The notes under the pieces were generated by a model. It saw nothing but the letters and a program-made list of their open reading frames with translations. It was not told the DNA's origin and did not search any database. 64,000 nucleotides of DNA from Methanofollis ethanolicus (GTDB lineage Archaea; Halobacteriota; Methanomicrobia; Methanomicrobiales; Methanofollaceae), in NCBI RefSeq assembly GCF_001571385.1, contig NZ_BCNW01000001.1, positions 248,001 through 312,000 of the forward strand. The letters run 5' to 3'. Every line of letters starts with the position of its first letter. Positions within the stretch are counted from its first letter, which is position 1. Both the position numbers and the translations under genes were made by a program. Shown here piece by piece: positions 1 through 64,000 of the stretch.

Positions 1-29
1 CAGAAAGGCGTACGGGATCCGCGAAGATC

Positions 30-638
30 ATGGACCTGCAGGACACTTTCCCGGGGAAACCTATCGACCTGAAAAAATACACCCGATTCCGCACCCTCAA
101 TTTTTCCCGGCGGACATCTCTCCTTCTCACGGCCGGGTCATTCATCCTCTTCTTCGTTTTTTTCGCCCTGACCCTCCTCGCCTACATCCAGGTCACCGGT
201 GCCGACTCCTTCAGTTTCACGATGAGTAGCCCCTCCGATCTCCTGCCTCTCATCGTCCTCATTATCCTCATACTCCTCACAGGCATCCTTCACGAGGGGG
301 TCCACGGCGTCGCGTATCGCCTCCTGCGCAGACACCCGGTCTTCGGGTGGGGCAGGAGATCAGTGCTCCTCTATTGCTCCTGCTCGGCCGGCGGACTGTA
401 CACACGAAAAGAGAGCATATTCATCCTGATGGCGCCGTTCGTCCTGATCCCGGCAGTCGGGACCGTGCTCATGGCCCTTGCCCCCGCGTGGGCATGTGCC
501 GCTCTCGTCCTCCTCCCCCTCAATGCCGCCGGTTCGGTCGCCGACCTCCGGGCAGCGGCGGCCATCGTCCGCTCCCCGCCCGGCAGCGTCGTCCTCGAAA
601 AGGGAGAAGAGATGACAGTCCTGGTACCCCTGCAGTGA
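30..638 (+). CDS. DUF3267 family membrane metalloprotease-like protein
   Basis: A 202-residue membrane protein. Hydrophobic segments lie near residues 29-53, 70-87 and 125-165. The second is followed by HEGVHGV, an HExxH-type zinc-binding motif inside the membrane region, as in the DUF3267/site-2-protease-like families. The motif is seen directly; proteolytic activity is inference, and some family members may not be peptidases. The start follows no strong ribosome binding site, but the next in-frame methionine would remove the first basic segment. It ends 38 bases before the convergent transporter permease gene. The substrate is unknown. Confidence 0.7.
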   Translation: MDLQDTFPGKPIDLKKYTRFRTLNFSRRTSLLLTAGSFILFFVFFALTLLAYIQVTGADSFSFTMSSPSDLLPLIVLIILILLTGILHEGVHGVAYRLLRRHPVFGWGRRSVLLYCSCSAGGLYTRKESIFILMAPFVLIPAVGTVLMALAPAWACAALVLLPLNAAGSVADLRAAAAIVRSPPGSVVLEKGEEMTVLVPLQ

Positions 639-675
639 CTGCTGGATCGAGGAAATAATACCCCTGAAGACCGGC

Positions 676-1485
676 CTACCCCCGCGACGCAAGGCCGCGA
701 AGCCCCATCGCCGCACCATAGGCCGCAGTAGAGATCAGGATGACCGTCGCGCCCGAAGGGACGTCCAGAAGATAGGAGAGGACAATCCCGACCGTCGTGA
801 AGACCGCCCCGAGGAGGACGGAGAAGACCATCATCCGCGGCAGACTCCGGGAGAACTCGCGGGCGATCGCCGCGGGGAGGGTGAGCAGCGCGATGACCAG
901 GATGATCCCGACGACCTGGATGAGCATCACGACGGTGAGGGCGACCAGGACGAGAAGGGCGAGGGTGATCGCCCGCACAGGGAGGTTCATGACCCGGGCG
1001 TACTCCTCGTCGAAGGTGACCGCGAAGAACTCGTTGTACAGGAGGAGGACGGCGCCGACGATGAGGAGGTCGAGGACCGCCATCGAGAGGATCGCCTCCC
1101 GCGGCACGAGAAGGATGTTCCCGAAGAGATAGCCGAAGAGGTCAGGGGCGAACCCCGGCGTCAGGAAGACGAAGAGGATGCCAAGGGCCATGCCTGCCGC
1201 CCAGAACGCCCCGATCAGGGTATCGAGGTTGTGCTTCCGGGAAAAGGATAGTTCCCCCATCCCGAGGGCCGAGGCGACGGTGAAGCCCGTCGCACCGATA
1301 ATGGGGTCGATCCCCAGGAAATAGCCCAGACCGATCCCACCGAAAGCCGTATGGGAGATGCCGCCGGCAAGAGCGACCATCCGCTTGACGACCACATAGG
1401 TGCCGATGATGCCGCAGGCGACACTCGCAAGGAGTCCGGCGGCAAGGGCGTTCCTGAAGAAGTCATAGGCAAAGACCTCGATCAT
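676..1485 (-). CDS. Metal ABC transporter permease (ZnuB/MntB family)
   Basis: A 269-residue polytopic protein of the ABC-3 family, the membrane channel of Zn/Mn/Fe uptake systems. About eight hydrophobic segments are visible, and the typical 'GGISHTAFGGIGLGYFLGI' stretch sits near residue 40. It is the last gene of a minus-strand operon, with its start codon overlapping the stop of the ATPase gene by four bases. Together with the binding protein and ATPase just upstream it makes a complete importer. The metal cannot be read from the sequence. A second, differently ordered system of the same family lies at 55.6-58.8 kb. Confidence 0.9.
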   Translation of the reverse strand: MIEVFAYDFFRNALAAGLLASVACGIIGTYVVVKRMVALAGGISHTAFGGIGLGYFLGIDPIIGATGFTVASALGMGELSFSRKHNLDTLIGAFWAAGMALGILFVFLTPGFAPDLFGYLFGNILLVPREAILSMAVLDLLIVGAVLLLYNEFFAVTFDEEYARVMNLPVRAITLALLVLVALTVVMLIQVVGIILVIALLTLPAAIAREFSRSLPRMMVFSVLLGAVFTTVGIVLSYLLDVPSGATVILISTAAYGAAMGLRGLASRG

Positions 1486-2255
1486 GGCTTTTCACCTTCC
1501 CGGTGGTCGGCAAAGACGCGGTGCGGCAGGCCGTGGGCGATGAGGTCGATGGGACAGCCATAGGTTGCCTGGATCATGTCGCCGGTGATCAGAGCGTCGT
1601 TGTGCGTATAGAGACGCCTGTTCAGGCACGCGACCTTCGTCACATGGGATGAGATAGCCCCGATATCGTGGGTGACAAGGACAACGGTCATCGTCTTTCG
1701 CAGGCCGTCCAGGACCTCCATGAAGTGCTCGCCCGTCGGGGCGTCCACGTAGACGGTCGGTTCGTCGAGGATGAGCACCTCCGGACCGGCGGCAAGGGCG
1801 CGGGCGATGATCGCCCTCTGCTGCTGCCCCCCGGAGAGACGGCCGATCTCGCGGCCGGCAAGGTCGGCGATCCCCATCGTCCTGAGGGCCGATTCGGCCA
1901 TCTCCCTGTCTTCGCGCGTATAGCGCCGCGGAAAACCCCGCACATGACCGAGGCGGCCGGAGAGAACCATCTCCAGCACGCTCACCGGGTAGCTGAAGTC
2001 GAAGGTGCGGTACTGGGGGACATACCCGAGGAGGTGGCGCCTCTCCGCAGGACTACCGCCGAGCACCCGCACCGTCCCCGCTTCGGGTTCGAGAAGTCCC
2101 AGGATCACCCGCAGCAGGGTCGTCTTCCCCCCGCCGTTCGGCCCGATGACCGCGGAGAAGTCACCGGGCATCACCGCCCAGGTGATCTCCTGGAGGACGG
2201 GGCGGCCGCCGAGGGAGACCGAGACCCCGGAGAGGTCGATGACCGGCCCTTCCAT
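1482..2255 (-). CDS. Metal ABC transporter ATP-binding protein (ZnuC/MntA family)
   Basis: A 257-residue cytoplasmic ATPase that powers metal import. It carries Walker A (GPNGGGKTT, near residue 38), the Q-loop region (VPQYRTFDF), the ABC signature LSGGQQQR, Walker B (VLILDEPT) and the switch histidine (VTHD). The DEP is followed by TVYVDAP, where most homologues have 'FTGLDP' or 'FVGVDA'. Start and stop codons overlap both neighbours (ATGA-type junctions), so the three subunits are almost certainly co-translated. Confidence is high for the family and moderate for zinc versus manganese. Confidence 0.92.
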   Translation of the reverse strand: MEGPVIDLSGVSVSLGGRPVLQEITWAVMPGDFSAVIGPNGGGKTTLLRVILGLLEPEAGTVRVLGGSPAERRHLLGYVPQYRTFDFSYPVSVLEMVLSGRLGHVRGFPRRYTREDREMAESALRTMGIADLAGREIGRLSGGQQQRAIIARALAAGPEVLILDEPTVYVDAPTGEHFMEVLDGLRKTMTVVLVTHDIGAISSHVTKVACLNRRLYTHNDALITGDMIQATYGCPIDLIAHGLPHRVFADHREGEKP

Positions 2256-3112
2256 CAGACAGACCCCGCGATCGCCGCGGCCGCCGCCCTGAGGTTTTCC
2301 GTGTAGTTCCCGGCAAGGGGACTCAGCAGGACGACCCGGCCGTCGATCTCGTCGGCGACGACATGGGCGCTCCGGGTGCTCGCTTCGGGCGCGGCAAAGA
2401 CGACCGAGATGTTGTCAGCCTGCGCATGGGCGACGATCTCCTCGATCTGGCGCGGTGATGATTCCTTGCCGCCCTCCTCGATCGCGATCTGGACAAGCCC
2501 GTAGTCACGGGCAAAGTAGCCCCACGAAGCATGGGAGACCAGGAGGGCATGGCATCCCGAGGCCCCAATCTCGGCCCTGATATCGGCGTCGAGGGCGTCG
2601 AGGCGGGCGAGGTACGCGGCGAGGTTCGCCTCGTAGACCTTCTTCCCGGCAGGATCGGCCGTTATCAGGCCGTTGCAGACGTTCTTCGCCATGATCTTCG
2701 CGTTCGCGGGCGAGAGCCAGATATGCGGGTCGCCATCGACGAGCGTTACTCCTTCGGAACAGTTCACGACCGCCATATCCGGGTTCACCTCCCGGATCTT
2801 CCCCATCCACGCGGTCTCGAACTCGACGCCCGACCCGACAACCGCATAGACGCGGGCGCGGGAGAGGTCGGCGAGCTGGCCCGGCGTCAATTCATAGGTG
2901 TGCGGGCTTGCGCCCGGCGGGACGAGGACGAGGACGTCGACGCGGTCGCCCCCGATCGCTTCGATCGATTCAGCCTGAGGAGGAATGGTCACTGCGACAA
3001 GCATCTTCCCGGAGTCGGGCGCCCCGGCGGTGCAGCCTGAGGCAAAGACGGACAGGAAGACGAAGACAACGCCGCAGAGCGCCAGCCCCCTGTATGGCAC
3101 TGCTGGCATCAT
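2255..3112 (-). CDS. Metal ABC transporter substrate-binding lipoprotein (ZnuA/TroA family)
   Basis: A 285-residue extracellular metal-binding protein. The N-terminus has a hydrophobic leader ending in a lipobox-like ASGC near residue 27, so it is probably a lipoprotein. Histidines expected to bind metal are present in GASPHTYE, GDPHIWLS and LVSHASWGY, and an acidic residue occurs in the C-terminal half, as in cluster A-I proteins. There is no His-rich loop of the kind seen in many zinc-specific ZnuA proteins, so manganese or iron is equally possible. Two adjacent ATGs are possible starts. It is the first gene of the transporter operon, with its own TATA box upstream. Confidence 0.9.
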   Translation of the reverse strand: MMPAVPYRGLALCGVVFVFLSVFASGCTAGAPDSGKMLVAVTIPPQAESIEAIGGDRVDVLVLVPPGASPHTYELTPGQLADLSRARVYAVVGSGVEFETAWMGKIREVNPDMAVVNCSEGVTLVDGDPHIWLSPANAKIMAKNVCNGLITADPAGKKVYEANLAAYLARLDALDADIRAEIGASGCHALLVSHASWGYFARDYGLVQIAIEEGGKESSPRQIEEIVAHAQADNISVVFAAPEASTRSAHVVADEIDGRVVLLSPLAGNYTENLRAAAAAIAGSV

Positions 3113-3125
3113 GATGGAACCTCGA

Positions 3126-3164
3126 AATTTGGCATCTATCCAAATATCAGGGAGCGCCTATATA
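3126..3164 (-). promoter_or_regulatory. Promoter and candidate metal-regulator operator of the transporter operon
   Basis: Reading on the minus strand, GTATATAGG (3158-3166 region) is a good TATA box. About 25 bases downstream, at the expected transcription start, is the inverted repeat ATTTGG-N7-CCAAAT (3127-3145). The adjacent DtxR-like gene makes this a natural operator: a repressor bound here would cover the start site. The repeat is seen directly; the link to the regulator is inference. Confidence 0.5.
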
Positions 3165-3177
3165 CGCCTTCCGCGCC

Positions 3178-3609
3178 TCACCGTTCGCGGGGGCAGCAGT
3201 CACCATCATGCTCGATAGGGCCGCACCCGCTCATCACCGGGTGGCCGAGAGACGCGCAGATCCGATCAACGAGGAACCGCGAGACATGGCCCTCGATGTT
3301 CTTCGCCTCCTGGCACGCCTCGTCGGCCGATAGCCCGAAACGGCTCAGGGCCAGGGAGACGACGCGGTGGCGGCGGACGAGAAAATGGGCATATCCTTCT
3401 CCCTTCGCACTCAGGCGGACGCCGTGATAGGGCGTGTGCTCCAGGTAGCCCTCGCGCGCGAGGTCGCCGAGCGCCTTCGTCGCCGTCGAAGGGGAGACAC
3501 CAAGTTCACGGGCGACCTCTGTTGTCCTCATCGCCCCGCCCCGGAGAGAAATGACCTTTAAAAGTTCAGATTTCCGTGCCGGGAGCTCAAAACCGTCGAT
3601 CTCCGCCAT
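3178..3609 (-). CDS. DtxR/MntR-family metal-dependent transcriptional regulator
   Basis: A 143-residue protein with an N-terminal winged helix (roughly residues 10-70; TTEVARELGVSPSTATKALGDL is the recognition region) and a DtxR-type metal-binding/dimerisation segment containing ADEACQEAKNIEGHVS. The C-terminus is Cys/His-rich (SGCGPIEHDGDCC), which could add a metal site. I chose the ATG at 3609 because the family starts there; a longer frame to 3711 would run into the promoter of the divergent DP1 gene. It lies 65 bases upstream of the metal ABC operon on the same strand and probably represses it. The metal sensed is not known. Confidence 0.85.
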   Translation of the reverse strand: MAEIDGFELPARKSELLKVISLRGGAMRTTEVARELGVSPSTATKALGDLAREGYLEHTPYHGVRLSAKGEGYAHFLVRRHRVVSLALSRFGLSADEACQEAKNIEGHVSRFLVDRICASLGHPVMSGCGPIEHDGDCCPRER

Positions 3610-3718
3610 GACCGGTACTCGCCCGCGGCGGCGATAAAGTTTTCCCATTACCCAAATTTTCCCGCCCACCCCTCCCGCACCGAGACTATGATGAGGGCGT
3701 ACGCCCAACAAGATACCG

Positions 3719-5146
3719 ATGCTCTGCGAGGAGGAGATCGTTGCCCGTTTCCTGAAGACCGACCTGCTGGTGGCCCCCGAGGTGGTCCGTTACATCAGGG
3801 AGCAGGACGACCCCGCCCTCATCGACCGTATCATCGCGGCCATCCCCGACGGGGCCTTTGTTGTCTCCCCCGACTGCATCCCGGCACAGAAGAAAGAGCG
3901 GGACGGGACACGCTTCCTCGCCGACCCCCACCTCGAAGTTCTCCAGGGCAAGGACGGAAGCTGCGGCTGCATACGGGACTTCGAGGAGTACGTCACCTAC
4001 TTCAGGAACCGGTTCACCCACCTCTCCGGCTTTCTCAAGGGGAGGATCCAGCCCGTCCCAATCGAGGCGCTCCAGAGGACCGGGCGGTACCGCGAGGAGG
4101 AAGCGTCCTTCATCGCGATGGTCTCCGAGGTGCGGTCCACGGCCAACGGGAACAAGATGGCCAACGTCGAAGACCCGACCGCCACGATGCGGGTGCTCTT
4201 CAACAAGAGCAGAGAAGGCTTCGAGGAGGCCGAGAAACTCCTCCCCGACGAAGTGATCGGGGTGAAGGGCAAACTCTCCAGCGACGGGAACCTCTTCTTT
4301 GCCGACACCCTGGTGCGGCCCGACATCCCCGTCTCGAACGCCCCCTTCCACGCGGAACAGCCCGGCCGTGCCGTCCTCATCTCCGACGTGCATGTCGGTT
4401 CCGATACCTTCCTGGAAGACGCCTGGCACCGCTTCGTCGCATGGCTCGGGGAGCACACCGAGATCGGCTACCTCCTCATCGCCGGCGACCTCGTGGACGG
4501 GATCGGCATCTATCCCGGCCAGGAGAGGGAACTCGTGATCAAAAATATCTACGAACAGTACCAGGCCCTCGGGGAGATGCTCTCCGCCCTCCCCCCGCGA
4601 CTCAGGATCGTCCTCTCTCCCGGCAACCACGACGTCGTGCGTGGCGCCGAGCCCCAGCCCGCGATCCCGCAGGAGTTCAGGGAAGGATACCCGGACAACT
4701 GCGTCTGGGTCGAGAACCCCGCCCTCGTCTCCCTGCAGGGGGTCCGCGTCCTGATGTACCACGGCAGGTCGTACGACGACATGATCGGAATGATCCCGGG
4801 CGCCTCGTACAGCCACCCCGAAGAGATCATGGAAGAGATGCTGAAGAGACGCCACCTCGCCCCGACTTTCGGGCTGCGGACCCCGATCGCACCGGCAGAA
4901 CGCGATCCCCTGGTCATCGACCCGGTCCCCGAGGTGCTCTTCACCGGCCACGTCCACATCTCCGGCATCAAAAAATACAGGGGCGTCCTCATGGTCAACG
5001 CAGGCACCTGGCAGTCCCAGACCGCCTTCCAGAAGCAGATGAACACCGTGCCGACGCCGGCGCAGGCGGTTGTCCTGGACCTTCCGACAATGAAATATGA
5101 GATGTTCGACTTCAGCCAGCCCGGCGAACCGGCACGCCTCCCCTGA
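3719..5146 (+). CDS. dp1: DNA polymerase II (PolD) small subunit DP1
   Basis: A 475-residue exonuclease subunit of the archaeal replicative polymerase PolD. It has an N-terminal helical region and an OB-fold (about 125-200), followed by a calcineurin-like phosphoesterase domain. All metal-binding motifs are intact: DVHVGS (D223, H225), GDLVDG (D257), GNHD (303-304) and GHVH (H411, H413). The 3'-5' proofreading nuclease should therefore be active. The large subunit DP2 is not in this window. The gene is divergent from the DtxR-like regulator. Its location about 24 kb from the predicted origin is compatible with replication genes clustering near origins, but this is not a tight cluster. Confidence 0.95.
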   Translation: MLCEEEIVARFLKTDLLVAPEVVRYIREQDDPALIDRIIAAIPDGAFVVSPDCIPAQKKERDGTRFLADPHLEVLQGKDGSCGCIRDFEEYVTYFRNRFTHLSGFLKGRIQPVPIEALQRTGRYREEEASFIAMVSEVRSTANGNKMANVEDPTATMRVLFNKSREGFEEAEKLLPDEVIGVKGKLSSDGNLFFADTLVRPDIPVSNAPFHAEQPGRAVLISDVHVGSDTFLEDAWHRFVAWLGEHTEIGYLLIAGDLVDGIGIYPGQERELVIKNIYEQYQALGEMLSALPPRLRIVLSPGNHDVVRGAEPQPAIPQEFREGYPDNCVWVENPALVSLQGVRVLMYHGRSYDDMIGMIPGASYSHPEEIMEEMLKRRHLAPTFGLRTPIAPAERDPLVIDPVPEVLFTGHVHISGIKKYRGVLMVNAGTWQSQTAFQKQMNTVPTPAQAVVLDLPTMKYEMFDFSQPGEPARLP

Positions 5147-5206
5147 CCGCCGACGCCGCATCAGGTACCCCTGGAACACCCGGACGGATCAGGGGAATCG
5201 CTCGCT

Positions 5207-5279
5207 TTTTATTATTGAAGTGCCTCATAGATAGAGGAACAGATTGCCGAGTTTTGATGTGAAATCGCTTCTCGGAGGA
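5207..5279 (+). promoter_or_regulatory. hppA promoter and ribosome binding site
   Basis: The 142-base gap before hppA contains the TATA-like TTTTTATTATTG (5207-5218) and, directly before the start, a strong GGAGG ribosome binding site at about 5275-5279, nine bases ahead of the ATG. The combination predicts a leader of about 50 bases and strong translation, consistent with an abundant membrane pump. Confidence 0.5.
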
Positions 5280-5288
5280 TAGAAAAAC

Positions 5289-7334
<2,046 letters not shown>

Positions 7335-7350
7335 TTTTTCTCTTTTTTCA
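7335..7350 (+). terminator. T-rich terminator after hppA
   Basis: Immediately after the hppA stop codon are two T-runs (ATTTTTCTCTTTTTTC). Runs of U are typical archaeal intrinsic terminators and no stem is needed. No other T-run of this length occurs in the gene. Confidence 0.55.
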
Positions 7351-7479
7351 GGTCGCCCGAAAAAATACCCGCGATATTTTTCAGAGGCGATTTTCCGGAG
7401 CCTTTTCCCGGGTCATCACCTTCATCTCCCTTCAGGACAGATCCTTACCTGCAGGAAGGTCCTTTCTGCAGGTGATGCC

Positions 7480-8424
7480 ATGCTCCAGATCTTCAAGACC
7501 AGACAGAACGTGGACGGATTGTTCATCGAGGAACTGGACATAGTCGAACCGGGCTCCTGGATCTTCTGCACGGCACCCGACGAGGTAGAGATCGCACGGG
7601 CCGCCGGGATCATGGGCATGGCCATGGAAGACATCAGGGCCGCCCTCGACGAGGAGGAGAGGCCCCGCATGGAGACAGAAGAGGGCAAGACCCTCATCCT
7701 GATCGACACCCCGTTCCGGGTAGAGGGCGAGCCCACAGGGACGTACTCGACCATACCTCTCGGCATCGCGATGAACGAGGACTATATTCTCACCATCTGT
7801 CTCCAGGACATCCCTATCCTCCGTGATTTCATCGCCGGGAAGGTGAAGACCTTCTACACCTTCAAAAAAACGCGTTTCCTCTTCCAGATCCTGTATCGAA
7901 ACGCCTCTTACTATCTGAACTTCCTCAGGCAGATCGACAAGAGGAGTTACGAGGTCGAGAAGGAACTCCACCTCTCCCTCAGGAACGAGGAGTTGATCCA
8001 GCTCCTGAACCTGGAAAAGTCGCTGGTCTACTTCTCCACCTCCCTGAAGAGCAACGAGGTCGTGCTCGAAAAGATCCTCCGCTCCAAACCGATGCGGATG
8101 TTCCCCGAGGATGAGGACCTCCTGGAGGACGTCATCATCGAGAACAAACAGGCCATCGAGATGGCGAACATCTACTCGAACATCCTCTCCGGGACGATGG
8201 ACGCCTTCGCATCGATCATCTCGAACAACCTCAACATCGTGATGAAGTTCCTCGCCTCGGTGACGATCGTCCTTGCCGTGCCGACGATGATCGCGAGTTT
8301 TTTCGGGATGAACGTCGGCATCCCTCTCCAGGAGAGTCCCCTCGCCTTTGCCGTCATCATCGGGGTCTCGATGGTCATCTCGGCCCTGATCGTCTTTGTC
8401 CTTATCAAAAAGAAGATGCTCTGA
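7480..8424 (+). CDS. corA: CorA-family magnesium/divalent metal transporter
   Basis: A 314-residue CorA channel: a cytoplasmic alpha/beta and long-helix domain (residues 1-250) and two C-terminal transmembrane helices. The signature GMN motif ends the first of these (FFGMNVGIPL, about residue 272), followed by a short acidic-poor loop and the second helix, and a basic tail (IKKKML). I chose the ATG at 7480 because GGTGAT, a perfect match to the archaeal anti-SD, lies five bases upstream; a longer frame reaching back into hppA has unlikely composition. It likely mediates Mg2+ (or Co2+/Ni2+) entry down the membrane potential. The last 20 bases overlap the convergent receiver gene. Confidence 0.93.
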   Translation: MLQIFKTRQNVDGLFIEELDIVEPGSWIFCTAPDEVEIARAAGIMGMAMEDIRAALDEEERPRMETEEGKTLILIDTPFRVEGEPTGTYSTIPLGIAMNEDYILTICLQDIPILRDFIAGKVKTFYTFKKTRFLFQILYRNASYYLNFLRQIDKRSYEVEKELHLSLRNEELIQLLNLEKSLVYFSTSLKSNEVVLEKILRSKPMRMFPEDEDLLEDVIIENKQAIEMANIYSNILSGTMDAFASIISNNLNIVMKFLASVTIVLAVPTMIASFFGMNVGIPLQESPLAFAVIIGVSMVISALIVFVLIKKKML

Positions 8425-8806
8425 GGGTGACGGCCGCCCGCACGGCGTGGGCGAGTTCCACAAGTTCTGCCCGCGTCCCGCCGCCTTTCCTGACATAGAA
8501 GGAGGCTCCTGCCAGAAGGGCCTCTTCAAGCACCGAGTCGCGGCTTTTCCCGGTATACAGGACGAAAGGCAGGGATATGCCCCGCAACCTGAGGGCCCGG
8601 AGGAAGGCGATGCCGGTGAGACCGGGCATCTCGAAGTCGGAGACGACGGCGTCAAACCGTCCCGGCAAGATGATGAGAGCGTCCTCGGCCGAAACGGCGG
8701 TCGTGCAGGAGAACCTGCCTGTCTCTTCCAGGAATGCCTGCTCACGCTCACGGACGCACGGGTCATCGTCGACGATCAGGAGAGAGATCACGCCGCCTTC
8801 GGTCAT
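8405..8806 (-). CDS. Stand-alone response-regulator receiver protein
   Basis: A REC-only protein of about 133 residues. The acidic pair appears in LLIVDDDP, the phospho-acceptor aspartate in VVSDFEMPG, the conserved Thr in VLYTGKS, and the lysine in FYVRKGGG. There is no output domain, so it acts by phospho-dependent partner binding or phosphorelay. No kinase is adjacent; the nearest are at 13.8 and 17.9 kb. The ATG at 8806 is preferred, but a GTG at 8842 is possible since neither has a clear ribosome binding site. Its 3' end overlaps corA. Confidence 0.8.
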   Translation of the reverse strand: MTEGGVISLLIVDDDPCVREREQAFLEETGRFSCTTAVSAEDALIILPGRFDAVVSDFEMPGLTGIAFLRALRLRGISLPFVLYTGKSRDSVLEEALLAGASFYVRKGGGTRAELVELAHAVRAAVTLRASSF

Positions 8807-8942
8807 CAGAAAGATGTGGAAGGCAGGAGAGAAAAACCTCACGAAATGAGAGCGGCACGGGGCCGCGGCGCTCCCGCCGTCTATGCAGGCGGCACGGAGA
8901 AATAAACGCTCCTGCCAGAATGAAAACCTCTACACTCCTTGA

Positions 8943-8965
8943 AAGATATATCTCTTCGGGACCAT
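8943..8965 (+). promoter_or_regulatory. Promoter of the first marC-like gene, duplicated before the second copy
   Basis: AGATATATCTCTTCGGGACC contains a TATA box (GATATAT) about 25 bases before the start codon. Nearly the same block, GGATATATTCTTACGGGACA, occurs at 9578-9597 before the second marC gene. The duplication therefore copied the promoter with the gene, and each copy can be expressed on its own. GGGGG follows as a possible ribosome binding site at 8969-8973. Confidence 0.5.
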
Positions 8966-8975
8966 ACAGGGGGTT

Positions 8976-9566
8976 ATGGCAGATTTCTTCCCCTCCCTCC
9001 TCTACGCCTTCGCCACACTCTTCATCATCCTCGATCCTCTCCTCTCTGTCCCGATCTTCGTGGGGCTCACGAAAGAGAGGCCGGCCGAGGAGAAGACACG
9101 GCAGGCAGGTATCGCTGTCGTCGTCGCGGGCGTACTCCTCTTCGTCTTCCTCATCTTCGGGTCCCTGATCTTCGACATCCTGGGCATCACCCTCGCCAGT
9201 TTCCAGGTCGCCGGTGGTATCCTCCTCTTCATCCTGGGCATGCAGGAGGCCCTCGGCATCGAGTTCGCCCATGACGAGAAGAGCCGGCAGAACATGGCCG
9301 GGGTGATCATCGGCACGCCCCTCCTCTGCGGCCCGGGCGCGATCACGACGGTGATCCTCCTCTCGACAAAGATCAGCCCGTTCGTCACCGCCATCGCCCT
9401 CTTCCTCTGCCTTGGCGTCACCTGGCTCATCCTCAGGTACGCCGCCGCGATCCTCCACGTACTCGGCAGTACGATCACCGACATCGTGGCCAGGGTCCTC
9501 GGCATGTTCCTTGCGGCGATCGCGGTCAAACTTATCGCCGAAGGGGCGATAGGGCTTGGCTGGTGA
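8976..9566 (+). CDS. MarC/UPF0056 family integral membrane protein, copy 1
   Basis: A 196-residue MarC-family protein with six hydrophobic segments. Family features include the N-terminal FIILDPLLSVPIFVGLTK, the central FDILGITLASFQVAGGILLF, and PLLCGPGAITTVILLS after the mid-loop. MarC proteins were once linked to multidrug resistance but their transport role is unproven, so no substrate is assigned. It is followed after 46 bases by a paralogue of the same length and orientation, indicating tandem duplication. Confidence 0.88.
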   Translation: MADFFPSLLYAFATLFIILDPLLSVPIFVGLTKERPAEEKTRQAGIAVVVAGVLLFVFLIFGSLIFDILGITLASFQVAGGILLFILGMQEALGIEFAHDEKSRQNMAGVIIGTPLLCGPGAITTVILLSTKISPFVTAIALFLCLGVTWLILRYAAAILHVLGSTITDIVARVLGMFLAAIAVKLIAEGAIGLGW

Positions 9567-9612
9567 CGGCCGCGGACAGGATATATTCTTACGGGACATA
9601 TACTGAAGACCT

Positions 9613-10200
9613 ATGGACGATCCCCTCGCCGCCTTCGCGTACGCGTTTGTCACCCTCTTCATCATCCTCCACCCCCTGCTGGTGGTCCCGACCTTTCTCG
9701 GGCTCACCCGGGGCTACCGGACGGAGGAGAAGACCAGGCAGGCAACCATAGCCACTGCCGTGGCAGGCGGACTCCTCTTCACCTTCCTCATCTTCGGTTC
9801 CCTGATCTTCGATATCCTGGGCATCACCCTCCCGAGCTTCGAGGTTGCGGGTGGCGTCCTCCTCCTGATCGTCGGGATGCAGCAGGCGCTCGGGATCGAG
9901 TACACGCCACCCGAGGGAGGGCAACAGCAGAACATCGGCGTGATCGTCGGCACTCCCCTCATCTGCGGGCCGGGTTCGATCACGACGGCGATCCTCCTCT
10001 CGACAAAACTTGGCATCCTGGTCACCGTCCCGGCCGTCCTCCTCTGCCTGGTGCTGACCTGGTTCACCCTCAGGTATGCCGACGTCATCCAGCAGGCCCT
10101 CGGCGAGACGATCAGCGGGGTGATGACCGACGTCTTCGGGATGGTCCTTGCGGCCCTTGCGGTGACGCTCATCGCCGAAGGGGTCGACGGCCTGCGATAG
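9613..10200 (+). CDS. MarC/UPF0056 family integral membrane protein, copy 2
   Basis: A 195-residue paralogue of the preceding gene. It shares blocks such as FTFLIFGSLIFDILGITLPS and PLICGPGSITTAILLSTKLG with copy 1 but has diverged in the loops. For example, DPLLSVP became HPLLVVP and the cytoplasmic loop has EGGQQQN. The aspartate-to-histidine change in the first segment, at a position usually acidic in the family, suggests that the function differs. It is followed by an AT-rich gap with T-runs that would end transcription. Confidence 0.87.
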   Translation: MDDPLAAFAYAFVTLFIILHPLLVVPTFLGLTRGYRTEEKTRQATIATAVAGGLLFTFLIFGSLIFDILGITLPSFEVAGGVLLLIVGMQQALGIEYTPPEGGQQQNIGVIVGTPLICGPGSITTAILLSTKLGILVTVPAVLLCLVLTWFTLRYADVIQQALGETISGVMTDVFGMVLAALAVTLIAEGVDGLR

Positions 10201-10566
10201 ACAAAAATTTTCACGAACCACCTCTTTTTTTGCTGCGAGAATGCGGGAAAAATCGCATGCCCTCGTCTCGATAGATGGACACAGCGGAGACAGCCTGCCC
10301 TGACGGCCGTTCCGGCTTCATCATTTTTAAAAACGTCATAATAAGGGCCAATTCATCATTTCACAGGTTATTAAAAATAAAAATCTACAGAGTATAATTT
10401 CCATCATGTTGAAAAAAGAGGAATCACCAAATATAGTATCAACTAATTAATGTATTCGATTTTGTGGCGCGAAGAGAGATTTCGTTGCCAGGCGTGCAGG
10501 CATAGACAGACACATCCTGAATATAGCCCTGTTCTGGCATGCCGCCCGGATCAGCGAGGACCAGCA
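10201..10566 (+). other. AT-rich intergenic region before the first chemoreceptor gene
   Basis: A 366-base gap, much richer in A+T than its neighbours. It begins with T-runs that may terminate marC transcription (CTTTTTTTGC, 10221-10232). It contains several A/T tracts suitable as promoter elements, including TTATTAAAAATAAAAATC near 10369-10386 and AAATATAGTATC near 10430. An in-frame ATG at 10450 exists, but the leader peptide it would add is unlike the family. I see no RNA gene or repeat here. Confidence 0.5.
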
Positions 10567-12906
10567 ATGACCAAGCAGACAATGACACCTGATGACTACG
10601 AGCAGGAAAACGCTCGTCTCAGAGAGAGACTGGCAGAGGCAGAGGCAAAGATAGGGCGGTATGAGACCATCCTCGACGAGATCCCCTTCCCCATCTCGGT
10701 CACCGACATGGACATGACCTGGTCGTTCATGAACAGGGCACTCGAGTCCCTGCTGAACCTCGACAGAAAGGAAGACCTTGGAAAGCACTGCAGTTCATGC
10801 AATGGTGCGGCCTGCAACACCGAACAGTGCGGCATCGCCGCATTGCGGGATGGGAAAAAGAGGACGATCTTCGAAGAGCACGGGAAGAGCATCCAGATCG
10901 ATGCCGCCTACCTGACCGATACCCGGGGGACGCAGATCGGCCATGTCGAGATCCTGCAGGACATCACCGCGATGGCAGAGGTCACCGCGTTCCTGGAGGC
11001 CGAAACACAGCGGGTTGCAGAGAACCTCGCCAGGATCGCTGACGGCAACCCCGACGTCAACCTCACGATGGGGGCGACCGACCGGTACACGGAGGGTGTC
11101 GCGCCCCTCATCACCGGGATCGACAGGGCGACGGCAGCGACCCTCGAGTCCCTCGACCTGATGCTGAAAGACATCGCCATGCTCGCCGAGGCCGGGAGGG
11201 ACGGGAGACTCTCGACCCGTGCCGATGCCGCCCGGCATAAGGGAGAGTACAGGACCCTCGTGCAGAAGATCAACGCCCTCCTCGACGCCGTCATCGTGCC
11301 GCTCCAGGGTGCCACACAGAATGCCGAACTCATCGGCATGGGCCAGATCCCGGAAAGGGTCGACGCAACACAGTACAAAGGGGATTTCAGAAAACTTGCG
11401 GAGAACTTCAACAACTGCACCGACGGTTTGCAGGGCCTGAGGGAAGGCTATACTGTCCTCCTGAGGACCGCACAGAACGACTACACCCGGAGAGTCGAAG
11501 GGCACTACCCAGGCGGCTATGCCATGATCGCGACGGCGATCAACGCTGTCCAGGACCGCCTCCTCCACATCCAGGAGTGCATGGTTCAGATCAGCCGGGG
11601 TGACCTCTCCGAACTGGAGAGCCTCAAGGCCATCGGAAAACGTTCGGAGAACGATACGTTGATCCCGGCCTTCATTGCAATGATGGAGGCGATCCAGAGA
11701 CTCGTGGACGACGCGAAGATGCTCGCAGAGGCCGGGAAGGAAGGGCGTTTGTCCACCCGTGCCGATGCCTCGAAGCATGCAGGGGAGTTCGCCAGAGTCG
11801 TCGAGGGCGTCAACCAGTTGGTCGACGCCGTCGTGGCGCCGGTCAACGAAGCGATGCGGGTCACCGGCCGTTATGCTGGGGGCGACTACACCAAGAAGTT
11901 CTCCGACGACCTCGCCGTCGCGGGAGACTTCCAGAAGTTCAAGGACTCTCTCAACAACATGGCCGACAGGACCGCCGAAACTGTCAGGGAGATCCAGCAT
12001 ATCGCCGAACAGGTCGATTATGGCACGTCCGAGTCGAGCAAGGGCGTCGACCAGCTGGCGAAAGCCGCCGAGCAGGTTGCGATCACGAGCCAGACCTGCG
12101 CCGACCTCTCCCGGGAGACGCTCCAGAAGATTGAGGAGGTCGGCAGGCGTATCGCGGATCTTTCGTCCTCGAACGAGGAGATGGCCAGCACCTCCCGGGA
12201 TGTCCTTGAGAGGGCGGAAAACGTCGCAAAGATGGGCATGGACGCGGAAAAACTCGGCAGGGACGCCAACACGAAGATCACCGTCGTCGAGACGATCGCA
12301 CAGGAGAGCGTCCAGAACATCACCGAACTGACCCAGGAGATGCGGGAGATCAACAAGATCGTCAAACTCATCACCGACATCTCGAACCAGACCAACCTCC
12401 TCGCCCTCAACGCCGCGATCGAGGCGGCACGGGCGGGCGAGCACGGCCGCGGCTTCGCCGTCGTCGCAGGAGAGGTGAGGAACCTCGCTGGCGAGTCGAA
12501 GAAGGCGACAAACGACATCGAAAACCTCATCACATCCATCCAGGCGAAGAGCGAGAAGACCGCCACCGCGATCACCTCGGCCAACACCGAGATCGCCTCC
12601 AGTGTCGAGAGCGTCAACAACGCCATCCTCGCCCTCAACAGGATCGTCGATGGTGCCGGCAAGGTGACCAGGGACATGGGCGAGATGGCAAAGGCCATCG
12701 AAGACCAGGCGAACACGAGTAACACCGTCGTCACGATCGTCGACGAAGGGACCAGGCTCACCAAAGAGAACATGTCCGAGGTGGAGGCCCTTGCCGCCCT
12801 TGCAGAGGAGTCAAGCGCCTCGACAGAGGAGATCGACAACGCTGTGCACGAACTGACCGGGATGGCCGGGGACCTGAAGACCTCGGTAAAGAAGTTCAGG
12901 ATCTGA
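10567..12906 (+). CDS. Soluble methyl-accepting chemotaxis protein with Cys-containing PAS domain
   Basis: A 779-residue chemoreceptor without transmembrane segments, so it should sense cytoplasmic signals. An N-terminal coiled region precedes a PAS domain (about 35-145) with a cysteine cluster (HCSSC...AACNTEQC). Then come repeated HAMP-like modules to about residue 480. The C-terminal MCP signalling hairpin has its tip near residues 610-640 ([20 protein letters not shown]), where CheA/CheW bind. The ATG at 10567 follows GAGGA. The downstream gene encodes CheW. A 332-base stretch of the signalling region differs at only two positions from the second receptor at 15.3-17.4 kb. The cysteines could bind a cofactor, but that is inference. 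Confidence 0.92.
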
Positions 12907-12918
12907 GGGGGCAGGACA

Positions 12919-13392
12919 GTGGCAGAGACTGTCGACGTCGTCGAATTCGGGATCGGGGGCACCAGGTACGCCCTCGACATCCTGCTGGCACGCGAGATCG
13001 TCGAGATGGTGCCGATCACGCCAGTACCACGGGCACCACCCTATATTGCCGGGATCATCAACCTCAGGGGCGAGATCACCACCATCTTAAAACTCAACAC
13101 CCTTCTCGGCCTTCCGGGAGAAGGGCGGCGCGAGACGCAGAAGATCATCGTCCTCGTCCCTGATGCCACAAACGGATCAAACACCGGCATCATCGTCGAC
13201 GACGTCCACACGGTGCGGCAGGTCGGTGAAGGCGACGTCGCCCCGATGGACGAGGCGATGGCGAGGGAAGCGTACGTCAGGGGGATCATACGGATCGGAG
13301 ACGGAGAGGATACAAAAAATAAGCAGGAAAACGACCTGATCATCTGGATTGATCTCCAGAAAGTGATCAGGGAGCAGGTGAGCCGCGCCTGA
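12919..13392 (+). CDS. cheW: CheW chemotaxis coupling protein, copy 1
   Basis: A 157-residue CheW-fold protein linking receptors to CheA. Recognisable blocks are the FGIGGTRYALDI start, the IVEMVPITPVPRAPPYIAGIINLRG core and the C-terminal DLIIWIDLQKVI strand. It starts with GTG 12 bases after the receptor stop codon, so it is co-transcribed with it. A close paralogue follows the second receptor, suggesting that each receptor has a dedicated coupling protein. No cheA, cheB or cheR lies in the window. Confidence 0.92.
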   Translation: MAETVDVVEFGIGGTRYALDILLAREIVEMVPITPVPRAPPYIAGIINLRGEITTILKLNTLLGLPGEGRRETQKIIVLVPDATNGSNTGIIVDDVHTVRQVGEGDVAPMDEAMAREAYVRGIIRIGDGEDTKNKQENDLIIWIDLQKVIREQVSRA

Positions 13393-13443
13393 TCGCGGAC
13401 ACTATTACCTTTTTTGCGGATGCAAGAATAAAAGGGGCCGTGC

Positions 13444-13818
13444 TCAATCAACCGCGCCGAGTGCGGCATCGGCAACCGCAAGGGCCTCTTTCAGTTCAGC
13501 ATCCCGGATAGGCTTGACGATGTAGCCGAGGGGCCTGACAGAGAGAGCCCGTTCTCTCATTCCCCTGTCTGAGTATGCGGTGACGAAGATGCACCTGATC
13601 CCGAGTTCGTCGGCAAGGAGGGAGGCGGCCTCGATCCCGTCCCTGTCCCCTTTCAGGTTGATGTCCATCAGGGCGATATCGGGAGAGGTCTCACGGGCTT
13701 TTTCCAGCGCAAGAGCGGCCGTCGCCGCAACCCCGGTCACCGTATGTCCCAGTCTCTTTACCCGGTTTGCGACATCAAGGGCGATTATCGCGGCGTCCTC
13801 CACGACCAGCACCTTCAC
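13444..13818 (-). CDS. Response regulator (receiver domain), partner of the adjacent kinase
   Basis: A 124-residue single REC domain: acidic pair in VLVVEDAAII, phospho-acceptor in IALMDINLKGDRDG, threonine in IFVTAYSD and lysine in GYIVKPI. This variant, with MDINLKG and a KPI loop, is typical of receivers that pair with HisKA_2 kinases. Its start overlaps the kinase stop by four bases (ATGA), so the two form a two-component operon. With no DNA-binding domain, output must come through protein contacts. It converges on cheW with a T-run (TACCTTTTTTGC) between them. Confidence 0.9.
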   Translation of the reverse strand: MKVLVVEDAAIIALDVANRVKRLGHTVTGVAATAALALEKARETSPDIALMDINLKGDRDGIEAASLLADELGIRCIFVTAYSDRGMRERALSVRPLGYIVKPIRDAELKEALAVADAALGAVD

Positions 13819-15002
13819 GGCGTCTCGCCCCCGTGAGGGACCATTACGAGGACACGCGTGCCCGGGCTTTTGTCTGAGATCTCCATCCGGCCCCCGAGTT
13901 GCCCGGTCACCAGAGTCCTGACCAGGGTGAGACCCAGGGAGACGCCGGCCTCAAGGTCAAAGCCTGCTGGCATCCCCGCACCTTCGTCCTCGACGACAAG
14001 AGTGAGGGCAGTGCCGTCGTCAAGGGAAGAGACCAGGACCGGGCCGGGCGCGCCTGCCGGATAGGCATGGGTGCATGCGTTCGAGATGAGTTCGTTCACG
14101 ATCAGCCCGACAGGGATCGCAGCATCGAGCCTGAGGGAGAGGTCGGACGGCACGACGCGGGCGGTGACCAGGTCGGACGGGTAGTCAGCGGCGGCCGCAC
14201 TATCGACCATGAGGTCCGCGAGGTACGCCCCGAGGCCGACGCGGGCGTGGTCGGGAGAGCGGTCGAGATGGTCATGGGCCCGTGCCAGCACGCCGAGACG
14301 TCCTTCGGTCTTCCTGATGATCTCGCGCCCCGCACCCTCCCCCATGCTCGCCGTCTGCAGGGCGAGAAGGCTGGAGATGAACTGGAGGTTGTTTCGCACC
14401 CTCTGGTGGATCTCCACAAGCAGGCGTTCCTTCTCCTGCAGTACCTGCCGCGCCGCGGTGACGTCCTCCATGATGACGGTCACGCCGGCACTCCCGTCAT
14501 CAAAGACGGTCGGGACACATTTCACGACAAAATAGAGATTTTTTCCCTCTTTTTCGAACCGGACCTCTTCGACCCGCTCCTTCCCGGCGAACGCCACTCG
14601 CATCAGCCCGGCCTCAAGGAGGGGGGCGAAGAGGGGGACCTCCAGCGAGTCGATATCCCTGCCGGCGACCTCGCCGCGCCCGAGGCCGATGAAAGAGAGG
14701 AGGTTGTCATTGGCCTGCACCACCCTTCCCGCACTGTCGAGGACAAGGATGAGGTCTGAAGAGAAGTCGAGCATGGCAGAAATGGGCACGCGGTGGGAGA
14801 GGTAGTAGACCTTCGCGACGGCGACCTCCTGCATCTCAAGGCGGCCGGAGACGACGAGCATATTCAGGTACTTCGCCACCGAGTTCCGGTTCATCCCGAG
14901 TCGCCGCGAGATCTCGGAGGTGGAGAGGCCCCGCGGCTCTTCACGGAGGAGTTCGATGATCCGCGAGCATTCTCCTGCCGGATCTTCTGGAGTACGTGAC
15001 AC
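13815..15002 (-). CDS. Histidine kinase with N-terminal DNA-binding HTH, PAS and HisKA_2 domains
   Basis: A 395-residue soluble kinase. Residues 10-60 form a winged-helix-like HTH (LSTSEISRRLGMNRNSVAKYL), unusual for a kinase. A PAS domain covers about 75-190 and the HisKA_2 phosphoacceptor is EIHQRVRNNLQF (H near 200). The HATPase has an N-box (LIVNELISNACTHA), G1 (VEDEGAGMP) and G2 (SLGLTLVRTL). The GTG start is preceded by GGAAGGA. The HTH suggests it can bind DNA itself, and the 259-base divergent region towards the second receptor contains palindromes that could be its target. It is co-transcribed with the receiver gene. Confidence 0.88.
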   Translation of the reverse strand: MSRTPEDPAGECSRIIELLREEPRGLSTSEISRRLGMNRNSVAKYLNMLVVSGRLEMQEVAVAKVYYLSHRVPISAMLDFSSDLILVLDSAGRVVQANDNLLSFIGLGRGEVAGRDIDSLEVPLFAPLLEAGLMRVAFAGKERVEEVRFEKEGKNLYFVVKCVPTVFDDGSAGVTVIMEDVTAARQVLQEKERLLVEIHQRVRNNLQFISSLLALQTASMGEGAGREIIRKTEGRLGVLARAHDHLDRSPDHARVGLGAYLADLMVDSAAAADYPSDLVTARVVPSDLSLRLDAAIPVGLIVNELISNACTHAYPAGAPGPVLVSSLDDGTALTLVVEDEGAGMPAGFDLEAGVSLGLTLVRTLVTGQLGGRMEISDKSPGTRVLVMVPHGGETP

Positions 15003-15061
15003 GGGTTAATCCTTCCTGATTTTCATTCATCAGCACTCCAGATTTATAGTTATTACGAAAA

Positions 15062-15152
15062 CTGCCTATCAACACTGCATGCAAAAGCAGAATGTTTATA
15101 TAATTAAACGGCCATGGTTTGTCATCAGAACTGCCTATCAGTATTGATAGGC
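15062..15152. promoter_or_regulatory. Divergent promoter region with repeated CTGCCTATCA operator candidates
   Basis: Between the HTH-kinase and the second receptor, CTGCCTATCA occurs as direct repeats at 15062-15071 and 15131-15140. The second copy is half of a perfect palindrome, GCCTATCA-GTAT-TGATAGGC (15133-15152). A TATA box (TTTATATAA, 15095-15103) lies between them, so the palindrome sits about 30-50 bases downstream of it, at or just after the expected start of transcription of the receptor gene. This placement suits a repressor. Confidence 0.55.
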
Positions 15153-15261
15153 ACATGTGAAAGACAGGCGCGCCAGAGGCCCGGACCCCGGCGGCAGGCA
15201 CAGAAATATGCCTCCGGGAAGACCGACACCTCGCCGCACCCCATCAGGGAGAAGAGAGACC

Positions 15262-17412
15262 ATGAAATCACAGGACAAGGCACAGACACAGGATGCAGAG
15301 CAGGCGACAGACGACATGGAGCAGCAGGCTCAGATCGTCCTCCGGGGGATCGACCTCATTCCCACACCTCTCCATATCATCGACAGGGACTTCAGGATCA
15401 TCTTCATCAACAAGGCCGCAGCAGACCCACTCGGGATGAAGGAGAGCGAGTGCATCGGGAAACACTGCTACGACCTCTACAATGCTGAGATGTGCAAGTC
15501 AAGAAACTGCCCCGGCCGGATGGCTATGGAAACCGGGAAGACAAACAGCATCGACATTCTATATCGTGACGGCCGGTGGGAGAACTGCACCAGTGTGGCA
15601 TCCCGTGACGAAAACGGTCGGATCACCGGCGTGGTCGAGTACTTCCCGGACATCACCGCCCAGAAGCAGACCGTGCAGGACCTCCTCCATGTCGGCGAGG
15701 AGGCACGGAACGGAAACCTCTCCGCCCGCGCCAGTCTCGACGCCGAAGGCGACTTCCTGGAGATCGCAAAGAGCGTCAACGGGATTCTCGACGCCGTTGT
15801 CGTTCCCCTCCAGGGGGCCGCACGGGATGCCGAACTCATCGGGAAGGGCCAGATCCCGGAGAAAGTCGACACATCCCTGTACAGGGGTGAGTTCAAAAAA
15901 CTAGCGGAGAACTTCAACAACTGCATCGATGGCATGCAGGGCCTGAAGGAGAGCAAAGCCGTCCTCCAGAGGACCGCACAGAACGACTTCACCAGGAAAG
16001 TCGAAGGGCATTACGAGGGCATCTACGCCGATATCGCAGAGGATATCAACGCGGTCCAGAACCCTCTCCTCCATATCCAGAATATCGCGATCAATATCGG
16101 CAGGGGAAACCTATCCGACCTGAATGATCTCAAAGCGGCAGGGAAACGTTCGGAAAACGACCAGATGGTCCCGGCCTTCATCACAATGATGGAGGCGATC
16201 CAGAAACTCGTCGAGGACGCGAACATGCTCGCAAAGGCCGGCAGGGAGGGGAGGTTGGCCACACGTGCCGACGCCTCGAAGCACGAAGGGGAGTTCGCCA
16301 GAGTCGTCGTGGGCGTCAACCAGTTGATGGACGCCGTCGTCGATCCGGTCAACGAGGCGATGCGGGTCTCGGGCCAGTTCGCCGTGGGCGACTACACGGT
16401 CAGGTTCTCCGACAAAATTGCCGTCGCCGGCGACTTCCAGAAATTCAAGGAGTCCCTGAACGAGATGGCCGGGAAGACCTCCGCCGTCGTCACGCAGATC
16501 AAGCAGGCCGCGGACCAGGTGCAGTCAGGGGTTTCCGATGCAAGCAAAGGTGCGGACGAGATCGCGAAGGCAGCCGAACAGGTGGCGATCACCGGCCAGA
16601 AGTGCGCCGACCTCAACCGCGACCTCCTCACCCAGATGGAGGAGATCAGCCACCGCATCAGCGACCTCTCGGCCTCGAACGAAGAGATGGCCAGCACCTC
16701 GCAGGAAGTCCTTGAGAGAGCGGAAAACGTCGCAAAGATGGGCAAAGACGCGGAGAAACTCGGCAATGACGCCAACACGAAGATCACCGTCGTCGAGACG
16801 ATCGCACGGGAGAGCGTGAAGGACATCACCGAACTGACCCAGGAGATGCGGGAGATCAACAAGATCGTCAAACTCATCACCGACATCTCGAACCAGACCA
16901 ACCTCCTCGCCCTCAACGCCGCGATCGAGGCGGCACGGGCGGGCGAGCACGGCCGCGGCTTCGCCGTCGTCGCAGGAGAGGTGAGGAACCTCGCCGGCGA
17001 GTCGAAGAAGGCGACAAACGACATCGAAAACCTCATCACATCCATCCAGGCGAAGAGCGAGAAGACCGCCACCGCGATCACCTCCGCCAACACCGAGATC
17101 GCCTCCAGTGTCGAGAGCGTCAACAACGCCATCCTCGCCCTCAACAGGATCGTCGACGGCGCCAGCGAGGTGACTCATGACATGAGCGAGATCGCAAAGG
17201 CGGTCGAGGACCAGGCGAACACGAGCAACGCCGTCGTCCAGATCGTCGACAACGGTACCAGGCTGACCCAGGAGACAATGAAGCAGGTGAGTGACCTTGC
17301 CGCCCTCGCCGAGGAGGCAAGCGCCTCGACAGAGGAGATCGGGAGCGTCACCCATCAGCTCGACTCCATGGCCGGCGACCTGAAGGACACGATGAAGCAG
17401 TTCCGGGTGTAG
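15262..17412 (+). CDS. Soluble methyl-accepting chemotaxis protein, copy 2
   Basis: A 716-residue cytoplasmic chemoreceptor with the same architecture as the one at 10.6 kb: a PAS domain (about 25-135, with [16 protein letters not shown]), HAMP-like repeats, and a C-terminal signalling hairpin ([20 protein letters not shown]). There are no transmembrane segments. The ATG at 15262 follows a GGGAGAAGAGAG stretch. The PAS domain differs strongly from copy 1 while the signalling tip is nearly identical at DNA level, so the two probably sense different signals and feed one CheA. A cheW gene follows after six bases. Confidence 0.92.
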
Positions 17413-17417
17413 GCACC

Positions 17418-17882
17418 ATGGAGATCATAGACGTCGTCGAGTTCGAGATCGGGGGCACCCATTATGCCCTCGATATCAGCCTCGCACGGGAGATCGTCGA
17501 GATGATCCCGATCACCCCGGTGCCGCGTGCGGCACCCCATATCGCCGGGATCATCAATCTCAGGGGCGAGATCACCACCATCCTCAACCTCAACAGACTC
17601 CTCGGCCTTGCAGAGAGGGACGATAACGCAACACGGAAGATCATCGTCCTCGTCCCTGATGCCGCAAACGGCTCGAACACCGGGATCATCGTCGACGATG
17701 TCCACTCGGTGCTGCGGGTCGGGAAAGACGACATTGTCCAGATGGACGACACCCTCGCGAAGGAGGCATATGTCAAGGGTATCATCAGGATGAAGGCGGA
17801 CGAAAAGGCAGGGAAGGCCCAGAAGCAGGACCTGATCATCTGGATAGACCTCCAGAAGATCCTCCTCAACCTGACAGGCTGA
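17418..17882 (+). CDS. cheW: CheW chemotaxis coupling protein, copy 2
   Basis: A 154-residue CheW-fold protein with FEIGGTHYALDI, the IVEMIPITPVPRAAPHIAGIINLRG core and C-terminal DLIIWIDLQKIL. It is closely related to the CheW at 12.9 kb, differing mainly in the loop after INLNRLLGL and near the C-terminus (MKADEKAGKAQKQ). It lies six bases after the receptor stop codon and is surely co-expressed. Paired duplication of receptor and CheW suggests the two-gene unit was copied together. Confidence 0.92.
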   Translation: MEIIDVVEFEIGGTHYALDISLAREIVEMIPITPVPRAAPHIAGIINLRGEITTILNLNRLLGLAERDDNATRKIIVLVPDAANGSNTGIIVDDVHSVLRVGKDDIVQMDDTLAKEAYVKGIIRMKADEKAGKAQKQDLIIWIDLQKILLNLTG

Positions 17883-17942
17883 AACCCGGAAAAGCACGAA
17901 TAGAAACATATTACCCACATCCGCCCGGATCATACTGGTGGA

Positions 17943-20426
17943 ATGCGGGGAACAGAGTGGACAGGTCCGGAATTCTGCAGGCTAAGGCCTCATGTCTGTA
18001 CCTCCTCACTCGCGTTTTTTACCCTGGTCTGTTTTTCCGTCGTTTCGTATGCCTTCTCCATCGGCATCACCAGGATCACATCAGTGGTCCTCTACGTCCC
18101 GGTCGTCCTCATCGCATACCGTTACCCGCGCTACGGCATCCTCTCGGCCTTCCTCGCCGGCGCCGCCTATCTCGCCCTGTACCACATCTTCATCCCCGGA
18201 TGGACGGACTTTCCCGAAGTGCTCGTCAACACCGTCCTCCTTGTCGGCATCGGGTCCCTCACTGCTATCCTCTCGTACAGGCTGAGCGAGAAAAAGATCA
18301 ACCTGCGGGGTATCTATGATGCCTCATCCGCGGGCATCTTCCTTCTTTCTAAGGACGGGAGCATCACCGAGGAGAATGACAGGTTTCTTTCGATGCTTGG
18401 TTATGGCGGGGGGGAGAGGCCGGAGCACCTGGACCGCATCTGGTTGAGGACGGGTGCCGACCGCTTCCCCGACGGGGCGAACAACGGCATCGAGACTGAG
18501 TTCATCACCCGCGACGACCGGCAGATCCCGGTCCTCCTCTCGACAGCGCCCGGACCTGACGACCTGACCGTCTGTACGGTCGTCGATATCGGCCCGCAAA
18601 AACAGGCAGAGAGGGAGAGGGAGGAGGAGAGAGCGCGGACACGGGAATATCTCGACGTCGCCGGGGTGATCCTCCTGATCCTCGACGACAGGATGCATGT
18701 CAGGGCGATCAACAGGAAGGGGTGCACCATCCTCGGGTACCCTGAGGACGAGATCGTCGGGCAGGACTGGGCCGAGAACTACCTCCCCGTACGGGTGAGG
18801 GATAGCGTGGTCTCGGTATGCACCTCGGTCCTCCAGAGCGACCGGGGCACGGTCGTCCCTTTCGAAAACCCCGTGCTGACGAGAGACGGGGAGGAGCGGC
18901 AGATCGCATGGACAATCCAGCCGATCAGGGATGAAAAAGGGGAGGTGTTCTCCATCCTCGCATCAGGCGAGGACATCACCCGGCACAGGCAGACCGTCAG
19001 GGCGCTCGAGGAGAGTGAAGAGAGGTACGAGAGCCTTGTCGCTATCGCACCCGAAGCGATCGGCATCTACTGCGACGGGCAGATCGTCTACCTGAATGCC
19101 GCCGCCCTCCGGATGCTCGGGATCAAGGGCCCCGTCGACTTCGAGCAGATGCCCTTCTGGCCGTTTATCCACCCCGATTCCCTGGCGACTGTCCGCGAGG
19201 AACTCACCAAGACGCAGACCGGGGTCTGGTCCTCGTACTTCCAGGAGATCAAGCTCTGCAGGGTCGATGGCGAGACCGCGTATGCAGAATCGACGATGGT
19301 CCCTATCACCTACAAGGGACGGCCTGCCACTCAGTTCGTCCTCAGGGACATCACCATACAGAAACGGATGGAGGAGGAACTCAGGCGGTCCGAGGTGCTG
19401 TACAGGACGATCTTCGAGGCGGCGGCAGCCGCGATGGTGATCGTCGAGGAAGACCTGACGATCTCGCGTGCCAACTCGGGCTTTCTCACCCTCTCCGGGC
19501 TTCCGGGAGATGAGATCGAGGGAAAGATCCCCTGGGGCCTTTTTTACTCTCCACAGGATGGGAAAAGGATGCTCGAATACCACAGGAAGCGGTGCAATGG
19601 AGACCCGACAGCACCACAGACCTATCTTTCCTCCTTCGTCGATGGTGGGGGGGACTTTCACGACGTCATCGTGACCGCCTCCATCATCCCGGAGACAAAG
19701 AAGAGCATCGTCTCCTTTGTCGACGTCACCGTCCAGAGAGAATACGAGAAAGAGTTACAAAGATCGCTCCTGGAAAAGGAGGCCCTTCTCAAGGAGATCC
19801 ACCACAGGGTCAAGAACAATATGCAACAGATCGCAAGCCTCCTCTCTCTCCAGGCAGCGACGGTCGCGGACAGGGGGACCGCGGGGTGCCTGCAGGCAAG
19901 CGAGAACCGGATCACCGCAATGGCCCTCGTCCACGAGAACCTCTACCAGTCTGAGAGTCTCGCCTCCATCCGCGCCGACGCCTACATCACAACTCTCTGC
20001 TCTGAGATCAGGGCATCATACACACCAGGACCGGGGATCAGGGTCGAGACCGCCATTGACGACCTGGTCCTGGACACGGACACGGCCATCCCCTGCGGAC
20101 TGATCATCAATGAACTTGTGACGAACGCCTTCAAACACGCCTTTACCGGACGGGACCGGGGCAGGGTGCTGGTCAGTCTGGGGCAGCACGCCGGGGGGCG
20201 ACTCTGTCTCAGGGTCGAGGACGACGGGATAGGGCTGCCCGCCAATATCTCCATCGACAATGAGGAGACGCTGGGGGTGCGGTTGGTATCGGCCCTTTCC
20301 GATCAGATCGGGGGAACTCCCAGATTTGAATCAGACAGCGGGACACGTTTTTCCGTCACTTTCCCGTACACACCGTCGCAATCCCCATGCACGGGGACGG
20401 ACAGCACAGCAGAAAAAGACCCCTGA
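17943..20426 (+). CDS. Membrane-anchored multi-PAS sensor histidine kinase (HisKA_2)
   Basis: An 827-residue sensor kinase. About three transmembrane segments lie within residues 20-110. Four PAS-like modules follow (starting near 125, 235, 355 and 480), each ending in typical FVLRDIT or SGEDITRH strands. The HisKA_2 motif is EIHHRVKNNMQQIASLLSLQ (about 615). The HATPase has LIINELVTNAFKHAF (N-box), VEDDGIGLP and TLGVRLVSAL. It is a complete kinase, but its receiver is not adjacent; the REC-only proteins at 8.4 and 13.4 kb are candidates. The signal is unknown. Confidence 0.9.
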   Translation: MRGTEWTGPEFCRLRPHVCTSSLAFFTLVCFSVVSYAFSIGITRITSVVLYVPVVLIAYRYPRYGILSAFLAGAAYLALYHIFIPGWTDFPEVLVNTVLLVGIGSLTAILSYRLSEKKINLRGIYDASSAGIFLLSKDGSITEENDRFLSMLGYGGGERPEHLDRIWLRTGADRFPDGANNGIETEFITRDDRQIPVLLSTAPGPDDLTVCTVVDIGPQKQAEREREEERARTREYLDVAGVILLILDDRMHVRAINRKGCTILGYPEDEIVGQDWAENYLPVRVRDSVVSVCTSVLQSDRGTVVPFENPVLTRDGEERQIAWTIQPIRDEKGEVFSILASGEDITRHRQTVRALEESEERYESLVAIAPEAIGIYCDGQIVYLNAAALRMLGIKGPVDFEQMPFWPFIHPDSLATVREELTKTQTGVWSSYFQEIKLCRVDGETAYAESTMVPITYKGRPATQFVLRDITIQKRMEEELRRSEVLYRTIFEAAAAAMVIVEEDLTISRANSGFLTLSGLPGDEIEGKIPWGLFYSPQDGKRMLEYHRKRCNGDPTAPQTYLSSFVDGGGDFHDVIVTASIIPETKKSIVSFVDVTVQREYEKELQRSLLEKEALLKEIHHRVKNNMQQIASLLSLQAATVADRGTAGCLQASENRITAMALVHENLYQSESLASIRADAYITTLCSEIRASYTPGPGIRVETAIDDLVLDTDTAIPCGLIINELVTNAFKHAFTGRDRGRVLVSLGQHAGGRLCLRVEDDGIGLPANISIDNEETLGVRLVSALSDQIGGTPRFESDSGTRFSVTFPYTPSQSPCTGTDSTAEKDP

Positions 20427-20553
20427 TCCCTCGACCAGAGACATCCGGGAGAGGAGACGAAAGCATCCGACCCCGAAGACGCACCATCGAAAAGAGCCCG
20501 TATTTCGTCTCCAGAAAATGCCCACACGTCTGTGGCAGGATCTTCCACGTCCT

Positions 20554-21114
20554 TCACCGCGGTGCAGCAGGAGGCATCACGGTCAGGCGGCGGTCGTCCA
20601 CCTTGATCATTGACAGTTCGCCAGTCCCGCACCGTATCGTGGTCTGTAATACCGGGCCCTGCTGTTCTCCATAGGTGAACCTGAGGGTCGCGCCGTCGCT
20701 TCCCTTGCCCGCGTTCAGCACACAGCAGTGCCGCTTCGAACGAACGTCATCGAAGAGATTGCGAATCTCCACATCTCCAGAGGTATCGGAAAAAAGAGGG
20801 TGACGGACATCGACACCATCCAGCATGAGGCCTTCCCCCACCCATGTCCCGGATGGCCCGGCAAACATCGACCCGTAGAGGCCTCCGGCCCAGATCCATT
20901 CGAGGCGAGAGTACCAGACTTTCCCCTGAAACTCCGATTTTATGCAGACCTTTTCAGTCGAATACCTCCCCCCGAGGTACCCTCTCCCCAGATTGATCGA
21001 AGAACCATATGCCTCAAACGCGATGATGTCCACAACAGGGAGGACCGCCGCGTCCTCTGCATTGAAAATGTCTTTGATAAAAGTTATCGGAATTATCGCT
21101 GCCTTCGGATCCAT
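20554..21114 (-). CDS. Hypothetical protein, no recognised family
   Basis: A 186-residue protein starting at ATG 21114 (a GTG at 21123 is the alternative). I do not recognise it. It lacks a signal peptide and transmembrane segments. The middle is rich in glycine and aromatic residues (LGRGYLGGRYS, WIWAGGLYGSMFAGPSGTW), suggesting a compact beta structure, and two cysteines are adjacent (HCCVLNAG). Its base composition is less GC-rich than its neighbours and no ribosome binding site is obvious, so transfer or low expression is possible. It is isolated between a kinase and the pdxT gene. It is probably real because the frame is open over its length with ordinary protein composition, but the call is not certain. 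Confidence 0.5.
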   Translation of the reverse strand: MDPKAAIIPITFIKDIFNAEDAAVLPVVDIIAFEAYGSSINLGRGYLGGRYSTEKVCIKSEFQGKVWYSRLEWIWAGGLYGSMFAGPSGTWVGEGLMLDGVDVRHPLFSDTSGDVEIRNLFDDVRSKRHCCVLNAGKGSDGATLRFTYGEQQGPVLQTTIRCGTGELSMIKVDDRRLTVMPPAAPR

Positions 21115-21315
21115 AGGGGTCACGGATCAGAGAAGGCAGCATATAGAGATTAAGGTATCCCTTCATCCCCGTAATAAATTCTACGCACCCACAGGGAGTA
21201 TTATAGTTCAAGAATACATTATTTTCGTACCCTGAGCAGCAGGGAAGAGGGAAAACAGTCTCATCGAAAAACAGGATATCGCGGTATCTTCCGAACCAAA
21301 AAAAGAAAAATATTC

Positions 21316-21885
21316 TCAGAACCCGGCAAGAAACATCCGGTGGAGCCGGAGGTCGCCGCCGAGTTCGGGATGGAAGGAGAGGACCATATGCTTCCCCTGC
21401 CGCACCGCGACGATCCCCTGCGGGAGAGTGGCGAGCACCTCCACGCCGGGGCCGGCGCGGACCGCGAGGGGCGCCCTGATGAAGACCGCGTGGAAGGGGG
21501 TGTCGAGGCCCGTCACCGCAAGGTCGGCCTCGAAAGAATCGCGCTGCCGCCCGAAGGCATTCCTGTCCACGACGATATCGACGAGGCCGAGGGGGGCGAA
21601 GCGGGTGTCGCTGATCTCCGCCGCCACCAGAACCATCCCGGCGCAGGTCGCGAAGATCCCGCCGTCGAAGGAGAGGATCGCCTCACGAAGACCGCTCTCG
21701 TCGATCAGGCGGGCGATCGTCGTCGACTCCCCGCCGGGCAGGGCAAGAGCGTCGCACGCCGCAAGGTCGGCCGGAGAACGGACAGGGACAACACTGCCCG
21801 CACCGCCGAGGGCCTCCTCGAAGGCCCTGATATGCTCGGAGACGTCTCCCTGAAGGGCGAGGACGCCGATCTTCTTACCAGCCAC
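21316..21885 (-). CDS. pdxT: Pyridoxal 5'-phosphate synthase glutaminase subunit
   Basis: A 189-residue class I-type glutaminase that releases ammonia from glutamine for the PdxS synthase. Seen motifs: [12 protein letters not shown] at the start, PGGESTTI (oxyanion region), the nucleophile in [10 protein letters not shown] (Cys about 81) and the catalytic His-Glu in SFHPELGGD near the C-terminus. Its start overlaps the pdxS stop by 11 bases, so expression is coupled. Length is normal for the family. Confidence 0.95.
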
Positions 21886-22771
21886 GCTCCTGCAGCCTCT
21901 CTTCGTCTTTCAGTTCGTGGACGTCCAGGCCCTTCATCGGGTCACCGATGCCGCGGCTCACTTCGGCGATGAGCTTCGCGTCCGTGTAGTGGTGGACGGC
22001 CTCGACGACCGCCTTCGCCATCTTCTCCGGGTTCGAGGACTTGAAGATCCCTGACCCCACGAAGACGCCGTCCGCGCCCATCTGCATCATCAGGGCGGCG
22101 TCGGACGGCGTGGCGATCCCGCCTGCCGAGAAGTTCACCACAGGGAGACGGCCCCTCTTCACCGTCTCGGCAAGAACCTCGTACGGCGCCTCGATCGCAC
22201 GGGCGCGGGCGCGGAGTTCCTGCTCGTCCATGCCGACAAGTTCCCTGATCTCACCCTGGATCGCACGCATGTGCCGCACGGCCTCGACGACGTTGCCGGT
22301 GCCGGCCTCGCCCTTCGTCCGGATCATTGCCGCGCCCTCGTTGATCCGGCGCATCGCCTCGCCGAGGTTCCGGGCGCCGCAGACAAACGGCACGGTGAAC
22401 CGTGCCTTGTCGATGTGGTACTCCTCGTCGGCCGGAGTCAGCACCTCGCTCTCGTCGATCATGTCGACACCGATCGCTTCAAGGACCTGCGCCTCGACAA
22501 AGTGGCCGATCCGCACCTTGCCCATCACCGGGATGGAGACGGCGTCGATGATCTCGAGGACCTTCTCGGGGTCGGCCATCCGCGCCACCCCGCCGGCCTT
22601 TCTGATGTCCGCGGGAACCCTTTCCAGGGCCATCACCGCGACGGCGCCCGCCTCTTCGGCGATCCGCGCCTGCTCGGCGTTCACCACGTCCATGATCACC
22701 CCGCCCTTCTGCATGGACGCAAAGCCCCGCTTCAGGAGCTCGGTGCCGTACCTCAGTTCCTCAAGTTTCAT
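21875..22771 (-). CDS. pdxS: Pyridoxal 5'-phosphate synthase subunit PdxS
   Basis: A 298-residue TIM-barrel synthase that makes vitamin B6 from a pentose phosphate, glyceraldehyde 3-phosphate and ammonia. The signature block is clear: [22 protein letters not shown], with [20 protein letters not shown] and [28 protein letters not shown]. The catalytic lysines lie in VMGKVRIGH and in [11 protein letters not shown] and its surroundings. It is first in a two-gene operon with pdxT. The several PLP enzymes in the window (26.1, 35.3, 37.3 kb) are users of the product. Confidence 0.97.
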
Positions 22772-22791
22772 TATTCCTATCTATTGGACAG

Positions 22792-23712
22792 TCATGCCCA
22801 TAAAAATAGTGCGATGATCGCAAAAACCGAAAATATGAGGGTTATTCCACGGACTGAACCGATTATATCGGCCCCACCCGCTGCAAGACTCTTCTCACCC
22901 GGACCGATCTGGTAGACACCCCTCTTGGCGAACCGCACCCCGGCCCCGCCGGCGAGGACGGACATCGGCCACCCGCCATTAAAACCGGGCCTTTTATGCC
23001 TGTCTTCAAGGAGACAACGCCACGCGGGCATGAGCCTCCCCTTCAACCCGAAGTACAGGAGGCCGACACATCCCGATACCCTGGAGGGAAGGAGGTTTGC
23101 AAGATCGTCGGCCCGTGCGGCGCACCAGCCCAGGCGTACCCGCTCGTCGGTATAACCGAGCATCGCGTCCATGCAGTTGATTGCCCTGTAGACGGCCGCC
23201 GCGGTGAGGCCGAGGCCGAAGGGCGCGAAGACGGCGAACCAGAAGAGCGGGGCGATCACCGAGTCGGAGAGGTTCTCGGCCACCGACTCGTACGCCGCCG
23301 ACCTGATCTCCTCGGCCGAGAGGGTGCGGGTGTCGCGGGAGACGAGCATCCCGGCCGCCCGGCGCCCCTCGTCAAGACTTCCCGAGGCAAGGGCCGCCTC
23401 CACCGCCCCCACGTGCTCCTCCAGGGAGCGCCAGGCAAAGGTCGCCTTGAGAAGGAAGGGGGAGAGGACGAGGAGGAGAAGGGCCGGCGCGAAACTCTCG
23501 ACACACCAGAAGGGGAGGGCAAAGAGTGCAGCCGAGACAGCCCAGAGCACGACCCCTGCCGCCCGCTGGAGGGCAGGAGGATAGCATGACGGTCTCCCCC
23601 ACCAGCCCACGAACCGCCCAAAGAGAGCAACAGGGTGGAAGGGGGTGTGCGGGTCGCCGACGATCCGATCGAGGGCGAGAGCCGCACCCAGGGTCAGGGC
23701 CGCAGGAACCAT
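22792..23712 (-). CDS. cbiB: Cobalamin biosynthesis protein CbiB (CobD)
   Basis: A 306-residue integral membrane protein that attaches the aminopropanol arm to adenosylcobyric acid, the step before the nucleotide loop. Family blocks: LALDRIVGDPHTPFHPVALFGR at the N-terminus, SYESVAENLSDSVIAPLFWFAVFG-like ESVAENLSDSVIAPLF mid-protein, and RAINCMDAMLGY. Methanogens need corrinoids for methyl transfer. It overlaps the upstream membrane-protein gene by 19 bases. It lies in a minus-strand run from purA to pdxT. Confidence 0.94.
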   Translation of the reverse strand: MVPAALTLGAALALDRIVGDPHTPFHPVALFGRFVGWWGRPSCYPPALQRAAGVVLWAVSAALFALPFWCVESFAPALLLLVLSPFLLKATFAWRSLEEHVGAVEAALASGSLDEGRRAAGMLVSRDTRTLSAEEIRSAAYESVAENLSDSVIAPLFWFAVFAPFGLGLTAAAVYRAINCMDAMLGYTDERVRLGWCAARADDLANLLPSRVSGCVGLLYFGLKGRLMPAWRCLLEDRHKRPGFNGGWPMSVLAGGAGVRFAKRGVYQIGPGEKSLAAGGADIIGSVRGITLIFSVFAIIALFLWA

Positions 23713-24209
23713 GCGGCGAGCACCCCGACAACGAGGACGATAAAAGCGGCGGCCTCAAACGCGACCATTTTCGTGGCCGCGTAGATGATAAAGAGAAGCG
23801 CGGCCGCGGCGACGACCGCAAAGGGGATCACCGGCAGATGGGGCTCTGCAGCCACGGGAACCGGGAGAGGCGGTTCTTCGGCCGGAGGTTTCGGACGCTC
23901 GCTGACGGCAACACCGAGCCTCGCCCGGTTCGTGCCGTACCCGGTGATCACCTCGATATCGAATGTCCCGGGGAAGACGTCTTTCCTGATAAAGATCGGC
24001 ACCTCCGCTGTCGTATCGACAAAGAGGTTCTCGTGGCAGAAGTCGGTGAACCTCCCGGCATCGGCCGCGGAGAGGGTGAGGTGGAGGGGAGAACCCTCGT
24101 TCACGAGCCTGAGAAACACCGTATCGCCTGGCGCTGCGCGGACGGGTTCGGGGAGGTCTATCGAGTTTATGCCACGGTTATTGAGCCTGATCTCACAGGA
24201 AAAGTCCAT
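23694..24209 (-). CDS. Hypothetical protein with beta domain and two C-terminal membrane helices
   Basis: A 171-residue protein with a predicted beta-sandwich N-terminal part (residues 1-100; FSCEIRLNNRGINSIDLP and TVFLRLVNEGSPLHLTLSA resemble Ig-like adhesion or CARDB repeats), a Pro-rich linker and two hydrophobic helices at the C-terminus. Similar small archaeal proteins are annotated only as DUFs, and I cannot name the family with confidence. The ATG at 24209 is chosen because it follows the Trm112-like stop directly. It overlaps cbiB. The function is unknown; a membrane-attached accessory protein is a guess. Confidence 0.65.
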   Translation of the reverse strand: MDFSCEIRLNNRGINSIDLPEPVRAAPGDTVFLRLVNEGSPLHLTLSAADAGRFTDFCHENLFVDTTAEVPIFIRKDVFPGTFDIEVITGYGTNRARLGVAVSERPKPPAEEPPLPVPVAAEPHLPVIPFAVVAAAALLFIIYAATKMVAFEAAAFIVLVVGVLAAWFLRP

Positions 24210-24211
24210 AT

Positions 24212-24394
24212 TCAGTCCTGATCGACCTTCGGGAGGAGGTTGGGGATGCTCTCCCTGATGGGGTACTCGACCCCGCAAGCCCCGCAGACAAGGGAGCCTT
24301 CAATAACGTCGTCGTCCTTCTCCTCGACCACGCGGAGCTCGAGGTCGCCCTTGCAGACCGGGCAACAGAGGATCGGGAGGAGGGACCGCTTCAC
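24212..24394 (-). CDS. Trm112-like zinc-ribbon protein
   Basis: A 60-residue protein of the Trm112/UPF0434 family. Two CxxC pairs (LCCPVCKGDLEL and LVCGACGVEYPI) form a zinc ribbon, followed by the typical IRESIPNLLP tail. In archaea and eukaryotes Trm112 binds and stabilises several methyltransferases that act on tRNA, rRNA and release factor. Its start overlaps the purA stop by four bases, and it is followed two bases later by the membrane-protein gene. No partner methyltransferase is adjacent. Confidence 0.88.
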   Translation of the reverse strand: MKRSLLPILCCPVCKGDLELRVVEEKDDDVIEGSLVCGACGVEYPIRESIPNLLPKVDQD

Positions 24395-25401
24395 AGTTCA
24401 TCCCTCACGTCGACGATCTGCGAGAGCTCGGGGCCGGTCGAGATGAGTCCGATCGGTGCGCCGATGTCCTTCTCAGCCTGTTCGAGGAAGGCGATCGCCT
24501 TCTCGGTGAGCTGATCGTACGAGGTCGCGCCGAAACAGGCCGCGTCCACATGGTCGATGCCGGTGATCGCGGCGATGGTGCAACCATTGATCATCGCCGA
24601 GTACCGGGCCATCTTGCCGTCCCAGCCGCCGATCCTGCGGAGACGGTGGGTGACGGTGCCGAACTCCTGGAAACCGAGGGTGTTCGACTGCTCCGCGGTC
24701 ATCTCGGTCTGGAAGGGTCCCTCACCGACACGGGTCGGGTAGGCCTTGAAGACGGCGATGACATCGTCGATCCTGGTCGGGCCGACACCGTTGTCGGCGG
24801 CGATCTGGGAGGCCGAGGTGTCCTTGCTCGTCACAAAGGGATAGGTCCCGTAGTACAGGGAGATGCCAAAGCCCTGTGTCCCTTCAAGGAGGACATTCTC
24901 GCCCGCGTCGATGGCGCCGTTGACAGCCCCGGCAACATCGATGATATAGGGAGCGAGTTCGGGCACGTCCTTTGCCTGCCTGGAGATGCGCAGGACGCGG
25001 TCCGAGTTTGCCGGCCCGCAGCCGGTGCCAGTCGAACCGATCTTCTTCGAGAGATGGGCGCTCCCCCTGTCCCTGGCGATGTGCTCCTCCTCGATGATAC
25101 CACAGCGGCCGTCAACAAAGGTCCTGTCCGCGACGTTAAGGAGCTCCACCTCATGGAGGAAGACACGGGGATCGACGAGGACGCCGCTCCCGATGCAGAG
25201 TTTCGCGTCCGGGTAGACGAAACCCGACGGGATCATCCGCACGCCGTAGTTCTGGTCCCCGACTGTGACGGTGTGGCCTGCATTGGGGCCGACCCCGCCC
25301 CGGGAAATAATGGAGGGATGGTCTTGATGGGCAATATGCGCCACTATTTTGCCCTTTCCTTCATCCCCGAAAAATCCGCCGACAATAATCGTACACGACA
25401 T
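24391..25401 (-). CDS. purA: Adenylosuccinate synthetase
   Basis: A 336-residue enzyme that joins IMP and aspartate using GTP, the first committed step to AMP. The phosphate-binding loop GGFFGDEGKGKIVAH is at the very N-terminus when the ATG at 25401 is used. A longer frame would add ten unlikely residues. Other family blocks: GGVGPNAGHTV, GRCGIIEEEH, TGCGPANSDR, LLEGTQGFGISLYYG and RIGGWDGKMA. It is somewhat shorter than bacterial PurA, as usual in archaea. It heads the operon with the Trm112-like gene. Confidence 0.95.
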   Translation of the reverse strand: MSCTIIVGGFFGDEGKGKIVAHIAHQDHPSIISRGGVGPNAGHTVTVGDQNYGVRMIPSGFVYPDAKLCIGSGVLVDPRVFLHEVELLNVADRTFVDGRCGIIEEEHIARDRGSAHLSKKIGSTGTGCGPANSDRVLRISRQAKDVPELAPYIIDVAGAVNGAIDAGENVLLEGTQGFGISLYYGTYPFVTSKDTSASQIAADNGVGPTRIDDVIAVFKAYPTRVGEGPFQTEMTAEQSNTLGFQEFGTVTHRLRRIGGWDGKMARYSAMINGCTIAAITGIDHVDAACFGATSYDQLTEKAIAFLEQAEKDIGAPIGLISTGPELSQIVDVRDEL

Positions 25402-25467
25402 TGCTATATCATGTAATTTGGGGTGATACATGATGATAAAAGTATATCATCAGCCCCGACCGCCCCC

Positions 25468-25788
25468 TCACTCCCGGTCACACGTCTCTTTTTCGCCCGA
25501 AGAGAGGCAGGATCTGATGTTCCGGTAATAGGGGATGTGCAGGACGATATGGACGGCCATCAGGACCATGAAGAGGAGACCGGTGATGTTGTGGAGGTCC
25601 ACCCAGTCACCGCGGGTAACCCCGAGAAATACCCTGAGGTTTGTCGCTCCGGTGCCGGCATGGACAAAACCTAACCCCCCGCTCCCAGATGGAAGGGAGA
25701 AAAAGAGCACTAGTGACGAGAGCCCCACGACAAGGAAAGATACGAGCAATGCAAGGTCAATTATTGCGTTTATCTGTCGTTTTCGCAT
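25468..25788 (-). CDS. DUF4405 family membrane protein
   Basis: A 106-residue protein with three hydrophobic helices (about 8-30, 40-60, 67-90). Histidines occur in VHAGTG, DLHNITGLLF and VHIVLHIPYY. The pattern of paired histidines in helices resembles the haem-binding cytochrome b-like bundle of DUF4405 and related small proteins, so a redox or haem-binding role is possible but unproven. TATA-like TTTTTATAGGG precedes the gene closely enough for a nearly leaderless transcript. It stands alone between purA and the origin region. Confidence 0.75.
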   Translation of the reverse strand: MRKRQINAIIDLALLVSFLVVGLSSLVLFFSLPSGSGGLGFVHAGTGATNLRVFLGVTRGDWVDLHNITGLLFMVLMAVHIVLHIPYYRNIRSCLSSGEKETCDRE

Positions 25789-25960
25789 AAAAAGAAGATA
25801 CAGGCAGCCCTATAAAAACCTGACCATTCTGTCAGAGCGCACTCTGATGACCGGGTCCGGTGTTCCTCAGGAAACAGGAAAGGATCTGGGGATAAGCCTG
25901 CCACGGCCTCGGATTCAAATCATCCCGGCAGATTGTATTATTTGAAAAAGCACAGGATCT
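25789..25960 (-). promoter_or_regulatory. Promoter of the DUF4405 gene with inverted repeat
   Basis: On the minus strand, GGTTTTTATAGGG (about 25811-25823) is a TATA box close to the ATG. Just upstream of it is the inverted repeat CAGAG-TGCG-CTCTG (about 25837-25851), at the place where an archaeal activator or a BRE-blocking repressor would bind. The rest of the segment has no feature I can identify. Confidence 0.35.
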
Positions 25961-25980
25961 CCAGTGGAAACAAAGGGGTC
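25961..25980 (+). other. Origin recognition box (ORB), outlying copy
   Basis: CCAGTGGAAACAAAGGGGTC matches the archaeal Orc1/Cdc6 origin recognition box, including the G-rich end. It is identical over 20 bases to the copy at 29875-29894. It lies in the gap after the aminotransferase gene, about 3 kb from the main cluster and on the opposite side of the cdc6 operon from the origin core. Confidence 0.8.
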
Positions 25981-26074
25981 CTGCACCCGCCATTTGTCAG
26001 ACAAAGGTCATACCCTCTGCCGAAGGGATCCGGACGATTTCGAAGATTTGAGAGATAAAAATAGGATAATATAA

Positions 26075-27235
26075 TCAGATCAGACCCGAGACAAAGGTGC
26101 CCATCCTTTCGACAGCCAGAGAGAGGTTTTCCCGGCTTGTTGCATAGGAACACCTGATATGGCCGCGGCCCGACTCGCCAAAGGCACTGCCGGGTACGAC
26201 CGCGACTTTCTGCTCCTTCAGGAGACGCTCGGCAAACTCCTCGTCGGTGAGGCCGGTGGCCTCGATGGAGGGGAAGGCATAGAAAGCGCCCTCCGGCATG
26301 TGGCAGCGGAGGCCGATCCTGTTGAGGCCCTCGACAAAGAGGTTCCTGCGGAGGCGATACTCCCTGACCATCTCGTTCTTGTCCTGCTCGGCCTGCCGCA
26401 GTGCGGCGTACGCGGCGATCTGGCCCATCACCGGGGCGCAGAGCATCACATACTGGTGGATCTTCAGGGCGGCGTCGGAGATCGCGGGCGGGGCGCAGAG
26501 GTAGCCGACCCGCCACCCGGTCATCGCGTAGGCCTTCGAGAAACCGTTGAGGGTGATCGTCCTCTCGCGGAGTTCAGGGATGGAGGCCGGGGAACAGTGG
26601 GCGCCTTCGTAGGTGAGTTCCGAATAGACCTCGTCGGAGATGAGGAGGAGGTCGCGGTCAACGAGGATGTCGGCGATCGCCCGGTAGTCGTCGCGGGTCA
26701 TCACACCGCCCGTCGGGTTGCTCGGGAAGTTCAGGAGGACTGCCTTCGTCTTCCCGGTGATCCTCTCCATGAGGGCATCGGGAGTGACCTTGAAGAGGTC
26801 CTTCTCACGACAGGGAAGAGGAACCGGTTTCCCGCCGGTCAGGGTGACGCAGGGTGCATAACTGACATAGGCGGGGTCCTGGACGATCACCTCGTCTCCG
26901 GGGTCGACGACCGCCCTGATCGCGATGTCGGCGGCCTCAGAGACACCAGTCGTAATGATGATCTCGGACTCAGGGGAGTAACTGAGATCGTAGCGCCGGG
27001 CAAGGTCCGCGGCAAGGGCCTCGCGCAGAGGCGGGTAGCCGCGGTTGGAGGTGTACGTCGTGACGCCCTGCTCGATGGAGTAGATGCTCGCCTCGCAGAT
27101 GTTCCAGGGGGTCGAGAAGTCTGGTTCGCCAACGCCAAGGGATATCACGTCCTGCATACCCATGCAGAGGTCGAAAAACTTCCTTATCCCGGAGTGGGGG
27201 ATGATGCGAGCCTTTTCAGATACAAAGTCCCTCAT
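26075..27235 (-). CDS. Class I/II pyridoxal-phosphate aminotransferase
   Basis: A 386-residue fold-type I aminotransferase of the aspartate/aromatic family. The PLP lysine is in [18 protein letters not shown] (about residue 235). Other anchors are PSNPTGGV, the SDEVYSELTYEG region and the C-terminal arginine motif GRGHIRCSYA. The substrate (aspartate, aromatic or other) cannot be decided. It lies nine bases after an Lrp-type regulator gene, which in turn follows cdc6, so all three are probably one transcript. A paralogue is at 35.3 kb. Confidence 0.9.
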   Translation of the reverse strand: MRDFVSEKARIIPHSGIRKFFDLCMGMQDVISLGVGEPDFSTPWNICEASIYSIEQGVTTYTSNRGYPPLREALAADLARRYDLSYSPESEIIITTGVSEAADIAIRAVVDPGDEVIVQDPAYVSYAPCVTLTGGKPVPLPCREKDLFKVTPDALMERITGKTKAVLLNFPSNPTGGVMTRDDYRAIADILVDRDLLLISDEVYSELTYEGAHCSPASIPELRERTITLNGFSKAYAMTGWRVGYLCAPPAISDAALKIHQYVMLCAPVMGQIAAYAALRQAEQDKNEMVREYRLRRNLFVEGLNRIGLRCHMPEGAFYAFPSIEATGLTDEEFAERLLKEQKVAVVPGSAFGESGRGHIRCSYATSRENLSLAVERMGTFVSGLI

Positions 27236-27243
27236 GATGCCAC

Positions 27244-27735
27244 CTAGAAGGAGTACGGCAGGCGCTCGCTCGCCTCGCGCTCGTCGTACGGGGTTCCGTT
27301 CTCCTTGTATGTCTTCATAACGAACTGTGTTGCTGTCTCCCTGATCTGGTCCATCGTGGCGATGTGCTCGGAGACGAAGCGGGCGACGTCCTGCATCGTC
27401 CGGCCCCTCACAAGGAGGATCAGGTCATAGCGCCCGGAGACGAGACGGACGGCCTTGACCTCCCTGAAGCGGGCGATACGCCCCGCAATCCTGTCGTAGC
27501 CGAAGTCGCGCTCAGGCGAGACCTTGAGGGCGATGATCGAGGTGACCTCTTCGTTGCCGGCCTTCTCCCAGTCGACGACTGCGGCGTACTTTCTGATGAT
27601 CCGGGCCTCTTCAAGTGCCCTGATCCGGCGTTTCGCCTCTTCGATCGGGAGTTCAACCATAGTCGCCAGTTCCTCGATCGGGATCCGGCTGTTCTCCTCC
27701 AGGAGGTGGAGGATGAGTAAATCCTTTCCGTCCAT
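27244..27735 (-). CDS. Lrp/AsnC family transcriptional regulator
   Basis: A 163-residue regulator. An N-terminal HTH (LLILHLLEENSRIPIEELATMVELPIEEAKRRIRALEE) is followed by an AsnC/RAM ligand-binding domain (ALKVSPERDFGYDRIAGRIA..., with VSGRYDLILLVRG). I prefer the ATG at 27735, because GGTGATT precedes it by five bases; a GTG at 27744 overlaps the cdc6 stop. Such proteins usually sense amino acids and control their metabolism. Placement between cdc6 and an aminotransferase suggests it regulates the latter and perhaps its own operon. Confidence 0.9.
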   Translation of the reverse strand: MDGKDLLILHLLEENSRIPIEELATMVELPIEEAKRRIRALEEARIIRKYAAVVDWEKAGNEEVTSIIALKVSPERDFGYDRIAGRIARFREVKAVRLVSGRYDLILLVRGRTMQDVARFVSEHIATMDQIRETATQFVMKTYKENGTPYDEREASERLPYSF

Positions 27736-27740
27736 ATCAA

Positions 27741-29024
27741 TCACCGGAATGATGCCTTCAGGCGGTTGAGGTCGACCTGCACAAGCCTTTCCTCGGATAG
27801 CCTGGGATCTTTCGCTAATACTTCCTGTATCTTTTTCGTGTTGGTGTCAAACCACATCTCTTTTGTCCTTCCGTATCGTCCTTTCGATACGACCCTGCTG
27901 TTGATCACGCCGAGCATGCTCAGTTCTGAGATGAGGTCGGTGATCCGCCGGTGGGTGAGGGGGTCGATGTTGACGGTGCGGGAGACCTCGCGGTACACCC
28001 GCGTCACCTCACCTGAGGTGAAGATCTTCTTGTCCATCTGGTCAAGGAGGAGCATCGAGTACAGGACGACCTTGCTCTGGGTCGGCAGGGTCGAGATGCA
28101 CTCGATCATCGAGTCGGTCTCGATCTTCTCCAGGGCCATCCGCACATGTCTCTCCCCCACCTTCTCCGCATTCTCCCTATCCGCGAGTTCGCCGGAGACC
28201 CGCAGGAGGTCGAGGGCACGACGAGCGTCGCCATGCTCCTGGGCGGCGAAGGCGGCGCAGAGGGGGATGACCCCCTCGTCGAGGCTCTTCTCGACAAAGG
28301 CCATCTGGGCGCGCTGGCTGAGGATGTCGCAGAGTTGCGGGGCATTGTACGGGGGGAAGACGATCTCCTCCTCCGAAAGTGAGGAGAGGACACGGGGGTC
28401 GAGGAAGTCGGTGAACCGCAGGTCATTGGAGATCCCGATCATCGAGACCTTCGCACCTCGCAGGTCGGAGTTGATCCGGGTCAGGTTGTACAGGGTCTCG
28501 TCACCGCTCTTCTTGACCAGTTTGTCGATCTCGTCCAGGACGATGACGAGCACGCCGCCGGTCGTTTCGAGCTGGTTTTTCAGTTCGGCATAGACCTGGT
28601 CGGTCGGCCACCCGGTCATCGGGATGTGGGCGCGGGACTTGTCGCTCGGGGTGGCGTCGAGGTCCTCAAGGCCCTTCGCGATCTGGGCGAGGACCCGGTA
28701 CTGGGTGTCGATCACCTCGCAGTTGAGGTGGACCACCCGGCACCTGGTACCGGCTCCCGCGGCGACCTTTTCGAGTTCGGCCCCGACGTACCTGACACAG
28801 GCCGTCTTCCCTGTCCCGGTCTTTCCGTAGATGAGGATGTTCGAAGGGGTCTCGTTCTTGAGGGCAGGAGCGAGGATGGAGGCGACGGCATCAATCTGGG
28901 GGCGCCGGTGCGGGAGTATCTGGGGGCGGTACGAGTGACGGAGGACCTCCCGGTTTTTGAAGATCCGATTATTACTCAGGAACTTTTGAAAGAGTCCAAA
29001 GGATTGATGATCGTTTTCAGACAT
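27741..29024 (-). CDS. cdc6: Orc1/Cdc6 replication initiator ATPase
   Basis: A 427-residue archaeal initiator that binds origin recognition boxes, opens DNA and loads MCM. Seen: an N-terminal basic segment (NREVLRHSYRPQILPHRRPQIDAV), Walker A YGKTGTGKTA (about 65-74), Walker B VIVLDEIDKL, sensor 1 (MIGISND), sensor 2 region (GDARRALDLLRV) and a C-terminal winged helix (residues about 310-400) that reads DNA. The start at 29024 gives the family length; the frame is open further upstream through ORB sequence, which is unlikely to be translated. Directly upstream are two ORBs, and its TATA-like box touches the first, so autoregulation is likely. It is the only initiator in the window. Confidence 0.96.
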   Translation of the reverse strand: MSENDHQSFGLFQKFLSNNRIFKNREVLRHSYRPQILPHRRPQIDAVASILAPALKNETPSNILIYGKTGTGKTACVRYVGAELEKVAAGAGTRCRVVHLNCEVIDTQYRVLAQIAKGLEDLDATPSDKSRAHIPMTGWPTDQVYAELKNQLETTGGVLVIVLDEIDKLVKKSGDETLYNLTRINSDLRGAKVSMIGISNDLRFTDFLDPRVLSSLSEEEIVFPPYNAPQLCDILSQRAQMAFVEKSLDEGVIPLCAAFAAQEHGDARRALDLLRVSGELADRENAEKVGERHVRMALEKIETDSMIECISTLPTQSKVVLYSMLLLDQMDKKIFTSGEVTRVYREVSRTVNIDPLTHRRITDLISELSMLGVINSRVVSKGRYGRTKEMWFDTNTKKIQEVLAKDPRLSEERLVQVDLNRLKASFR

Positions 29025-29072
29025 GATATCAGCCGCGGGTACTGGGGAAAACATCAGATGGTGGGGGCCGTG

Positions 29073-29083
29073 GAGATATAACC
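29073..29083 (-). promoter_or_regulatory. Candidate cdc6 TATA box overlapping an ORB
   Basis: On the minus strand GTTATATCTCC lies about 50 bases before the cdc6 start codon and shares its upstream end with the ORB at 29080-29099. An alternative box, TTTATATAC, lies at about 29105-29113. With either, initiator bound to the ORB would compete with the transcription machinery, giving a simple feedback control. The overlap is seen; regulation is inference. Confidence 0.45.
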
Positions 29084-29099
29084 CCTTTGTTTCCATTGG
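29080..29099 (-). other. Origin recognition box next to cdc6
   Basis: On the minus strand the box reads CCAATGGAAACAAAGGGGTT, 18 of 20 identical to the ORB at 25961. It is oriented with its G-rich end pointing to cdc6. Confidence 0.8.
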
Positions 29100-29171
29100 A
29101 GACAGTATATAAACAAAATACCGGTCAGGGAGATCGCCGTCGAATCCATCGAGATCAAGAATCTGATCCCC

Positions 29172-29191
29172 CACCCCTTTGTTTCGACTGG
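29172..29191 (-). other. Origin recognition box, second minus-oriented copy
   Basis: On the minus strand the box reads CCAGTCGAAACAAAGGGGTG, 18 of 20 identical to the ORB at 25961. It lies 92 bases from the first copy in the same orientation and next to the AT-rich inverted repeat. Confidence 0.78.
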
Positions 29192-29199
29192 AACACCAA

Positions 29200-29262
29200 G
29201 AAAACAGAGTATCTGTTTTCTTTTATATTGAGAAAAACAGCTTGTTGTAAGCTTCGCGACTT
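29200..29262. repeat. AT-rich segment with perfect inverted repeat, candidate unwinding element
   Basis: GAAAACAGA-GTA-TCTGTTTTC (29200-29220) is a perfect 9-bp stem with a 3-base loop, followed by a T- and A-rich run (TTTTATATTGAGAAAAACAG). It is the most AT-rich part of the ORB-bounded region and lies just inside the second ORB, which is where an archaeal duplex-unwinding element is expected. Confidence 0.55.
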
Positions 29263-29273
29263 GTACTATAAAT

Positions 29274-29794
29274 GATCTCTGATCTCAGAACAGGATCTTC
29301 TGATCACAAAAAGGAGGATCAGAGAGATCAGGAGAGATCCCGATCCCGGATCCCGGATCAGCGCGGCAACAGATCCCGATCTCCGGCAATCCATGGATCA
29401 GGATCCCCCATCCAGGATCAAAAATTGTCGATCTGGATCACGATCTGGAGGGTGTGATCCAGATCTCCCGGTCAGATCCAGATCTCCCGGTCAGATCCAG
29501 ATCTCCAATCCCTGGATCGATATCTTTGATCCAGGATCTCGATCTCAGATCACCTCTCCTGATCTCCTGATCGTTTTTCCTGATCTGATCCCTGATCTGA
29601 TCCCTGATCTGATCCCTGATCTGTGGATCCTGATCTCAGATCCGGCGATCCTGATCCCGGATCAGGGTCGGGATCCCGCGATCTTGCGATCAGATCAGGG
29701 GATCTTCCCGGGATCGTCTCATGATCTTCCATGATCTTCGGTGATCTCCTCGGATCCCGGGGTCTGATCGGCGGATCCGCGCGATATAATGATC
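29274..29794. repeat. GATC-saturated repeat tract inside the origin
   Basis: I count 57 GATC tetramers in about 520 bases, one per nine bases, mostly within GGATCC, AGATCT, TGATCT and TGATCC contexts. Parts are tandem: a 19-bp unit beginning GATCCAGATCTCCCGGTCA at 29456 (two full copies and a partial) and TGATCTGATCCC three times at 29581-29616. Coding regions I sampled have about one GATC per 70 bases. No convincing protein is encoded. GATC sites are self-complementary targets of Dam-type methylases; a methylase gene is not in this window. Confidence 0.9.
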
Positions 29795-29874
29795 AGAATA
29801 GTGGAGTACAGGTAAATTCAGGCTCTTTTCAACCTTTTTCGCGATATCTTCTCCCCTCCTATCTCTCCATTCTT

Positions 29875-29894
29875 CCAGTGGAAACAAAGGGGTC
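29875..29894 (+). other. Origin recognition box, plus-oriented copy closing the origin
   Basis: CCAGTGGAAACAAAGGGGTC, identical over 20 bases to the copy at 25961 and inverted relative to the two boxes beside cdc6. It ends the ORB-bounded region 67 bases before the moaB start codon, so initiator binding may also affect moaB transcription. Confidence 0.82.
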
Positions 29895-29961
29895 GGGGTT
29901 TGCGGCCCTTCTATCACAAGAAGTATCAGAGGGAGCGATCAACATATTGGTGAGGCATCTC

Positions 29962-30450
29962 ATGAAAACCGAGCACATCAAGCCGATCGAGATTACTGCG
30001 GTGGTGATCACTGTCTCTTCGACCCGTACCGAGGAGAACGATACCAGTGGAAAGGCGATCCGCGACCTCCTCACCGCCGGGGGATACAGGGTCGTCTTCT
30101 CGGTGATCGTGAAGGACGACAGGCAGGCGATCCGGGCCGCCCTTGTCACCGCGCTCGGGAAGGCCGACGCCGTGGTCCTCAACGGCGGTACCGGCCTCAC
30201 CCCTGACGACTGCACCATCGAGGCCGTCGAACCCTTCTTCGAGAAGAGGATGGAGGGCTTCGGCGAACTCTTCAGGATGCTCTCCTTCGACGAGATCGGG
30301 ACCTCGGCCCTCCTCTCGCGGGCGACCGCCGGCATCGTCGGCGGGAGGGCGGTCTTCTGCCTCCCTGGTTCGACCGGGGCCGTGACCCTCGCCACCGGCA
30401 AGATCATCGTCCCCGAACTCAGGCACATCATCTCCCACTCGCGGGGATGA
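29962..30450 (+). CDS. moaB: Molybdenum cofactor biosynthesis protein MoaB/MogA family
   Basis: A 162-residue molybdopterin-binding protein that adenylylates molybdopterin before metal insertion. The fold's hallmark NGGTGLTPDDCTIEAVEP is present, with ITVSSTRTEENDTSGKAI at the N-terminal side and CLPGSTGAV near the end. The ATG at 29962 follows GGTGAGG; an upstream frame would translate the origin. Formylmethanofuran dehydrogenase of methanogens needs this cofactor with Mo or W. It is divergent from cdc6 across the origin and is followed by a long non-coding region. Confidence 0.93.
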   Translation: MKTEHIKPIEITAVVITVSSTRTEENDTSGKAIRDLLTAGGYRVVFSVIVKDDRQAIRAALVTALGKADAVVLNGGTGLTPDDCTIEAVEPFFEKRMEGFGELFRMLSFDEIGTSALLSRATAGIVGGRAVFCLPGSTGAVTLATGKIIVPELRHIISHSRG

Positions 30451-30476
30451 AATCCTTCTTTTTCTGTCCGTGACTC

Positions 30477-30514
30477 TTACAGCATTACAGCACGTTTACA
30501 GCAGATTTACGGCA
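30477..30514 (+). repeat. Phased TTACAGCA direct repeats
   Basis: TTACAGCA occurs at 30477-30484, 30485-30492 and 30496-30503, and TTACGGCA at 30507-30514. The last three are 11 bp apart, about one helical turn. Another copy is at 30604-30611, and inverted variants TGCTGCAA lie at 30679, 30775 and 30804. Such spacing is typical of cooperative protein binding on one DNA face. Confidence 0.65.
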
Positions 30515-30532
30515 CCCGCCGCGAGAGAGAAA

Positions 30533-30680
30533 AGATGAGGAATGGTCCAGAATCTGACTGTACCTGTACATATAGAGAGACGCGTCTCTCTCTCAGTACT
30601 ATCTTACAGCAAAACACCCACCCACACGGTGACACCTCTCCCCCTGTTCGGGTGTGTGTGCGTGTGTGATAATCGGACTG
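30533..30680. repeat. Hairpin module, copy 1
   Basis: The order of elements is: GATGAGGAATGG, the inverted repeat TGTAC-CT-GTACA (30559-30570), the 18-bp perfect palindrome AGAGAGACGCGTCTCTCT (30574-30591), ACTATCTTACAGCAAAA, then ACACCCACCCACAC facing GTGTGTGTGCGTGTGTG as the arms of a long stem. The same order of elements recurs about 350 bp later. Confidence 0.55.
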
Positions 30681-30884
30681 CTGCAAACGATCCCGAGATC
30701 TCGCCGATTCGTGGAGATAATCGCGATCAAGTGGCATTTCTTCGCCTGTTGAATGGCAGCGCCTTCCGCAAACTGCTGCAAATGACTGCAAAAAATAAGG
30801 GTCTGCTGCAAGAGTCCCTGCCCGACGATGGCACTTTTGCACCCCGTGTACACCGAAGTTGCGTGGGAAAAGTACACAAACGAA

Positions 30885-31030
30885 GACTGAGGATCGGAGC
30901 CAGATTGAATATTCTAGAGAGAGAAGAGAGATCTCTCTCTCTCATAATACTATATTGCACGAAAAGGGAGGCACACACACCACCTGATCCGTCAGGGTCT
31001 CCGGGTGACTGTGTGTGTGATCTGTGCCGG
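30885..31030. repeat. Hairpin module, copy 2
   Basis: A diverged copy of the module at 30533: GACTGAGGATCGG, a CT/GA palindrome centred on AGAGAGATCTCTCT (30925-30938), ACTATATTGCACGAAAA, then CACACACACC facing TGTGTGTGTG. Base differences in the arms tend to keep pairing, which favours a structural role, though simple-sequence arms make this weak evidence. Confidence 0.5.
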
Positions 31031-31221
31031 AATGCACATGGGGATGGAGATGGGGGTGAACGGGCCGGGATGTTCGATTCCGATTCAAAATATCCCCTGT
31101 TTATTGACAATGCCAGAGTGCAGGTCAGTGTAATCCTGCGCACACGTGCAAACACGAAGGGGCAGGTGCCCCTCCCGGGTGTGCCGGGACGCGGTGAGAC
31201 GTAGGCGAGGTATGCCCGGCG

Positions 31222-32379
31222 CTATCCTCCCTTCGCCTTCTTCCAGGAGAAGAAGACCACCACCCCGACGACCGCCACGACAGCGACGATGAGAAGGGCG
31301 ATCGTCAAGGGGACGGGCCCGCCCTCTTCCCCCTGTCCGGGCAGCACGGTCCCTTCGACCGAGATGTTCGTCCTCGTCGTGTAGAGGTTCCCGTCAGTAT
31401 CCCTGTACTCGATGACGAGCGGAACCTCAGTGACGTTCTCGGCCCTGAAGGTCAGTTCGAAGTTCGAGAGATCGTCCGGGTCCAGGGAAGCGACCGGGTA
31501 GACGCGATCCGGGTCAACAGGGACTCCGGGGGACCCCACGGTGACGACGACAGCCTTTGCCACCTCAAGTCCGGCATTGGTCACGTCCCCGCTGACCCGG
31601 TACGATCCGTTCTCCGGGGTCACCTCCACGCCGGAGACGACGATCCGTGCACCCTTCTTGTCCTCGGAGAAGGTGATCGGTATCGATGCCTCCGTCGTCC
31701 TCTGGTTCCTCCCGTTCCTGTACGTCACCGTCATCGTGAGAGTGGTTTCACGGTCGGGCGTGATGTTGAATGTCGCCTCTGCAGAACCGTCAGGCGCAAG
31801 CGCACCGATGAAGGTGCTTGTCGGGACGCTCACTATTCCCTCGCCCGACGGGACCACCGAGACGCCGTTGACCTCGCCCGAGCGGGGGTTGCTCACCGTC
31901 ACCCGTACAATCTCCTTCTTTCCCGCGGTGAAGGCGTCGGGGACGTCGGCGACAGAGATCCGCGGTTCGACCACCTCGATCCTCACCGGCACCGCGTAGC
32001 GCAATGACCCGGCATTCGTGAAGTCGAGGACAAGACGCGGGTAATATGTCCCTGAACCGGCGTCCGCCTGAACAGTAAAGGTGAAAGAGACCTCGTTCCC
32101 CGCCCCGATCGCACCGAAGGTCTGGTAGGGGTTGTCCAGGACGAGGATGTTCCCCTCCGTGTACATCTTCGCACTCCTGACAGGCACGCTCACCTGTGCC
32201 GTGTTCTTCACCGTGACCGTGACCGTCGCCACATCGCCGGGCATCAGGACCGCCGGGTCGATCACCGCGCCGGTGACCATCACCTGTGCAGCGTCCTCTT
32301 CGGGCGTCGCCGCGTCTGCCGCCCCGCAAAGAAGGAGGAGAAGGAGGAGAAACGCACCGGTGAAGACCACCTCTCTCAT
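31222..32379 (-). CDS. Secreted membrane-anchored protein with S-layer/CARDB-like repeats
   Basis: A 385-residue extracellular protein: a signal peptide (1-23, ending GAADAA), three or so Ig-like beta domains of the archaeal COG1361 S-layer-related type (GDVATVTVTVKNTAQVSVPV, AGKKEIVRVTVSNP, NGSYRVSGDVTNAG) and one C-terminal helix (about 358-380) with a basic tail KKAKGG. It is thus held in the membrane with its bulk outside. The next upstream gene, a Yip1-domain protein, ends one base before this start codon, so they form an operon. In related genomes such proteins often accompany ABC export systems, none of which is visible here. Confidence 0.82.
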   Translation of the reverse strand: MREVVFTGAFLLLLLLLCGAADAATPEEDAAQVMVTGAVIDPAVLMPGDVATVTVTVKNTAQVSVPVRSAKMYTEGNILVLDNPYQTFGAIGAGNEVSFTFTVQADAGSGTYYPRLVLDFTNAGSLRYAVPVRIEVVEPRISVADVPDAFTAGKKEIVRVTVSNPRSGEVNGVSVVPSGEGIVSVPTSTFIGALAPDGSAEATFNITPDRETTLTMTVTYRNGRNQRTTEASIPITFSEDKKGARIVVSGVEVTPENGSYRVSGDVTNAGLEVAKAVVVTVGSPGVPVDPDRVYPVASLDPDDLSNFELTFRAENVTEVPLVIEYRDTDGNLYTTRTNISVEGTVLPGQGEEGGPVPLTIALLIVAVVAVVGVVVFFSWKKAKGG

Positions 32380-33027
32380 CTACAGCACACCGAGCATGAT
32401 GATCTGAGAGACGATATATAAGACCACCGGCACGCCGACGACAACCGCGGCGTCCCTGGTGGTGAGACCGCGGGCGTACTTCATCCCGAAGATCCAGATG
32501 TTAGCCGCCCAGACAAGGAAGATGACGCCGAGGATCTGGCCCGCCTGGATCAGCGGGGACGTCTGGATCATCTCCTGGAAGGCCGCCGTGGCCGCCGGGT
32601 CGGTAAAGTCGATCGACGGGAAAGAGAAGGAGGAGAGGAAGGAGTACGTCAGGGCGAGAGCGATCAGGGCCGAGACGATGAGAGGGACGTAGCCGTACCC
32701 CACCGCTTCGAGGCTCTTCTTCAGGTCACCGGAACCGTTGTAGAAGGAGGAGAGGGCATAGAAGACGAGGGCCTGGAGGGCCCAGATGATCGGGGCACTG
32801 ATCACCGTAACGACCGCCGTGGCGATGCCGATGATGCTGACAAGTCCCTGCATATCGGCGGGGAGAACAGGGAGCATGGCGGTCATGGAGAGATAGATTG
32901 TTACGGCACCGATGATCCCGGTGATCAGCACGAGGATGAAGGGTACCATCAGGGCCGGCGCTTTCTCCGCCCTCTCCCTGAAGAACGCGTCCGGGTTCAA
33001 CAGGACATCAAAAATCCAATGACTCAT
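32380..33027 (-). CDS. Yip1-domain polytopic membrane protein
   Basis: A 215-residue protein with five to six transmembrane segments and the Yip1-family start (FDVLLNPDAFFRERAEKAPALMVPFILVLITGIIGAV). The family has a membrane-trafficking role in eukaryotes; in archaea and bacteria its role is unclear. It is the first gene of a two-gene operon with the S-layer-like protein, implying a joint function at the cell surface. It has no soluble domain. Confidence 0.85.
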   Translation of the reverse strand: MSHWIFDVLLNPDAFFRERAEKAPALMVPFILVLITGIIGAVTIYLSMTAMLPVLPADMQGLVSIIGIATAVVTVISAPIIWALQALVFYALSSFYNGSGDLKKSLEAVGYGYVPLIVSALIALALTYSFLSSFSFPSIDFTDPAATAAFQEMIQTSPLIQAGQILGVIFLVWAANIWIFGMKYARGLTTRDAAVVVGVPVVLYIVSQIIMLGVL

Positions 33028-33066
33028 ACAAAAAGAGTGTACGCCGATCGATTTAAGGATGGGGTC

Positions 33067-33432
33067 TCACTCCTCCAGGGCGAGGAGCACGGCCTTCCTG
33101 AAGACGATCTCCGGGAGCACCCGTCCGACAGGAGCGTTCGGATCGAAAGCAAGGGCCGGGTTGCCGAGTTCCTCCATCCGCGAGGGGCCCGCGCAGTAGC
33201 GTTCGGCCCCCACCGCCTCTGCAAGGAGGTCGTCGAGAGGGACGCTGTTGAAGAGGACGTCCCCCTCCCCCTCAGTCTCTTCGACGTGCACCTCCACCGT
33301 GACGCCGTTCTCCTCCAGCACCGGGACGAGTTCCTGGAGGAGTTCGGATAGAGTCAGGCCTGTATCGGCCGTCCTGTACGGGCATGTCGCGCCTGTCCGC
33401 CGCCGCCAGAGGACGACGAACCTCTCCCTCAC
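33067..33432 (-). CDS. DUF2703 domain protein
   Basis: A 121-residue soluble protein resembling the DUF2703 family, thioredoxin-like proteins of anaerobes. Seen are the strand-rich start FVVLWRRRTGATCPYRTADTG, the LTLSELLQELVPVLEENGVTVEVHVEE helix-strand unit and VLFNSVPLDDLLAEAVG. Only one cysteine of the usual N-terminal pair is clear (TCPY), plus one in ERYCAG, so a redox function is doubtful. It is separated by 63 bases from the upstream sensor gene on the same strand. No substrate is known. Confidence 0.7.
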   Translation of the reverse strand: MRERFVVLWRRRTGATCPYRTADTGLTLSELLQELVPVLEENGVTVEVHVEETEGEGDVLFNSVPLDDLLAEAVGAERYCAGPSRMEELGNPALAFDPNAPVGRVLPEIVFRKAVLLALEE

Positions 33433-33495
33433 TGCAGGCTCCCCCCTACCGCCAGGATCATGGATGAAGAGGATCGTCCCCTGCCCATAAAAACC

Positions 33496-35250
33496 TCAGT
33501 GTTTCCTGAGGTACTCCCGCACCTTCTCCGACTCGATCCAGCCGCGGTCCAGCGCGGTGATGATGCCGTCGATGATCGCCGCCTGCTCCAGGATCTGCCG
33601 GGCATGGCGCTCCTCACAGTGGAGGTCAGCGATGCCGACGATCACGGCGAGAGGGTTCCTGATCTCGTCGCCGAGTATGGCGAACTGCTCGATGTTCTGC
33701 TCGATCCGGGCATAGGCCTCGGTCCGGATCCTCTCCATCTCCATCCTCTCGGTGACATCCCGCGCCACACCCTGGACGCCGACCACCACACCTTCGTTCA
33801 TGATCGGAGCAGCATTGATCTCGAGGTACCGTGTCGACCCGTCCTTCGCGCGGATACGGATCGCCAGACCCTCGATTGCCTTCCCCTCTCGAAGGTCTGC
33901 AAAGAAGGATTCAAATCTGGAGAGATCGGCATCTTCCTTGTTGAACATGAAATTTTTGCCCGTGAACTCCGCGGGATCGTATCCGCTGATGCGACTGACC
34001 GCAGGAGAGACATAGGTGAAAAGGCCCTCTGCATCTGTGGCGAAGATCAGGTCGAAACTCCGCTCGGCAAGGGCGCGGAACTTCTCCTCGCTTTCCCTGA
34101 GGGCGCTCTCCGACCGCCTCCTGGTCCTGATGGTGTACCCCAGGAAGAGGACGGCGAGAGCGAGAGTGGCGATGGCGAAGGCGCCCGCCACCGCCACGCT
34201 CCTGTCGATCAGGACCGGTGGCTGCGGACCGTTGATCACCGTGCTCCCGGCCGGAAGAGGGGCATTTTCGAGGCCGAACCGCTTGAGTTCATTGTAGTCG
34301 AAGATATACCTCCCCTGAAGTTCTTTTTTCACCGGTATGGAGGACGCCGGTTCTCCGTTGAGAATCCCGAGGGCCATCAACCCTGCCTCTCTCCCATGCT
34401 CTTTCGGGGAAAGGAGTCTCCCGCCTGTCAAACCGTACCCTATATACGGGTCGGTGAGACTGTACACCGGGACGCTGGAGGCGCGGGAGATCTCCGTGAT
34501 GGCATCCTCGTACTCGTAATACGTGCCGTTTCCGTCCCTGGTGAGGGTCATGAGGAGGACGACCGTATCGGGGGGGAGGCCCCCGACGTCATCCTTTATC
34601 TCATCAAGGGTCAGGTTCTCAGGAATTGTGAAGACGAGACGATCATCAAAGGCCTGTGCAGCCTTTTCGACGACCTTTCTGTTGGCGATGCCGGTCAGCG
34701 TGTTGTCGTCGATAACATAGACCTTCCTGACATCAGGATCGAGACTGAGTGCGGCCCCGATCGTCCCTTCGACATCGGTTGCCTCGACGATGCCGGTGCA
34801 GTCCTCCCACCCGGCAAGATACTCGTCCTCAAAATAGTTCACGCCGCAGAAGATGACAGGTGTGCCGGGGAAAAGGTCGTCATGATGTTCTCGGAGGAAA
34901 TGAAAGGCGTATTCGTCGACGCAGATGATAGCGTCAAGCCTGACATCCGCATACTTGAGCCTGTACATCCTGGCCATCTCTGCGGAGTAGCGGGGACTCG
35001 GGATCCGCGGCGTGTCCATGTACTCTATATAGAGATTGACGTCGGTGTTTCCCTCCTCAAGCGCGGAACATACACCCTCGGTGATCCCGTCAGTCCAGGA
35101 GAGGCCCTCGTGGTAGGAATGAAAAAGAAGGACGTTTTTTTCCGCGGGAGACGCGACAGAGGCGGTCGGCAGCAGGAGTATCAGGAAAAATATGATGGCA
35201 AGGAAGAGCAGTGGGGGCGATCTGTCCCCGCAGCGTCCTGAAGCACTCAT
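33496..35250 (-). CDS. Membrane sensor with ABC-substrate-binding-like domain and PAS, no ATPase domain
   Basis: A 584-residue protein: a signal-anchor (15-33), an extracellular ABC-substrate-binding-like domain (about 38-350; LLFHSYHEGLSWTDGITEGV, IEYMDTPR), a transmembrane helix (about 355-378) and a PAS domain (395-510). The cytoplasmic end has IEQFAILGDEIRNPLAVIVGIADL, shaped like a kinase dimerisation helix but with the histidine position not in the usual HE/HD form. It ends with WIESEKVREYLRKH; there is no HATPase domain. It therefore cannot phosphorylate by itself. The extracellular part is closely related to that of the hybrid kinase at 43.9 kb. Confidence 0.82.
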   Translation of the reverse strand: MSASGRCGDRSPPLLFLAIIFFLILLLPTASVASPAEKNVLLFHSYHEGLSWTDGITEGVCSALEEGNTDVNLYIEYMDTPRIPSPRYSAEMARMYRLKYADVRLDAIICVDEYAFHFLREHHDDLFPGTPVIFCGVNYFEDEYLAGWEDCTGIVEATDVEGTIGAALSLDPDVRKVYVIDDNTLTGIANRKVVEKAAQAFDDRLVFTIPENLTLDEIKDDVGGLPPDTVVLLMTLTRDGNGTYYEYEDAITEISRASSVPVYSLTDPYIGYGLTGGRLLSPKEHGREAGLMALGILNGEPASSIPVKKELQGRYIFDYNELKRFGLENAPLPAGSTVINGPQPPVLIDRSVAVAGAFAIATLALAVLFLGYTIRTRRRSESALRESEEKFRALAERSFDLIFATDAEGLFTYVSPAVSRISGYDPAEFTGKNFMFNKEDADLSRFESFFADLREGKAIEGLAIRIRAKDGSTRYLEINAAPIMNEGVVVGVQGVARDVTERMEMERIRTEAYARIEQNIEQFAILGDEIRNPLAVIVGIADLHCEERHARQILEQAAIIDGIITALDRGWIESEKVREYLRKH

Positions 35251-35274
35251 GCCATGTGCAGTCTCTGGTGGTTA

Positions 35275-36414
35275 CTATCTGTTCTTCCAGGCCCGTATCC
35301 GCCTCGTCGCCTCTTTCAGGGTGGGGATGGAGGCGGCATAGGAGACGCGTATCCAGCCCGGCGCATTGAAGGCCGTGCCCGGCGTAGCCGCGACATGCGC
35401 GTCGTTCAGCCAGGACCGGGCGATCGCCATGTCGTCGCCCTCCATCTTCACGAATGCGTAGAAGGCGCCGTCGGGCGGGGCGACCGTGTAGCCCATCGAG
35501 GCGAACTCGTCGAGCATGTACATCCGCCGCGCCTCGAACTCCTTCCGCATCGCCTCGACACAGGTCTGGTCGCCCTGCAGGGCCGCGACGCCGCCCCACA
35601 TGACGAAGGTTGTCGGGGAGGAGATCGAGTGCTGCTGGACCTTCATCATCTGCCGCAGTACCGGCAGGGGTGCCACGGCATAGCCGAGGCGCCACCCGGT
35701 CATGGCATATGCCTTGGAGAAACCGTTGATGGTGATCGTCCTCTCGGCCATGTCGCCGAGGGCCGCGAGGGATATGTGCTCCTTACCGTAGATGAGTTTT
35801 TCGTAGATCTCGTCGGAGATGGCGAGGAGGTCGTAGTCCTCGCAGAGGTCCGCGACGAGTTTCAGGGAGGCCTTCGAGAGCACCGTGCCTGTCGGGTTCG
35901 AGGGGGTGTTGACGATGACCATCTTCGTCTTCTGCCCGACCTTTTCCAGGATGGCGTCGTCGATCTGGAAGGAGGGTTCCTTCAGGGGGAGGTGGACGAC
36001 CCGTCCGCCCGCCATCTGGACGCAGGGTTCGTAACTGACCCAGGACGGGTCGGGGAGGACCACCTCGTCCCCTGGGTTGAGGCATGCCTGCATCGCCTCG
36101 TAGATGGCGTCCTTCGCGCCGCAGGTGACGATGACATTCTCCGGACCGCAGGGAATGCTGTTCTCCGTCCGGCACTTCGCCGCCACGGCATGGAGGAGTT
36201 CGGGGATGCCTGCAGAGGGGGCGTAGTGGGTCTCGCCGCGCGCCAGGGCGTCGGAGCAGGCCTGCACGATATGCTCAGGCGTGGCGAAGTCGGGTTCGCC
36301 GATGGAGAGGCTGATCACATCGATCCCCTCTCTCTTCATCTTTTTCGCGGCGTCGGTGATCTCGATCGTCGCCGACGGGGCGACAGCGCCGATCTTTTCC
36401 GAGAGGGCTTTCAT
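35275..36414 (-). CDS. Class I/II aminotransferase (aspartate aminotransferase-like)
   Basis: A 379-residue PLP enzyme. Anchors: the N-terminal [41 protein letters not shown], and the PLP lysine in [17 protein letters not shown]. It resembles archaeal aspartate aminotransferases; substrate range is not determinable. The start codon overlaps the ribH stop by four bases. It is the last gene of a minus-strand operon with ribH, ribC and a class V aminotransferase, a grouping that mixes flavin synthesis and amino-group transfer. Confidence 0.9.
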
Positions 36415-36818
36415 CCTAATCTCTGGACCATCTTGACGGCGGATTCAACGGCGCGCTTCGCGTAGTCGATCCGCTCGTTGGCTTCCATGCGGGTCATGCC
36501 GGGCCCGGAGATGCCGAGGGCGACCGGCTTGTTGTACTCGAGGGAGAGATCGATGATCTTCCGGGCGGCGTGCTGGACGACGATCTCGTCGTGCTGGGTC
36601 GCGCCCTCGATGACGCAGCCGATGGTGACGACGGCGTCGACCTTTCCCTCGGAGAGGAGTTTCTTGATCGCAAGAGGCATGTCGTAGGCGCCGGGCACAT
36701 AGAAGCACTCGGTGACCTCTGCGCCGAGGAACTTCGCGTGCTCCCGCCCCTCGATCTCCATCATATAGGTGATGTCGCGGTTGAACTCCGCGACCACAAA
36801 GCCAAGCTTGATTGTCAT
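36411..36818 (-). CDS. ribH: 6,7-dimethyl-8-ribityllumazine synthase
   Basis: A 135-residue enzyme for the penultimate step of riboflavin synthesis. Motifs: [12 protein letters not shown] (substrate loop), [14 protein letters not shown], and [14 protein letters not shown] with the catalytic His. The ATG at 36818 follows GAGGAGA, so the longer frame to 36872 is not used. It lies between ribC and the aminotransferase gene, in the same operon. Flavin is needed for F420-related and other redox enzymes of methanogens. Confidence 0.95.
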
Positions 36819-36868
36819 AATCTTCTCCTCGATCGATCCTGTCTGTATATTCTTTTTATTCTGCCGGT

Positions 36869-38460
<1,592 letters not shown>

Positions 38461-38539
38461 AAGAGATCAGTATATACTGGTGCACGCTAGGGGGAAATGT
38501 AGGTTACCCCCGCGGCCGTGCAGGACAAAGGATAACCAC

Positions 38540-38579
38540 CTTTCAGGCTATACTATTCTGAGAAGAATAGAGAGATATC
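38540..38579 (+). promoter_or_regulatory. purE promoter
   Basis: CTATACTATT at about 38549-38558 is a TATA-like box 22-30 bases before the purE ATG. This implies a very short or absent 5' leader, common in archaea. An inverted repeat, TATTCT-GAG-AGAATA, overlaps the likely start site (about 38554-38569) and may be an operator. Confidence 0.4.
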
Positions 38580-38969
38580 ATGCCTGATGTTGCCGTAATT
38601 ACAGGGTCGGCCTCGGACAGCGCCATCGCCGAGAAGGCCGCAAAAGTGCTCGACGAGTACGGGATCACGTACGACCTCCAGGTGATCTCGGCCCACCGCG
38701 ACCCGGAGCGCCTGGACGGATACGTGCAGGCGTCGGACGCGAAGGTCTTCATCTGCATCGCCGGGATGTCGGCGGCCCTGCCCGGTGTCGTCGCCTCGAA
38801 GACGAAGAAACCGGTGATCGGTGTCCCGGTCTCAGGAATACTCCTCGGCGGCCTCGATGCGCTCCTCTCGGTCGTGCAGATGCCGAAGGGCGTGCCTGTC
38901 GCATGCGTTGCGGTCGACGGCGGGGAAAATGCCGCACACCTGGCGGCGCGGATCCTCGGGGTGGCCTGA
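38580..38969 (+). CDS. purE: Phosphoribosylaminoimidazole carboxylase catalytic subunit PurE
   Basis: A 129-residue purine-pathway enzyme. Motifs: [33 protein letters not shown] with the active-site histidine, and [24 protein letters not shown]. It makes carboxy-AIR; whether it is the N5-CAIR mutase class or the direct carboxylase class cannot be told without PurK, which is not in the window. It is slightly short because the C-terminal helix ends early. It is followed by an acetyltransferase gene eight bases later. Confidence 0.94.
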
Positions 38970-38977
38970 TCCGGACG

Positions 38978-39601
38978 ATGCCTGTCCAGCCGACCCTCAG
39001 GACCGCGCATCTCCTTCTTGCGCCGTTCCGATTCTCAGACGCTCCGGAGATCGCACACCTTGCCGACGACCCCGCGATCGCAGATACGGCGGTGCGGATG
39101 CCCTACCCGTACCCGCAGGGAATGGCCACGGCCTGGATCGCGGCAAGCATCGCGGGGTGGGCGAACGGCCGGTGCGCTGTCTGGAAGGTGGTGCGGGCAG
39201 GCGACGGCGTCCTCATCGGGTCGGTCGCCCTGACCATCGACCCCGCGAACAGGAACGCCGAACTTGGGTACTGGATCAGGACCGACGCGTGGGGGCGGGG
39301 CTATGCGACCGAGGTGGCGGTGGCGGCCGTCGCCTTTGCCTTCGGGACACTTCGCCTCCACCGGGTCCATGCCTCATGCCTGCGGCGGAACCCGGCCTCC
39401 GCGCGGGTGCTCGAAAAGGCCGGGCTGCGTCTTGAGGGATGCCGGCGGGGGCACCTCTTTCACAGAGGACGCTTCGAGGACGTGCTCAAGTACGGGATGG
39501 TGGAGGAGGATCTTCGCCCCTCCCGGGATGAAGAGGGAAAAGAGCCGCGGGTGCCCGGGAACACCGGGCCCCGGAGATATCTGGAGACGGCGGACCTCTG
39601 A
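38978..39601 (+). CDS. GNAT-family N-acetyltransferase (RimJ-like)
   Basis: A 207-residue acetyltransferase of the RimJ/RimL-like GNAT type: the LRTAHLLLAPFRFSDAPEIAHLADDPAI start, the NRNAELGYWIRTDAWGRGYATEVAVAAV acetyl-CoA loop (key residues Gly-Arg-Gly-Tyr) and NPASARVLEKAGLRLEGCRRGH are plain. The ATG at 38978 was chosen since a longer frame overlaps purE. It may acetylate a protein N-terminus or small amine. It is probably co-transcribed with purE. The C-terminal tail (about 25 residues) is not part of the fold. Confidence 0.88.
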   Translation: MPVQPTLRTAHLLLAPFRFSDAPEIAHLADDPAIADTAVRMPYPYPQGMATAWIAASIAGWANGRCAVWKVVRAGDGVLIGSVALTIDPANRNAELGYWIRTDAWGRGYATEVAVAAVAFAFGTLRLHRVHASCLRRNPASARVLEKAGLRLEGCRRGHLFHRGRFEDVLKYGMVEEDLRPSRDEEGKEPRVPGNTGPRRYLETADL

Positions 39602-39638
39602 TCCGTCATGCAGAAAAAATAGGCTCTGGAGAATCGCT

Positions 39639-39930
39639 CATGAAACGGCTCTGTAGAAATCCTATTCTGGGGTGTCTCGTCCGGGGGGCTGCCACCCCCC
39701 GATCCCCCCGCCATGAGGATAGGGGGGTGGAGGGCAGTCCCCTCTTCAAGATGCACGTTTGCCCTTTTGAGGTCCAATCCTCGCGCGGGGAACGAGCTTC
39801 AGCGAGTTCGAGAAGAACGTTAGGTCTTCGCTGTCCGGGGGCAAAAGTCCCCCGGTGCGAAGATGGAGGAAGGCGGTTGGGTCACGTTCATACACGGAAA
39901 AGGTGGGGGTTTCTACAGAGCCCATGAAAC
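39639..39930. mobile_element. MITE-like element with perfect terminal repeats and 8-bp target duplication
   Basis: The perfect 13-bp inverted repeat GGCTCTGTAGAAA (39647-39659) / TTTCTACAGAGCC (39910-39922) bounds 276 bases. Immediately outside, CATGAAAC is present on both sides (39639-39646 and 39923-39930), as an 8-bp target-site duplication. No transposase is encoded. The inside contains stable hairpins (CCGGGGG-N7-CCCCCGG, 39835-39855, and GGGGGG-CTGCCA-CCCCCC near 39683). A non-autonomous element moved by an IS elsewhere in the genome is the best reading. Confidence 0.8.
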
Positions 39931-40039
39931 AGAGTTTCAGGCGGTTCTTTGAAAACCGCGTCTGATAGTTTTCATGGATGTCATCCCCAAACAGATCAGA
40001 ACTCTCGGTCACGTTAATGACATGACTCCTCAAACTCCC

Positions 40040-40230
40040 TTCGGTCGTTTCCCCACCATTATGATAGGGAGGGGGTGGCAGCCCCCTTCAGAGTGCAAGG
40101 TCTATCCTTCCCCGGCCCTCTCCTGGATCGGGGGTCGGAGGAACGACCGGAGGGAGTCGAGAAGACCGTTAGGTCTTCGAGGTCGTCACCCGGTGGAGAG
40201 CGTGGGGAAGGCGAGGAGTTCGCACCGCTC
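40040..40230 (+). repeat. Diverged relative of the MITE interior
   Basis: It shares several blocks with the element at 39647 in the same order: GATAGGG-GGGGTGG, TCGAGAAGA-CGTTAGGTCTTCG and GGGGAAGGC. The core is a perfect stem, GAAGACC-GTTA-GGTCTTC (40161-40178); the matching site in the first copy is 39812-39829 with one side altered. Ends are not clear, so this is probably an older, eroded copy. Confidence 0.5.
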
Positions 40231-40419
40231 GTCATGGAATTCAGGGGAGACATCGACCCCAGCAGGAGATATTCTTCAGAACCCCGCATGCAGTGATAGG
40301 AGGAATGAACGAGAGTTTTGGGATGACTTCATGGTAAATCTTCCATCTGTTCTCTGCGAAATATGAAGTCCTCCTCTCCCTTCTATAGAACAGGATTTTC
40401 CCGGAGCCGAAAAAAGGTT

Positions 40420-40971
40420 TCAGTCTTTCGGCTGGAGGAGGTTGACGATCTTTTTTGCGACCTCGTCGGCCTTCTTCACCGCCCGGGCGTCTGTCATGAT
40501 CTCGCCCGGGAGGTAGGCCTTCCCGCAGACATGGCCGAGGTACGAGAACTGGTGGGTGTTCAGGAAGCCCTCGATCGTCTCCAGGGAGCGCTCGCAGCCG
40601 CGGTCGGCGCAGACGGTCACCGCCACGGCGCTCCTGCCCGCGAGTTTCCGGTCGTGGTACAGGGAGTAGGTTCTGTCGATGAGGTTCTTCATCTGCCCGT
40701 TGACGTCATAGTAATAGGTCGGCGACCCGATGACGACCACCTCGGCCTCGAGCATCCGCTGGGCGATGTCGCTCCAACCGTCCCCCTCGATGACGCACCA
40801 CTTCGTCTCCTTGCACCGCTCGCACCCGGTGCAGGGGTGGACGATCCGGCCGGCAAGGGAGACGAACTCGGTCTCTATCCCTGACGTCTGCACCTTCGCA
40901 AGGATGTACCTGACCATCTGAGCGGTGTTGCCATCCTTTCTCATGCTCCCTGATATGCCGAGGACCTTCAT
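40420..40971 (-). CDS. Iron-sulfur flavoprotein / NADPH-dependent FMN reductase family
   Basis: A 183-residue flavodoxin-fold protein. The FMN-binding start is VLGISGSMRKDGNTAQMVRYIL. A compact cysteine motif follows, CTGCERCKETKWC (residues about 47-59), which fits the Isf family where it binds a [4Fe-4S] cluster. GSPTYYYDVNGQMKNLIDRT is the second flavin loop. Isf proteins of methanogens transfer electrons and may reduce O2 or H2O2. The start overlaps the DUF123 gene stop by four bases. Confidence 0.88.
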   Translation of the reverse strand: MKVLGISGSMRKDGNTAQMVRYILAKVQTSGIETEFVSLAGRIVHPCTGCERCKETKWCVIEGDGWSDIAQRMLEAEVVVIGSPTYYYDVNGQMKNLIDRTYSLYHDRKLAGRSAVAVTVCADRGCERSLETIEGFLNTHQFSYLGHVCGKAYLPGEIMTDARAVKKADEVAKKIVNLLQPKD

Positions 40972-41423
40972 ACAGTGAGATGGACTTCACCCATATTGCT
41001 CTTTCTGATCTGCGGGACGAGGCCGACCTTCCTGAACGCCTCTTCGATCTCCGCAAAAGGCTCTTCCGGCCGGAAAAAGAGGTGCGAGGGGCAGGAACAG
41101 TCCGTGCACCCGAAGCCCGGCACCGCCTCACCGCCGATCGCAGCGGCGATCCGGCACTCGAAGTCTTCCTCCGTCGTCCCGAGAACCGCACCCACGAGAG
41201 TGATGCCGGGGGCGAGGAGGAGGCGGTCGATGTGCCAGTGCGGCCGCCCCTCCCGCGTCGCCGCGAGTCTGACATGCCGGCCGACCCGCGCCTCGAGTCC
41301 GCCGGACCCGCGTGCCGAACCGACATAGATGTGATACCCGGTCCTGAAGTGGATCGTTCCGAGACGGCCGACCTCGACCTCGCAGGCCGGTGTCTGGAGG
41401 ACGAGGCAGTAGACGCCCTTCAT
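40968..41423 (-). CDS. DUF123 (GIY-YIG-like) domain protein
   Basis: A 151-residue protein of the archaeal DUF123 family. Characteristic blocks: GVYCLVLQTP, GTIHFRTGYHIYVGSARGSGGLEARVGRH, HWHIDRLL and a C-terminal CTDCSCPSHLF cysteine cluster. The family is related to GIY-YIG nucleases and is sometimes fused to endonuclease III, so a DNA-repair role is likely but not proven. ATG at 41423 or the preceding GTG may serve as start. It is tightly linked to the flavoprotein and the MBL-fold gene on either side. Confidence 0.85.
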   Translation of the reverse strand: MKGVYCLVLQTPACEVEVGRLGTIHFRTGYHIYVGSARGSGGLEARVGRHVRLAATREGRPHWHIDRLLLAPGITLVGAVLGTTEEDFECRIAAAIGGEAVPGFGCTDCSCPSHLFFRPEEPFAEIEEAFRKVGLVPQIRKSNMGEVHLTV

Positions 41424-41430
41424 CACCGCA

Positions 41431-42030
41431 TCACCGCGTGCCCTTCAGGGCGAGGGACGCCGCCCTGACATGCCTGCTGCCCCCGCTCTTCACCGGTTCG
41501 CCGTGGCCGGGGTACAGCCCCTCGACGTCGAGGGCACAGAGGCGTTCTATTGAGGCAGCAAGGGCGCGGCCGTCCCCGCCGGGAAAGTCGTACCGCCCGA
41601 AGGACCCGCCCGTAAAGACGGTGTCGCCGCAGAAGAGGGCACGCTCCTCCTCGCTGTACAGCGAGATGCCGCCGGGCGTGTGGCCCGGCGTGTGGATGAC
41701 GAGAAGGCCGCCGACCCTCTCTCCGTCCGCAAGGACGCGGTCGGGGATGACCATCGGGGGGTGCTCGCAGAACATCGGTGCAAGACTCGGCGTATCATTG
41801 GTGAGGCCGGGGACGTCGAGGGCATGGACGCAGACCTCGGCCCCGGTCATCGCCGTGATCTCTTTCAGGTGGGCGATATGGTCGTAGTGCGTATGGGTGA
41901 TGACGATCGTCCTGATCCTGTCCGTATGCGGGGCGACGGCCATCGGGTAGACCCCGGCGTCGATGAGGATATCGCCGAAGAGATAGCTGTTCGCGAAGAA
42001 CCCCTCTCCGGGCAACCATGTGACTGGCAT
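41431..42030 (-). CDS. MBL-fold metallo-hydrolase (glyoxalase II-like)
   Basis: A 199-residue metallo-beta-lactamase-fold enzyme. The metal motif THTHYDHIAHL (HxHxDH), HTPGHTPGGISLY (third His), CGDTVFTGGSFGRYDFPGGD (bridging Asp) and YPGHGEP (last His) are all intact, so a dinuclear site is expected. It resembles hydroxyacylglutathione hydrolase-like proteins of anaerobes, but the substrate is unknown. ATG at 42030 gives the usual family start; the long frame above it runs into thiC. It is divergent from thiC with 34 bases between. Confidence 0.88.
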   Translation of the reverse strand: MPVTWLPGEGFFANSYLFGDILIDAGVYPMAVAPHTDRIRTIVITHTHYDHIAHLKEITAMTGAEVCVHALDVPGLTNDTPSLAPMFCEHPPMVIPDRVLADGERVGGLLVIHTPGHTPGGISLYSEEERALFCGDTVFTGGSFGRYDFPGGDGRALAASIERLCALDVEGLYPGHGEPVKSGGSRHVRAASLALKGTR

Positions 42031-42064
42031 GCAGAATAATAAGGATCGGTGACAGATGTGTGTT

Positions 42065-43339
42065 ATGCAAACCCTGATCAAGGAGTCCCTCAAAGGCGTT
42101 CCGCCCGAAATCGAGGCGATCGCGAGGGACGAGGGGCTTTCACCACGGCAGGCCGCCCGTGCGGTGACGAGGGGACGGATCACCGTCGCCGCCAACCCCC
42201 GCCGCCCGCACCGCCTCGTCGCCATCGGGGAAGGGTGCCGGATCAAGGTGAATGTCAACGTGGGTACCTCGGTGCAGAGGTGCGACCCTGACCTTGAGAT
42301 CAGGAAGGCCGAGGCGGCCCTCGCAAACGGTGCCGACGCCCTGATGGACCTCTCGACCGGCGGCGACCTTCCGGCAATGAGAAAACGGATCCTCGCCCTC
42401 GACGCTCCTGTCGGTACGGTCCCGATCTACGAGGCGGTCAGGCGTGCCGGATCGGCCGCGGACGTCACCTCGGACATCCTCTTCAATGTCATCAGGGACC
42501 ACTGCAAGCAGGGCGTGGACTTCCTCACCCTCCACTGCGGGGTGAATCAGGACGCCCTTGCCGCCCTGAAGGCCGACCCCAGGATCATGGGGGTGGTCTC
42601 GCGGGGCGGTGCCTTCCATGTGGCGATGATGGCGGCCACCGGCGAGGAAAACCCGCTCTATAAGGAATACGGCTATCTCCTTGAGATCCTGGAGGAGAAC
42701 GACGTCGTCATCTCTCTGGGCGACGGCATGCGGCCGGGCTGCCTGTACGATGCGGAAAGACTTGCGAAGGCGACGGAGTACGTCACCCTGGCCCGCCTCG
42801 CAAAGCAGGCCCTCTCCCGCGGCGTCCAGCGCTTTATCGAGGGGCCCGGCCACATGCCCATCGACCAGATCGGCTACAACGTGCAGATGATGAAGGAACT
42901 CACCGACGGGGCGCCGCTGTACCTCCTCGGCCCCCTGGTGACCGACATCGGCACAGGCTACGACCACGTGGTCGGGGCGATCGGCGGGGCGGTGGCGGCA
43001 ATGTACGGCCTCGACTTCCTCTGCATGGTCTCGCCCGCGGAGCACCTCGCCCTCCCTGACCTCGACGACATCGTCGAGGGGACGCGGGTCGCGAAGATCG
43101 CCGCGCATGTCGGCGACGTCGTGCGCCTCGGCGAGGGTGCCCATGCCAAGGCCGACCTGAAGATGGCCCAGGCCCGCAGGCGCCTCAACTGGGACGATCA
43201 GTTCAAGGCGGCGATGTACGGCGACCACGCCCGGAAGATGCACGAGAGGGACGGCGACCTCGACACCTGCTCGATGTGCGGCGACCTCTGCGCGATCAAG
43301 ATGGTGCGAGATCTGCTGGACGAGACCCCGAAGGAGTAG
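42065..43339 (+). CDS. thiC: Phosphomethylpyrimidine synthase ThiC
   Basis: A 424-residue radical-SAM enzyme converting AIR to hydroxymethylpyrimidine phosphate for thiamine. Anchors: KVNVNVGTS, ADALMDLSTGGDL, YEAVRRAG, LTLHCGVNQDAL, SRGGAFHVAMM, EGPGHMPIDQI and the C-terminal cluster motif CSMCGDLC (CxxCxxxxC). ATG at 42065 gives the usual MQTLI start; an ATG at 42056 is possible, and GGTGA at 42048-42052 fits either imperfectly. I see no thiamine riboswitch in the short upstream gap. AIR links it to the purine pathway. Confidence 0.96.
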   Translation: MQTLIKESLKGVPPEIEAIARDEGLSPRQAARAVTRGRITVAANPRRPHRLVAIGEGCRIKVNVNVGTSVQRCDPDLEIRKAEAALANGADALMDLSTGGDLPAMRKRILALDAPVGTVPIYEAVRRAGSAADVTSDILFNVIRDHCKQGVDFLTLHCGVNQDALAALKADPRIMGVVSRGGAFHVAMMAATGEENPLYKEYGYLLEILEENDVVISLGDGMRPGCLYDAERLAKATEYVTLARLAKQALSRGVQRFIEGPGHMPIDQIGYNVQMMKELTDGAPLYLLGPLVTDIGTGYDHVVGAIGGAVAAMYGLDFLCMVSPAEHLALPDLDDIVEGTRVAKIAAHVGDVVRLGEGAHAKADLKMAQARRRLNWDDQFKAAMYGDHARKMHERDGDLDTCSMCGDLCAIKMVRDLLDETPKE

Positions 43340-43365
43340 GCTTTTTCGAGATCATATCTCTTTTT
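43340..43365 (+). terminator. T-rich terminator after thiC
   Basis: The T-runs CTTTTTCG and CTCTTTTTTTGCGG directly follow thiC, between it and the next gene. This is a typical archaeal poly-U termination signal. Confidence 0.5.
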
Positions 43366-43472
43366 TTGCGGTTCGCCCTCTCTCTTCCGGTCTCTCTGTT
43401 TTTCCGTGGTTGATCCTGTGAAGGGAAACATTATCCCACGCGGTTCATATCCTCGAAGGTGCCATCGGATGT

Positions 43473-43772
43473 ATGGACAGCATACCTCTCACCATCGGTG
43501 GGAAAAAGGCCGAGGGCTTTGTGATCCCCCTTGGCCCGGCAAACCTTGTCTTCGTGAAGACGGAGAAGGGCCTCGTGGGTTGTGGAGCCGTCGACGTGCA
43601 GGCCCTGGAGACGTTCGGCTATCCGGCGGCGAAGGTGCGGCCGGCATCGGGGCCGTCGATCAGGACTGTCGACGACATCCTTGCCGGGACAATCGCTGCG
43701 GCGAACGGTCCGGCCCGGGCCCTCGGGATCGCGGAGGGCATGAGCGGGCGGGAGGCGCTGAAGCGTCTCTGA
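43473..43772 (+). CDS. DUF1805 family protein
   Basis: A 99-residue protein matching the DUF1805/YunC-like family: IGGKKAEGFVIPLGPANLVFVKTEKGLVGCGAVDVQALETFGYPAAKV is nearly the whole conserved core. The cysteine in LVGCGAVD is family-conserved. The biochemical role is unknown. It is a stand-alone gene between thiC and the hybrid kinase and is complete for the family. Confidence 0.85.
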   Translation: MDSIPLTIGGKKAEGFVIPLGPANLVFVKTEKGLVGCGAVDVQALETFGYPAAKVRPASGPSIRTVDDILAGTIAAANGPARALGIAEGMSGREALKRL

Positions 43773-43913
43773 GGGATCTCCAGACCTGCCAGTTCGAAAT
43801 ATGTATTTAAACCCAGAAATTATCTCGTTTTTTCCGGGAAAACGGGCTTTATCCACGGTTATTTTAAAATAAAATGATGCAAAGGATGAAAACCCAGGAC
43901 TGCATGAAACGCA

Positions 43914-46900
43914 ATGTTTATTTCATGGTTCCTCGATGTATCTCCGGTGACCGGCACGGAGAGACCCTCCCCTACGCTGCCGCGGGTGCTGATCTGCACC
44001 CTCCTGATATTTCTTGTCCTGATCACGCCGGGCGCCGGTGGGGATGCCGGCGAGACACGGACTGTGATGCTCCTCCTCTCCTACAACCAGGGTTTTACCT
44101 GGACCGACGACGTCGTCGCCGGTGTCGTCTCTGTCCTCCCGCCCGATGCCCGGACAGATCTGCGTATCGAGTACATGGACACGAAGCACGCTGCCGGCGA
44201 GGCATATTATGACGACCTTGCGGCCATCTACCGGGAAAAATATCGGGACAGCCCTCCTGACGTCATCATCGCCTCTGAGGAGGACGCCTACCAGTTCCTC
44301 AGGGAGTACAAAGATGGCCTCTTCCCCGGGACGCCTGTTGTCGTTACCGGCCTGAACTGGCGACCCGACCGTCCCGCACCCGAGCGCCCTGACGTCACCG
44401 GCGTGATGGAGGACTACGAGATCTCGCGCACGATCGACCTCGCCCTCTCTCTCCACCCGAAGACGGAGACCCTCGTCATCGTCAACGATAACATCTCGAC
44501 CGCAGGGAAGGAGAACGCACTTCTTCTCCGGGAGATCACCCCTGCCTATGAGGACCGGGTGAACGTGACCGTCCTCGAAGGCCTCCCCTTCACCGACGTC
44601 GAGGCGGCCCTGCAGACCCTTCCCCCGGAAAGCGTCGTCCTTCTGCTCACCTACAACACCGACGCCACCGGCCGTGGCTACACCTATGACGAGATCACGG
44701 CGAGGGTGCGGGCGGCGACAGACGTCCCAATCTACGGCGTCTGGGACTTCTATCTCGGGAAAGGGATCGTCGGCGGCTACATGACCCGGGGCTTTGTGCA
44801 GGGGGAAACGGCCGCGGAGATGGCGTTGGCTATCCTTGACGGGAAACCCGTCGAAGAGATCCCGCCAGTGGTGGTGCGGCCGGAGTCGGCAATGTTCGAC
44901 TATAATGAACTCCAGAGGTTCGGCATCCCCGACTCGGCCCTGCCGGCAGGGAGCACGGTGATCAACCGCCCGTCCGGCACGGTCGAGGTGGAGACCGGGA
45001 CTCTCTGGACCGCCGCCGTCGCCGGTTTCCTCCTCCTCCTCCTCCTCGTCACTCTCACGGTCACGAACCGCCGGTTGAGGACGACGGAGGAGCGGTTGCG
45101 AAAGAGCGAAGAGCGCCTTTCCACCGCGCTTGAGGCGACAAACGACGGCCTGTGGGACTGGTACATCCCGGAAGGCACCGCCTATTTCAGTCCGGGGTGG
45201 TACCGCATGCTCGGCTATGAACCCGACGAGTTCGTGCCGTCCTTTTCCACATGGGAGGGGCTTATCCATCCTGAAGAACGGGAAATGGCGGTCGCCGCGC
45301 TTCTCGCCGCCAGCCGAGGTGAGAATGAGATCTTCAAGGCCGAGTTCAGGCTGAAGACAAAAGACGGCGGGTGGAAATGGATCCTCGGTCGCGGCCGGGT
45401 CGTCGAGTGGAAGGACGGCATGTCCTTCAGGATGACCGGTCTGAACACTGATGTCACCGCCCGCAGGATGGCCGACGACGAACTCGCCCTCCACAGACGG
45501 CACCTTGCCGACCTGGTGGCGGCGCGGACCGCCGACCTGGACCATGCCGTCGAACAGTTGAAGGCGGAGATCGAGGAACGCAAGACCGTCGAGGCGAACC
45601 TTGCCACCGAGAAGGAACGGCTTGCCGTCACCCTCCGCTCGATCGCCGACGGCGTCATCGCCACCGGCACCGACGGCAGGATCGTCCTGATGAACCGCGC
45701 CGCGGAGGCCCTCACCGGGTGGTCACAGGAAGAGGCCGAAAGGAAGGACCTCGCCGTTGTCCTGCGGGTGATCGATCCAGAGATCAGGCAGGCGATTGCC
45801 GGCCCGGTTCATGGCACCGGGGGCGACGCTGTTCTCCTCAGAAAGGATGGGGAGGAAAGACTCATATCGAGCTCCACCGCCCCGATCCGTGACCCTGAGC
45901 AGCGGGTCACCGGCTCCGTGATCGTCGTCCGCGATGTCACTGCCGAGAGGCGTGCCGAGGAGGAGCTGGTCCGGGCCCAGAAACTCGAGTCCGTCGGTCT
46001 CCTTGCCGGCGGGATCGCCCATGACTTCAACAACTTCCTGATGGCGATCCTGGCGAACATCCAGTTCGCCGGGGACGGCCTCGCCGCGGATGACGAACGG
46101 TGCGCATACCTCAAAGACGCGGAGGCTGCCCTCTTCAGGGCGCGTGACCTGACGGCGCAACTCCTCACCTTCGCCCGCGGCGGTGCGCCGGTGCGGGAGG
46201 CCCGTCACCTCACCGCGATGATCACGGAGACCACGGCCTTCACCCTGCGGGGATCGGCGGTGCGGCCTGTCTTCGAGATAGAAGACGGTCTCTGGCCAGT
46301 GGACGTGGATATCGGGCAGATCTCCCAGGTGATCGGGAACCTCGTCCTGAATGCCACACAGGAGATGCCGGATGGGGGCACGGTTACGATCCGGGCGAAA
46401 AACACGGAGATAACCGACGCCCGCCCCTCTCTCAGGCCCGGCAGGTATGTCAGGATCGAGGTGGCCGACACCGGGGAGGGGATCGACCCTGCACACCTGG
46501 GACAGATCTTCGACCCCTATTTCACGACGAAGGTACACGGTCGGGGCCTCGGCCTCCCGAGTTCTCTCTCTATCGTCCGCAGGCACGAGGGCACCATCGA
46601 CGTCTCCTCGACGCCCGGCGAGGGGGCGACCTTCACGGTCTACCTCCCGGCGAGCGAGAGCGCGCCGCGCGAGGAGAGGAAGGAGGCGTCTCAGGCGCGT
46701 GAAAACGGTGGGCCCCGGAGGAGGGTGCTGATCATGGACGACGAGGAGGGGATCAGGGAGGTGATGGCCCTGATGCTCGCGCGGAAGGGCTTTGTCGTCG
46801 AGACCGCGGCCGACGGCGCCGCGGCGTTCGAGCGCTACGAAGAGGCGCGGACACGGGGGGAACCTTTCGACGCCGTTGTCCTGGACCTGACAGTCCCCGG

Positions 46901-47099
46901 CGGGATGGGGGGGAAGGAGACGGTCGAGCGCCTGCTCGCTATCGATCCCGGTGTGAAGGCGATCGCGTCGAGCGGATACTCGGACGACCCGGTGATGGCG
47001 TCGTACTCAGAATACGGTTTTGCCGCCGCTCTCCCCAAGCCCTTCAGGGTGGACGACCTTGTCGCCGTCCTCGATGAGATCGTCGACACGTGGGAGTGA
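43914..47099 (+). CDS. Hybrid sensor histidine kinase with extracellular ABC-binding-like domain
   Basis: A 1061-residue protein. Order: signal-anchor (about 22-45), ABC-substrate-binding-like domain (50-355; LLLSYNQGFTWTDDVVAGVV), transmembrane helix (362-383), PAS_3-type PAS (400-520), coiled-coil, second PAS (560-690), HisKA with GGIAHDFNNFL (His about 705), HATPase with NLVLNATQEMP, VADTGEGIDP and GRGLGLPSSL (to about 920), then a receiver domain (940-1060; IMDDEEG, VVLDLTVPGG, KPF). The full phosphorelay is present in one chain, with output to an unknown partner. Its sensor half is a paralogue of the ATPase-less protein at 33.5 kb, so both may respond to similar ligands. Confidence 0.92.
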   Translation: MFISWFLDVSPVTGTERPSPTLPRVLICTLLIFLVLITPGAGGDAGETRTVMLLLSYNQGFTWTDDVVAGVVSVLPPDARTDLRIEYMDTKHAAGEAYYDDLAAIYREKYRDSPPDVIIASEEDAYQFLREYKDGLFPGTPVVVTGLNWRPDRPAPERPDVTGVMEDYEISRTIDLALSLHPKTETLVIVNDNISTAGKENALLLREITPAYEDRVNVTVLEGLPFTDVEAALQTLPPESVVLLLTYNTDATGRGYTYDEITARVRAATDVPIYGVWDFYLGKGIVGGYMTRGFVQGETAAEMALAILDGKPVEEIPPVVVRPESAMFDYNELQRFGIPDSALPAGSTVINRPSGTVEVETGTLWTAAVAGFLLLLLLVTLTVTNRRLRTTEERLRKSEERLSTALEATNDGLWDWYIPEGTAYFSPGWYRMLGYEPDEFVPSFSTWEGLIHPEEREMAVAALLAASRGENEIFKAEFRLKTKDGGWKWILGRGRVVEWKDGMSFRMTGLNTDVTARRMADDELALHRRHLADLVAARTADLDHAVEQLKAEIEERKTVEANLATEKERLAVTLRSIADGVIATGTDGRIVLMNRAAEALTGWSQEEAERKDLAVVLRVIDPEIRQAIAGPVHGTGGDAVLLRKDGEERLISSSTAPIRDPEQRVTGSVIVVRDVTAERRAEEELVRAQKLESVGLLAGGIAHDFNNFLMAILANIQFAGDGLAADDERCAYLKDAEAALFRARDLTAQLLTFARGGAPVREARHLTAMITETTAFTLRGSAVRPVFEIEDGLWPVDVDIGQISQVIGNLVLNATQEMPDGGTVTIRAKNTEITDARPSLRPGRYVRIEVADTGEGIDPAHLGQIFDPYFTTKVHGRGLGLPSSLSIVRRHEGTIDVSSTPGEGATFTVYLPASESAPREERKEASQARENGGPRRRVLIMDDEEGIREVMALMLARKGFVVETAADGAAAFERYEEARTRGEPFDAVVLDLTVPGGMGGKETVERLLAIDPGVKAIASSGYSDDPVMASYSEYGFAAALPKPFRVDDLVAVLDEIVDTWE

Positions 47100-47113
47100 G
47101 AGGGCCGGCATGC

Positions 47114-48148
47114 TCAGGGGTTCTGCCCGGTCGTGAAGGGGGAAGTTCCCTCCCCGAACCCTATCTGTTTTAAGGCCAGCGCCTTCTTCTCGACGAGGTG
47201 CCAGGACGCGTAGGCCAGGGGGAAGGTCAGCAGGACCGAGAGGCCCGAGAAGAGCCAGAGAGGCATTGACGTCCCGAGATAGAGGACGATCATCTGCTGG
47301 ATCGGGTAGGCATAGATATAGATGCCGTAACTGAAGTCGCCGCGATTCCCGAAACGGTTCATGGCCGGAACACCCAGATGAGCGACAGCGAGGACGATGT
47401 ACGGTACGGCGACGAAGGCAAGAAAAAGAACGTAGGGCGTCTGCGATGCCGCGACAAGGACGACAGCGAGGACGGCGGCGGTTCTGGGGTCGTAACGATG
47501 GTCAGGATGGTGGACAGCGAGGTAAGCACCGATGAGGAAGTAGAGAGTGAACCGCACCTTCGCAAGGCCGGGGTCCCCGGACACCACCATCCAGATCGCA
47601 AAGTCGATGGCTATCAGGGCAAGAAGGACATCTTTTCGCCGCAGGAGGCCGGCGACACCGAGGAGTGCGACGAGGATGTACATCACGAACTCCACCGGGA
47701 TCGTCCAGAGGGATGCGTTTACGAAGGTGACAGGGTTTGACTGGAAGAGCCCGAGGGCCGATCCGTTCCAGACCGAACCGAAAGACGCGAGAGTGAAAGG
47801 GGAGAGGAGCGTCATGACATAGTCGGTGAGAGGGAGGGTCGTTGCGACCGGACCGATGAGAAGAAACGTGAAGATCAGGGCCGGTACCAGCGCGGGAAAG
47901 ACCCGGAGGGACCTCTTCCAGAAGAACCGCTTCACGTCGGGCTGTGCCATCCAGCTCTGCGGGATAAGATACCCGCTGGTCACGAAAAGACTCGCGAGGG
48001 CGGCCTGCCCCACCAGCACCGCCGGGGAGTTGCCCGGTATCGCCCCATATCCGATCTGGAGGGCATAGGCATGGGAGACGATGATGACCAGGGCCGCGGA
48101 GAGACGGAGAAAGTCGAAGTTGTTTGCATGCCGGCGGGAGGTCTCCAC
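47114..48148 (-). CDS. Acyltransferase-3 family membrane O-acyltransferase
   Basis: A 344-residue protein with about ten transmembrane helices. It starts with the family signature NNFDFLRLSAALVIIVSHAYAL, where the histidine is the catalytic base, followed by the substrate loop (SGYLIPQSWM). Such enzymes acetylate surface glycans or lipids. No polysaccharide cluster is adjacent, so the target is unknown. It lies convergent with the hybrid kinase gene (14 bases apart) and divergent from gap. Confidence 0.88.
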   Translation of the reverse strand: METSRRHANNFDFLRLSAALVIIVSHAYALQIGYGAIPGNSPAVLVGQAALASLFVTSGYLIPQSWMAQPDVKRFFWKRSLRVFPALVPALIFTFLLIGPVATTLPLTDYVMTLLSPFTLASFGSVWNGSALGLFQSNPVTFVNASLWTIPVEFVMYILVALLGVAGLLRRKDVLLALIAIDFAIWMVVSGDPGLAKVRFTLYFLIGAYLAVHHPDHRYDPRTAAVLAVVLVAASQTPYVLFLAFVAVPYIVLAVAHLGVPAMNRFGNRGDFSYGIYIYAYPIQQMIVLYLGTSMPLWLFSGLSVLLTFPLAYASWHLVEKKALALKQIGFGEGTSPFTTGQNP

Positions 48149-48294
48149 ACCATGGGAAAGGGCAGGCGCGTATATAGACCTGCGTATAGAACGACCGGCG
48201 CAGGCGCGAATGCGACGACGAGCATTCCTGGCCCCTGATCCCTGGCCCGGAAGAAGGGAACATTTATGTGCTTCTGCTCTTACTGAAGCTTTAC

Positions 48295-49314
48295 ATGATC
48301 AAGGTCGCAATCAACGGATTCGGCACTATCGGCAAGAGAGTCGCCGATGCGGTCGCCGCTCAGCCAGATATGGAGGTCGTGGGAGTCTCCAAGACCCGGC
48401 CCAGCGCCGAGGCCTACATCGCGAACCAGCGCGGCTACCCCCTGTACATCGCGGAGATCAACAAGCGCAAAGCCTTCGAAGACGCTGGCATTGAGGTCGC
48501 AGGCGACGTCACCGAGATGATCAAGCACGCGGACATCGTCGTGGACGCCACACCCGGCGGCGTCGGCGTGAAGAACAAGAAACTCTACGAACTCTACGGT
48601 GTCAAGGCACTCTGGCAGGGCGGCGAGGACCACGAGGTCGCGGGCTTCTCCTTTTGCTCCAGCTGCAACTATACTGAGGCGAAGAACCGCCAGTTTGTGC
48701 GGGTCGTCTCCTGCAACACCACCGGCCTCTGCCGGATCATCCAGGCCATGGACGAAAAGTTCGGGGTGGAGAGAGTGCGGGCGACGATGGTCCGCCGCGG
48801 TTCCGACCCCGGCGAGGTGAAGAAAGGGCCTGTCGACGCGATCGTCCTCAACCCCGTCGAGATCCCGAGTCACCACGGCCCCGACGTCCAGACCGTCCTC
48901 CCGCATATCGACATCACCACGATGGCTATGATCGTGCCGACGACCTTCATGCACATGCACGCCGTCCAGATGGACCTCAGGAGCGATGCGACCCGCGAGG
49001 AGGTTCTGGAGATCATCGAGAAACACCCGCGGCTGGGCCTTGTGCGCAAGGGCACCGGGATCACGAGCACCGCGGAACTGAAGGAGTTCGCGCAGGACAT
49101 GGGCAGGAGGCGCGCCGACCTCTACGAGAACTGCATTTTTGCAGAGTCCATCGGATTCGTCGGCCGCGAACTCTTCCTCTTCCAGGCGATCCACCAGGAG
49201 GCCGACGTCGTCGTTGAGAACGTCGATGCCATCCGCGCCATGATGAACGGGGCTGACGACGCCACCACCTCCATCGCGATGACCAACCGGGCACTTGGCT
49301 TCACTGCCATTTGA
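48295..49314 (+). CDS. gap: Archaeal (type II) glyceraldehyde-3-phosphate dehydrogenase
   Basis: A 339-residue NAD(P)-dependent enzyme of glycolysis/gluconeogenesis. It begins IKVAINGFGTIGKRVADAV (cofactor fold). The archaeal type is shown by VDATPGGVGVKNK and by the catalytic cysteine in VVSCNTTGLCRI, with HMHAVQMDL later. TTTATGTG at 48272-48279 lies about 20-23 bases before the ATG, so the mRNA may be leaderless. It is divergent from the acyltransferase. In methanogens its main use is probably biosynthetic gluconeogenesis. Confidence 0.96.
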   Translation: MIKVAINGFGTIGKRVADAVAAQPDMEVVGVSKTRPSAEAYIANQRGYPLYIAEINKRKAFEDAGIEVAGDVTEMIKHADIVVDATPGGVGVKNKKLYELYGVKALWQGGEDHEVAGFSFCSSCNYTEAKNRQFVRVVSCNTTGLCRIIQAMDEKFGVERVRATMVRRGSDPGEVKKGPVDAIVLNPVEIPSHHGPDVQTVLPHIDITTMAMIVPTTFMHMHAVQMDLRSDATREEVLEIIEKHPRLGLVRKGTGITSTAELKEFAQDMGRRRADLYENCIFAESIGFVGRELFLFQAIHQEADVVVENVDAIRAMMNGADDATTSIAMTNRALGFTAI

Positions 49315-49350
49315 AGAAGGATTAATCCCCCGGACATCCCATATTCTTTT

Positions 49351-50292
49351 ATGGATCCATACTCTCTTGTCACGCGTAATACCGTGGAGATCGTCACCGA
49401 CGAGGAGCTGCGGGCCCTCCTCCAGAAGCCCGTTCGGCGGGTCTACGCCGGGTACGAGCCCTCGGGCGAGATCCACCTCGGCCACCTGGTGACCATCAAC
49501 AAGCTGATGGACCTTCAGAAGGCCGGGTTCGAGGTGACCGTCCTCCTCGCCGACCTCCATGCCTTCCTCAACCACAAGGGCACGCTCGACGAGGTCAGGG
49601 AGACCGCCGAGTACAACCGCCGGTGTTTCGAGGCCCTCGGCCTGAAAGACGCGAAGTTCGTCATGGGCACCGACCTTCAGCTCAACTCCGAATACGAACT
49701 CCTCGTCCTCCAGCTCTCCCAGGAGGTCACGGTCAACCGGGCGCACCGCTCGATGGACGAGGTCGGCCGCGGCATGGACCACCCGGCCGTCTCCCAGATG
49801 GTCTACCCGATCATGCAGATGGCCGACATCGCGCTCCTCGGCGTCGATGCCGCGGTCGGCGGGATCGACCAGAGGAAGATCCACATGCTTGCCCGCGAGT
49901 ACCTGCCGGGCATGGGCTACGCCGCACCGGTCTGCATCCACACCCCCATCATCAATGGTCTGGACGGCAAGAAGATGTCCTCGTCTGCCGGAAACCTCAT
50001 ATCGGTCGCGGACAGCGAGGACGATATCAGGGCGAAGATGAAGAAGGCCTTCTGCCCGCCTGGCATCGAGGAGAACCCGGTGCTCCAGGTGCTCCAGCAT
50101 CACATTTTCCCCCGTTTCGAGACGGTCGTGATGCACAGGCCGGCGAAGTTCGGCGGCGACCTTGAGTTCTCCTCGTATGCCGCGGTGGAGGCCGCCTATG
50201 GTGCGGGCCAGGTCCACCCCCTCGACCTGAAGACGATGACCGCCGACTACCTCGCCGAGGTGCTCGCCGGCGTGCACGATGCTGTGGTGTAA
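49351..50292 (+). CDS. tyrS: Tyrosyl-tRNA synthetase (archaeal type)
   Basis: A 313-residue class I synthetase, the short archaeal/eukaryotic form. The HIGH-like motif is GEIHLGHLVT, tyrosine-pocket residues occur in VYAGYEPSG and in YPIMQMADIALLGVDAAVGGIDQRK, and KMSSS appears as DGKKMSSSAGN. It should charge tRNA-Tyr. It is followed by rio1 after four bases and then by a KH protein gene, a translation-related operon. Confidence 0.96.
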   Translation: MDPYSLVTRNTVEIVTDEELRALLQKPVRRVYAGYEPSGEIHLGHLVTINKLMDLQKAGFEVTVLLADLHAFLNHKGTLDEVRETAEYNRRCFEALGLKDAKFVMGTDLQLNSEYELLVLQLSQEVTVNRAHRSMDEVGRGMDHPAVSQMVYPIMQMADIALLGVDAAVGGIDQRKIHMLAREYLPGMGYAAPVCIHTPIINGLDGKKMSSSAGNLISVADSEDDIRAKMKKAFCPPGIEENPVLQVLQHHIFPRFETVVMHRPAKFGGDLEFSSYAAVEAAYGAGQVHPLDLKTMTADYLAEVLAGVHDAVV

Positions 50293-50296
50293 TACT

Positions 50297-51091
50297 ATGG
50301 GTGGGGACAGGGAAGGAAAGGACTTCGACCGAAAGCTCGAGGAGATGGGCATCCGGATCAAGGACGCGGACTCCAGGAAGGTGAGGGGCGAGGTCTTCGA
50401 TGAGAACACTCTCCTTGCCCTGTACCACCTTGTCCACAAGAAGAAACTCTCGGCTATCGGCGGCTCCATCTCCACCGGGAAGGAGGCGAACGTCTTCCTT
50501 GGCGAGAGGGAAGGAAAAACGGTCGCCATCAAGATCTACCGGATGAGGACGGCGAACTTCAAGGCGATGGCCGAATACATCATTGGCGACCCCCGCTTTG
50601 CCGGAATGCGGCGGACGCGCAAGGACATCGTCTTCACCTGGACAAAGAAGGAGTTCGCAAACCTCAAACGCGCCCGTGAGGCAGGCCTCCCGGTGCCGGA
50701 GCCGTACGCCTTCGACAGGAACATCCTGATCATGGAGTTCATCGGGGAAGACGATACGGCGGCCCCCCAGATCAGGAACGTGGAACTTGAAGACCCTGAA
50801 GGAGTGTACAGGGCGGTCGTAGGAGAGATCAAGACGCTCTTCCAGGAGGCCAGACTTGTCCACGGCGACCTGAGCGAATTCAATATACTCTGGCGGGAAA
50901 AACCCTATATCATCGACATGGGCCAGGCGGTTACTCGCGAGCACCCGAATGCCGGAACTTTTCTGATCCGGGATATCAGGAATATCAACCGGTTTTTCTC
51001 CTCTTTCTGCCCGGTGGAGGACGAGGACGTGCTGGTGCGCGAGGTGACGGGCGGGACATTCCGCCCCCTGCAGCCAGAAAAGGAGCAGTGA
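50297..51091 (+). CDS. rio1: RIO1 atypical serine kinase
   Basis: A 264-residue RIO-family kinase/ATPase required for late small-subunit ribosome maturation. The modified P-loop is GGSISTGKEANVFL, the hinge/metal residues follow in VAIKIYRM, the catalytic loop is LVHGDLSEFN and the DFG equivalent is IIDMGQAV. Length and order match archaeal Rio1. The GTGA junction with the KH gene suggests coupled translation with the downstream RNA-binding protein, whose eukaryotic homologue Dim2/Pno1 also works on 40S maturation. Confidence 0.95.
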   Translation: MGGDREGKDFDRKLEEMGIRIKDADSRKVRGEVFDENTLLALYHLVHKKKLSAIGGSISTGKEANVFLGEREGKTVAIKIYRMRTANFKAMAEYIIGDPRFAGMRRTRKDIVFTWTKKEFANLKRAREAGLPVPEPYAFDRNILIMEFIGEDDTAAPQIRNVELEDPEGVYRAVVGEIKTLFQEARLVHGDLSEFNILWREKPYIIDMGQAVTREHPNAGTFLIRDIRNINRFFSSFCPVEDEDVLVREVTGGTFRPLQPEKEQ

Positions 51092-51096
51092 ATCAT

Positions 51097-51639
51097 ATGA
51101 CAGTACAGGAAATCAGGATTGGTGCAAACAGGATTGGTGCCCTCATTGGAAAGGACGGCGCCGTCAAGAAGGCGCTGGAGGAGAAGACAGGGGCCGCGAT
51201 CCAGATCGACAGCGACGAGGGCGAGGTGCGGATCGAGGGGGAGGACGCCGCCGGCGTGCTCAGGGCGACCGATGTCGTCACTGCGATCGCCCGGGGTTTC
51301 TCTCCTGAGCGGGCTTTCAGGCTCCTCGAGGACGAGGACCTCACCATCGACGTCATCGATCTTTCTGTGGTGGAACCCTCCCCGCGCCAGCAGGAACGGC
51401 TCCGCGGCAGGATCATCGGCAAGGCCGGAAAGGCGCGGGAACAAATCGAGGACATGGCCTATGTCGGCATCTCGGTGCAGGGCAAGACCGTCACCCTGAT
51501 CGGGACGCCCGACCACCTCAAGAATGCCCGAACGGCCCTTGAGATGCTCATCAACGGCGTGCCCCATGAGACCGTCTACTCCTTCCTGGAGAAGAAGCGG
51601 CGCGAGGAGAAGGAAAATATCCTGGACTACTACTACTGA
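51097..51639 (+). CDS. KH-domain RNA-binding protein (Dim2/Pno1-like)
   Basis: A 180-residue protein with two KH domains: IRIGANRIGALIGKDGAVKKALEEKTG first, and RLRGRIIGKAGKAREQIEDMAYVGISVQGKTV second. Both GxxG loops are present. Archaeal homologues of eukaryotic Dim2/Pno1 bind the 3' end region of 16S rRNA and partner aIF2alpha or Rio proteins. ATG at 51097 is preferred since AGGAG is 11 bases upstream; the GTG at 51088 overlapping rio1 is too near the same ribosome binding site. It ends tyrS-rio1-KH. Confidence 0.92.
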   Translation: MTVQEIRIGANRIGALIGKDGAVKKALEEKTGAAIQIDSDEGEVRIEGEDAAGVLRATDVVTAIARGFSPERAFRLLEDEDLTIDVIDLSVVEPSPRQQERLRGRIIGKAGKAREQIEDMAYVGISVQGKTVTLIGTPDHLKNARTALEMLINGVPHETVYSFLEKKRREEKENILDYYY

Positions 51640-51670
51640 TCCCCGCGCGCCCGGCGTTATTTCCGATGGA

Positions 51671-51680
51671 GAGATATATA
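51671..51680 (+). promoter_or_regulatory. hel308 TATA box
   Basis: GAGATATATACATCC has a strong TATA element about 75 bases before the hel308 start. Transcription would begin near 51700, so the ORB at 51729-51748 lies in the 5' leader. Confidence 0.5.
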
Positions 51681-51728
51681 CATCCAACAACTATATTTTC
51701 TACAATCTGTGGACATGGTCTTGAATTT

Positions 51729-51748
51729 CGAGTGGAAACAAAGGGGTC
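51729..51748 (+). other. Origin recognition box at the start of hel308
   Basis: CGAGTGGAAACAAAGGGGTC, 19 of 20 identical to the ORBs at 25961 and 29875, ends three bases before the hel308 ATG at 51752. It is 22 kb from the main cluster. Its GGGGT may also serve as part of the ribosome binding site. Initiator binding here could repress the helicase gene or mark a secondary site. Confidence 0.75.
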
Positions 51749-51751
51749 CAT

Positions 51752-53932
51752 ATGAAGGTTGCTGACCTGCCTCTTCCCGACGCCCTCAGGTCGCAGTACC
51801 GTGCACGCGGGATCGAGGCGCTCTACCCTCCCCAGGAGGCCTGTGTCAGGACCGGGATCTTCGAGGGGAAAAACCTCCTGTGCGCCATCCCAACGGCGAG
51901 CGGCAAGACCATCGTTGCCGAGATGGTGATGCACCGCCATATCGCCGACGGCGGCACGTGCCTGTACATCGTCCCCCTCAAGGCCCTCGCCACTGAGAAG
52001 TATGAGGACTTCTCGGGCAAGGGCGTCAGGGTCGGGGTGGCGACTGGCGACCTCGACCGGAAAGACACCTATCTTGGCAAAAACGATATTATCGTCGCCA
52101 CGTCGGAGAAGGTAGATTCTCTCCTGCGGAATGCCGCACCCTGGCTCTCCAGAATCACCCTCCTTGTCGTGGACGAGTGTCACCTCATCGCCTCCCCTGA
52201 CCGGGGTGCGACCCTTGAGATGGTGATCGCGAAACTCAGGCACAGGAACCCGGGGATGCAGGTGATCGCCCTCTCGGCGACTGTGGGCAACCCCGGCGCC
52301 CTTGCTGGCTGGCTCGACGCCGAACTCGTGACAAGCGAGTGGCGGCCAGTCGACCTGCGGGAAGGGGTCTTCTGCAATGGCACGATCCACTTCGCGGACC
52401 ATGAGAGGCAGGTGCCGTCAAAGTCGAAGAACGACGACCTGAACCTCTGCCTGGACACGGTCGCGGAGGGCGGGCAGTGCCTTGTCTTTGTCTCGTCGAG
52501 GCGGAATGCGGAAGCCTTTGCAAAGAGGGCGGCCGGCGGGCTGAAACTCTCTGAGACGACTCTCGACGACGCGGCCGACGCGATCGAACGTGAAGCGGCG
52601 ACCGACCTCGGGAAGACACTTGCTCTCTGTGTCAGGAAGGGTGCGGCCTTCCACCACGCCGGCCTCTCATCGGCGGAGAGGAAGATCGTCGAGGACACCT
52701 TCAGGACAGGGGCGATCCGGGTGATTTCGTCGACGCCCACCCTTGCCGCGGGCCTCAACCTCCCGGCGCGGCGGGTGGTGATCCGCGACTACCTCCGTTT
52801 CGGCGACGGCGGCATGGCACCGATCCCGGTGGGTGAGTACAAGCAGATGGCCGGGCGTGCCGGCAGGCCGCACCTCGACCCGTACGGCGAGGCGGTCCTC
52901 ATTGCAAAGAGTGAGGATGGCTGCCAGGACCTCTTCGAGGCGTACATCGACGCACCCCCCGAGGAAGTCTCCTCCCAGTGCAACTCGGAGAATGCCCTGC
53001 GCACCCATGTCCTCTCCCTTATCGCCACCCGCTTCGTGCAGAGCCGTGGCGAGGTGCTCTCCTTCATGGGGGAGACCTACTATGCCTACGAGCACCAGGG
53101 GCTGCAGTCCACCATCCATGAGACCATCGACCGTGTGATCGACTGGCTCGTCGACGCCGAGATGGTGACGGAGTTCGGGGATCGCCTCGAAGCGACAGAG
53201 TACGGCGACCTCGTCTCCCGCCTCTACATCGACCCGAGGAGTGCGGAGAAGGTCGTTGCCGCCCTCAGAGGGGCCCCGACCTATACCGACATCGGTCTTC
53301 TCGAACTCATCTGCGAGACGCCCGACATGCTCACGCTCTTTTTGCGTAAGGACGACGCCGAGATCCTCCCTCTCTTCCTCCAGGACCACGAGGCCGAACT
53401 CTGGACTGGCGTCCCGTACGGCTCAGACGAGATGGAGGCGTTCTACGCTTCGGTGAAGACCGCAATGCTCCTTTCCGAGTGGTCTGACGAGGTGACAGAG
53501 GCGATGATCTCCGAGCACTTCAATGTGGGACCTGGCGACATCCACAACAAGGTCGAGACCGCTGTCTGGCTCATCCACGCCGCCTCGCGCCTTGCATACC
53601 TCTTCAACCGCCCCCTCGCAAAACCGATCGCCGACCTCGGGACACGGGTGAAGTACGGTATCAAGAAGGAACTTCTGCCTCTCATCGCCCTGCGCGGCAT
53701 CGGTCGGGTGCTCTCCCGGCGCCTCTTCGACCTGGGCATGACGACGCCACAAGAGATGAGGGCGGCCGGGATCGGGAAGATCGCTCCCATCCTCGGTGAG
53801 AAGACAGCGGCGAAGGTCCTCGCCCAGATCGAGGGGAAGGAGGCCGGAGACGATGCCCCGGCCGTCGAAGAGGAGATCGAGGTGAAAAGAGAGCGGCGGC
53901 AGACCACGCTCTCTGCATTTCGAGGGACATGA
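51752..53932 (+). CDS. hel308: Hel308-type Ski2-like DNA helicase
   Basis: A 726-residue superfamily-2 helicase that unwinds lagging-strand and fork structures in archaea. Motifs: Q-motif region [10 protein letters not shown] (AIPTASGKT), II (VVDECH), III (ALSATVGN), IV-VI ([36 protein letters not shown]), then the winged helix, ratchet helix and helix-hairpin-helix domain near the C-terminus ([19 protein letters not shown]), ending in a PCNA-interaction-like tail [12 protein letters not shown]. It should take part in replication fork repair. The gene overlaps cgi121 by four bases. Confidence 0.95.
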
Positions 53933-54441
53933 TGGAGAGTAACTGCGATATCAGGGAGGCGGTCATCGAGATCCCCACGCTTCCCGCATTTCTGGAGACG
54001 ATCAAAGGGATCTCGGAGTCGGCCGGGACGCACATTATCTGCTTCGACGCCGACGAACTCGCCGGCAGGGCCCATGTCACTAAGGCGGTGCGCCACGCCC
54101 TCCGCGCCTGGCAGGAAGGCCGTGCGATCGCAAACACCCTGGAGATGGAGGCCCTCCTCTATGCGGCAGGGACACGTCAGTGCCGGGTGGCGACAGGCAT
54201 CGGCCTCCACGCGGGGACGAACCACTGCTATGTCTGCCTCTGTCCGCCGTCTGAGGCGGCGGCGACCGCGCTCGGCAAAGTCCTCGCCTGGACGGAGGAG
54301 GACTGGGAGGAGATCGACGAAGAGAAGCAGCGTCGCCTGATGGAACGTTACGACATCACGCCCGAGGAGATCGATGCGGCCGGCGGGAGGATCCGCCCTC
54401 TCGTCCTGGAGAGGGTCGCCCTCCTTGAAGTGAACCGGTGA
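53929..54441 (+). CDS. cgi121: KEOPS complex subunit Cgi121
   Basis: A 170-residue protein of the Cgi121/TPRKB family. The core is [36 protein letters not shown]; in KEOPS this subunit binds Bud32 and the tRNA 3' end for t6A37 synthesis. The start overlaps the hel308 stop by four bases (ATGA). Linkage of Hel308 with Cgi121 is seen in other methanogens (recollection, not checked). KEOPS partners Kae1/Bud32 are not in the window. Confidence 0.9.
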
Positions 54442-54514
54442 ACAATCGATCATGCGATCCCGAAAAGAGATCTGAAGCAGGGCGCTTCTGTCCTGCTGTT
54501 TTTTCTTTTTTCCC

Positions 54515-54694
54515 TCAGTCCTTTGCCATGATCGCCCCGATCACGATGAACCCGAGGCCGATGACGGCGACGACCAGTTCGACGATACCGATGAGGAAAG
54601 CGATCACCTCGGGTGCGAGTTGCGTCATGCCATAGACGCCCGCACCGGCGAGGATAAGCCCTACAACGAGCAATGCAACACCTGTTTTGTCCAT
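54515..54694 (-). CDS. Small hydrophobic membrane protein, 59 residues
   Basis: I translated this from the minus strand: MDKTGVALLVVGLILAGAGV begins the protein and it ends IMAKD. Two transmembrane helices are separated by a short turn (MTQLAPEV), with a basic end. GTGAT sits three to four bases before the ATG, a good ribosome binding site. It is convergent with cgi121. The size, helices and start signal make it a real gene; the role is unknown. Similar small two-helix proteins are widespread in methanogens. Confidence 0.75.
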   Translation of the reverse strand: MDKTGVALLVVGLILAGAGVYGMTQLAPEVIAFLIGIVELVVAVIGLGFIVIGAIMAKD

Positions 54695-54800
54695 GGAATC
54701 ACTTCCCAGTGAATGATTGTTCTATCCGGCATATGAGGGTTTTCCCTCGCCATCGATCCCCTGTGGAAGGTTTTTGACTCCGGGCAGCGATCCCTTCTTC

Positions 54801-55637
54801 ATGGATATTGGGGCGATAGACTGGAATGCGGTATGGGCCGAAGAGGTGCGGCAAAACCATTCTGTAGTCGGTTTCAGGACCGGCCCTGCCCTCTGGGGTG
54901 ACAGGGGTCGTGCCGTCCGGTATGACACGCAGGTCTCGGGCCGCCGGGTGGAGGAGACTCTCTCCGCTCTCCCTCTCGTGCGGGCGGCGCGGGCCCTCGA
55001 CATCGGTGCCGGCCCCGGCACCCTCGCCCTCCCCCTTGCCCGCCGCGTGCGGACGGTCACCGCCGTGGAACCTGCCTCCGGGATGGCCGACGTGCTTGAA
55101 GACCATATGGACGAGGAGGGGATCGGGAACATCAGCGTCGTCAGGAAGCGCTGGGAGGACGTTGACCCATCCGCAGACCTGCGGCCGCCGTACGACATCG
55201 TCGTCGCGTCCTTCTCCCTCGGTATGGAGGACCTGAGGGCCGCCCTCCAGAAGATGGACGACGTCACCGCCGGGTCGGTGCACCTCTTCTGGTTCGCCGA
55301 CCTTCCTGCCTGGGAGCGCCGCTATCTCCAGGTCTGGCCGTCTCTCCACGGCGCCGCCTACCGTCCTGCTCCGAAGGCCGACGTCGTCTGCAACCTCCTC
55401 TGGCAGATGGGAATCTACCCTGACCTCCATATCGGCATGATGCGGAGGGAGGTGCGTTTCGTCGACCTTGACGAGGCGCTGGTGACCTGCGCGCCGAAGT
55501 TCGGGGTGAGCGGGAAGAAGCAGGAAGAGGTCCTCCGCCGCGCCCTGTCAGGCTGGCTCGTCCCCGAAGGCGGGGCCTATGTCCTGCGGGAGACGTCACG
55601 GTACGCGCATATCTCGTGGAAAAAAGAGGAAGATTAA
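54801..55637 (+). CDS. SAM-dependent methyltransferase, unknown substrate
   Basis: A 278-residue class I methyltransferase. The SAM-binding motif I is ALDIGAGPGTLALPLA (about 76-91), followed by VTAVEPASGMADVL (acidic residue binding the ribose). The N-terminal part DWNAVWAEEVRQNHSV is common in methanogen proteins of this type. ATG at 54801 is chosen since upstream codons lack family character. It ends overlapping the metal-binding protein gene by four bases tail to tail, so they are convergent. The substrate is unknown. Confidence 0.85.
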   Translation: MDIGAIDWNAVWAEEVRQNHSVVGFRTGPALWGDRGRAVRYDTQVSGRRVEETLSALPLVRAARALDIGAGPGTLALPLARRVRTVTAVEPASGMADVLEDHMDEEGIGNISVVRKRWEDVDPSADLRPPYDIVVASFSLGMEDLRAALQKMDDVTAGSVHLFWFADLPAWERRYLQVWPSLHGAAYRPAPKADVVCNLLWQMGIYPDLHIGMMRREVRFVDLDEALVTCAPKFGVSGKKQEEVLRRALSGWLVPEGGAYVLRETSRYAHISWKKEED

Positions 55638-57190
55638 GTCCTGCGCAGCAGGAAGACGGCGAGCGCGGCAGCAGTCAGGAGGGAGACGGGGGAGAGGGGC
55701 GACTGTTGCGCTGTCGTCGGGGGAACGGTCGTCGCCGTTGTGCCGACTGTGGCCGTGGCCTTCGTCGTCTCCGAAGATGTTGTCTGAGCGATCGTGGTCG
55801 CCGTCGTCACCGTCGTCTCTGCCGGGATCTCCTCCGCCACGGCCGCAACAGCCCCGCCCTGTACGACGGTAATCGCAAAGTACGAGAACCCGGTGCAATA
55901 TGCCCGATACTTCGCCACTCCTCCTTCGGTGCCGAGATATTCGGTCCTGAGGGTCTGCCATGCCCCATCATGGTACCGCTGGAGGGCGATGTCTGTGGTG
56001 TTGATCCCCTGCCCCACGATCCATGCCTCGTCCACGGCGAACTCGAAGGTGGCGTTGCAGTTTTCCAGGTTCCCGAAACCCGGCCCGACTTCAAGGTACT
56101 GGTAGGTGGCGTTTTCTATCTCGCCGACACCTGCAGGAACAGAGGAGAGTTCCCGGGCGGTCATCGTGAGGGAACTCATCTCCTCTTCAGGCACGATGAC
56201 AACTTTCATGACGGCGCAGCCCTGGAAACAGAATTCCGACGTCTCACCCGCTGCGATGCCGGTGGCGAGGGCCGTATCCCATCCGCCAGAACCGCTGTCG
56301 CCTGCTGCAGGCGTGACCGGGCTTGCCATCACGGTCTCTTTGTTGTGGACGAGGACGTCGGGGATGGACTCGACGCCCGCGAGGGACTTCGGGAAGTTGG
56401 TGAAGATGACGCGGTCTGCCCCGATCCCCCTGTCATGGAGGGCCTCCTCGATCCCCTTCGCCATCTCCCCTGACTGCATGTTCTCGATGACGTACTTCAC
56501 ATTCCGGTATTTCTCCGGGTTCGAGGCGATGTCGTCGACGACCTTTGCCGGGGTGAACTGCCCGCCCATGTAGAAGTCGGGCCCGAAGACGGCGACGACG
56601 TTGAGGTCGAGCCAGCTCTCCGCCGCTTCCCTCTGCCAGACCATCACGATGACGTCCTGCCCCTTGACCCGGATCTTTTCCTCGTCCGTGAGGTCGGCGG
56701 CGTCGATCGCGTCGCAGTACGCCTCACAGTTCGCCTCATATGCGGTGGCGTTCGCCCCGTCTGCGGCAATGAGGATGTCCTTCACATCCTCTGCAAAGAC
56801 CTTCGCCTTCTCGGGGGTGCTCCAGTCCTGTGCGCCGACGACGGTCCAGGTCACGTTTTTCCCGTAATTGCTCTTCATGAACTTCTCGACTGCCGGCATG
56901 ACAACGGGTTTGTCCATGCTTGAGTCGTGGGCCATGAAGAGGTCTGCCGATGCGATAAAGTCCTTCTGCATCTGGATGCGGCTATCGATGATGTCGCCCT
57001 GCATATGCGGGCAGATGGTCGGGTCGGCGACTGCGATCACGTTCACATGGTCGCCGCCGATCGCCTGCACGGGATCAGCGATGACACTCGTCGTGGCGAC
57101 GATATCCATCGCCGCGACGGCAGGCACGCCGAGAGTGCATATCACAAATAATATAATGAGTATTCTCTCAATGCTACTTTTAATCATCAT
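55634..57190 (-). CDS. Metal-binding (TroA-like) protein fused to a PGF-pre-PGF-like domain with C-terminal anchor
   Basis: A 518-residue surface protein. A signal peptide (1-27) precedes a TroA/ZnuA-like domain (28-300: DIVATTSVIADPVQAIGGDHVNVIAVADPTICPHMQG). The usual DPHxYxP stretch is replaced by CPHMQ. A second domain (about 315-455) resembles PGF-pre-PGF surface modules, and a Thr/Ala-rich linker (460-495) leads to a C-terminal hydrophobic helix and RRT. The protein is tethered to the envelope instead of being a lipoprotein. It has its own promoter and follows the permease gene. The metal is unknown and the altered motif could mean a different ligand. Confidence 0.82.
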   Translation of the reverse strand: MMIKSSIERILIILFVICTLGVPAVAAMDIVATTSVIADPVQAIGGDHVNVIAVADPTICPHMQGDIIDSRIQMQKDFIASADLFMAHDSSMDKPVVMPAVEKFMKSNYGKNVTWTVVGAQDWSTPEKAKVFAEDVKDILIAADGANATAYEANCEAYCDAIDAADLTDEEKIRVKGQDVIVMVWQREAAESWLDLNVVAVFGPDFYMGGQFTPAKVVDDIASNPEKYRNVKYVIENMQSGEMAKGIEEALHDRGIGADRVIFTNFPKSLAGVESIPDVLVHNKETVMASPVTPAAGDSGSGGWDTALATGIAAGETSEFCFQGCAVMKVVIVPEEEMSSLTMTARELSSVPAGVGEIENATYQYLEVGPGFGNLENCNATFEFAVDEAWIVGQGINTTDIALQRYHDGAWQTLRTEYLGTEGGVAKYRAYCTGFSYFAITVVQGGAVAAVAEEIPAETTVTTATTIAQTTSSETTKATATVGTTATTVPPTTAQQSPLSPVSLLTAAALAVFLLRRT

Positions 57191-57224
57191 ATGTTTAACA
57201 ATGTGTTAATTATATTATATATTT
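57191..57224 (-). promoter_or_regulatory. Promoter and palindrome of the anchored metal-binding protein gene
   Basis: The palindrome TTAACA-ATG-TGTTAA (57195-57209) lies just upstream of the start codon, next to the TATA-like stretch TATATAATATAA (about 57210-57222, minus strand). The palindrome is a perfect 6-bp pair and covers the expected transcription start. It differs from the ATTTGG operator of the first metal transporter, so a different regulator is likely. Confidence 0.5.
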
Positions 57225-57245
57225 TGCTAAAATGGAGGAAGAGGT

Positions 57246-58073
57246 TCAGTCCCCCTTCGGAACCCGGCGCTTCGGGGATATGAGCACTGCCAGGAGGAAA
57301 AGGGCGCTGAAGGCGACGGCGACGAGGGGGCCGACCGGGAGGGAGTGCTGGAGCCCGACCCATGCCCCGGTGACGCTGACCGTTGCAGCGACAAGAGGGG
57401 CGACAAGGAAGAGGCCCCTGACCGTGGAGCAGAACTGGTAGGCGATCGCCGCCGGGGTGACGAGCCAGACATAGAGGAGGAGGCCCCCGATGATGTTGAG
57501 GGAGAGGGAGACCGAGATGGCGATCATGAAGAGGAGGGCATAAAAGATGGGGCGCACCCTTATCCCGGCCGCTTCGGCAATCTTTTTGTTGAAGATGACC
57601 GCCGTGATCTCCTTGAAAAAGATCAGGACAAAGAGGACGGCGACGATGGAGATGAGGGCGAGGGCATAGATCTCCTCACGGTACAGGGAGACGACGTTCC
57701 CGAAAAGAAGTGCGCTCGTGTTGACGCCTGTCCCGAGGTACTGCATGTACGAGATGAAGAATATGGCAATGGCCATCATCATCCCGAAGAGGATCCCGAG
57801 GATCGTGTCTGTGGGCATCCTCGCCTTCTCCGAGAGGGGGCCAAGGATGACGGCGATCGTCAGGCTTGCGAGGACTGCCGCAACGGTCCCGTCGATGCCG
57901 AAGAAGATCCCGACGGCAGCACCGGCAAAGGCGGCATGTGTCATCGTAAAGCCGATGGAGGAGATGTTCATCTGCGTGATGATCACGCCGAGCACGCTGC
58001 AGGCGATCGAGGCGAAGAGCATCGCCTCGACGGCATGGCAGACGATGTTGTTCGGAATGAGGAACTCAAGCAT
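57246..58073 (-). CDS. Metal ABC transporter permease, second system
   Basis: A 275-residue ABC-3 family permease with about eight transmembrane helices (MLFASIACSVLGVIITQMNISSIGFTMTHAAFAGAAVGIF is the family-typical N-terminal part). ATG at 58073 is chosen; it overlaps the ATPase stop by eight bases. It is the second system of this type in the window and is only distantly related to the permease at 0.7-1.5 kb. It probably works with the ATPase upstream and the anchored binding protein downstream. Confidence 0.88.
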   Translation of the reverse strand: MLEFLIPNNIVCHAVEAMLFASIACSVLGVIITQMNISSIGFTMTHAAFAGAAVGIFFGIDGTVAAVLASLTIAVILGPLSEKARMPTDTILGILFGMMMAIAIFFISYMQYLGTGVNTSALLFGNVVSLYREEIYALALISIVAVLFVLIFFKEITAVIFNKKIAEAAGIRVRPIFYALLFMIAISVSLSLNIIGGLLLYVWLVTPAAIAYQFCSTVRGLFLVAPLVAATVSVTGAWVGLQHSLPVGPLVAVAFSALFLLAVLISPKRRVPKGD

Positions 58074-58806
58074 GCGGGCCTCCCGAGAGGGTGCGGACAT
58101 GATCTTCGACCTCATCTGCCGGGCAGGGCCTGTTGAAGATGAGCTGTCCGTCATTCATCACAAGCACCCGCACTTCCCTCTCGGGGAGTGCGTCGAAGGC
58201 ATGAGAGACCATCATGACGGTGCAGCCCTGGTCTGCGATGCTTGCGAGTACCCCGCAGATAAAGTCACGGGTGCCGAGGTCGAGGTTGGAGAAGGGTTCG
58301 TCGAGGAGGAGGATATCGGGTTTTTTGACGAGGCTCTGGGCGATGAGCACTTTCTGCTGCTGCCCGCCGGAAAGTTTGCCGATCGGCCTCGCCGCGAGGT
58401 CGTCGATGCCGAGGAGGTCCATCACATCCCTTGCGATCCTTCTGTCCGCCTCGCCCGGCCGCCGGCCATAGCCGAGCAGGCCGTAGCGCCCCATCATCAC
58501 GACGTCCTTGACGGTGAAGGGAGCGAGGGGGTCGAAGGCGAAGTTCTGGATGACGTAGCCGACCCGCCTGCGGACTTCGTAGCCCCGGGAGGCGACGTCG
58601 AGATCGCAGACCGTTGCCCGCCCCCGGGTGATCGGGAGCATCCCGTTGACTGTCTCAAGGAGGGTCGTCTTTCCGGCGCCGTTCGGTCCGCCGACAACGA
58701 CAAACTCTCCGGGGGTGACGGTGAAGGTGAGGCCCCTGATCACCGGTCGGTCAGACCCTTCGTAGGCTGTGAAGACCCCCGCAAGGTCGATAGTGCCGCC
58801 GGGCAT
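58066..58806 (-). CDS. Metal ABC transporter ATP-binding protein, second system
   Basis: A 246-residue ATPase. Walker A GGPNGAGKTTLLETV, Q-loop VIQNFAFDPLAPFT, signature LSGGQQQKVLIAQSL, Walker B ILLLDEPFSNLD and H-loop MMVSHAFD are intact. The gene follows an FmdE-family gene after two bases and overlaps the permease gene, so it is the second of four linked genes. The linked FmdE protein has conserved cysteines and histidines of a metal-binding type, which suggests that this transporter supplies metal to or is regulated alongside an enzyme system. Confidence 0.9.
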   Translation of the reverse strand: MPGGTIDLAGVFTAYEGSDRPVIRGLTFTVTPGEFVVVGGPNGAGKTTLLETVNGMLPITRGRATVCDLDVASRGYEVRRRVGYVIQNFAFDPLAPFTVKDVVMMGRYGLLGYGRRPGEADRRIARDVMDLLGIDDLAARPIGKLSGGQQQKVLIAQSLVKKPDILLLDEPFSNLDLGTRDFICGVLASIADQGCTVMMVSHAFDALPEREVRVLVMNDGQLIFNRPCPADEVEDHVRTLSGGPHA

Positions 58807-58808
58807 CG

Positions 58809-59249
58809 TCAGTGCTCGCCGGCCGTGAAGAGTTCGGCGTCGTCGAGATAGTACATCTCTTCGGCAAAGGCTTCGATCAGGGCTTCGTAGTCATCCCCGT
58901 CGCCTTCCGGGAGGCCGAAGGGCCGGGGGACGACCCTGACCGTCCTGCCATCGGTCTCGAACTCAACGGCGATCTGGTCACTCTCGATGATCTCGATGTT
59001 CCGTTTGCCGAGGGTGCACCCGCTGCCGACCTGGACCCCGTCGGCGAGGCAGGACTCCGGGGGCGTGCCGGCGCAGTAGACCCGCGCCCGAAGTTCGAAG
59101 GGGTTGTTGCAGATGTGTTCGCGCGCGTACTTTCCGATCCTGTATCCGATAACGATATATGGGCCGAGATGGCCGTGGAATGCGGCGAGGTCCGTGACGG
59201 TGAAGTTCTTTTCGAGATTGAGGTACTGGCAGCCGTTATGTCTGTGCAT
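58809..59249 (-). CDS. FmdE-family protein
   Basis: A 146-residue protein of the FmdE (formylmethanofuran dehydrogenase-associated) family, without the C-terminal zinc finger found in longer members. The N-terminal FHGHLGPYIVIGYRIGKYA and ESCLADGVQVGSGCTLGKRNIEI carry the conserved His and Cys expected of a metal/cluster site. FmdE itself was found with molybdenum formylmethanofuran dehydrogenase but its role is unresolved. It is first in the operon with the second metal transporter, with TATA-like ATTTATAG upstream. Confidence 0.85.
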   Translation of the reverse strand: MHRHNGCQYLNLEKNFTVTDLAAFHGHLGPYIVIGYRIGKYAREHICNNPFELRARVYCAGTPPESCLADGVQVGSGCTLGKRNIEIIESDQIAVEFETDGRTVRVVPRPFGLPEGDGDDYEALIEAFAEEMYYLDDAELFTAGEH

Positions 59250-59322
59250 GAGAGATCATCGGCATTCGTGCTATAAATTAATTCAGGTTTGCTACAGGGT
59301 GAGAAAAGTGATCTGCGGGGTG

Positions 59323-59568
59323 TTATTCTGTCCCTGCACGGAGGGCGGCATAGGCCCGCTCCACAGCCTCACGGACCCTGCCGCCGGGGATATCCCCCTC
59401 TGCGGAGCCGATGAGGAGGGCACCGCCAGGGCCAGCGACGACGATCGCGACCGGTTCTGCGGCGATGTACGCCCCTCCATCCCACGAGCAGAGCACGCTC
59501 CGCACGATCGGCACGACAGCGCGTCCCCCGGCCATGCGCACCTCGCCGATAGTAACATCTTCCTTCAT
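59323..59568 (-). CDS. Short GerW/YtfJ-like protein
   Basis: An 81-residue protein: DVTIGEVRMAGGRAVVPIVRSVLCSW then GGAYIAAEPVAIVVAGPGGALLIG. The pattern resembles the conserved core of GerW/YtfJ without the glycine-rich insertion. This is a resemblance by eye, not a search result. It overlaps the DUF2953 gene by four bases and closes a three-gene operon with DUF2953 and GerW. The role is unknown. Confidence 0.6.
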   Translation of the reverse strand: MKEDVTIGEVRMAGGRAVVPIVRSVLCSWDGGAYIAAEPVAIVVAGPGGALLIGSAEGDIPGGRVREAVERAYAALRAGTE

Positions 59569-60239
59569 TTCTCCTCTCCCCCCTCAAGGAAGATCCGGCG
59601 CACCGGCGGTGCAAGGGCGAACCCGACCGCGGCGCCGAGGAGGGCGATCGGTCCGTCGACCCTGAGTCGTACCTCGCCCCGGCCCGCCGGATCCCCGCCG
59701 GAAAAGAGCGGTTCCATATCGACATCGACAGGTGTCGGCCCCAGGATGCCTCGAACTGCCTGCACCGCCCCAAAGGCCTTCCCTGTCGCGATGGGACCGC
59801 CGCAATCGGCCCTGATCCAGAGGGCAAGGCGTTCCAGGCTGGTGTGGGCGACGACCCTGCCGAGAAGGTGGGTGACGTGCGGGAAAAGTGTACGGAGAGT
59901 CTCCCTGTTCAGAAGAGTCGAGGGAAGCCCTTTTTCTTCCCTTTTTTCTTCTCCCTCTTCTCTCTCTTCCTCTTTCTCCTCGCCCTCTTCAGGTTCTGTT
60001 TCAGGGATATCCCACGAGAAGAGGGTGGTCCCGCCGACCAGAAAGTCGGCATGCCAGACCGCCTCTTTCTTCACGCTCACGCCGAAGGCCGCCCACCCGA
60101 GGGAGAGGGAAAGGGTCCCCGCACCTCCCTCGTAGGCCCCCGCGGCCCCGACTCGCAGGGGGAGGAGAAAGACGGATAGGAGGATGACACCGATGCCGGC
60201 ATAATATGCAAGGAGAATGAGGATGTCGCCGCCGGCCAT
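59565..60239 (-). CDS. DUF2953 family protein (YtfI-like)
   Basis: A 224-residue protein: an N-terminal transmembrane helix (7-28), a region with highly acidic repeats (EPEEGEEKEEEREEGEEKREEK, about 107-128), then the DUF2953 core (HVTHLLGRVVAHTSLERLALWIRADCGGPIATGKAFGAVQAVRG) and a hydrophobic C-terminal segment. In Bacillus the homologue YtfI is encoded next to YtfJ/GerW. Here the same pair is conserved in an archaeon, so the two likely function together irrespective of spores. The function is unknown. Confidence 0.8.
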   Translation of the reverse strand: MAGGDILILLAYYAGIGVILLSVFLLPLRVGAAGAYEGGAGTLSLSLGWAAFGVSVKKEAVWHADFLVGGTTLFSWDIPETEPEEGEEKEEEREEGEEKREEKGLPSTLLNRETLRTLFPHVTHLLGRVVAHTSLERLALWIRADCGGPIATGKAFGAVQAVRGILGPTPVDVDMEPLFSGGDPAGRGEVRLRVDGPIALLGAAVGFALAPPVRRIFLEGGEEK

Positions 60240-60250
60240 GCTCGACCTGT

Positions 60251-60673
60251 CTACTCGGTTCCCTGTTCGGTTTTCTTCTCCTTTTCCTCGCCCTTTTCCG
60301 GTTTGCCGACTTTGGCGGCGACACGCTCGACCATCGAGGGGATGACTTCCCCGACACTCTCGATGATCTCGGCGATCGGTCCCTTCTTCTTGAGAGAGTA
60401 GATCTGCACCCCTTCAGGACCCTTCACGTCCTTGTGGACGACGAGGAGGGCGATCGGTTCGACACCGGCACCTGCCCCGCCGCCTTCGCCGCCACCGCCC
60501 TCACCGCCCGGACCATTGCCCCTCCCTGCAGCGGCGCCGAAGCCGAAGCCGAAGCCGGCGATCGCGAAGACGACCTTGTCCCCGAGATCGAGCGGATCGC
60601 CAATGATCGCCTTTGCCGTTACGAAGTTACGAAGTTCCTCCGCCGTTACCCTGATCATCTCATCGCCTGTCAT
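60251..60673 (-). CDS. GerW family protein (YtfJ-like)
   Basis: A 140-residue GerW/YtfJ-family protein. IIGDPLDLGDKVVFAIAGFGFGFGAAAGRG is followed by a Gly-rich insertion, then VEPIALLVVHKDVKGPEGVQIYSL and the C-terminal VPSMVERVAAKV-type helix with a charged tail. ATG at 60673 is preferred (GTGAT four bases upstream). In bacilli the family is linked to spore germination, which cannot apply to a methanogen. It is first in the operon with DUF2953 and the short GerW-like gene. Confidence 0.82.
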   Translation of the reverse strand: MTGDEMIRVTAEELRNFVTAKAIIGDPLDLGDKVVFAIAGFGFGFGAAAGRGNGPGGEGGGGEGGGAGAGVEPIALLVVHKDVKGPEGVQIYSLKKKGPIAEIIESVGEVIPSMVERVAAKVGKPEKGEEKEKKTEQGTE

Positions 60674-60739
60674 GTCTATCACACTCAGAGAGGAGAGAAC
60701 CCCACATAAAGGTATGGGGGGAGGCGACCGACGGGTCCG

Positions 60740-61087
60740 TCACAGCAGCCGCGTCGAATCGGTCGGCCGAGGCACCTTGACGACGAGGACGCGGAAAGGC
60801 CGCTCGCCCTCGTTGATCCAGCGGTGCGGGATCCGTGCCGGGCTCTGGACCAGGGTGTCAGGGCCGCACTCCTGCCTCTCCTCGCCGATCTCGACGACGC
60901 CGGTCCCTTCCAGGACATAGAAAGCGACGTCCACGGGAGTGATGTGCTTTTTCAGGCTTTCACCGGGTTGCAGGGTGATGTGGACCATGGTGGCGTGTTC
61001 GGTGTCGTAGATCTTTCGTGCGTCCACGCCGTGCGGGTTCTTCTCGACCGGGGTCTCCATGACCGTTCGTGCAATCAATGTCTTCAC
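60740..61087 (-). CDS. Cupin-domain protein
   Basis: A 115-residue single-domain cupin. The two cupin motifs are present: HITLQPGESLKKHITPVDVAFYVLEGTGVVEIG, with one histidine kept, and DTLVQSPARIPHRWINEG with the second histidine. Metal binding is plausible, although one of the usual ligands in motif 1 may be missing. The substrate is unknown; such proteins range from isomerases to sugar binding. It is separated by 66 bases from GerW and divergent from cooS. Confidence 0.85.
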   Translation of the reverse strand: MKTLIARTVMETPVEKNPHGVDARKIYDTEHATMVHITLQPGESLKKHITPVDVAFYVLEGTGVVEIGEERQECGPDTLVQSPARIPHRWINEGERPFRVLVVKVPRPTDSTRLL

Positions 61088-61246
61088 CTTGGGGATACTC
61101 CGTCTCCCTCGATGAATACCTTTGGGTCGCCCCCTCCCCCTGCGATCATCAGGCGGATGAAGAGGTTCTCGACCCGGCGCGACGACGACAGGTTTATTCC
61201 CTCTCCTTGAGATGGGGGGGTGGCGGCGGCAGACTCGGCCGCCTCC

Positions 61247-61262
61247 GGAGGGGACGCAATTG
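61247..61262 (+). promoter_or_regulatory. Ribosome binding site deciding a TTG start for cooS
   Basis: GGAGGGG at 61247-61253 lies six bases before TTG (61260-61262). The ATG at 61212 has no ribosome binding site and would add 16 residues of unlikely composition (GGWRRQTRPPPEGTQ). TTG therefore is the probable start. Confidence 0.6.
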
Positions 61263-63164
61263 GATGAAAAGAGAATCTCGTACCACCCGTCAGTGAGGAC
61301 GGTCTATACAAAACTCCATGATATGGGGCTTTCCAATGTCTGGGACCGCTACGAGGCGCAGGGGATCGGGGGCGACCCGGACAACAGGTGCCGCTTCTGC
61401 ATGGGCGGCGTACGCTGTGATTTCTGCTCGAGCGGGCCCTGTCGGGCCGACGCCGCCGCGGACAAACGCGGCGTCTGCGGGATCTCCGCGGACGGCATGG
61501 CGATGCGCATGATGCTCCTGCGCAATGTGATGGGGGCCTCGACGTACCACTACCACTGCGAGCAGACAGTGAGGACCCTGCGGGAGACCGTCCGCGGCAC
61601 GACTCCCTTTACGGTGAAGGACCCGGAAAAATTGAAGGCCTTTGCGGCTCGGCTCGACCTTGACACACGCATGCCGACCGACAGACTGGCCCTTGCCCTC
61701 TGTACTTTTGTCGAGAACGACTTCCACCGCAGATCCGACGAACAAAGTCAGATCGTCGGACTCCTTGCACCGGCCGACCGCATCCGGGTCTGGCAGGAGA
61801 CCGGGATCTTCCCCGGCGGGATCTACGGTGAGATGATGGTCGCGACGAGTTCCTCCCTCACGAACGTGGACGGCGACTATGTGAGCCTTGCGAAGAAGGC
61901 GATGCGTCTTTCCGTGGCGATGGCCTACCAGAGCCAGATCGTCCTCGAGTACCTCCAGGACGCACTCTTCGGGACGCCGACTCCCCACGGTATGCGGGTG
62001 GACCTCGGCGTCCTCGACCCCGACTACGTCAATATTCTCCCGAACGGCCACGAACCCTTCCTGGGCTTTGCGCTGGTGGACCTCGCCCGCGACCCCGCCT
62101 GGCAGGAGCGGGCGCACGAGGCCGGGGCGAAGGGGATACGGGTGATCGCGAATATCGAGACCGGGCAGGAGATGGTCCAGCGCCTCCCGATGGACGATGT
62201 CTTCTGGGGCTATACAGGGAACTGGATCATGCAGGAGGCGGTGCTTGCCACGGGGGCGGTGGACGTCTTTGTGGCCGACATGAACTGCTCGCTGCCCCTC
62301 GATCCCGTCTATGCGGAGAAGTTCCGCTTCAAACTTGTCCCGGTCTCGGAACTCGTCGCCTTCGAGGGCGTCGCTGACCGCGTGAATTATGACCCGGCAC
62401 AGGCGCGGGCGCAGGCGGCGGCCCTCCTTGAGATGGGGATCGAGAACTTTCGGCAGAGGCACGGGAAGGTCGAACCCGTCCGCGGCCTCCCTGTCAGTCA
62501 GGCGGTCGTCGGCTTCTCGCCGGAGAGCATCACGAAGGCCCTCGGCGGGAGTCTCGTCCCCCTCCTCGACGCGATCAGGGACGGGTCGATCCGCGGTATC
62601 GCGGGTCTCGTCTCCTGCACGACCCTGCGGGACTCGGGCCAGGACGTCCACTCGGTCGCCGTCGCGGAGGAACTGATCAGGCGCGACATCCTGGTGCTCT
62701 CGATGGGCTGCGGGAACGCGGCGATGCAGGTCGCCGGCCTCTGCACTCCGGAGGCCGCGGCGAAGGCCGGGCCCGGCCTCAAGAAGGTCTGCACCTCCCT
62801 TGGCGTCCCGCCCGTCCTCTCTTTCGGGACCTGCACCGACACCGGCCGCCTCGCCGATCTCGTCGCCGCCGTCGGTGCAGCCCTCGGCGGCGTGCCCGTC
62901 GCCGACCTCCCTGTCGCGGCTGTCGCCCCCGAGTACATGGAGCAGAAGGCGACGATCGACGCGATCTTTGCTCTCGCCTTCGGGCTGTACACCTATGTGA
63001 ATCCTGTGCCGACGGTGACCGGCGCCCCGCGCCTGGTGAAACTCCTCACCGCGGACCTGCAGGGGATCACTGGCGGCGTCCTCAGGCTTGAACAGGACGC
63101 AACGGCGGCTGCGGACGGTGTCCTCGGCCATATCGAGGAGAAGAGAAGAGGACTCGGGCTGTGA
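61260..63164 (+). CDS. cooS: CooS-family (carbon monoxide dehydrogenase-like) protein with altered C-cluster ligands
   Basis: A 634-residue homologue of the Ni-CODH catalytic subunit (TTG start at 61260). B-cluster cysteines are seen in CDFCSSGPC and GVCG. Of the C-cluster ligands (numbering from the TTG start), His264 (NGHEP), Cys343 (DMNC), Cys453 (VSCT), Cys484 (MGCG) and Cys525 (GTCTD) are present. However, the usual GxCCTGNE, which gives the Fe1 cysteine, is NIETGQE: Glu300 replaces it. One D-cluster cysteine is replaced by Arg (CMGGVRCDFC). CooS-V of Carboxydothermus, which lacks a canonical cysteine, has a hybrid Fe-S-O cluster and no CO activity; this protein may be of that kind. A small gene follows directly. 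Confidence 0.9.
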   Translation: MDEKRISYHPSVRTVYTKLHDMGLSNVWDRYEAQGIGGDPDNRCRFCMGGVRCDFCSSGPCRADAAADKRGVCGISADGMAMRMMLLRNVMGASTYHYHCEQTVRTLRETVRGTTPFTVKDPEKLKAFAARLDLDTRMPTDRLALALCTFVENDFHRRSDEQSQIVGLLAPADRIRVWQETGIFPGGIYGEMMVATSSSLTNVDGDYVSLAKKAMRLSVAMAYQSQIVLEYLQDALFGTPTPHGMRVDLGVLDPDYVNILPNGHEPFLGFALVDLARDPAWQERAHEAGAKGIRVIANIETGQEMVQRLPMDDVFWGYTGNWIMQEAVLATGAVDVFVADMNCSLPLDPVYAEKFRFKLVPVSELVAFEGVADRVNYDPAQARAQAAALLEMGIENFRQRHGKVEPVRGLPVSQAVVGFSPESITKALGGSLVPLLDAIRDGSIRGIAGLVSCTTLRDSGQDVHSVAVAEELIRRDILVLSMGCGNAAMQVAGLCTPEAAAKAGPGLKKVCTSLGVPPVLSFGTCTDTGRLADLVAAVGAALGGVPVADLPVAAVAPEYMEQKATIDAIFALAFGLYTYVNPVPTVTGAPRLVKLLTADLQGITGGVLRLEQDATAAADGVLGHIEEKRRGLGL

Positions 63165-63478
63165 CGGGAAAAGATACCTGGCCAGTTGCCTGCAGCACCG
63201 CCGACCCCTCGCTGATCTCCGAGGTGAAGGTGGGAAGCAGGCGGGTCATCATCTTCGGTCTCGAAGGGATGCTGGACGGCGTTGCGGCCCTCGGCATCAC
63301 GGACGAACCGGCGCTCCGCGCCGAACTCCTGCGGCAGGCAGGGGAGAGGGGTCGGATACCGTGGGGCCTGGAGGAAGCGGCGACCGACGCCCTCCTCATC
63401 CTGTACCGCCGGAGGCACAGCAGAAATGGCTTTGTAGGGGAGAAGATCTCCCGCTGCGACGACAGGAGAGAGAAATAG
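63161..63478 (+). CDS. Hypothetical protein co-translated with the CooS-like protein
   Basis: A 105-residue protein starting with GTG at 63161, overlapping the cooS stop by four bases. I do not recognise the family. It has an alpha/beta pattern: VGSRRVIIFGLEGMLDGVAALGI (strand then helix), then ITDEPALRAELLRQAGERGRIP and a C-terminal helix LEEAATDALLILYRRRHSRNG with a basic tail. The overlap implies that it is needed in step with the CooS-like subunit, perhaps as a maturation or small partner subunit. That is inference. Confidence 0.75.
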   Translation: MTGKDTWPVACSTADPSLISEVKVGSRRVIIFGLEGMLDGVAALGITDEPALRAELLRQAGERGRIPWGLEEAATDALLILYRRRHSRNGFVGEKISRCDDRREK

Positions 63479-63902
63479 TCTCTCCCCCTCGTGCGTGACA
63501 GAAAAAGGATGGGATATCCTGAAAAACGTGCCCCGGAGGGTATATGCAGGACCCTGTTCGGCCCCGTGTATCACCTTTCTGTCCTGCATCTTCAGCCGTT
63601 TCGAGTGCAGAACCGGGCCTTCACGGCATCGTGCCCTGAAGATAAGCCGGCGCCAGTGGCGGCCTTTCTGTACCCGCCGGTCGTGTTGCCGTACAGGCCG
63701 GCGAATGACCGTCCTGGTTCTTATCTTCCGATGGCATCTGTTCGACCCCCGGATGTGGTGTCTCTATCGCCCCTCCAGCTTTCAGCCGTTTCAGCTGGTG
63801 GACTCACCGCACCCCGGCAGGCCGTCCCGTCCCCCCTGAGGCACACACCCATACGATATATAATATATAATATTTTTGATACTTTGTTTTGCGGGAGGGG
63901 AA
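63479..63902 (+). other. Intergenic region before the last gene
   Basis: A 424-base gap. Two related blocks occur (CTTCAGCCGTTTCGAG near 63590 and TTTCAGCCGTTTCAGC near 63780), and GCCGGCG-type inverted repeats lie near 63650-63700. At the end, a very AT-rich stretch (ATATATAATATATAATATTTTTG, about 63855-63880) holds the promoter of the next gene. A frame of 114 codons here is Cys/Arg-rich and not convincing. Confidence 0.45.
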
Positions 63903-64000
63903 ATGCACCGCACACTCCGCTGGCGCGAAGTCGGGATAGAGACAAACCTCCGGGCCCTGCGCGACGGTATCGTCATCAGGCGTGCCCGTCTCCCGCCGGA
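63903..64000 (+). CDS. Start of a gene cut by the window end
   Basis: ATG at 63903 follows GGGAGGGG, a strong ribosome binding site, and a clear AT-rich promoter. Thirty-two codons are visible, beginning MHRTLRWREVGIETNLRALR. This is too short for a family assignment; it lacks a signal peptide. The strong start signals make it a real gene, not a shadow. Confidence 0.65.
   Translation, partial: MHRTLRWREVGIETNLRALRDGIVIRRARLPP

Follow-up and report, generated by a model that had tools for sequence, protein, structure and literature searches.

A GATC-dense tract in the predicted chromosomal replication origin of Methanofollis, and the stand-alone candidate GATC methyltransferases of the genus

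Analysis of a 64,000-nucleotide stretch of Methanofollis ethanolicus DNA (the window, from genome G000) has revealed a tract packed with the tetramer GATC, which lies between inverted ORB-like elements next to orc1/cdc6, is kept in every Methanofollis genome in which the region can be read and, as judged by comparison of close species, retains its GATC words under purifying selection. Every genome of the genus also carries a candidate stand-alone adenine methyltransferase for GATC, and a DpnII nuclease was not found in any of them. Recognizing that a packed tract, retention of GATC and a methyltransferase in every species occur together, we surmise that Methanofollis may control chromosome replication by methylation, much like E. 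coli; we lean, if only a little, toward the view that the tract is a methylation-sensitive module of the chromosomal origin, marked by stand-alone GATC adenine methyltransferases. The evidence covers 11 species of one genus, with enzyme specificity taken from homology and the origin assigned from sequence.

By direct count, 57 GATC start inside positions 29274-29794 (521 bp, 53% GC), exactly the number reported in the first-pass annotation of this DNA, vs. 26.9 on average (sd 3.2, at most 37) in 2000 dinucleotide-preserving shuffles of the tract. The next-best 520-bp stretch in the window holds 14, and the window mean is 5.2 GATC per 520 bp, or one per ~100 bp; the background had been put at one per ~70, which is right in being far sparser than the tract but overstates the measured frequency. 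The tandem units described at first pass are real, one of 19 bp (2.7 copies from 29456, with 100% matches) and one of 12 bp (an array at 29559-29623). Words with one mismatch to GATC are scarce (11 vs. 57 GATC), the opposite of what a decaying repeat would leave. We assessed genome-wide clustering by a pattern search for three GATCs spaced by 1-5 bases (GATC-N1-5-GATC-N1-5-GATC), showing that 19 of the 87 forward matches in the 2.7-Mb genome fall in the tract; the sole other repeated group lies at the contig ends, in a 12-bp coding repeat of a secreted-type protein, and this second GATC-rich locus was rejected as a counterpart of the tract as it is coding. These coding repeats (DPTT, DDLIDD) stand at both contig ends (G000:C1 1-230 and 2705400-2705588; L194, L195), the G000 assembly having probably been cut within a repeat-rich secreted-protein gene. 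A 113-aa open reading frame within the tract was likewise rejected as coding, given 2- and 35-bp indels there in the alignment of G000 with G005 and open frames that vary between species. For helical phasing of the GATC sites, a weak 10.5-bp signal was seen in the G000 clade (P 0.008-0.03) and was absent elsewhere, and we make no claim of it.

The surroundings of the tract resemble those of an archaeal Orc1/Cdc6-ORB origin (Table 1), with inverted ORB repeats adjoining orc1/cdc6 and a low-GC stretch (28-34% GC at 29200-29274). Based on the ORBs and cdc6, the interval between cdc6 and moaB is a predicted replication origin, and the earlier placement of the tract between inverted ORBs beside cdc6 was borne out by the ORB-like arms and by both flanking genes. 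Between the second ORB and the tract, at 29233-29273, we noticed a non-coding conserved core, AAACAGCTTGTTGTA..GTACTATAaAT, that is nearly invariant in 11 Methanofollis. The AT-rich block likely acts as an unwinding element and/or a TATA-containing promoter, which could read into the tract. Since the AT-rich block comes directly before the tract, whose own GC content is 53%, the tract adjoins the probable unwinding element and is not that element, contrary to one of the roles suggested at first pass. The Cdc6 protein of the window genome is 93-98% identical to those of Methanofollis MAGs.

Table 1. Features of the predicted origin in the window, and the DpnA-like gene elsewhere in the same genome
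Feature	Position	Strand	Remarks
orc1/cdc6 initiator gene	27741..29024	-	ATG at 29024-29022; ncbifam NF001625, 603.6 bits (cut-off 501)
ORB-like element 1, ACCCCTTTGTTTCCATTGGA	29081..29100	+	almost invariant over 11 Methanofollis
ORB-like element 2, CCCCCACCCCTTTGTTTCGACTGGAA	29168..29193	+	kept within the genus
AT-rich block, 28-34% GC	29200..29273	.	ends where the first GATC of the tract begins
GATC tract	29274..29794	.	57 GATC in 521 bp; spacings mostly 5-8 and 13-15 bp
ORB-like element 3	29873..29898	- (inverted)	92% complementary to element 2
moaB-type molybdenum cofactor gene	29962..30450	+	TIGR00177, 110.8 bits (cut-off 85); other flank of the origin
DpnA-like gene	G000 C1:2066343-2067134, within L108:1336-2208 (C1 ~2066265-2067137)		PF01555, not of the TIGR00571 family

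We compared the window genome with 11 further Methanofollis genomes, 12 in all, and found the tract in 11/11 with a readable region (homologous tracts in G001-G006 and G008-G011), in each case beginning 244-265 bp away from the start of cdc6, as a non-coding motif cluster at a conserved orthologous place in the origin. Genomes with the whole region have 57, 61, 86, 62, 60, 54, 28, 30 and 30 GATC sites, with tracts of 274-884 bp where whole; the tract of a MAG (G009) has 11, and that of G010, in which the contig breaks inside it, at least 19. The GATC count exceeds that of shuffles in each Methanofollis tract. The tract of G008 (L087) is enlarged and partly duplicated, with a 106-bp gap free of GATC at 3408-3514. 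At 86 other Methanomicrobiales cdc6 loci, GATC shows no excess (observed/expected 1.02), the best 250-bp stretch in any of them holding 9 GATC vs. 12-33 in Methanofollis; the tract is thus a trait of the genus Methanofollis and not of the order. The comparison of the cdc6-moaB interval among relatives that was proposed at first pass came out in favor of a kept tract within the genus, where genomes sharing the junction retain it.

Comparison of the window genome with the close species G005 and G008 exposed which bases of the tract are kept. Over its first 213 bp, aligned gap-free, G000 and G005 are identical at 88/88 GATC bases vs. 100/125 spacer bases (Fisher P = 1e-6), and G000 and G008 at 87/88 vs. 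100/125 (Fisher P = 9e-6). Since alignment of more divergent pairs could be biased toward matching GATC, these were also aligned, as a control, after shuffling the spacers of one of the two sequences; for the best four pairs, the real alignments kept 68-95% of GATC sites vs. 43-66% in the spacer-shuffled controls. In addition, the tract persists between species whose tracts otherwise barely align, and the flanking consensus around GATC is slight and varies among clades. On these alignments the GATC tetramer is under purifying selection, in agreement with the first-pass annotation, which had GATC kept while other bases drift; its view of the tract as belonging to the origin core is likewise supported, in that conservation within the genus and retention of GATC mark the tract as a component of the predicted origin that is under selection. 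Tandem duplication evidently supplies the length of the tract, as exemplified by the 19- and 12-bp units and the longer tract of G008, and what lasts is GATC. A CcrM-type GANTC target was considered and rejected, GANTC occurring 0 times in the tract of the window and 0-5 times in those of the other Methanofollis.

For METHYLTRANSFERASES, we found two candidate methyltransferase families unrelated to each other, one DpnA-like and one Dam/DpnM-like; a genome search for a Dam-type methylase, as proposed at first pass, thus yields candidates. A stand-alone adenine-methyltransferase candidate for GATC is present in 12/12 Methanofollis genomes, with the DpnA-like beta-class gene in 9/12 (one a fragment) and the Dam/DpnM-like D12 gene in exactly the other 3, so that a conserved orphan candidate accompanies the cluster. 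The DpnA-like protein shares 48-49% identity over ~97% with the second methyltransferase of LlaDCHI (pSRQ700) and with its staphylococcal equivalent, both of which belong to three-gene GATC systems in which a D12 methyltransferase and, as nuclease, DpnII (PF04556) are encoded alongside; LlaDCHI has been described as a GATC system (PMC4190342). As the DpnA-like protein also matches CcrM (GANTC) well, with 214 bits, its specificity for GATC is probable, though short of proof. The Dam-like protein (L098) scores as a member of the Dam family (TIGR00571, 279.6 bits, cut-off 114.85) with D12 architecture, and its best structure match is 2dpm, DpnM. Homology and mutual exclusion together suggest that both enzymes methylate GATC.

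The DpnA-like gene has as neighbors a SIS-domain gene, a ferredoxin-thioredoxin reductase and a glutaredoxin, and the Dam-like gene a HAMP-domain protein; neither adjoins a nuclease. Since the divergent SIS-domain neighbor is kept across families of Methanomicrobiales and the DpnII nuclease (PF04556) was not found in the Methanofollis genomes by a search whose control matched, the DpnA-like gene looks like a vertically kept orphan. Among 185 Methanomicrobiales genomes, 38 have the DpnA-like gene, 129 the Dam-like gene and 4 both (34 and 125 with one), a mutual exclusion with P = 5e-18, uncorrected for phylogeny. In the five genera where both kinds occur, the counts are 4 genomes with both, 23 and 14 with one and 2 (of inferred genus) with neither (P = 3.5e-6). 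Repeated replacement of one family by the other would be expected if both do the same job, and the SIS synteny and the order-wide alternation suggest that an ancestral methyltransferase has been replaced repeatedly. Most other Methanomicrobiales carry one of these enzymes but lack the tract, showing that the methyltransferase does not need the tract. An extra Dam-family gene of G000 (L081:1411-2292; L197; C1 ~1763-1771 kb; TIGR00571, 187.8 bits) adjoins a putative HerA-type ATPase gene and has close by a 1011-aa frame that bears a DNA-methylase domain, in what is probably a defence island; its product could methylate GATC as well.

In the mechanism that we postulate, the DpnA-like enzyme (in most species) or the Dam/DpnM-like enzyme (in the rest) would mark the GATC sites of the tract, a passing fork would leave ~57 GATC sites hemimethylated together, and a DNA-binding protein sensing the methylation state, or the Orc1/MCM machinery, would respond, resulting either in delayed re-initiation or in an origin re-marked as ready. 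Of these elements, methylation of the tract in vivo, the timing of hemimethylation and the reader protein are those that we infer. SeqA (PF03925) was absent in the 12 Methanofollis genomes (the E. coli control matched), which speaks against SeqA-like timing in the strict sense, the E. coli parallel drawn at first pass; the RAMA domain, sought as a methylation reader in Methanofollis, was not found either, and in the DpnI_C search no control matched. More tentatively, we speculate that initiation is controlled by methylation of a GATC array in an Orc1/ORB origin through a reader unrelated to SeqA, and that this control survives the swap of the methyltransferase for an unrelated enzyme of the same specificity, in convergence with Dam/oriC; this fuller scheme could well be wrong. 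With the tract kept, GATC kept over its neighbors and candidate methyltransferases present, the tests laid out at first pass favor a functional GATC tract within the genus.

That other genera have the same enzymes and no tract argues most strongly against tying tract and methylation closely together: either those genera put the mark to other uses (e.g. in mismatch repair or transcription) and it was recruited in Methanofollis, or the tract has nothing to do with methylation. The chief rival to a methylation-sensitive module is a methylation-independent landing pad, to which a protein binds directly on GATC arrays (for origin architecture, helicase loading or segregation) with methylation being incidental. 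It agrees with the missing tract in those genera and with selection that acts on the tetramer itself, amid a slight, clade-dependent flanking consensus; however, the selected word is exactly what both methyltransferase families alternating in Methanofollis, the only two to do so, are predicted to target, and we know of no methylation-independent GATC-array binder in archaea, so we view the landing pad as unlikely, albeit a serious contender.

Methylation-sensitive control of transcription in place of a direct effect on origin firing, acting on orc1/cdc6 or on a transcript that would arise at the TATA-like site (29264-29273), is in our judgment improbable. The tract does lie upstream of cdc6 and adjoin a conserved TATA-like element, and bacterial Dam clusters also act on promoters, but it begins >200 bp upstream of cdc6, past both ORBs, and its size is far above that of the promoter switches we know of. 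We give even less credence to a structural element in which palindromic GATC hairpins on single strands serve unwinding or initiation: predicted single-strand folding of the tract is stronger than that of dinucleotide shuffles (z = -3.85), but any palindrome-dense sequence folds so, and the test is not discriminating since the shuffles lose palindromes; in addition, the adjoining AT-rich block is a better unwinding candidate than the tract at its GC content, and selection for hairpins would also have kept stem bases outside GATC. Neutral local expansion of a GATC-containing unit, the least probable of all, accounts for the growth of the tract, with its real tandem units, its length varying by species and its duplicated part in G008, but not for retention of GATC, and as a full explanation it is refuted, plain expansion being ruled out by spacers that diverged around unchanged GATC words in gap-free alignment, together with the rarity of decayed words and the persistence of the tract where it is barely alignable.

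Set beside known systems, the methylation-sensitive module that we favor resembles the Dam/SeqA arrangement at E. coli oriC in that an origin bears a GATC cluster beside the sites bound by the initiator, and the adenine methyltransferase for GATC is an orphan; unlike it, the Methanofollis origin is of the Orc1/ORB kind, SeqA was not found, and the methyltransferase is DpnA-like, not Dam-like, in most species. E. coli oriC has ~11 GATC, and the Methanofollis tract about five times more. Although the first-pass annotation knew of no archaeal equivalent, one was published in 2016: in haloarchaea, orc1/cdc6 genes have clusters of CTAG, the word of an orphan m4C methyltransferase (Blow et al. 2016, PMC4752239, Fig. 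6D). Both cases are archaeal and comprise a conserved non-coding cluster of a palindromic tetramer by orc1/cdc6, a conserved orphan methyltransferase and a suggested role in replication. There remain differences between them as evidenced by: 1) the word is GATC in Methanofollis, with predicted m6A, at one site per ~9 bp between ORBs and in one genus; 2) two unrelated enzyme families alternate in Methanofollis while the cluster persists; 3) the haloarchaeal cluster tracks the enzyme across species, whereas cluster and enzyme go together within Methanofollis and the other Methanomicrobiales have the enzyme without the cluster, for which reason the tract may work like the published kind without being a full member of it.

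The Dam-like D12 gene, with its 129 of 185 Methanomicrobiales genomes and three Methanofollis among them, is like HG3, a persistent Dam-like orphan GATC methyltransferase found in 15/19 genomes of Methanomicrobiales (PMC10609329). In contrast to HG3, the Dam-like gene is missing from most Methanofollis, and a syntenic DpnA-like orphan, to which an origin tract is linked, is found in its stead; the main text of PMC10609329 mentions neither DpnA nor Methanofollis. The two orphans resemble the DpnM- and DpnA-like methyltransferases of DpnII and LlaDCHI restriction-modification systems, but occur without the DpnII nuclease, as single genes in housekeeping surroundings. Both the clustering of orphan-methyltransferase motifs at origins and an orphan methyltransferase for GATC that persists in Methanomicrobiales have been published (PMC4752239, PMC10609329). 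As far as we have seen in the literature searched, in which no paper was found pairing Methanofollis with GATC, the Methanofollis GATC tract, its extreme density, the selection on its word and the alternation with a DpnA-like orphan are new. On whether archaea may time their replication by DNA methylation, the haloarchaeal CTAG case speaks through the position of its motif. Methanofollis, a genus that includes cultivated species, contributes an archaeal origin where a methylation motif is clustered far more densely, together with direct evidence of selection on the motif and a natural experiment, its two unrelated methyltransferases alternating while the tract is kept.

Outside Methanofollis, a wider methylation-motif principle at the origins of Methanomicrobiales was sought at the 86 loci and rejected, with observed/expected ratios of 1.02 for GATC, 0.88 for AGCT and 0.53 for CTNAG. 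Small GATC clusters (3-5 sites in 20-45 bp) occur near the position of the tract start in L169, L171 and L015, and clusters of at least 4 GATC in 45 bp at the tract position were found in L014, L015 and L169 vs. one in twice as much control sequence; these small clusters are suggestive of, and may possibly be, an ancestral form of the tract. In the cdc6 upstream regions of the non-Methanofollis loci (L003-L080, L156-L183), CTAG falls far below expectation (observed/expected 0.15), and the same origin regions show mild enrichment of CCGG (1.88) and GTAC (1.56).
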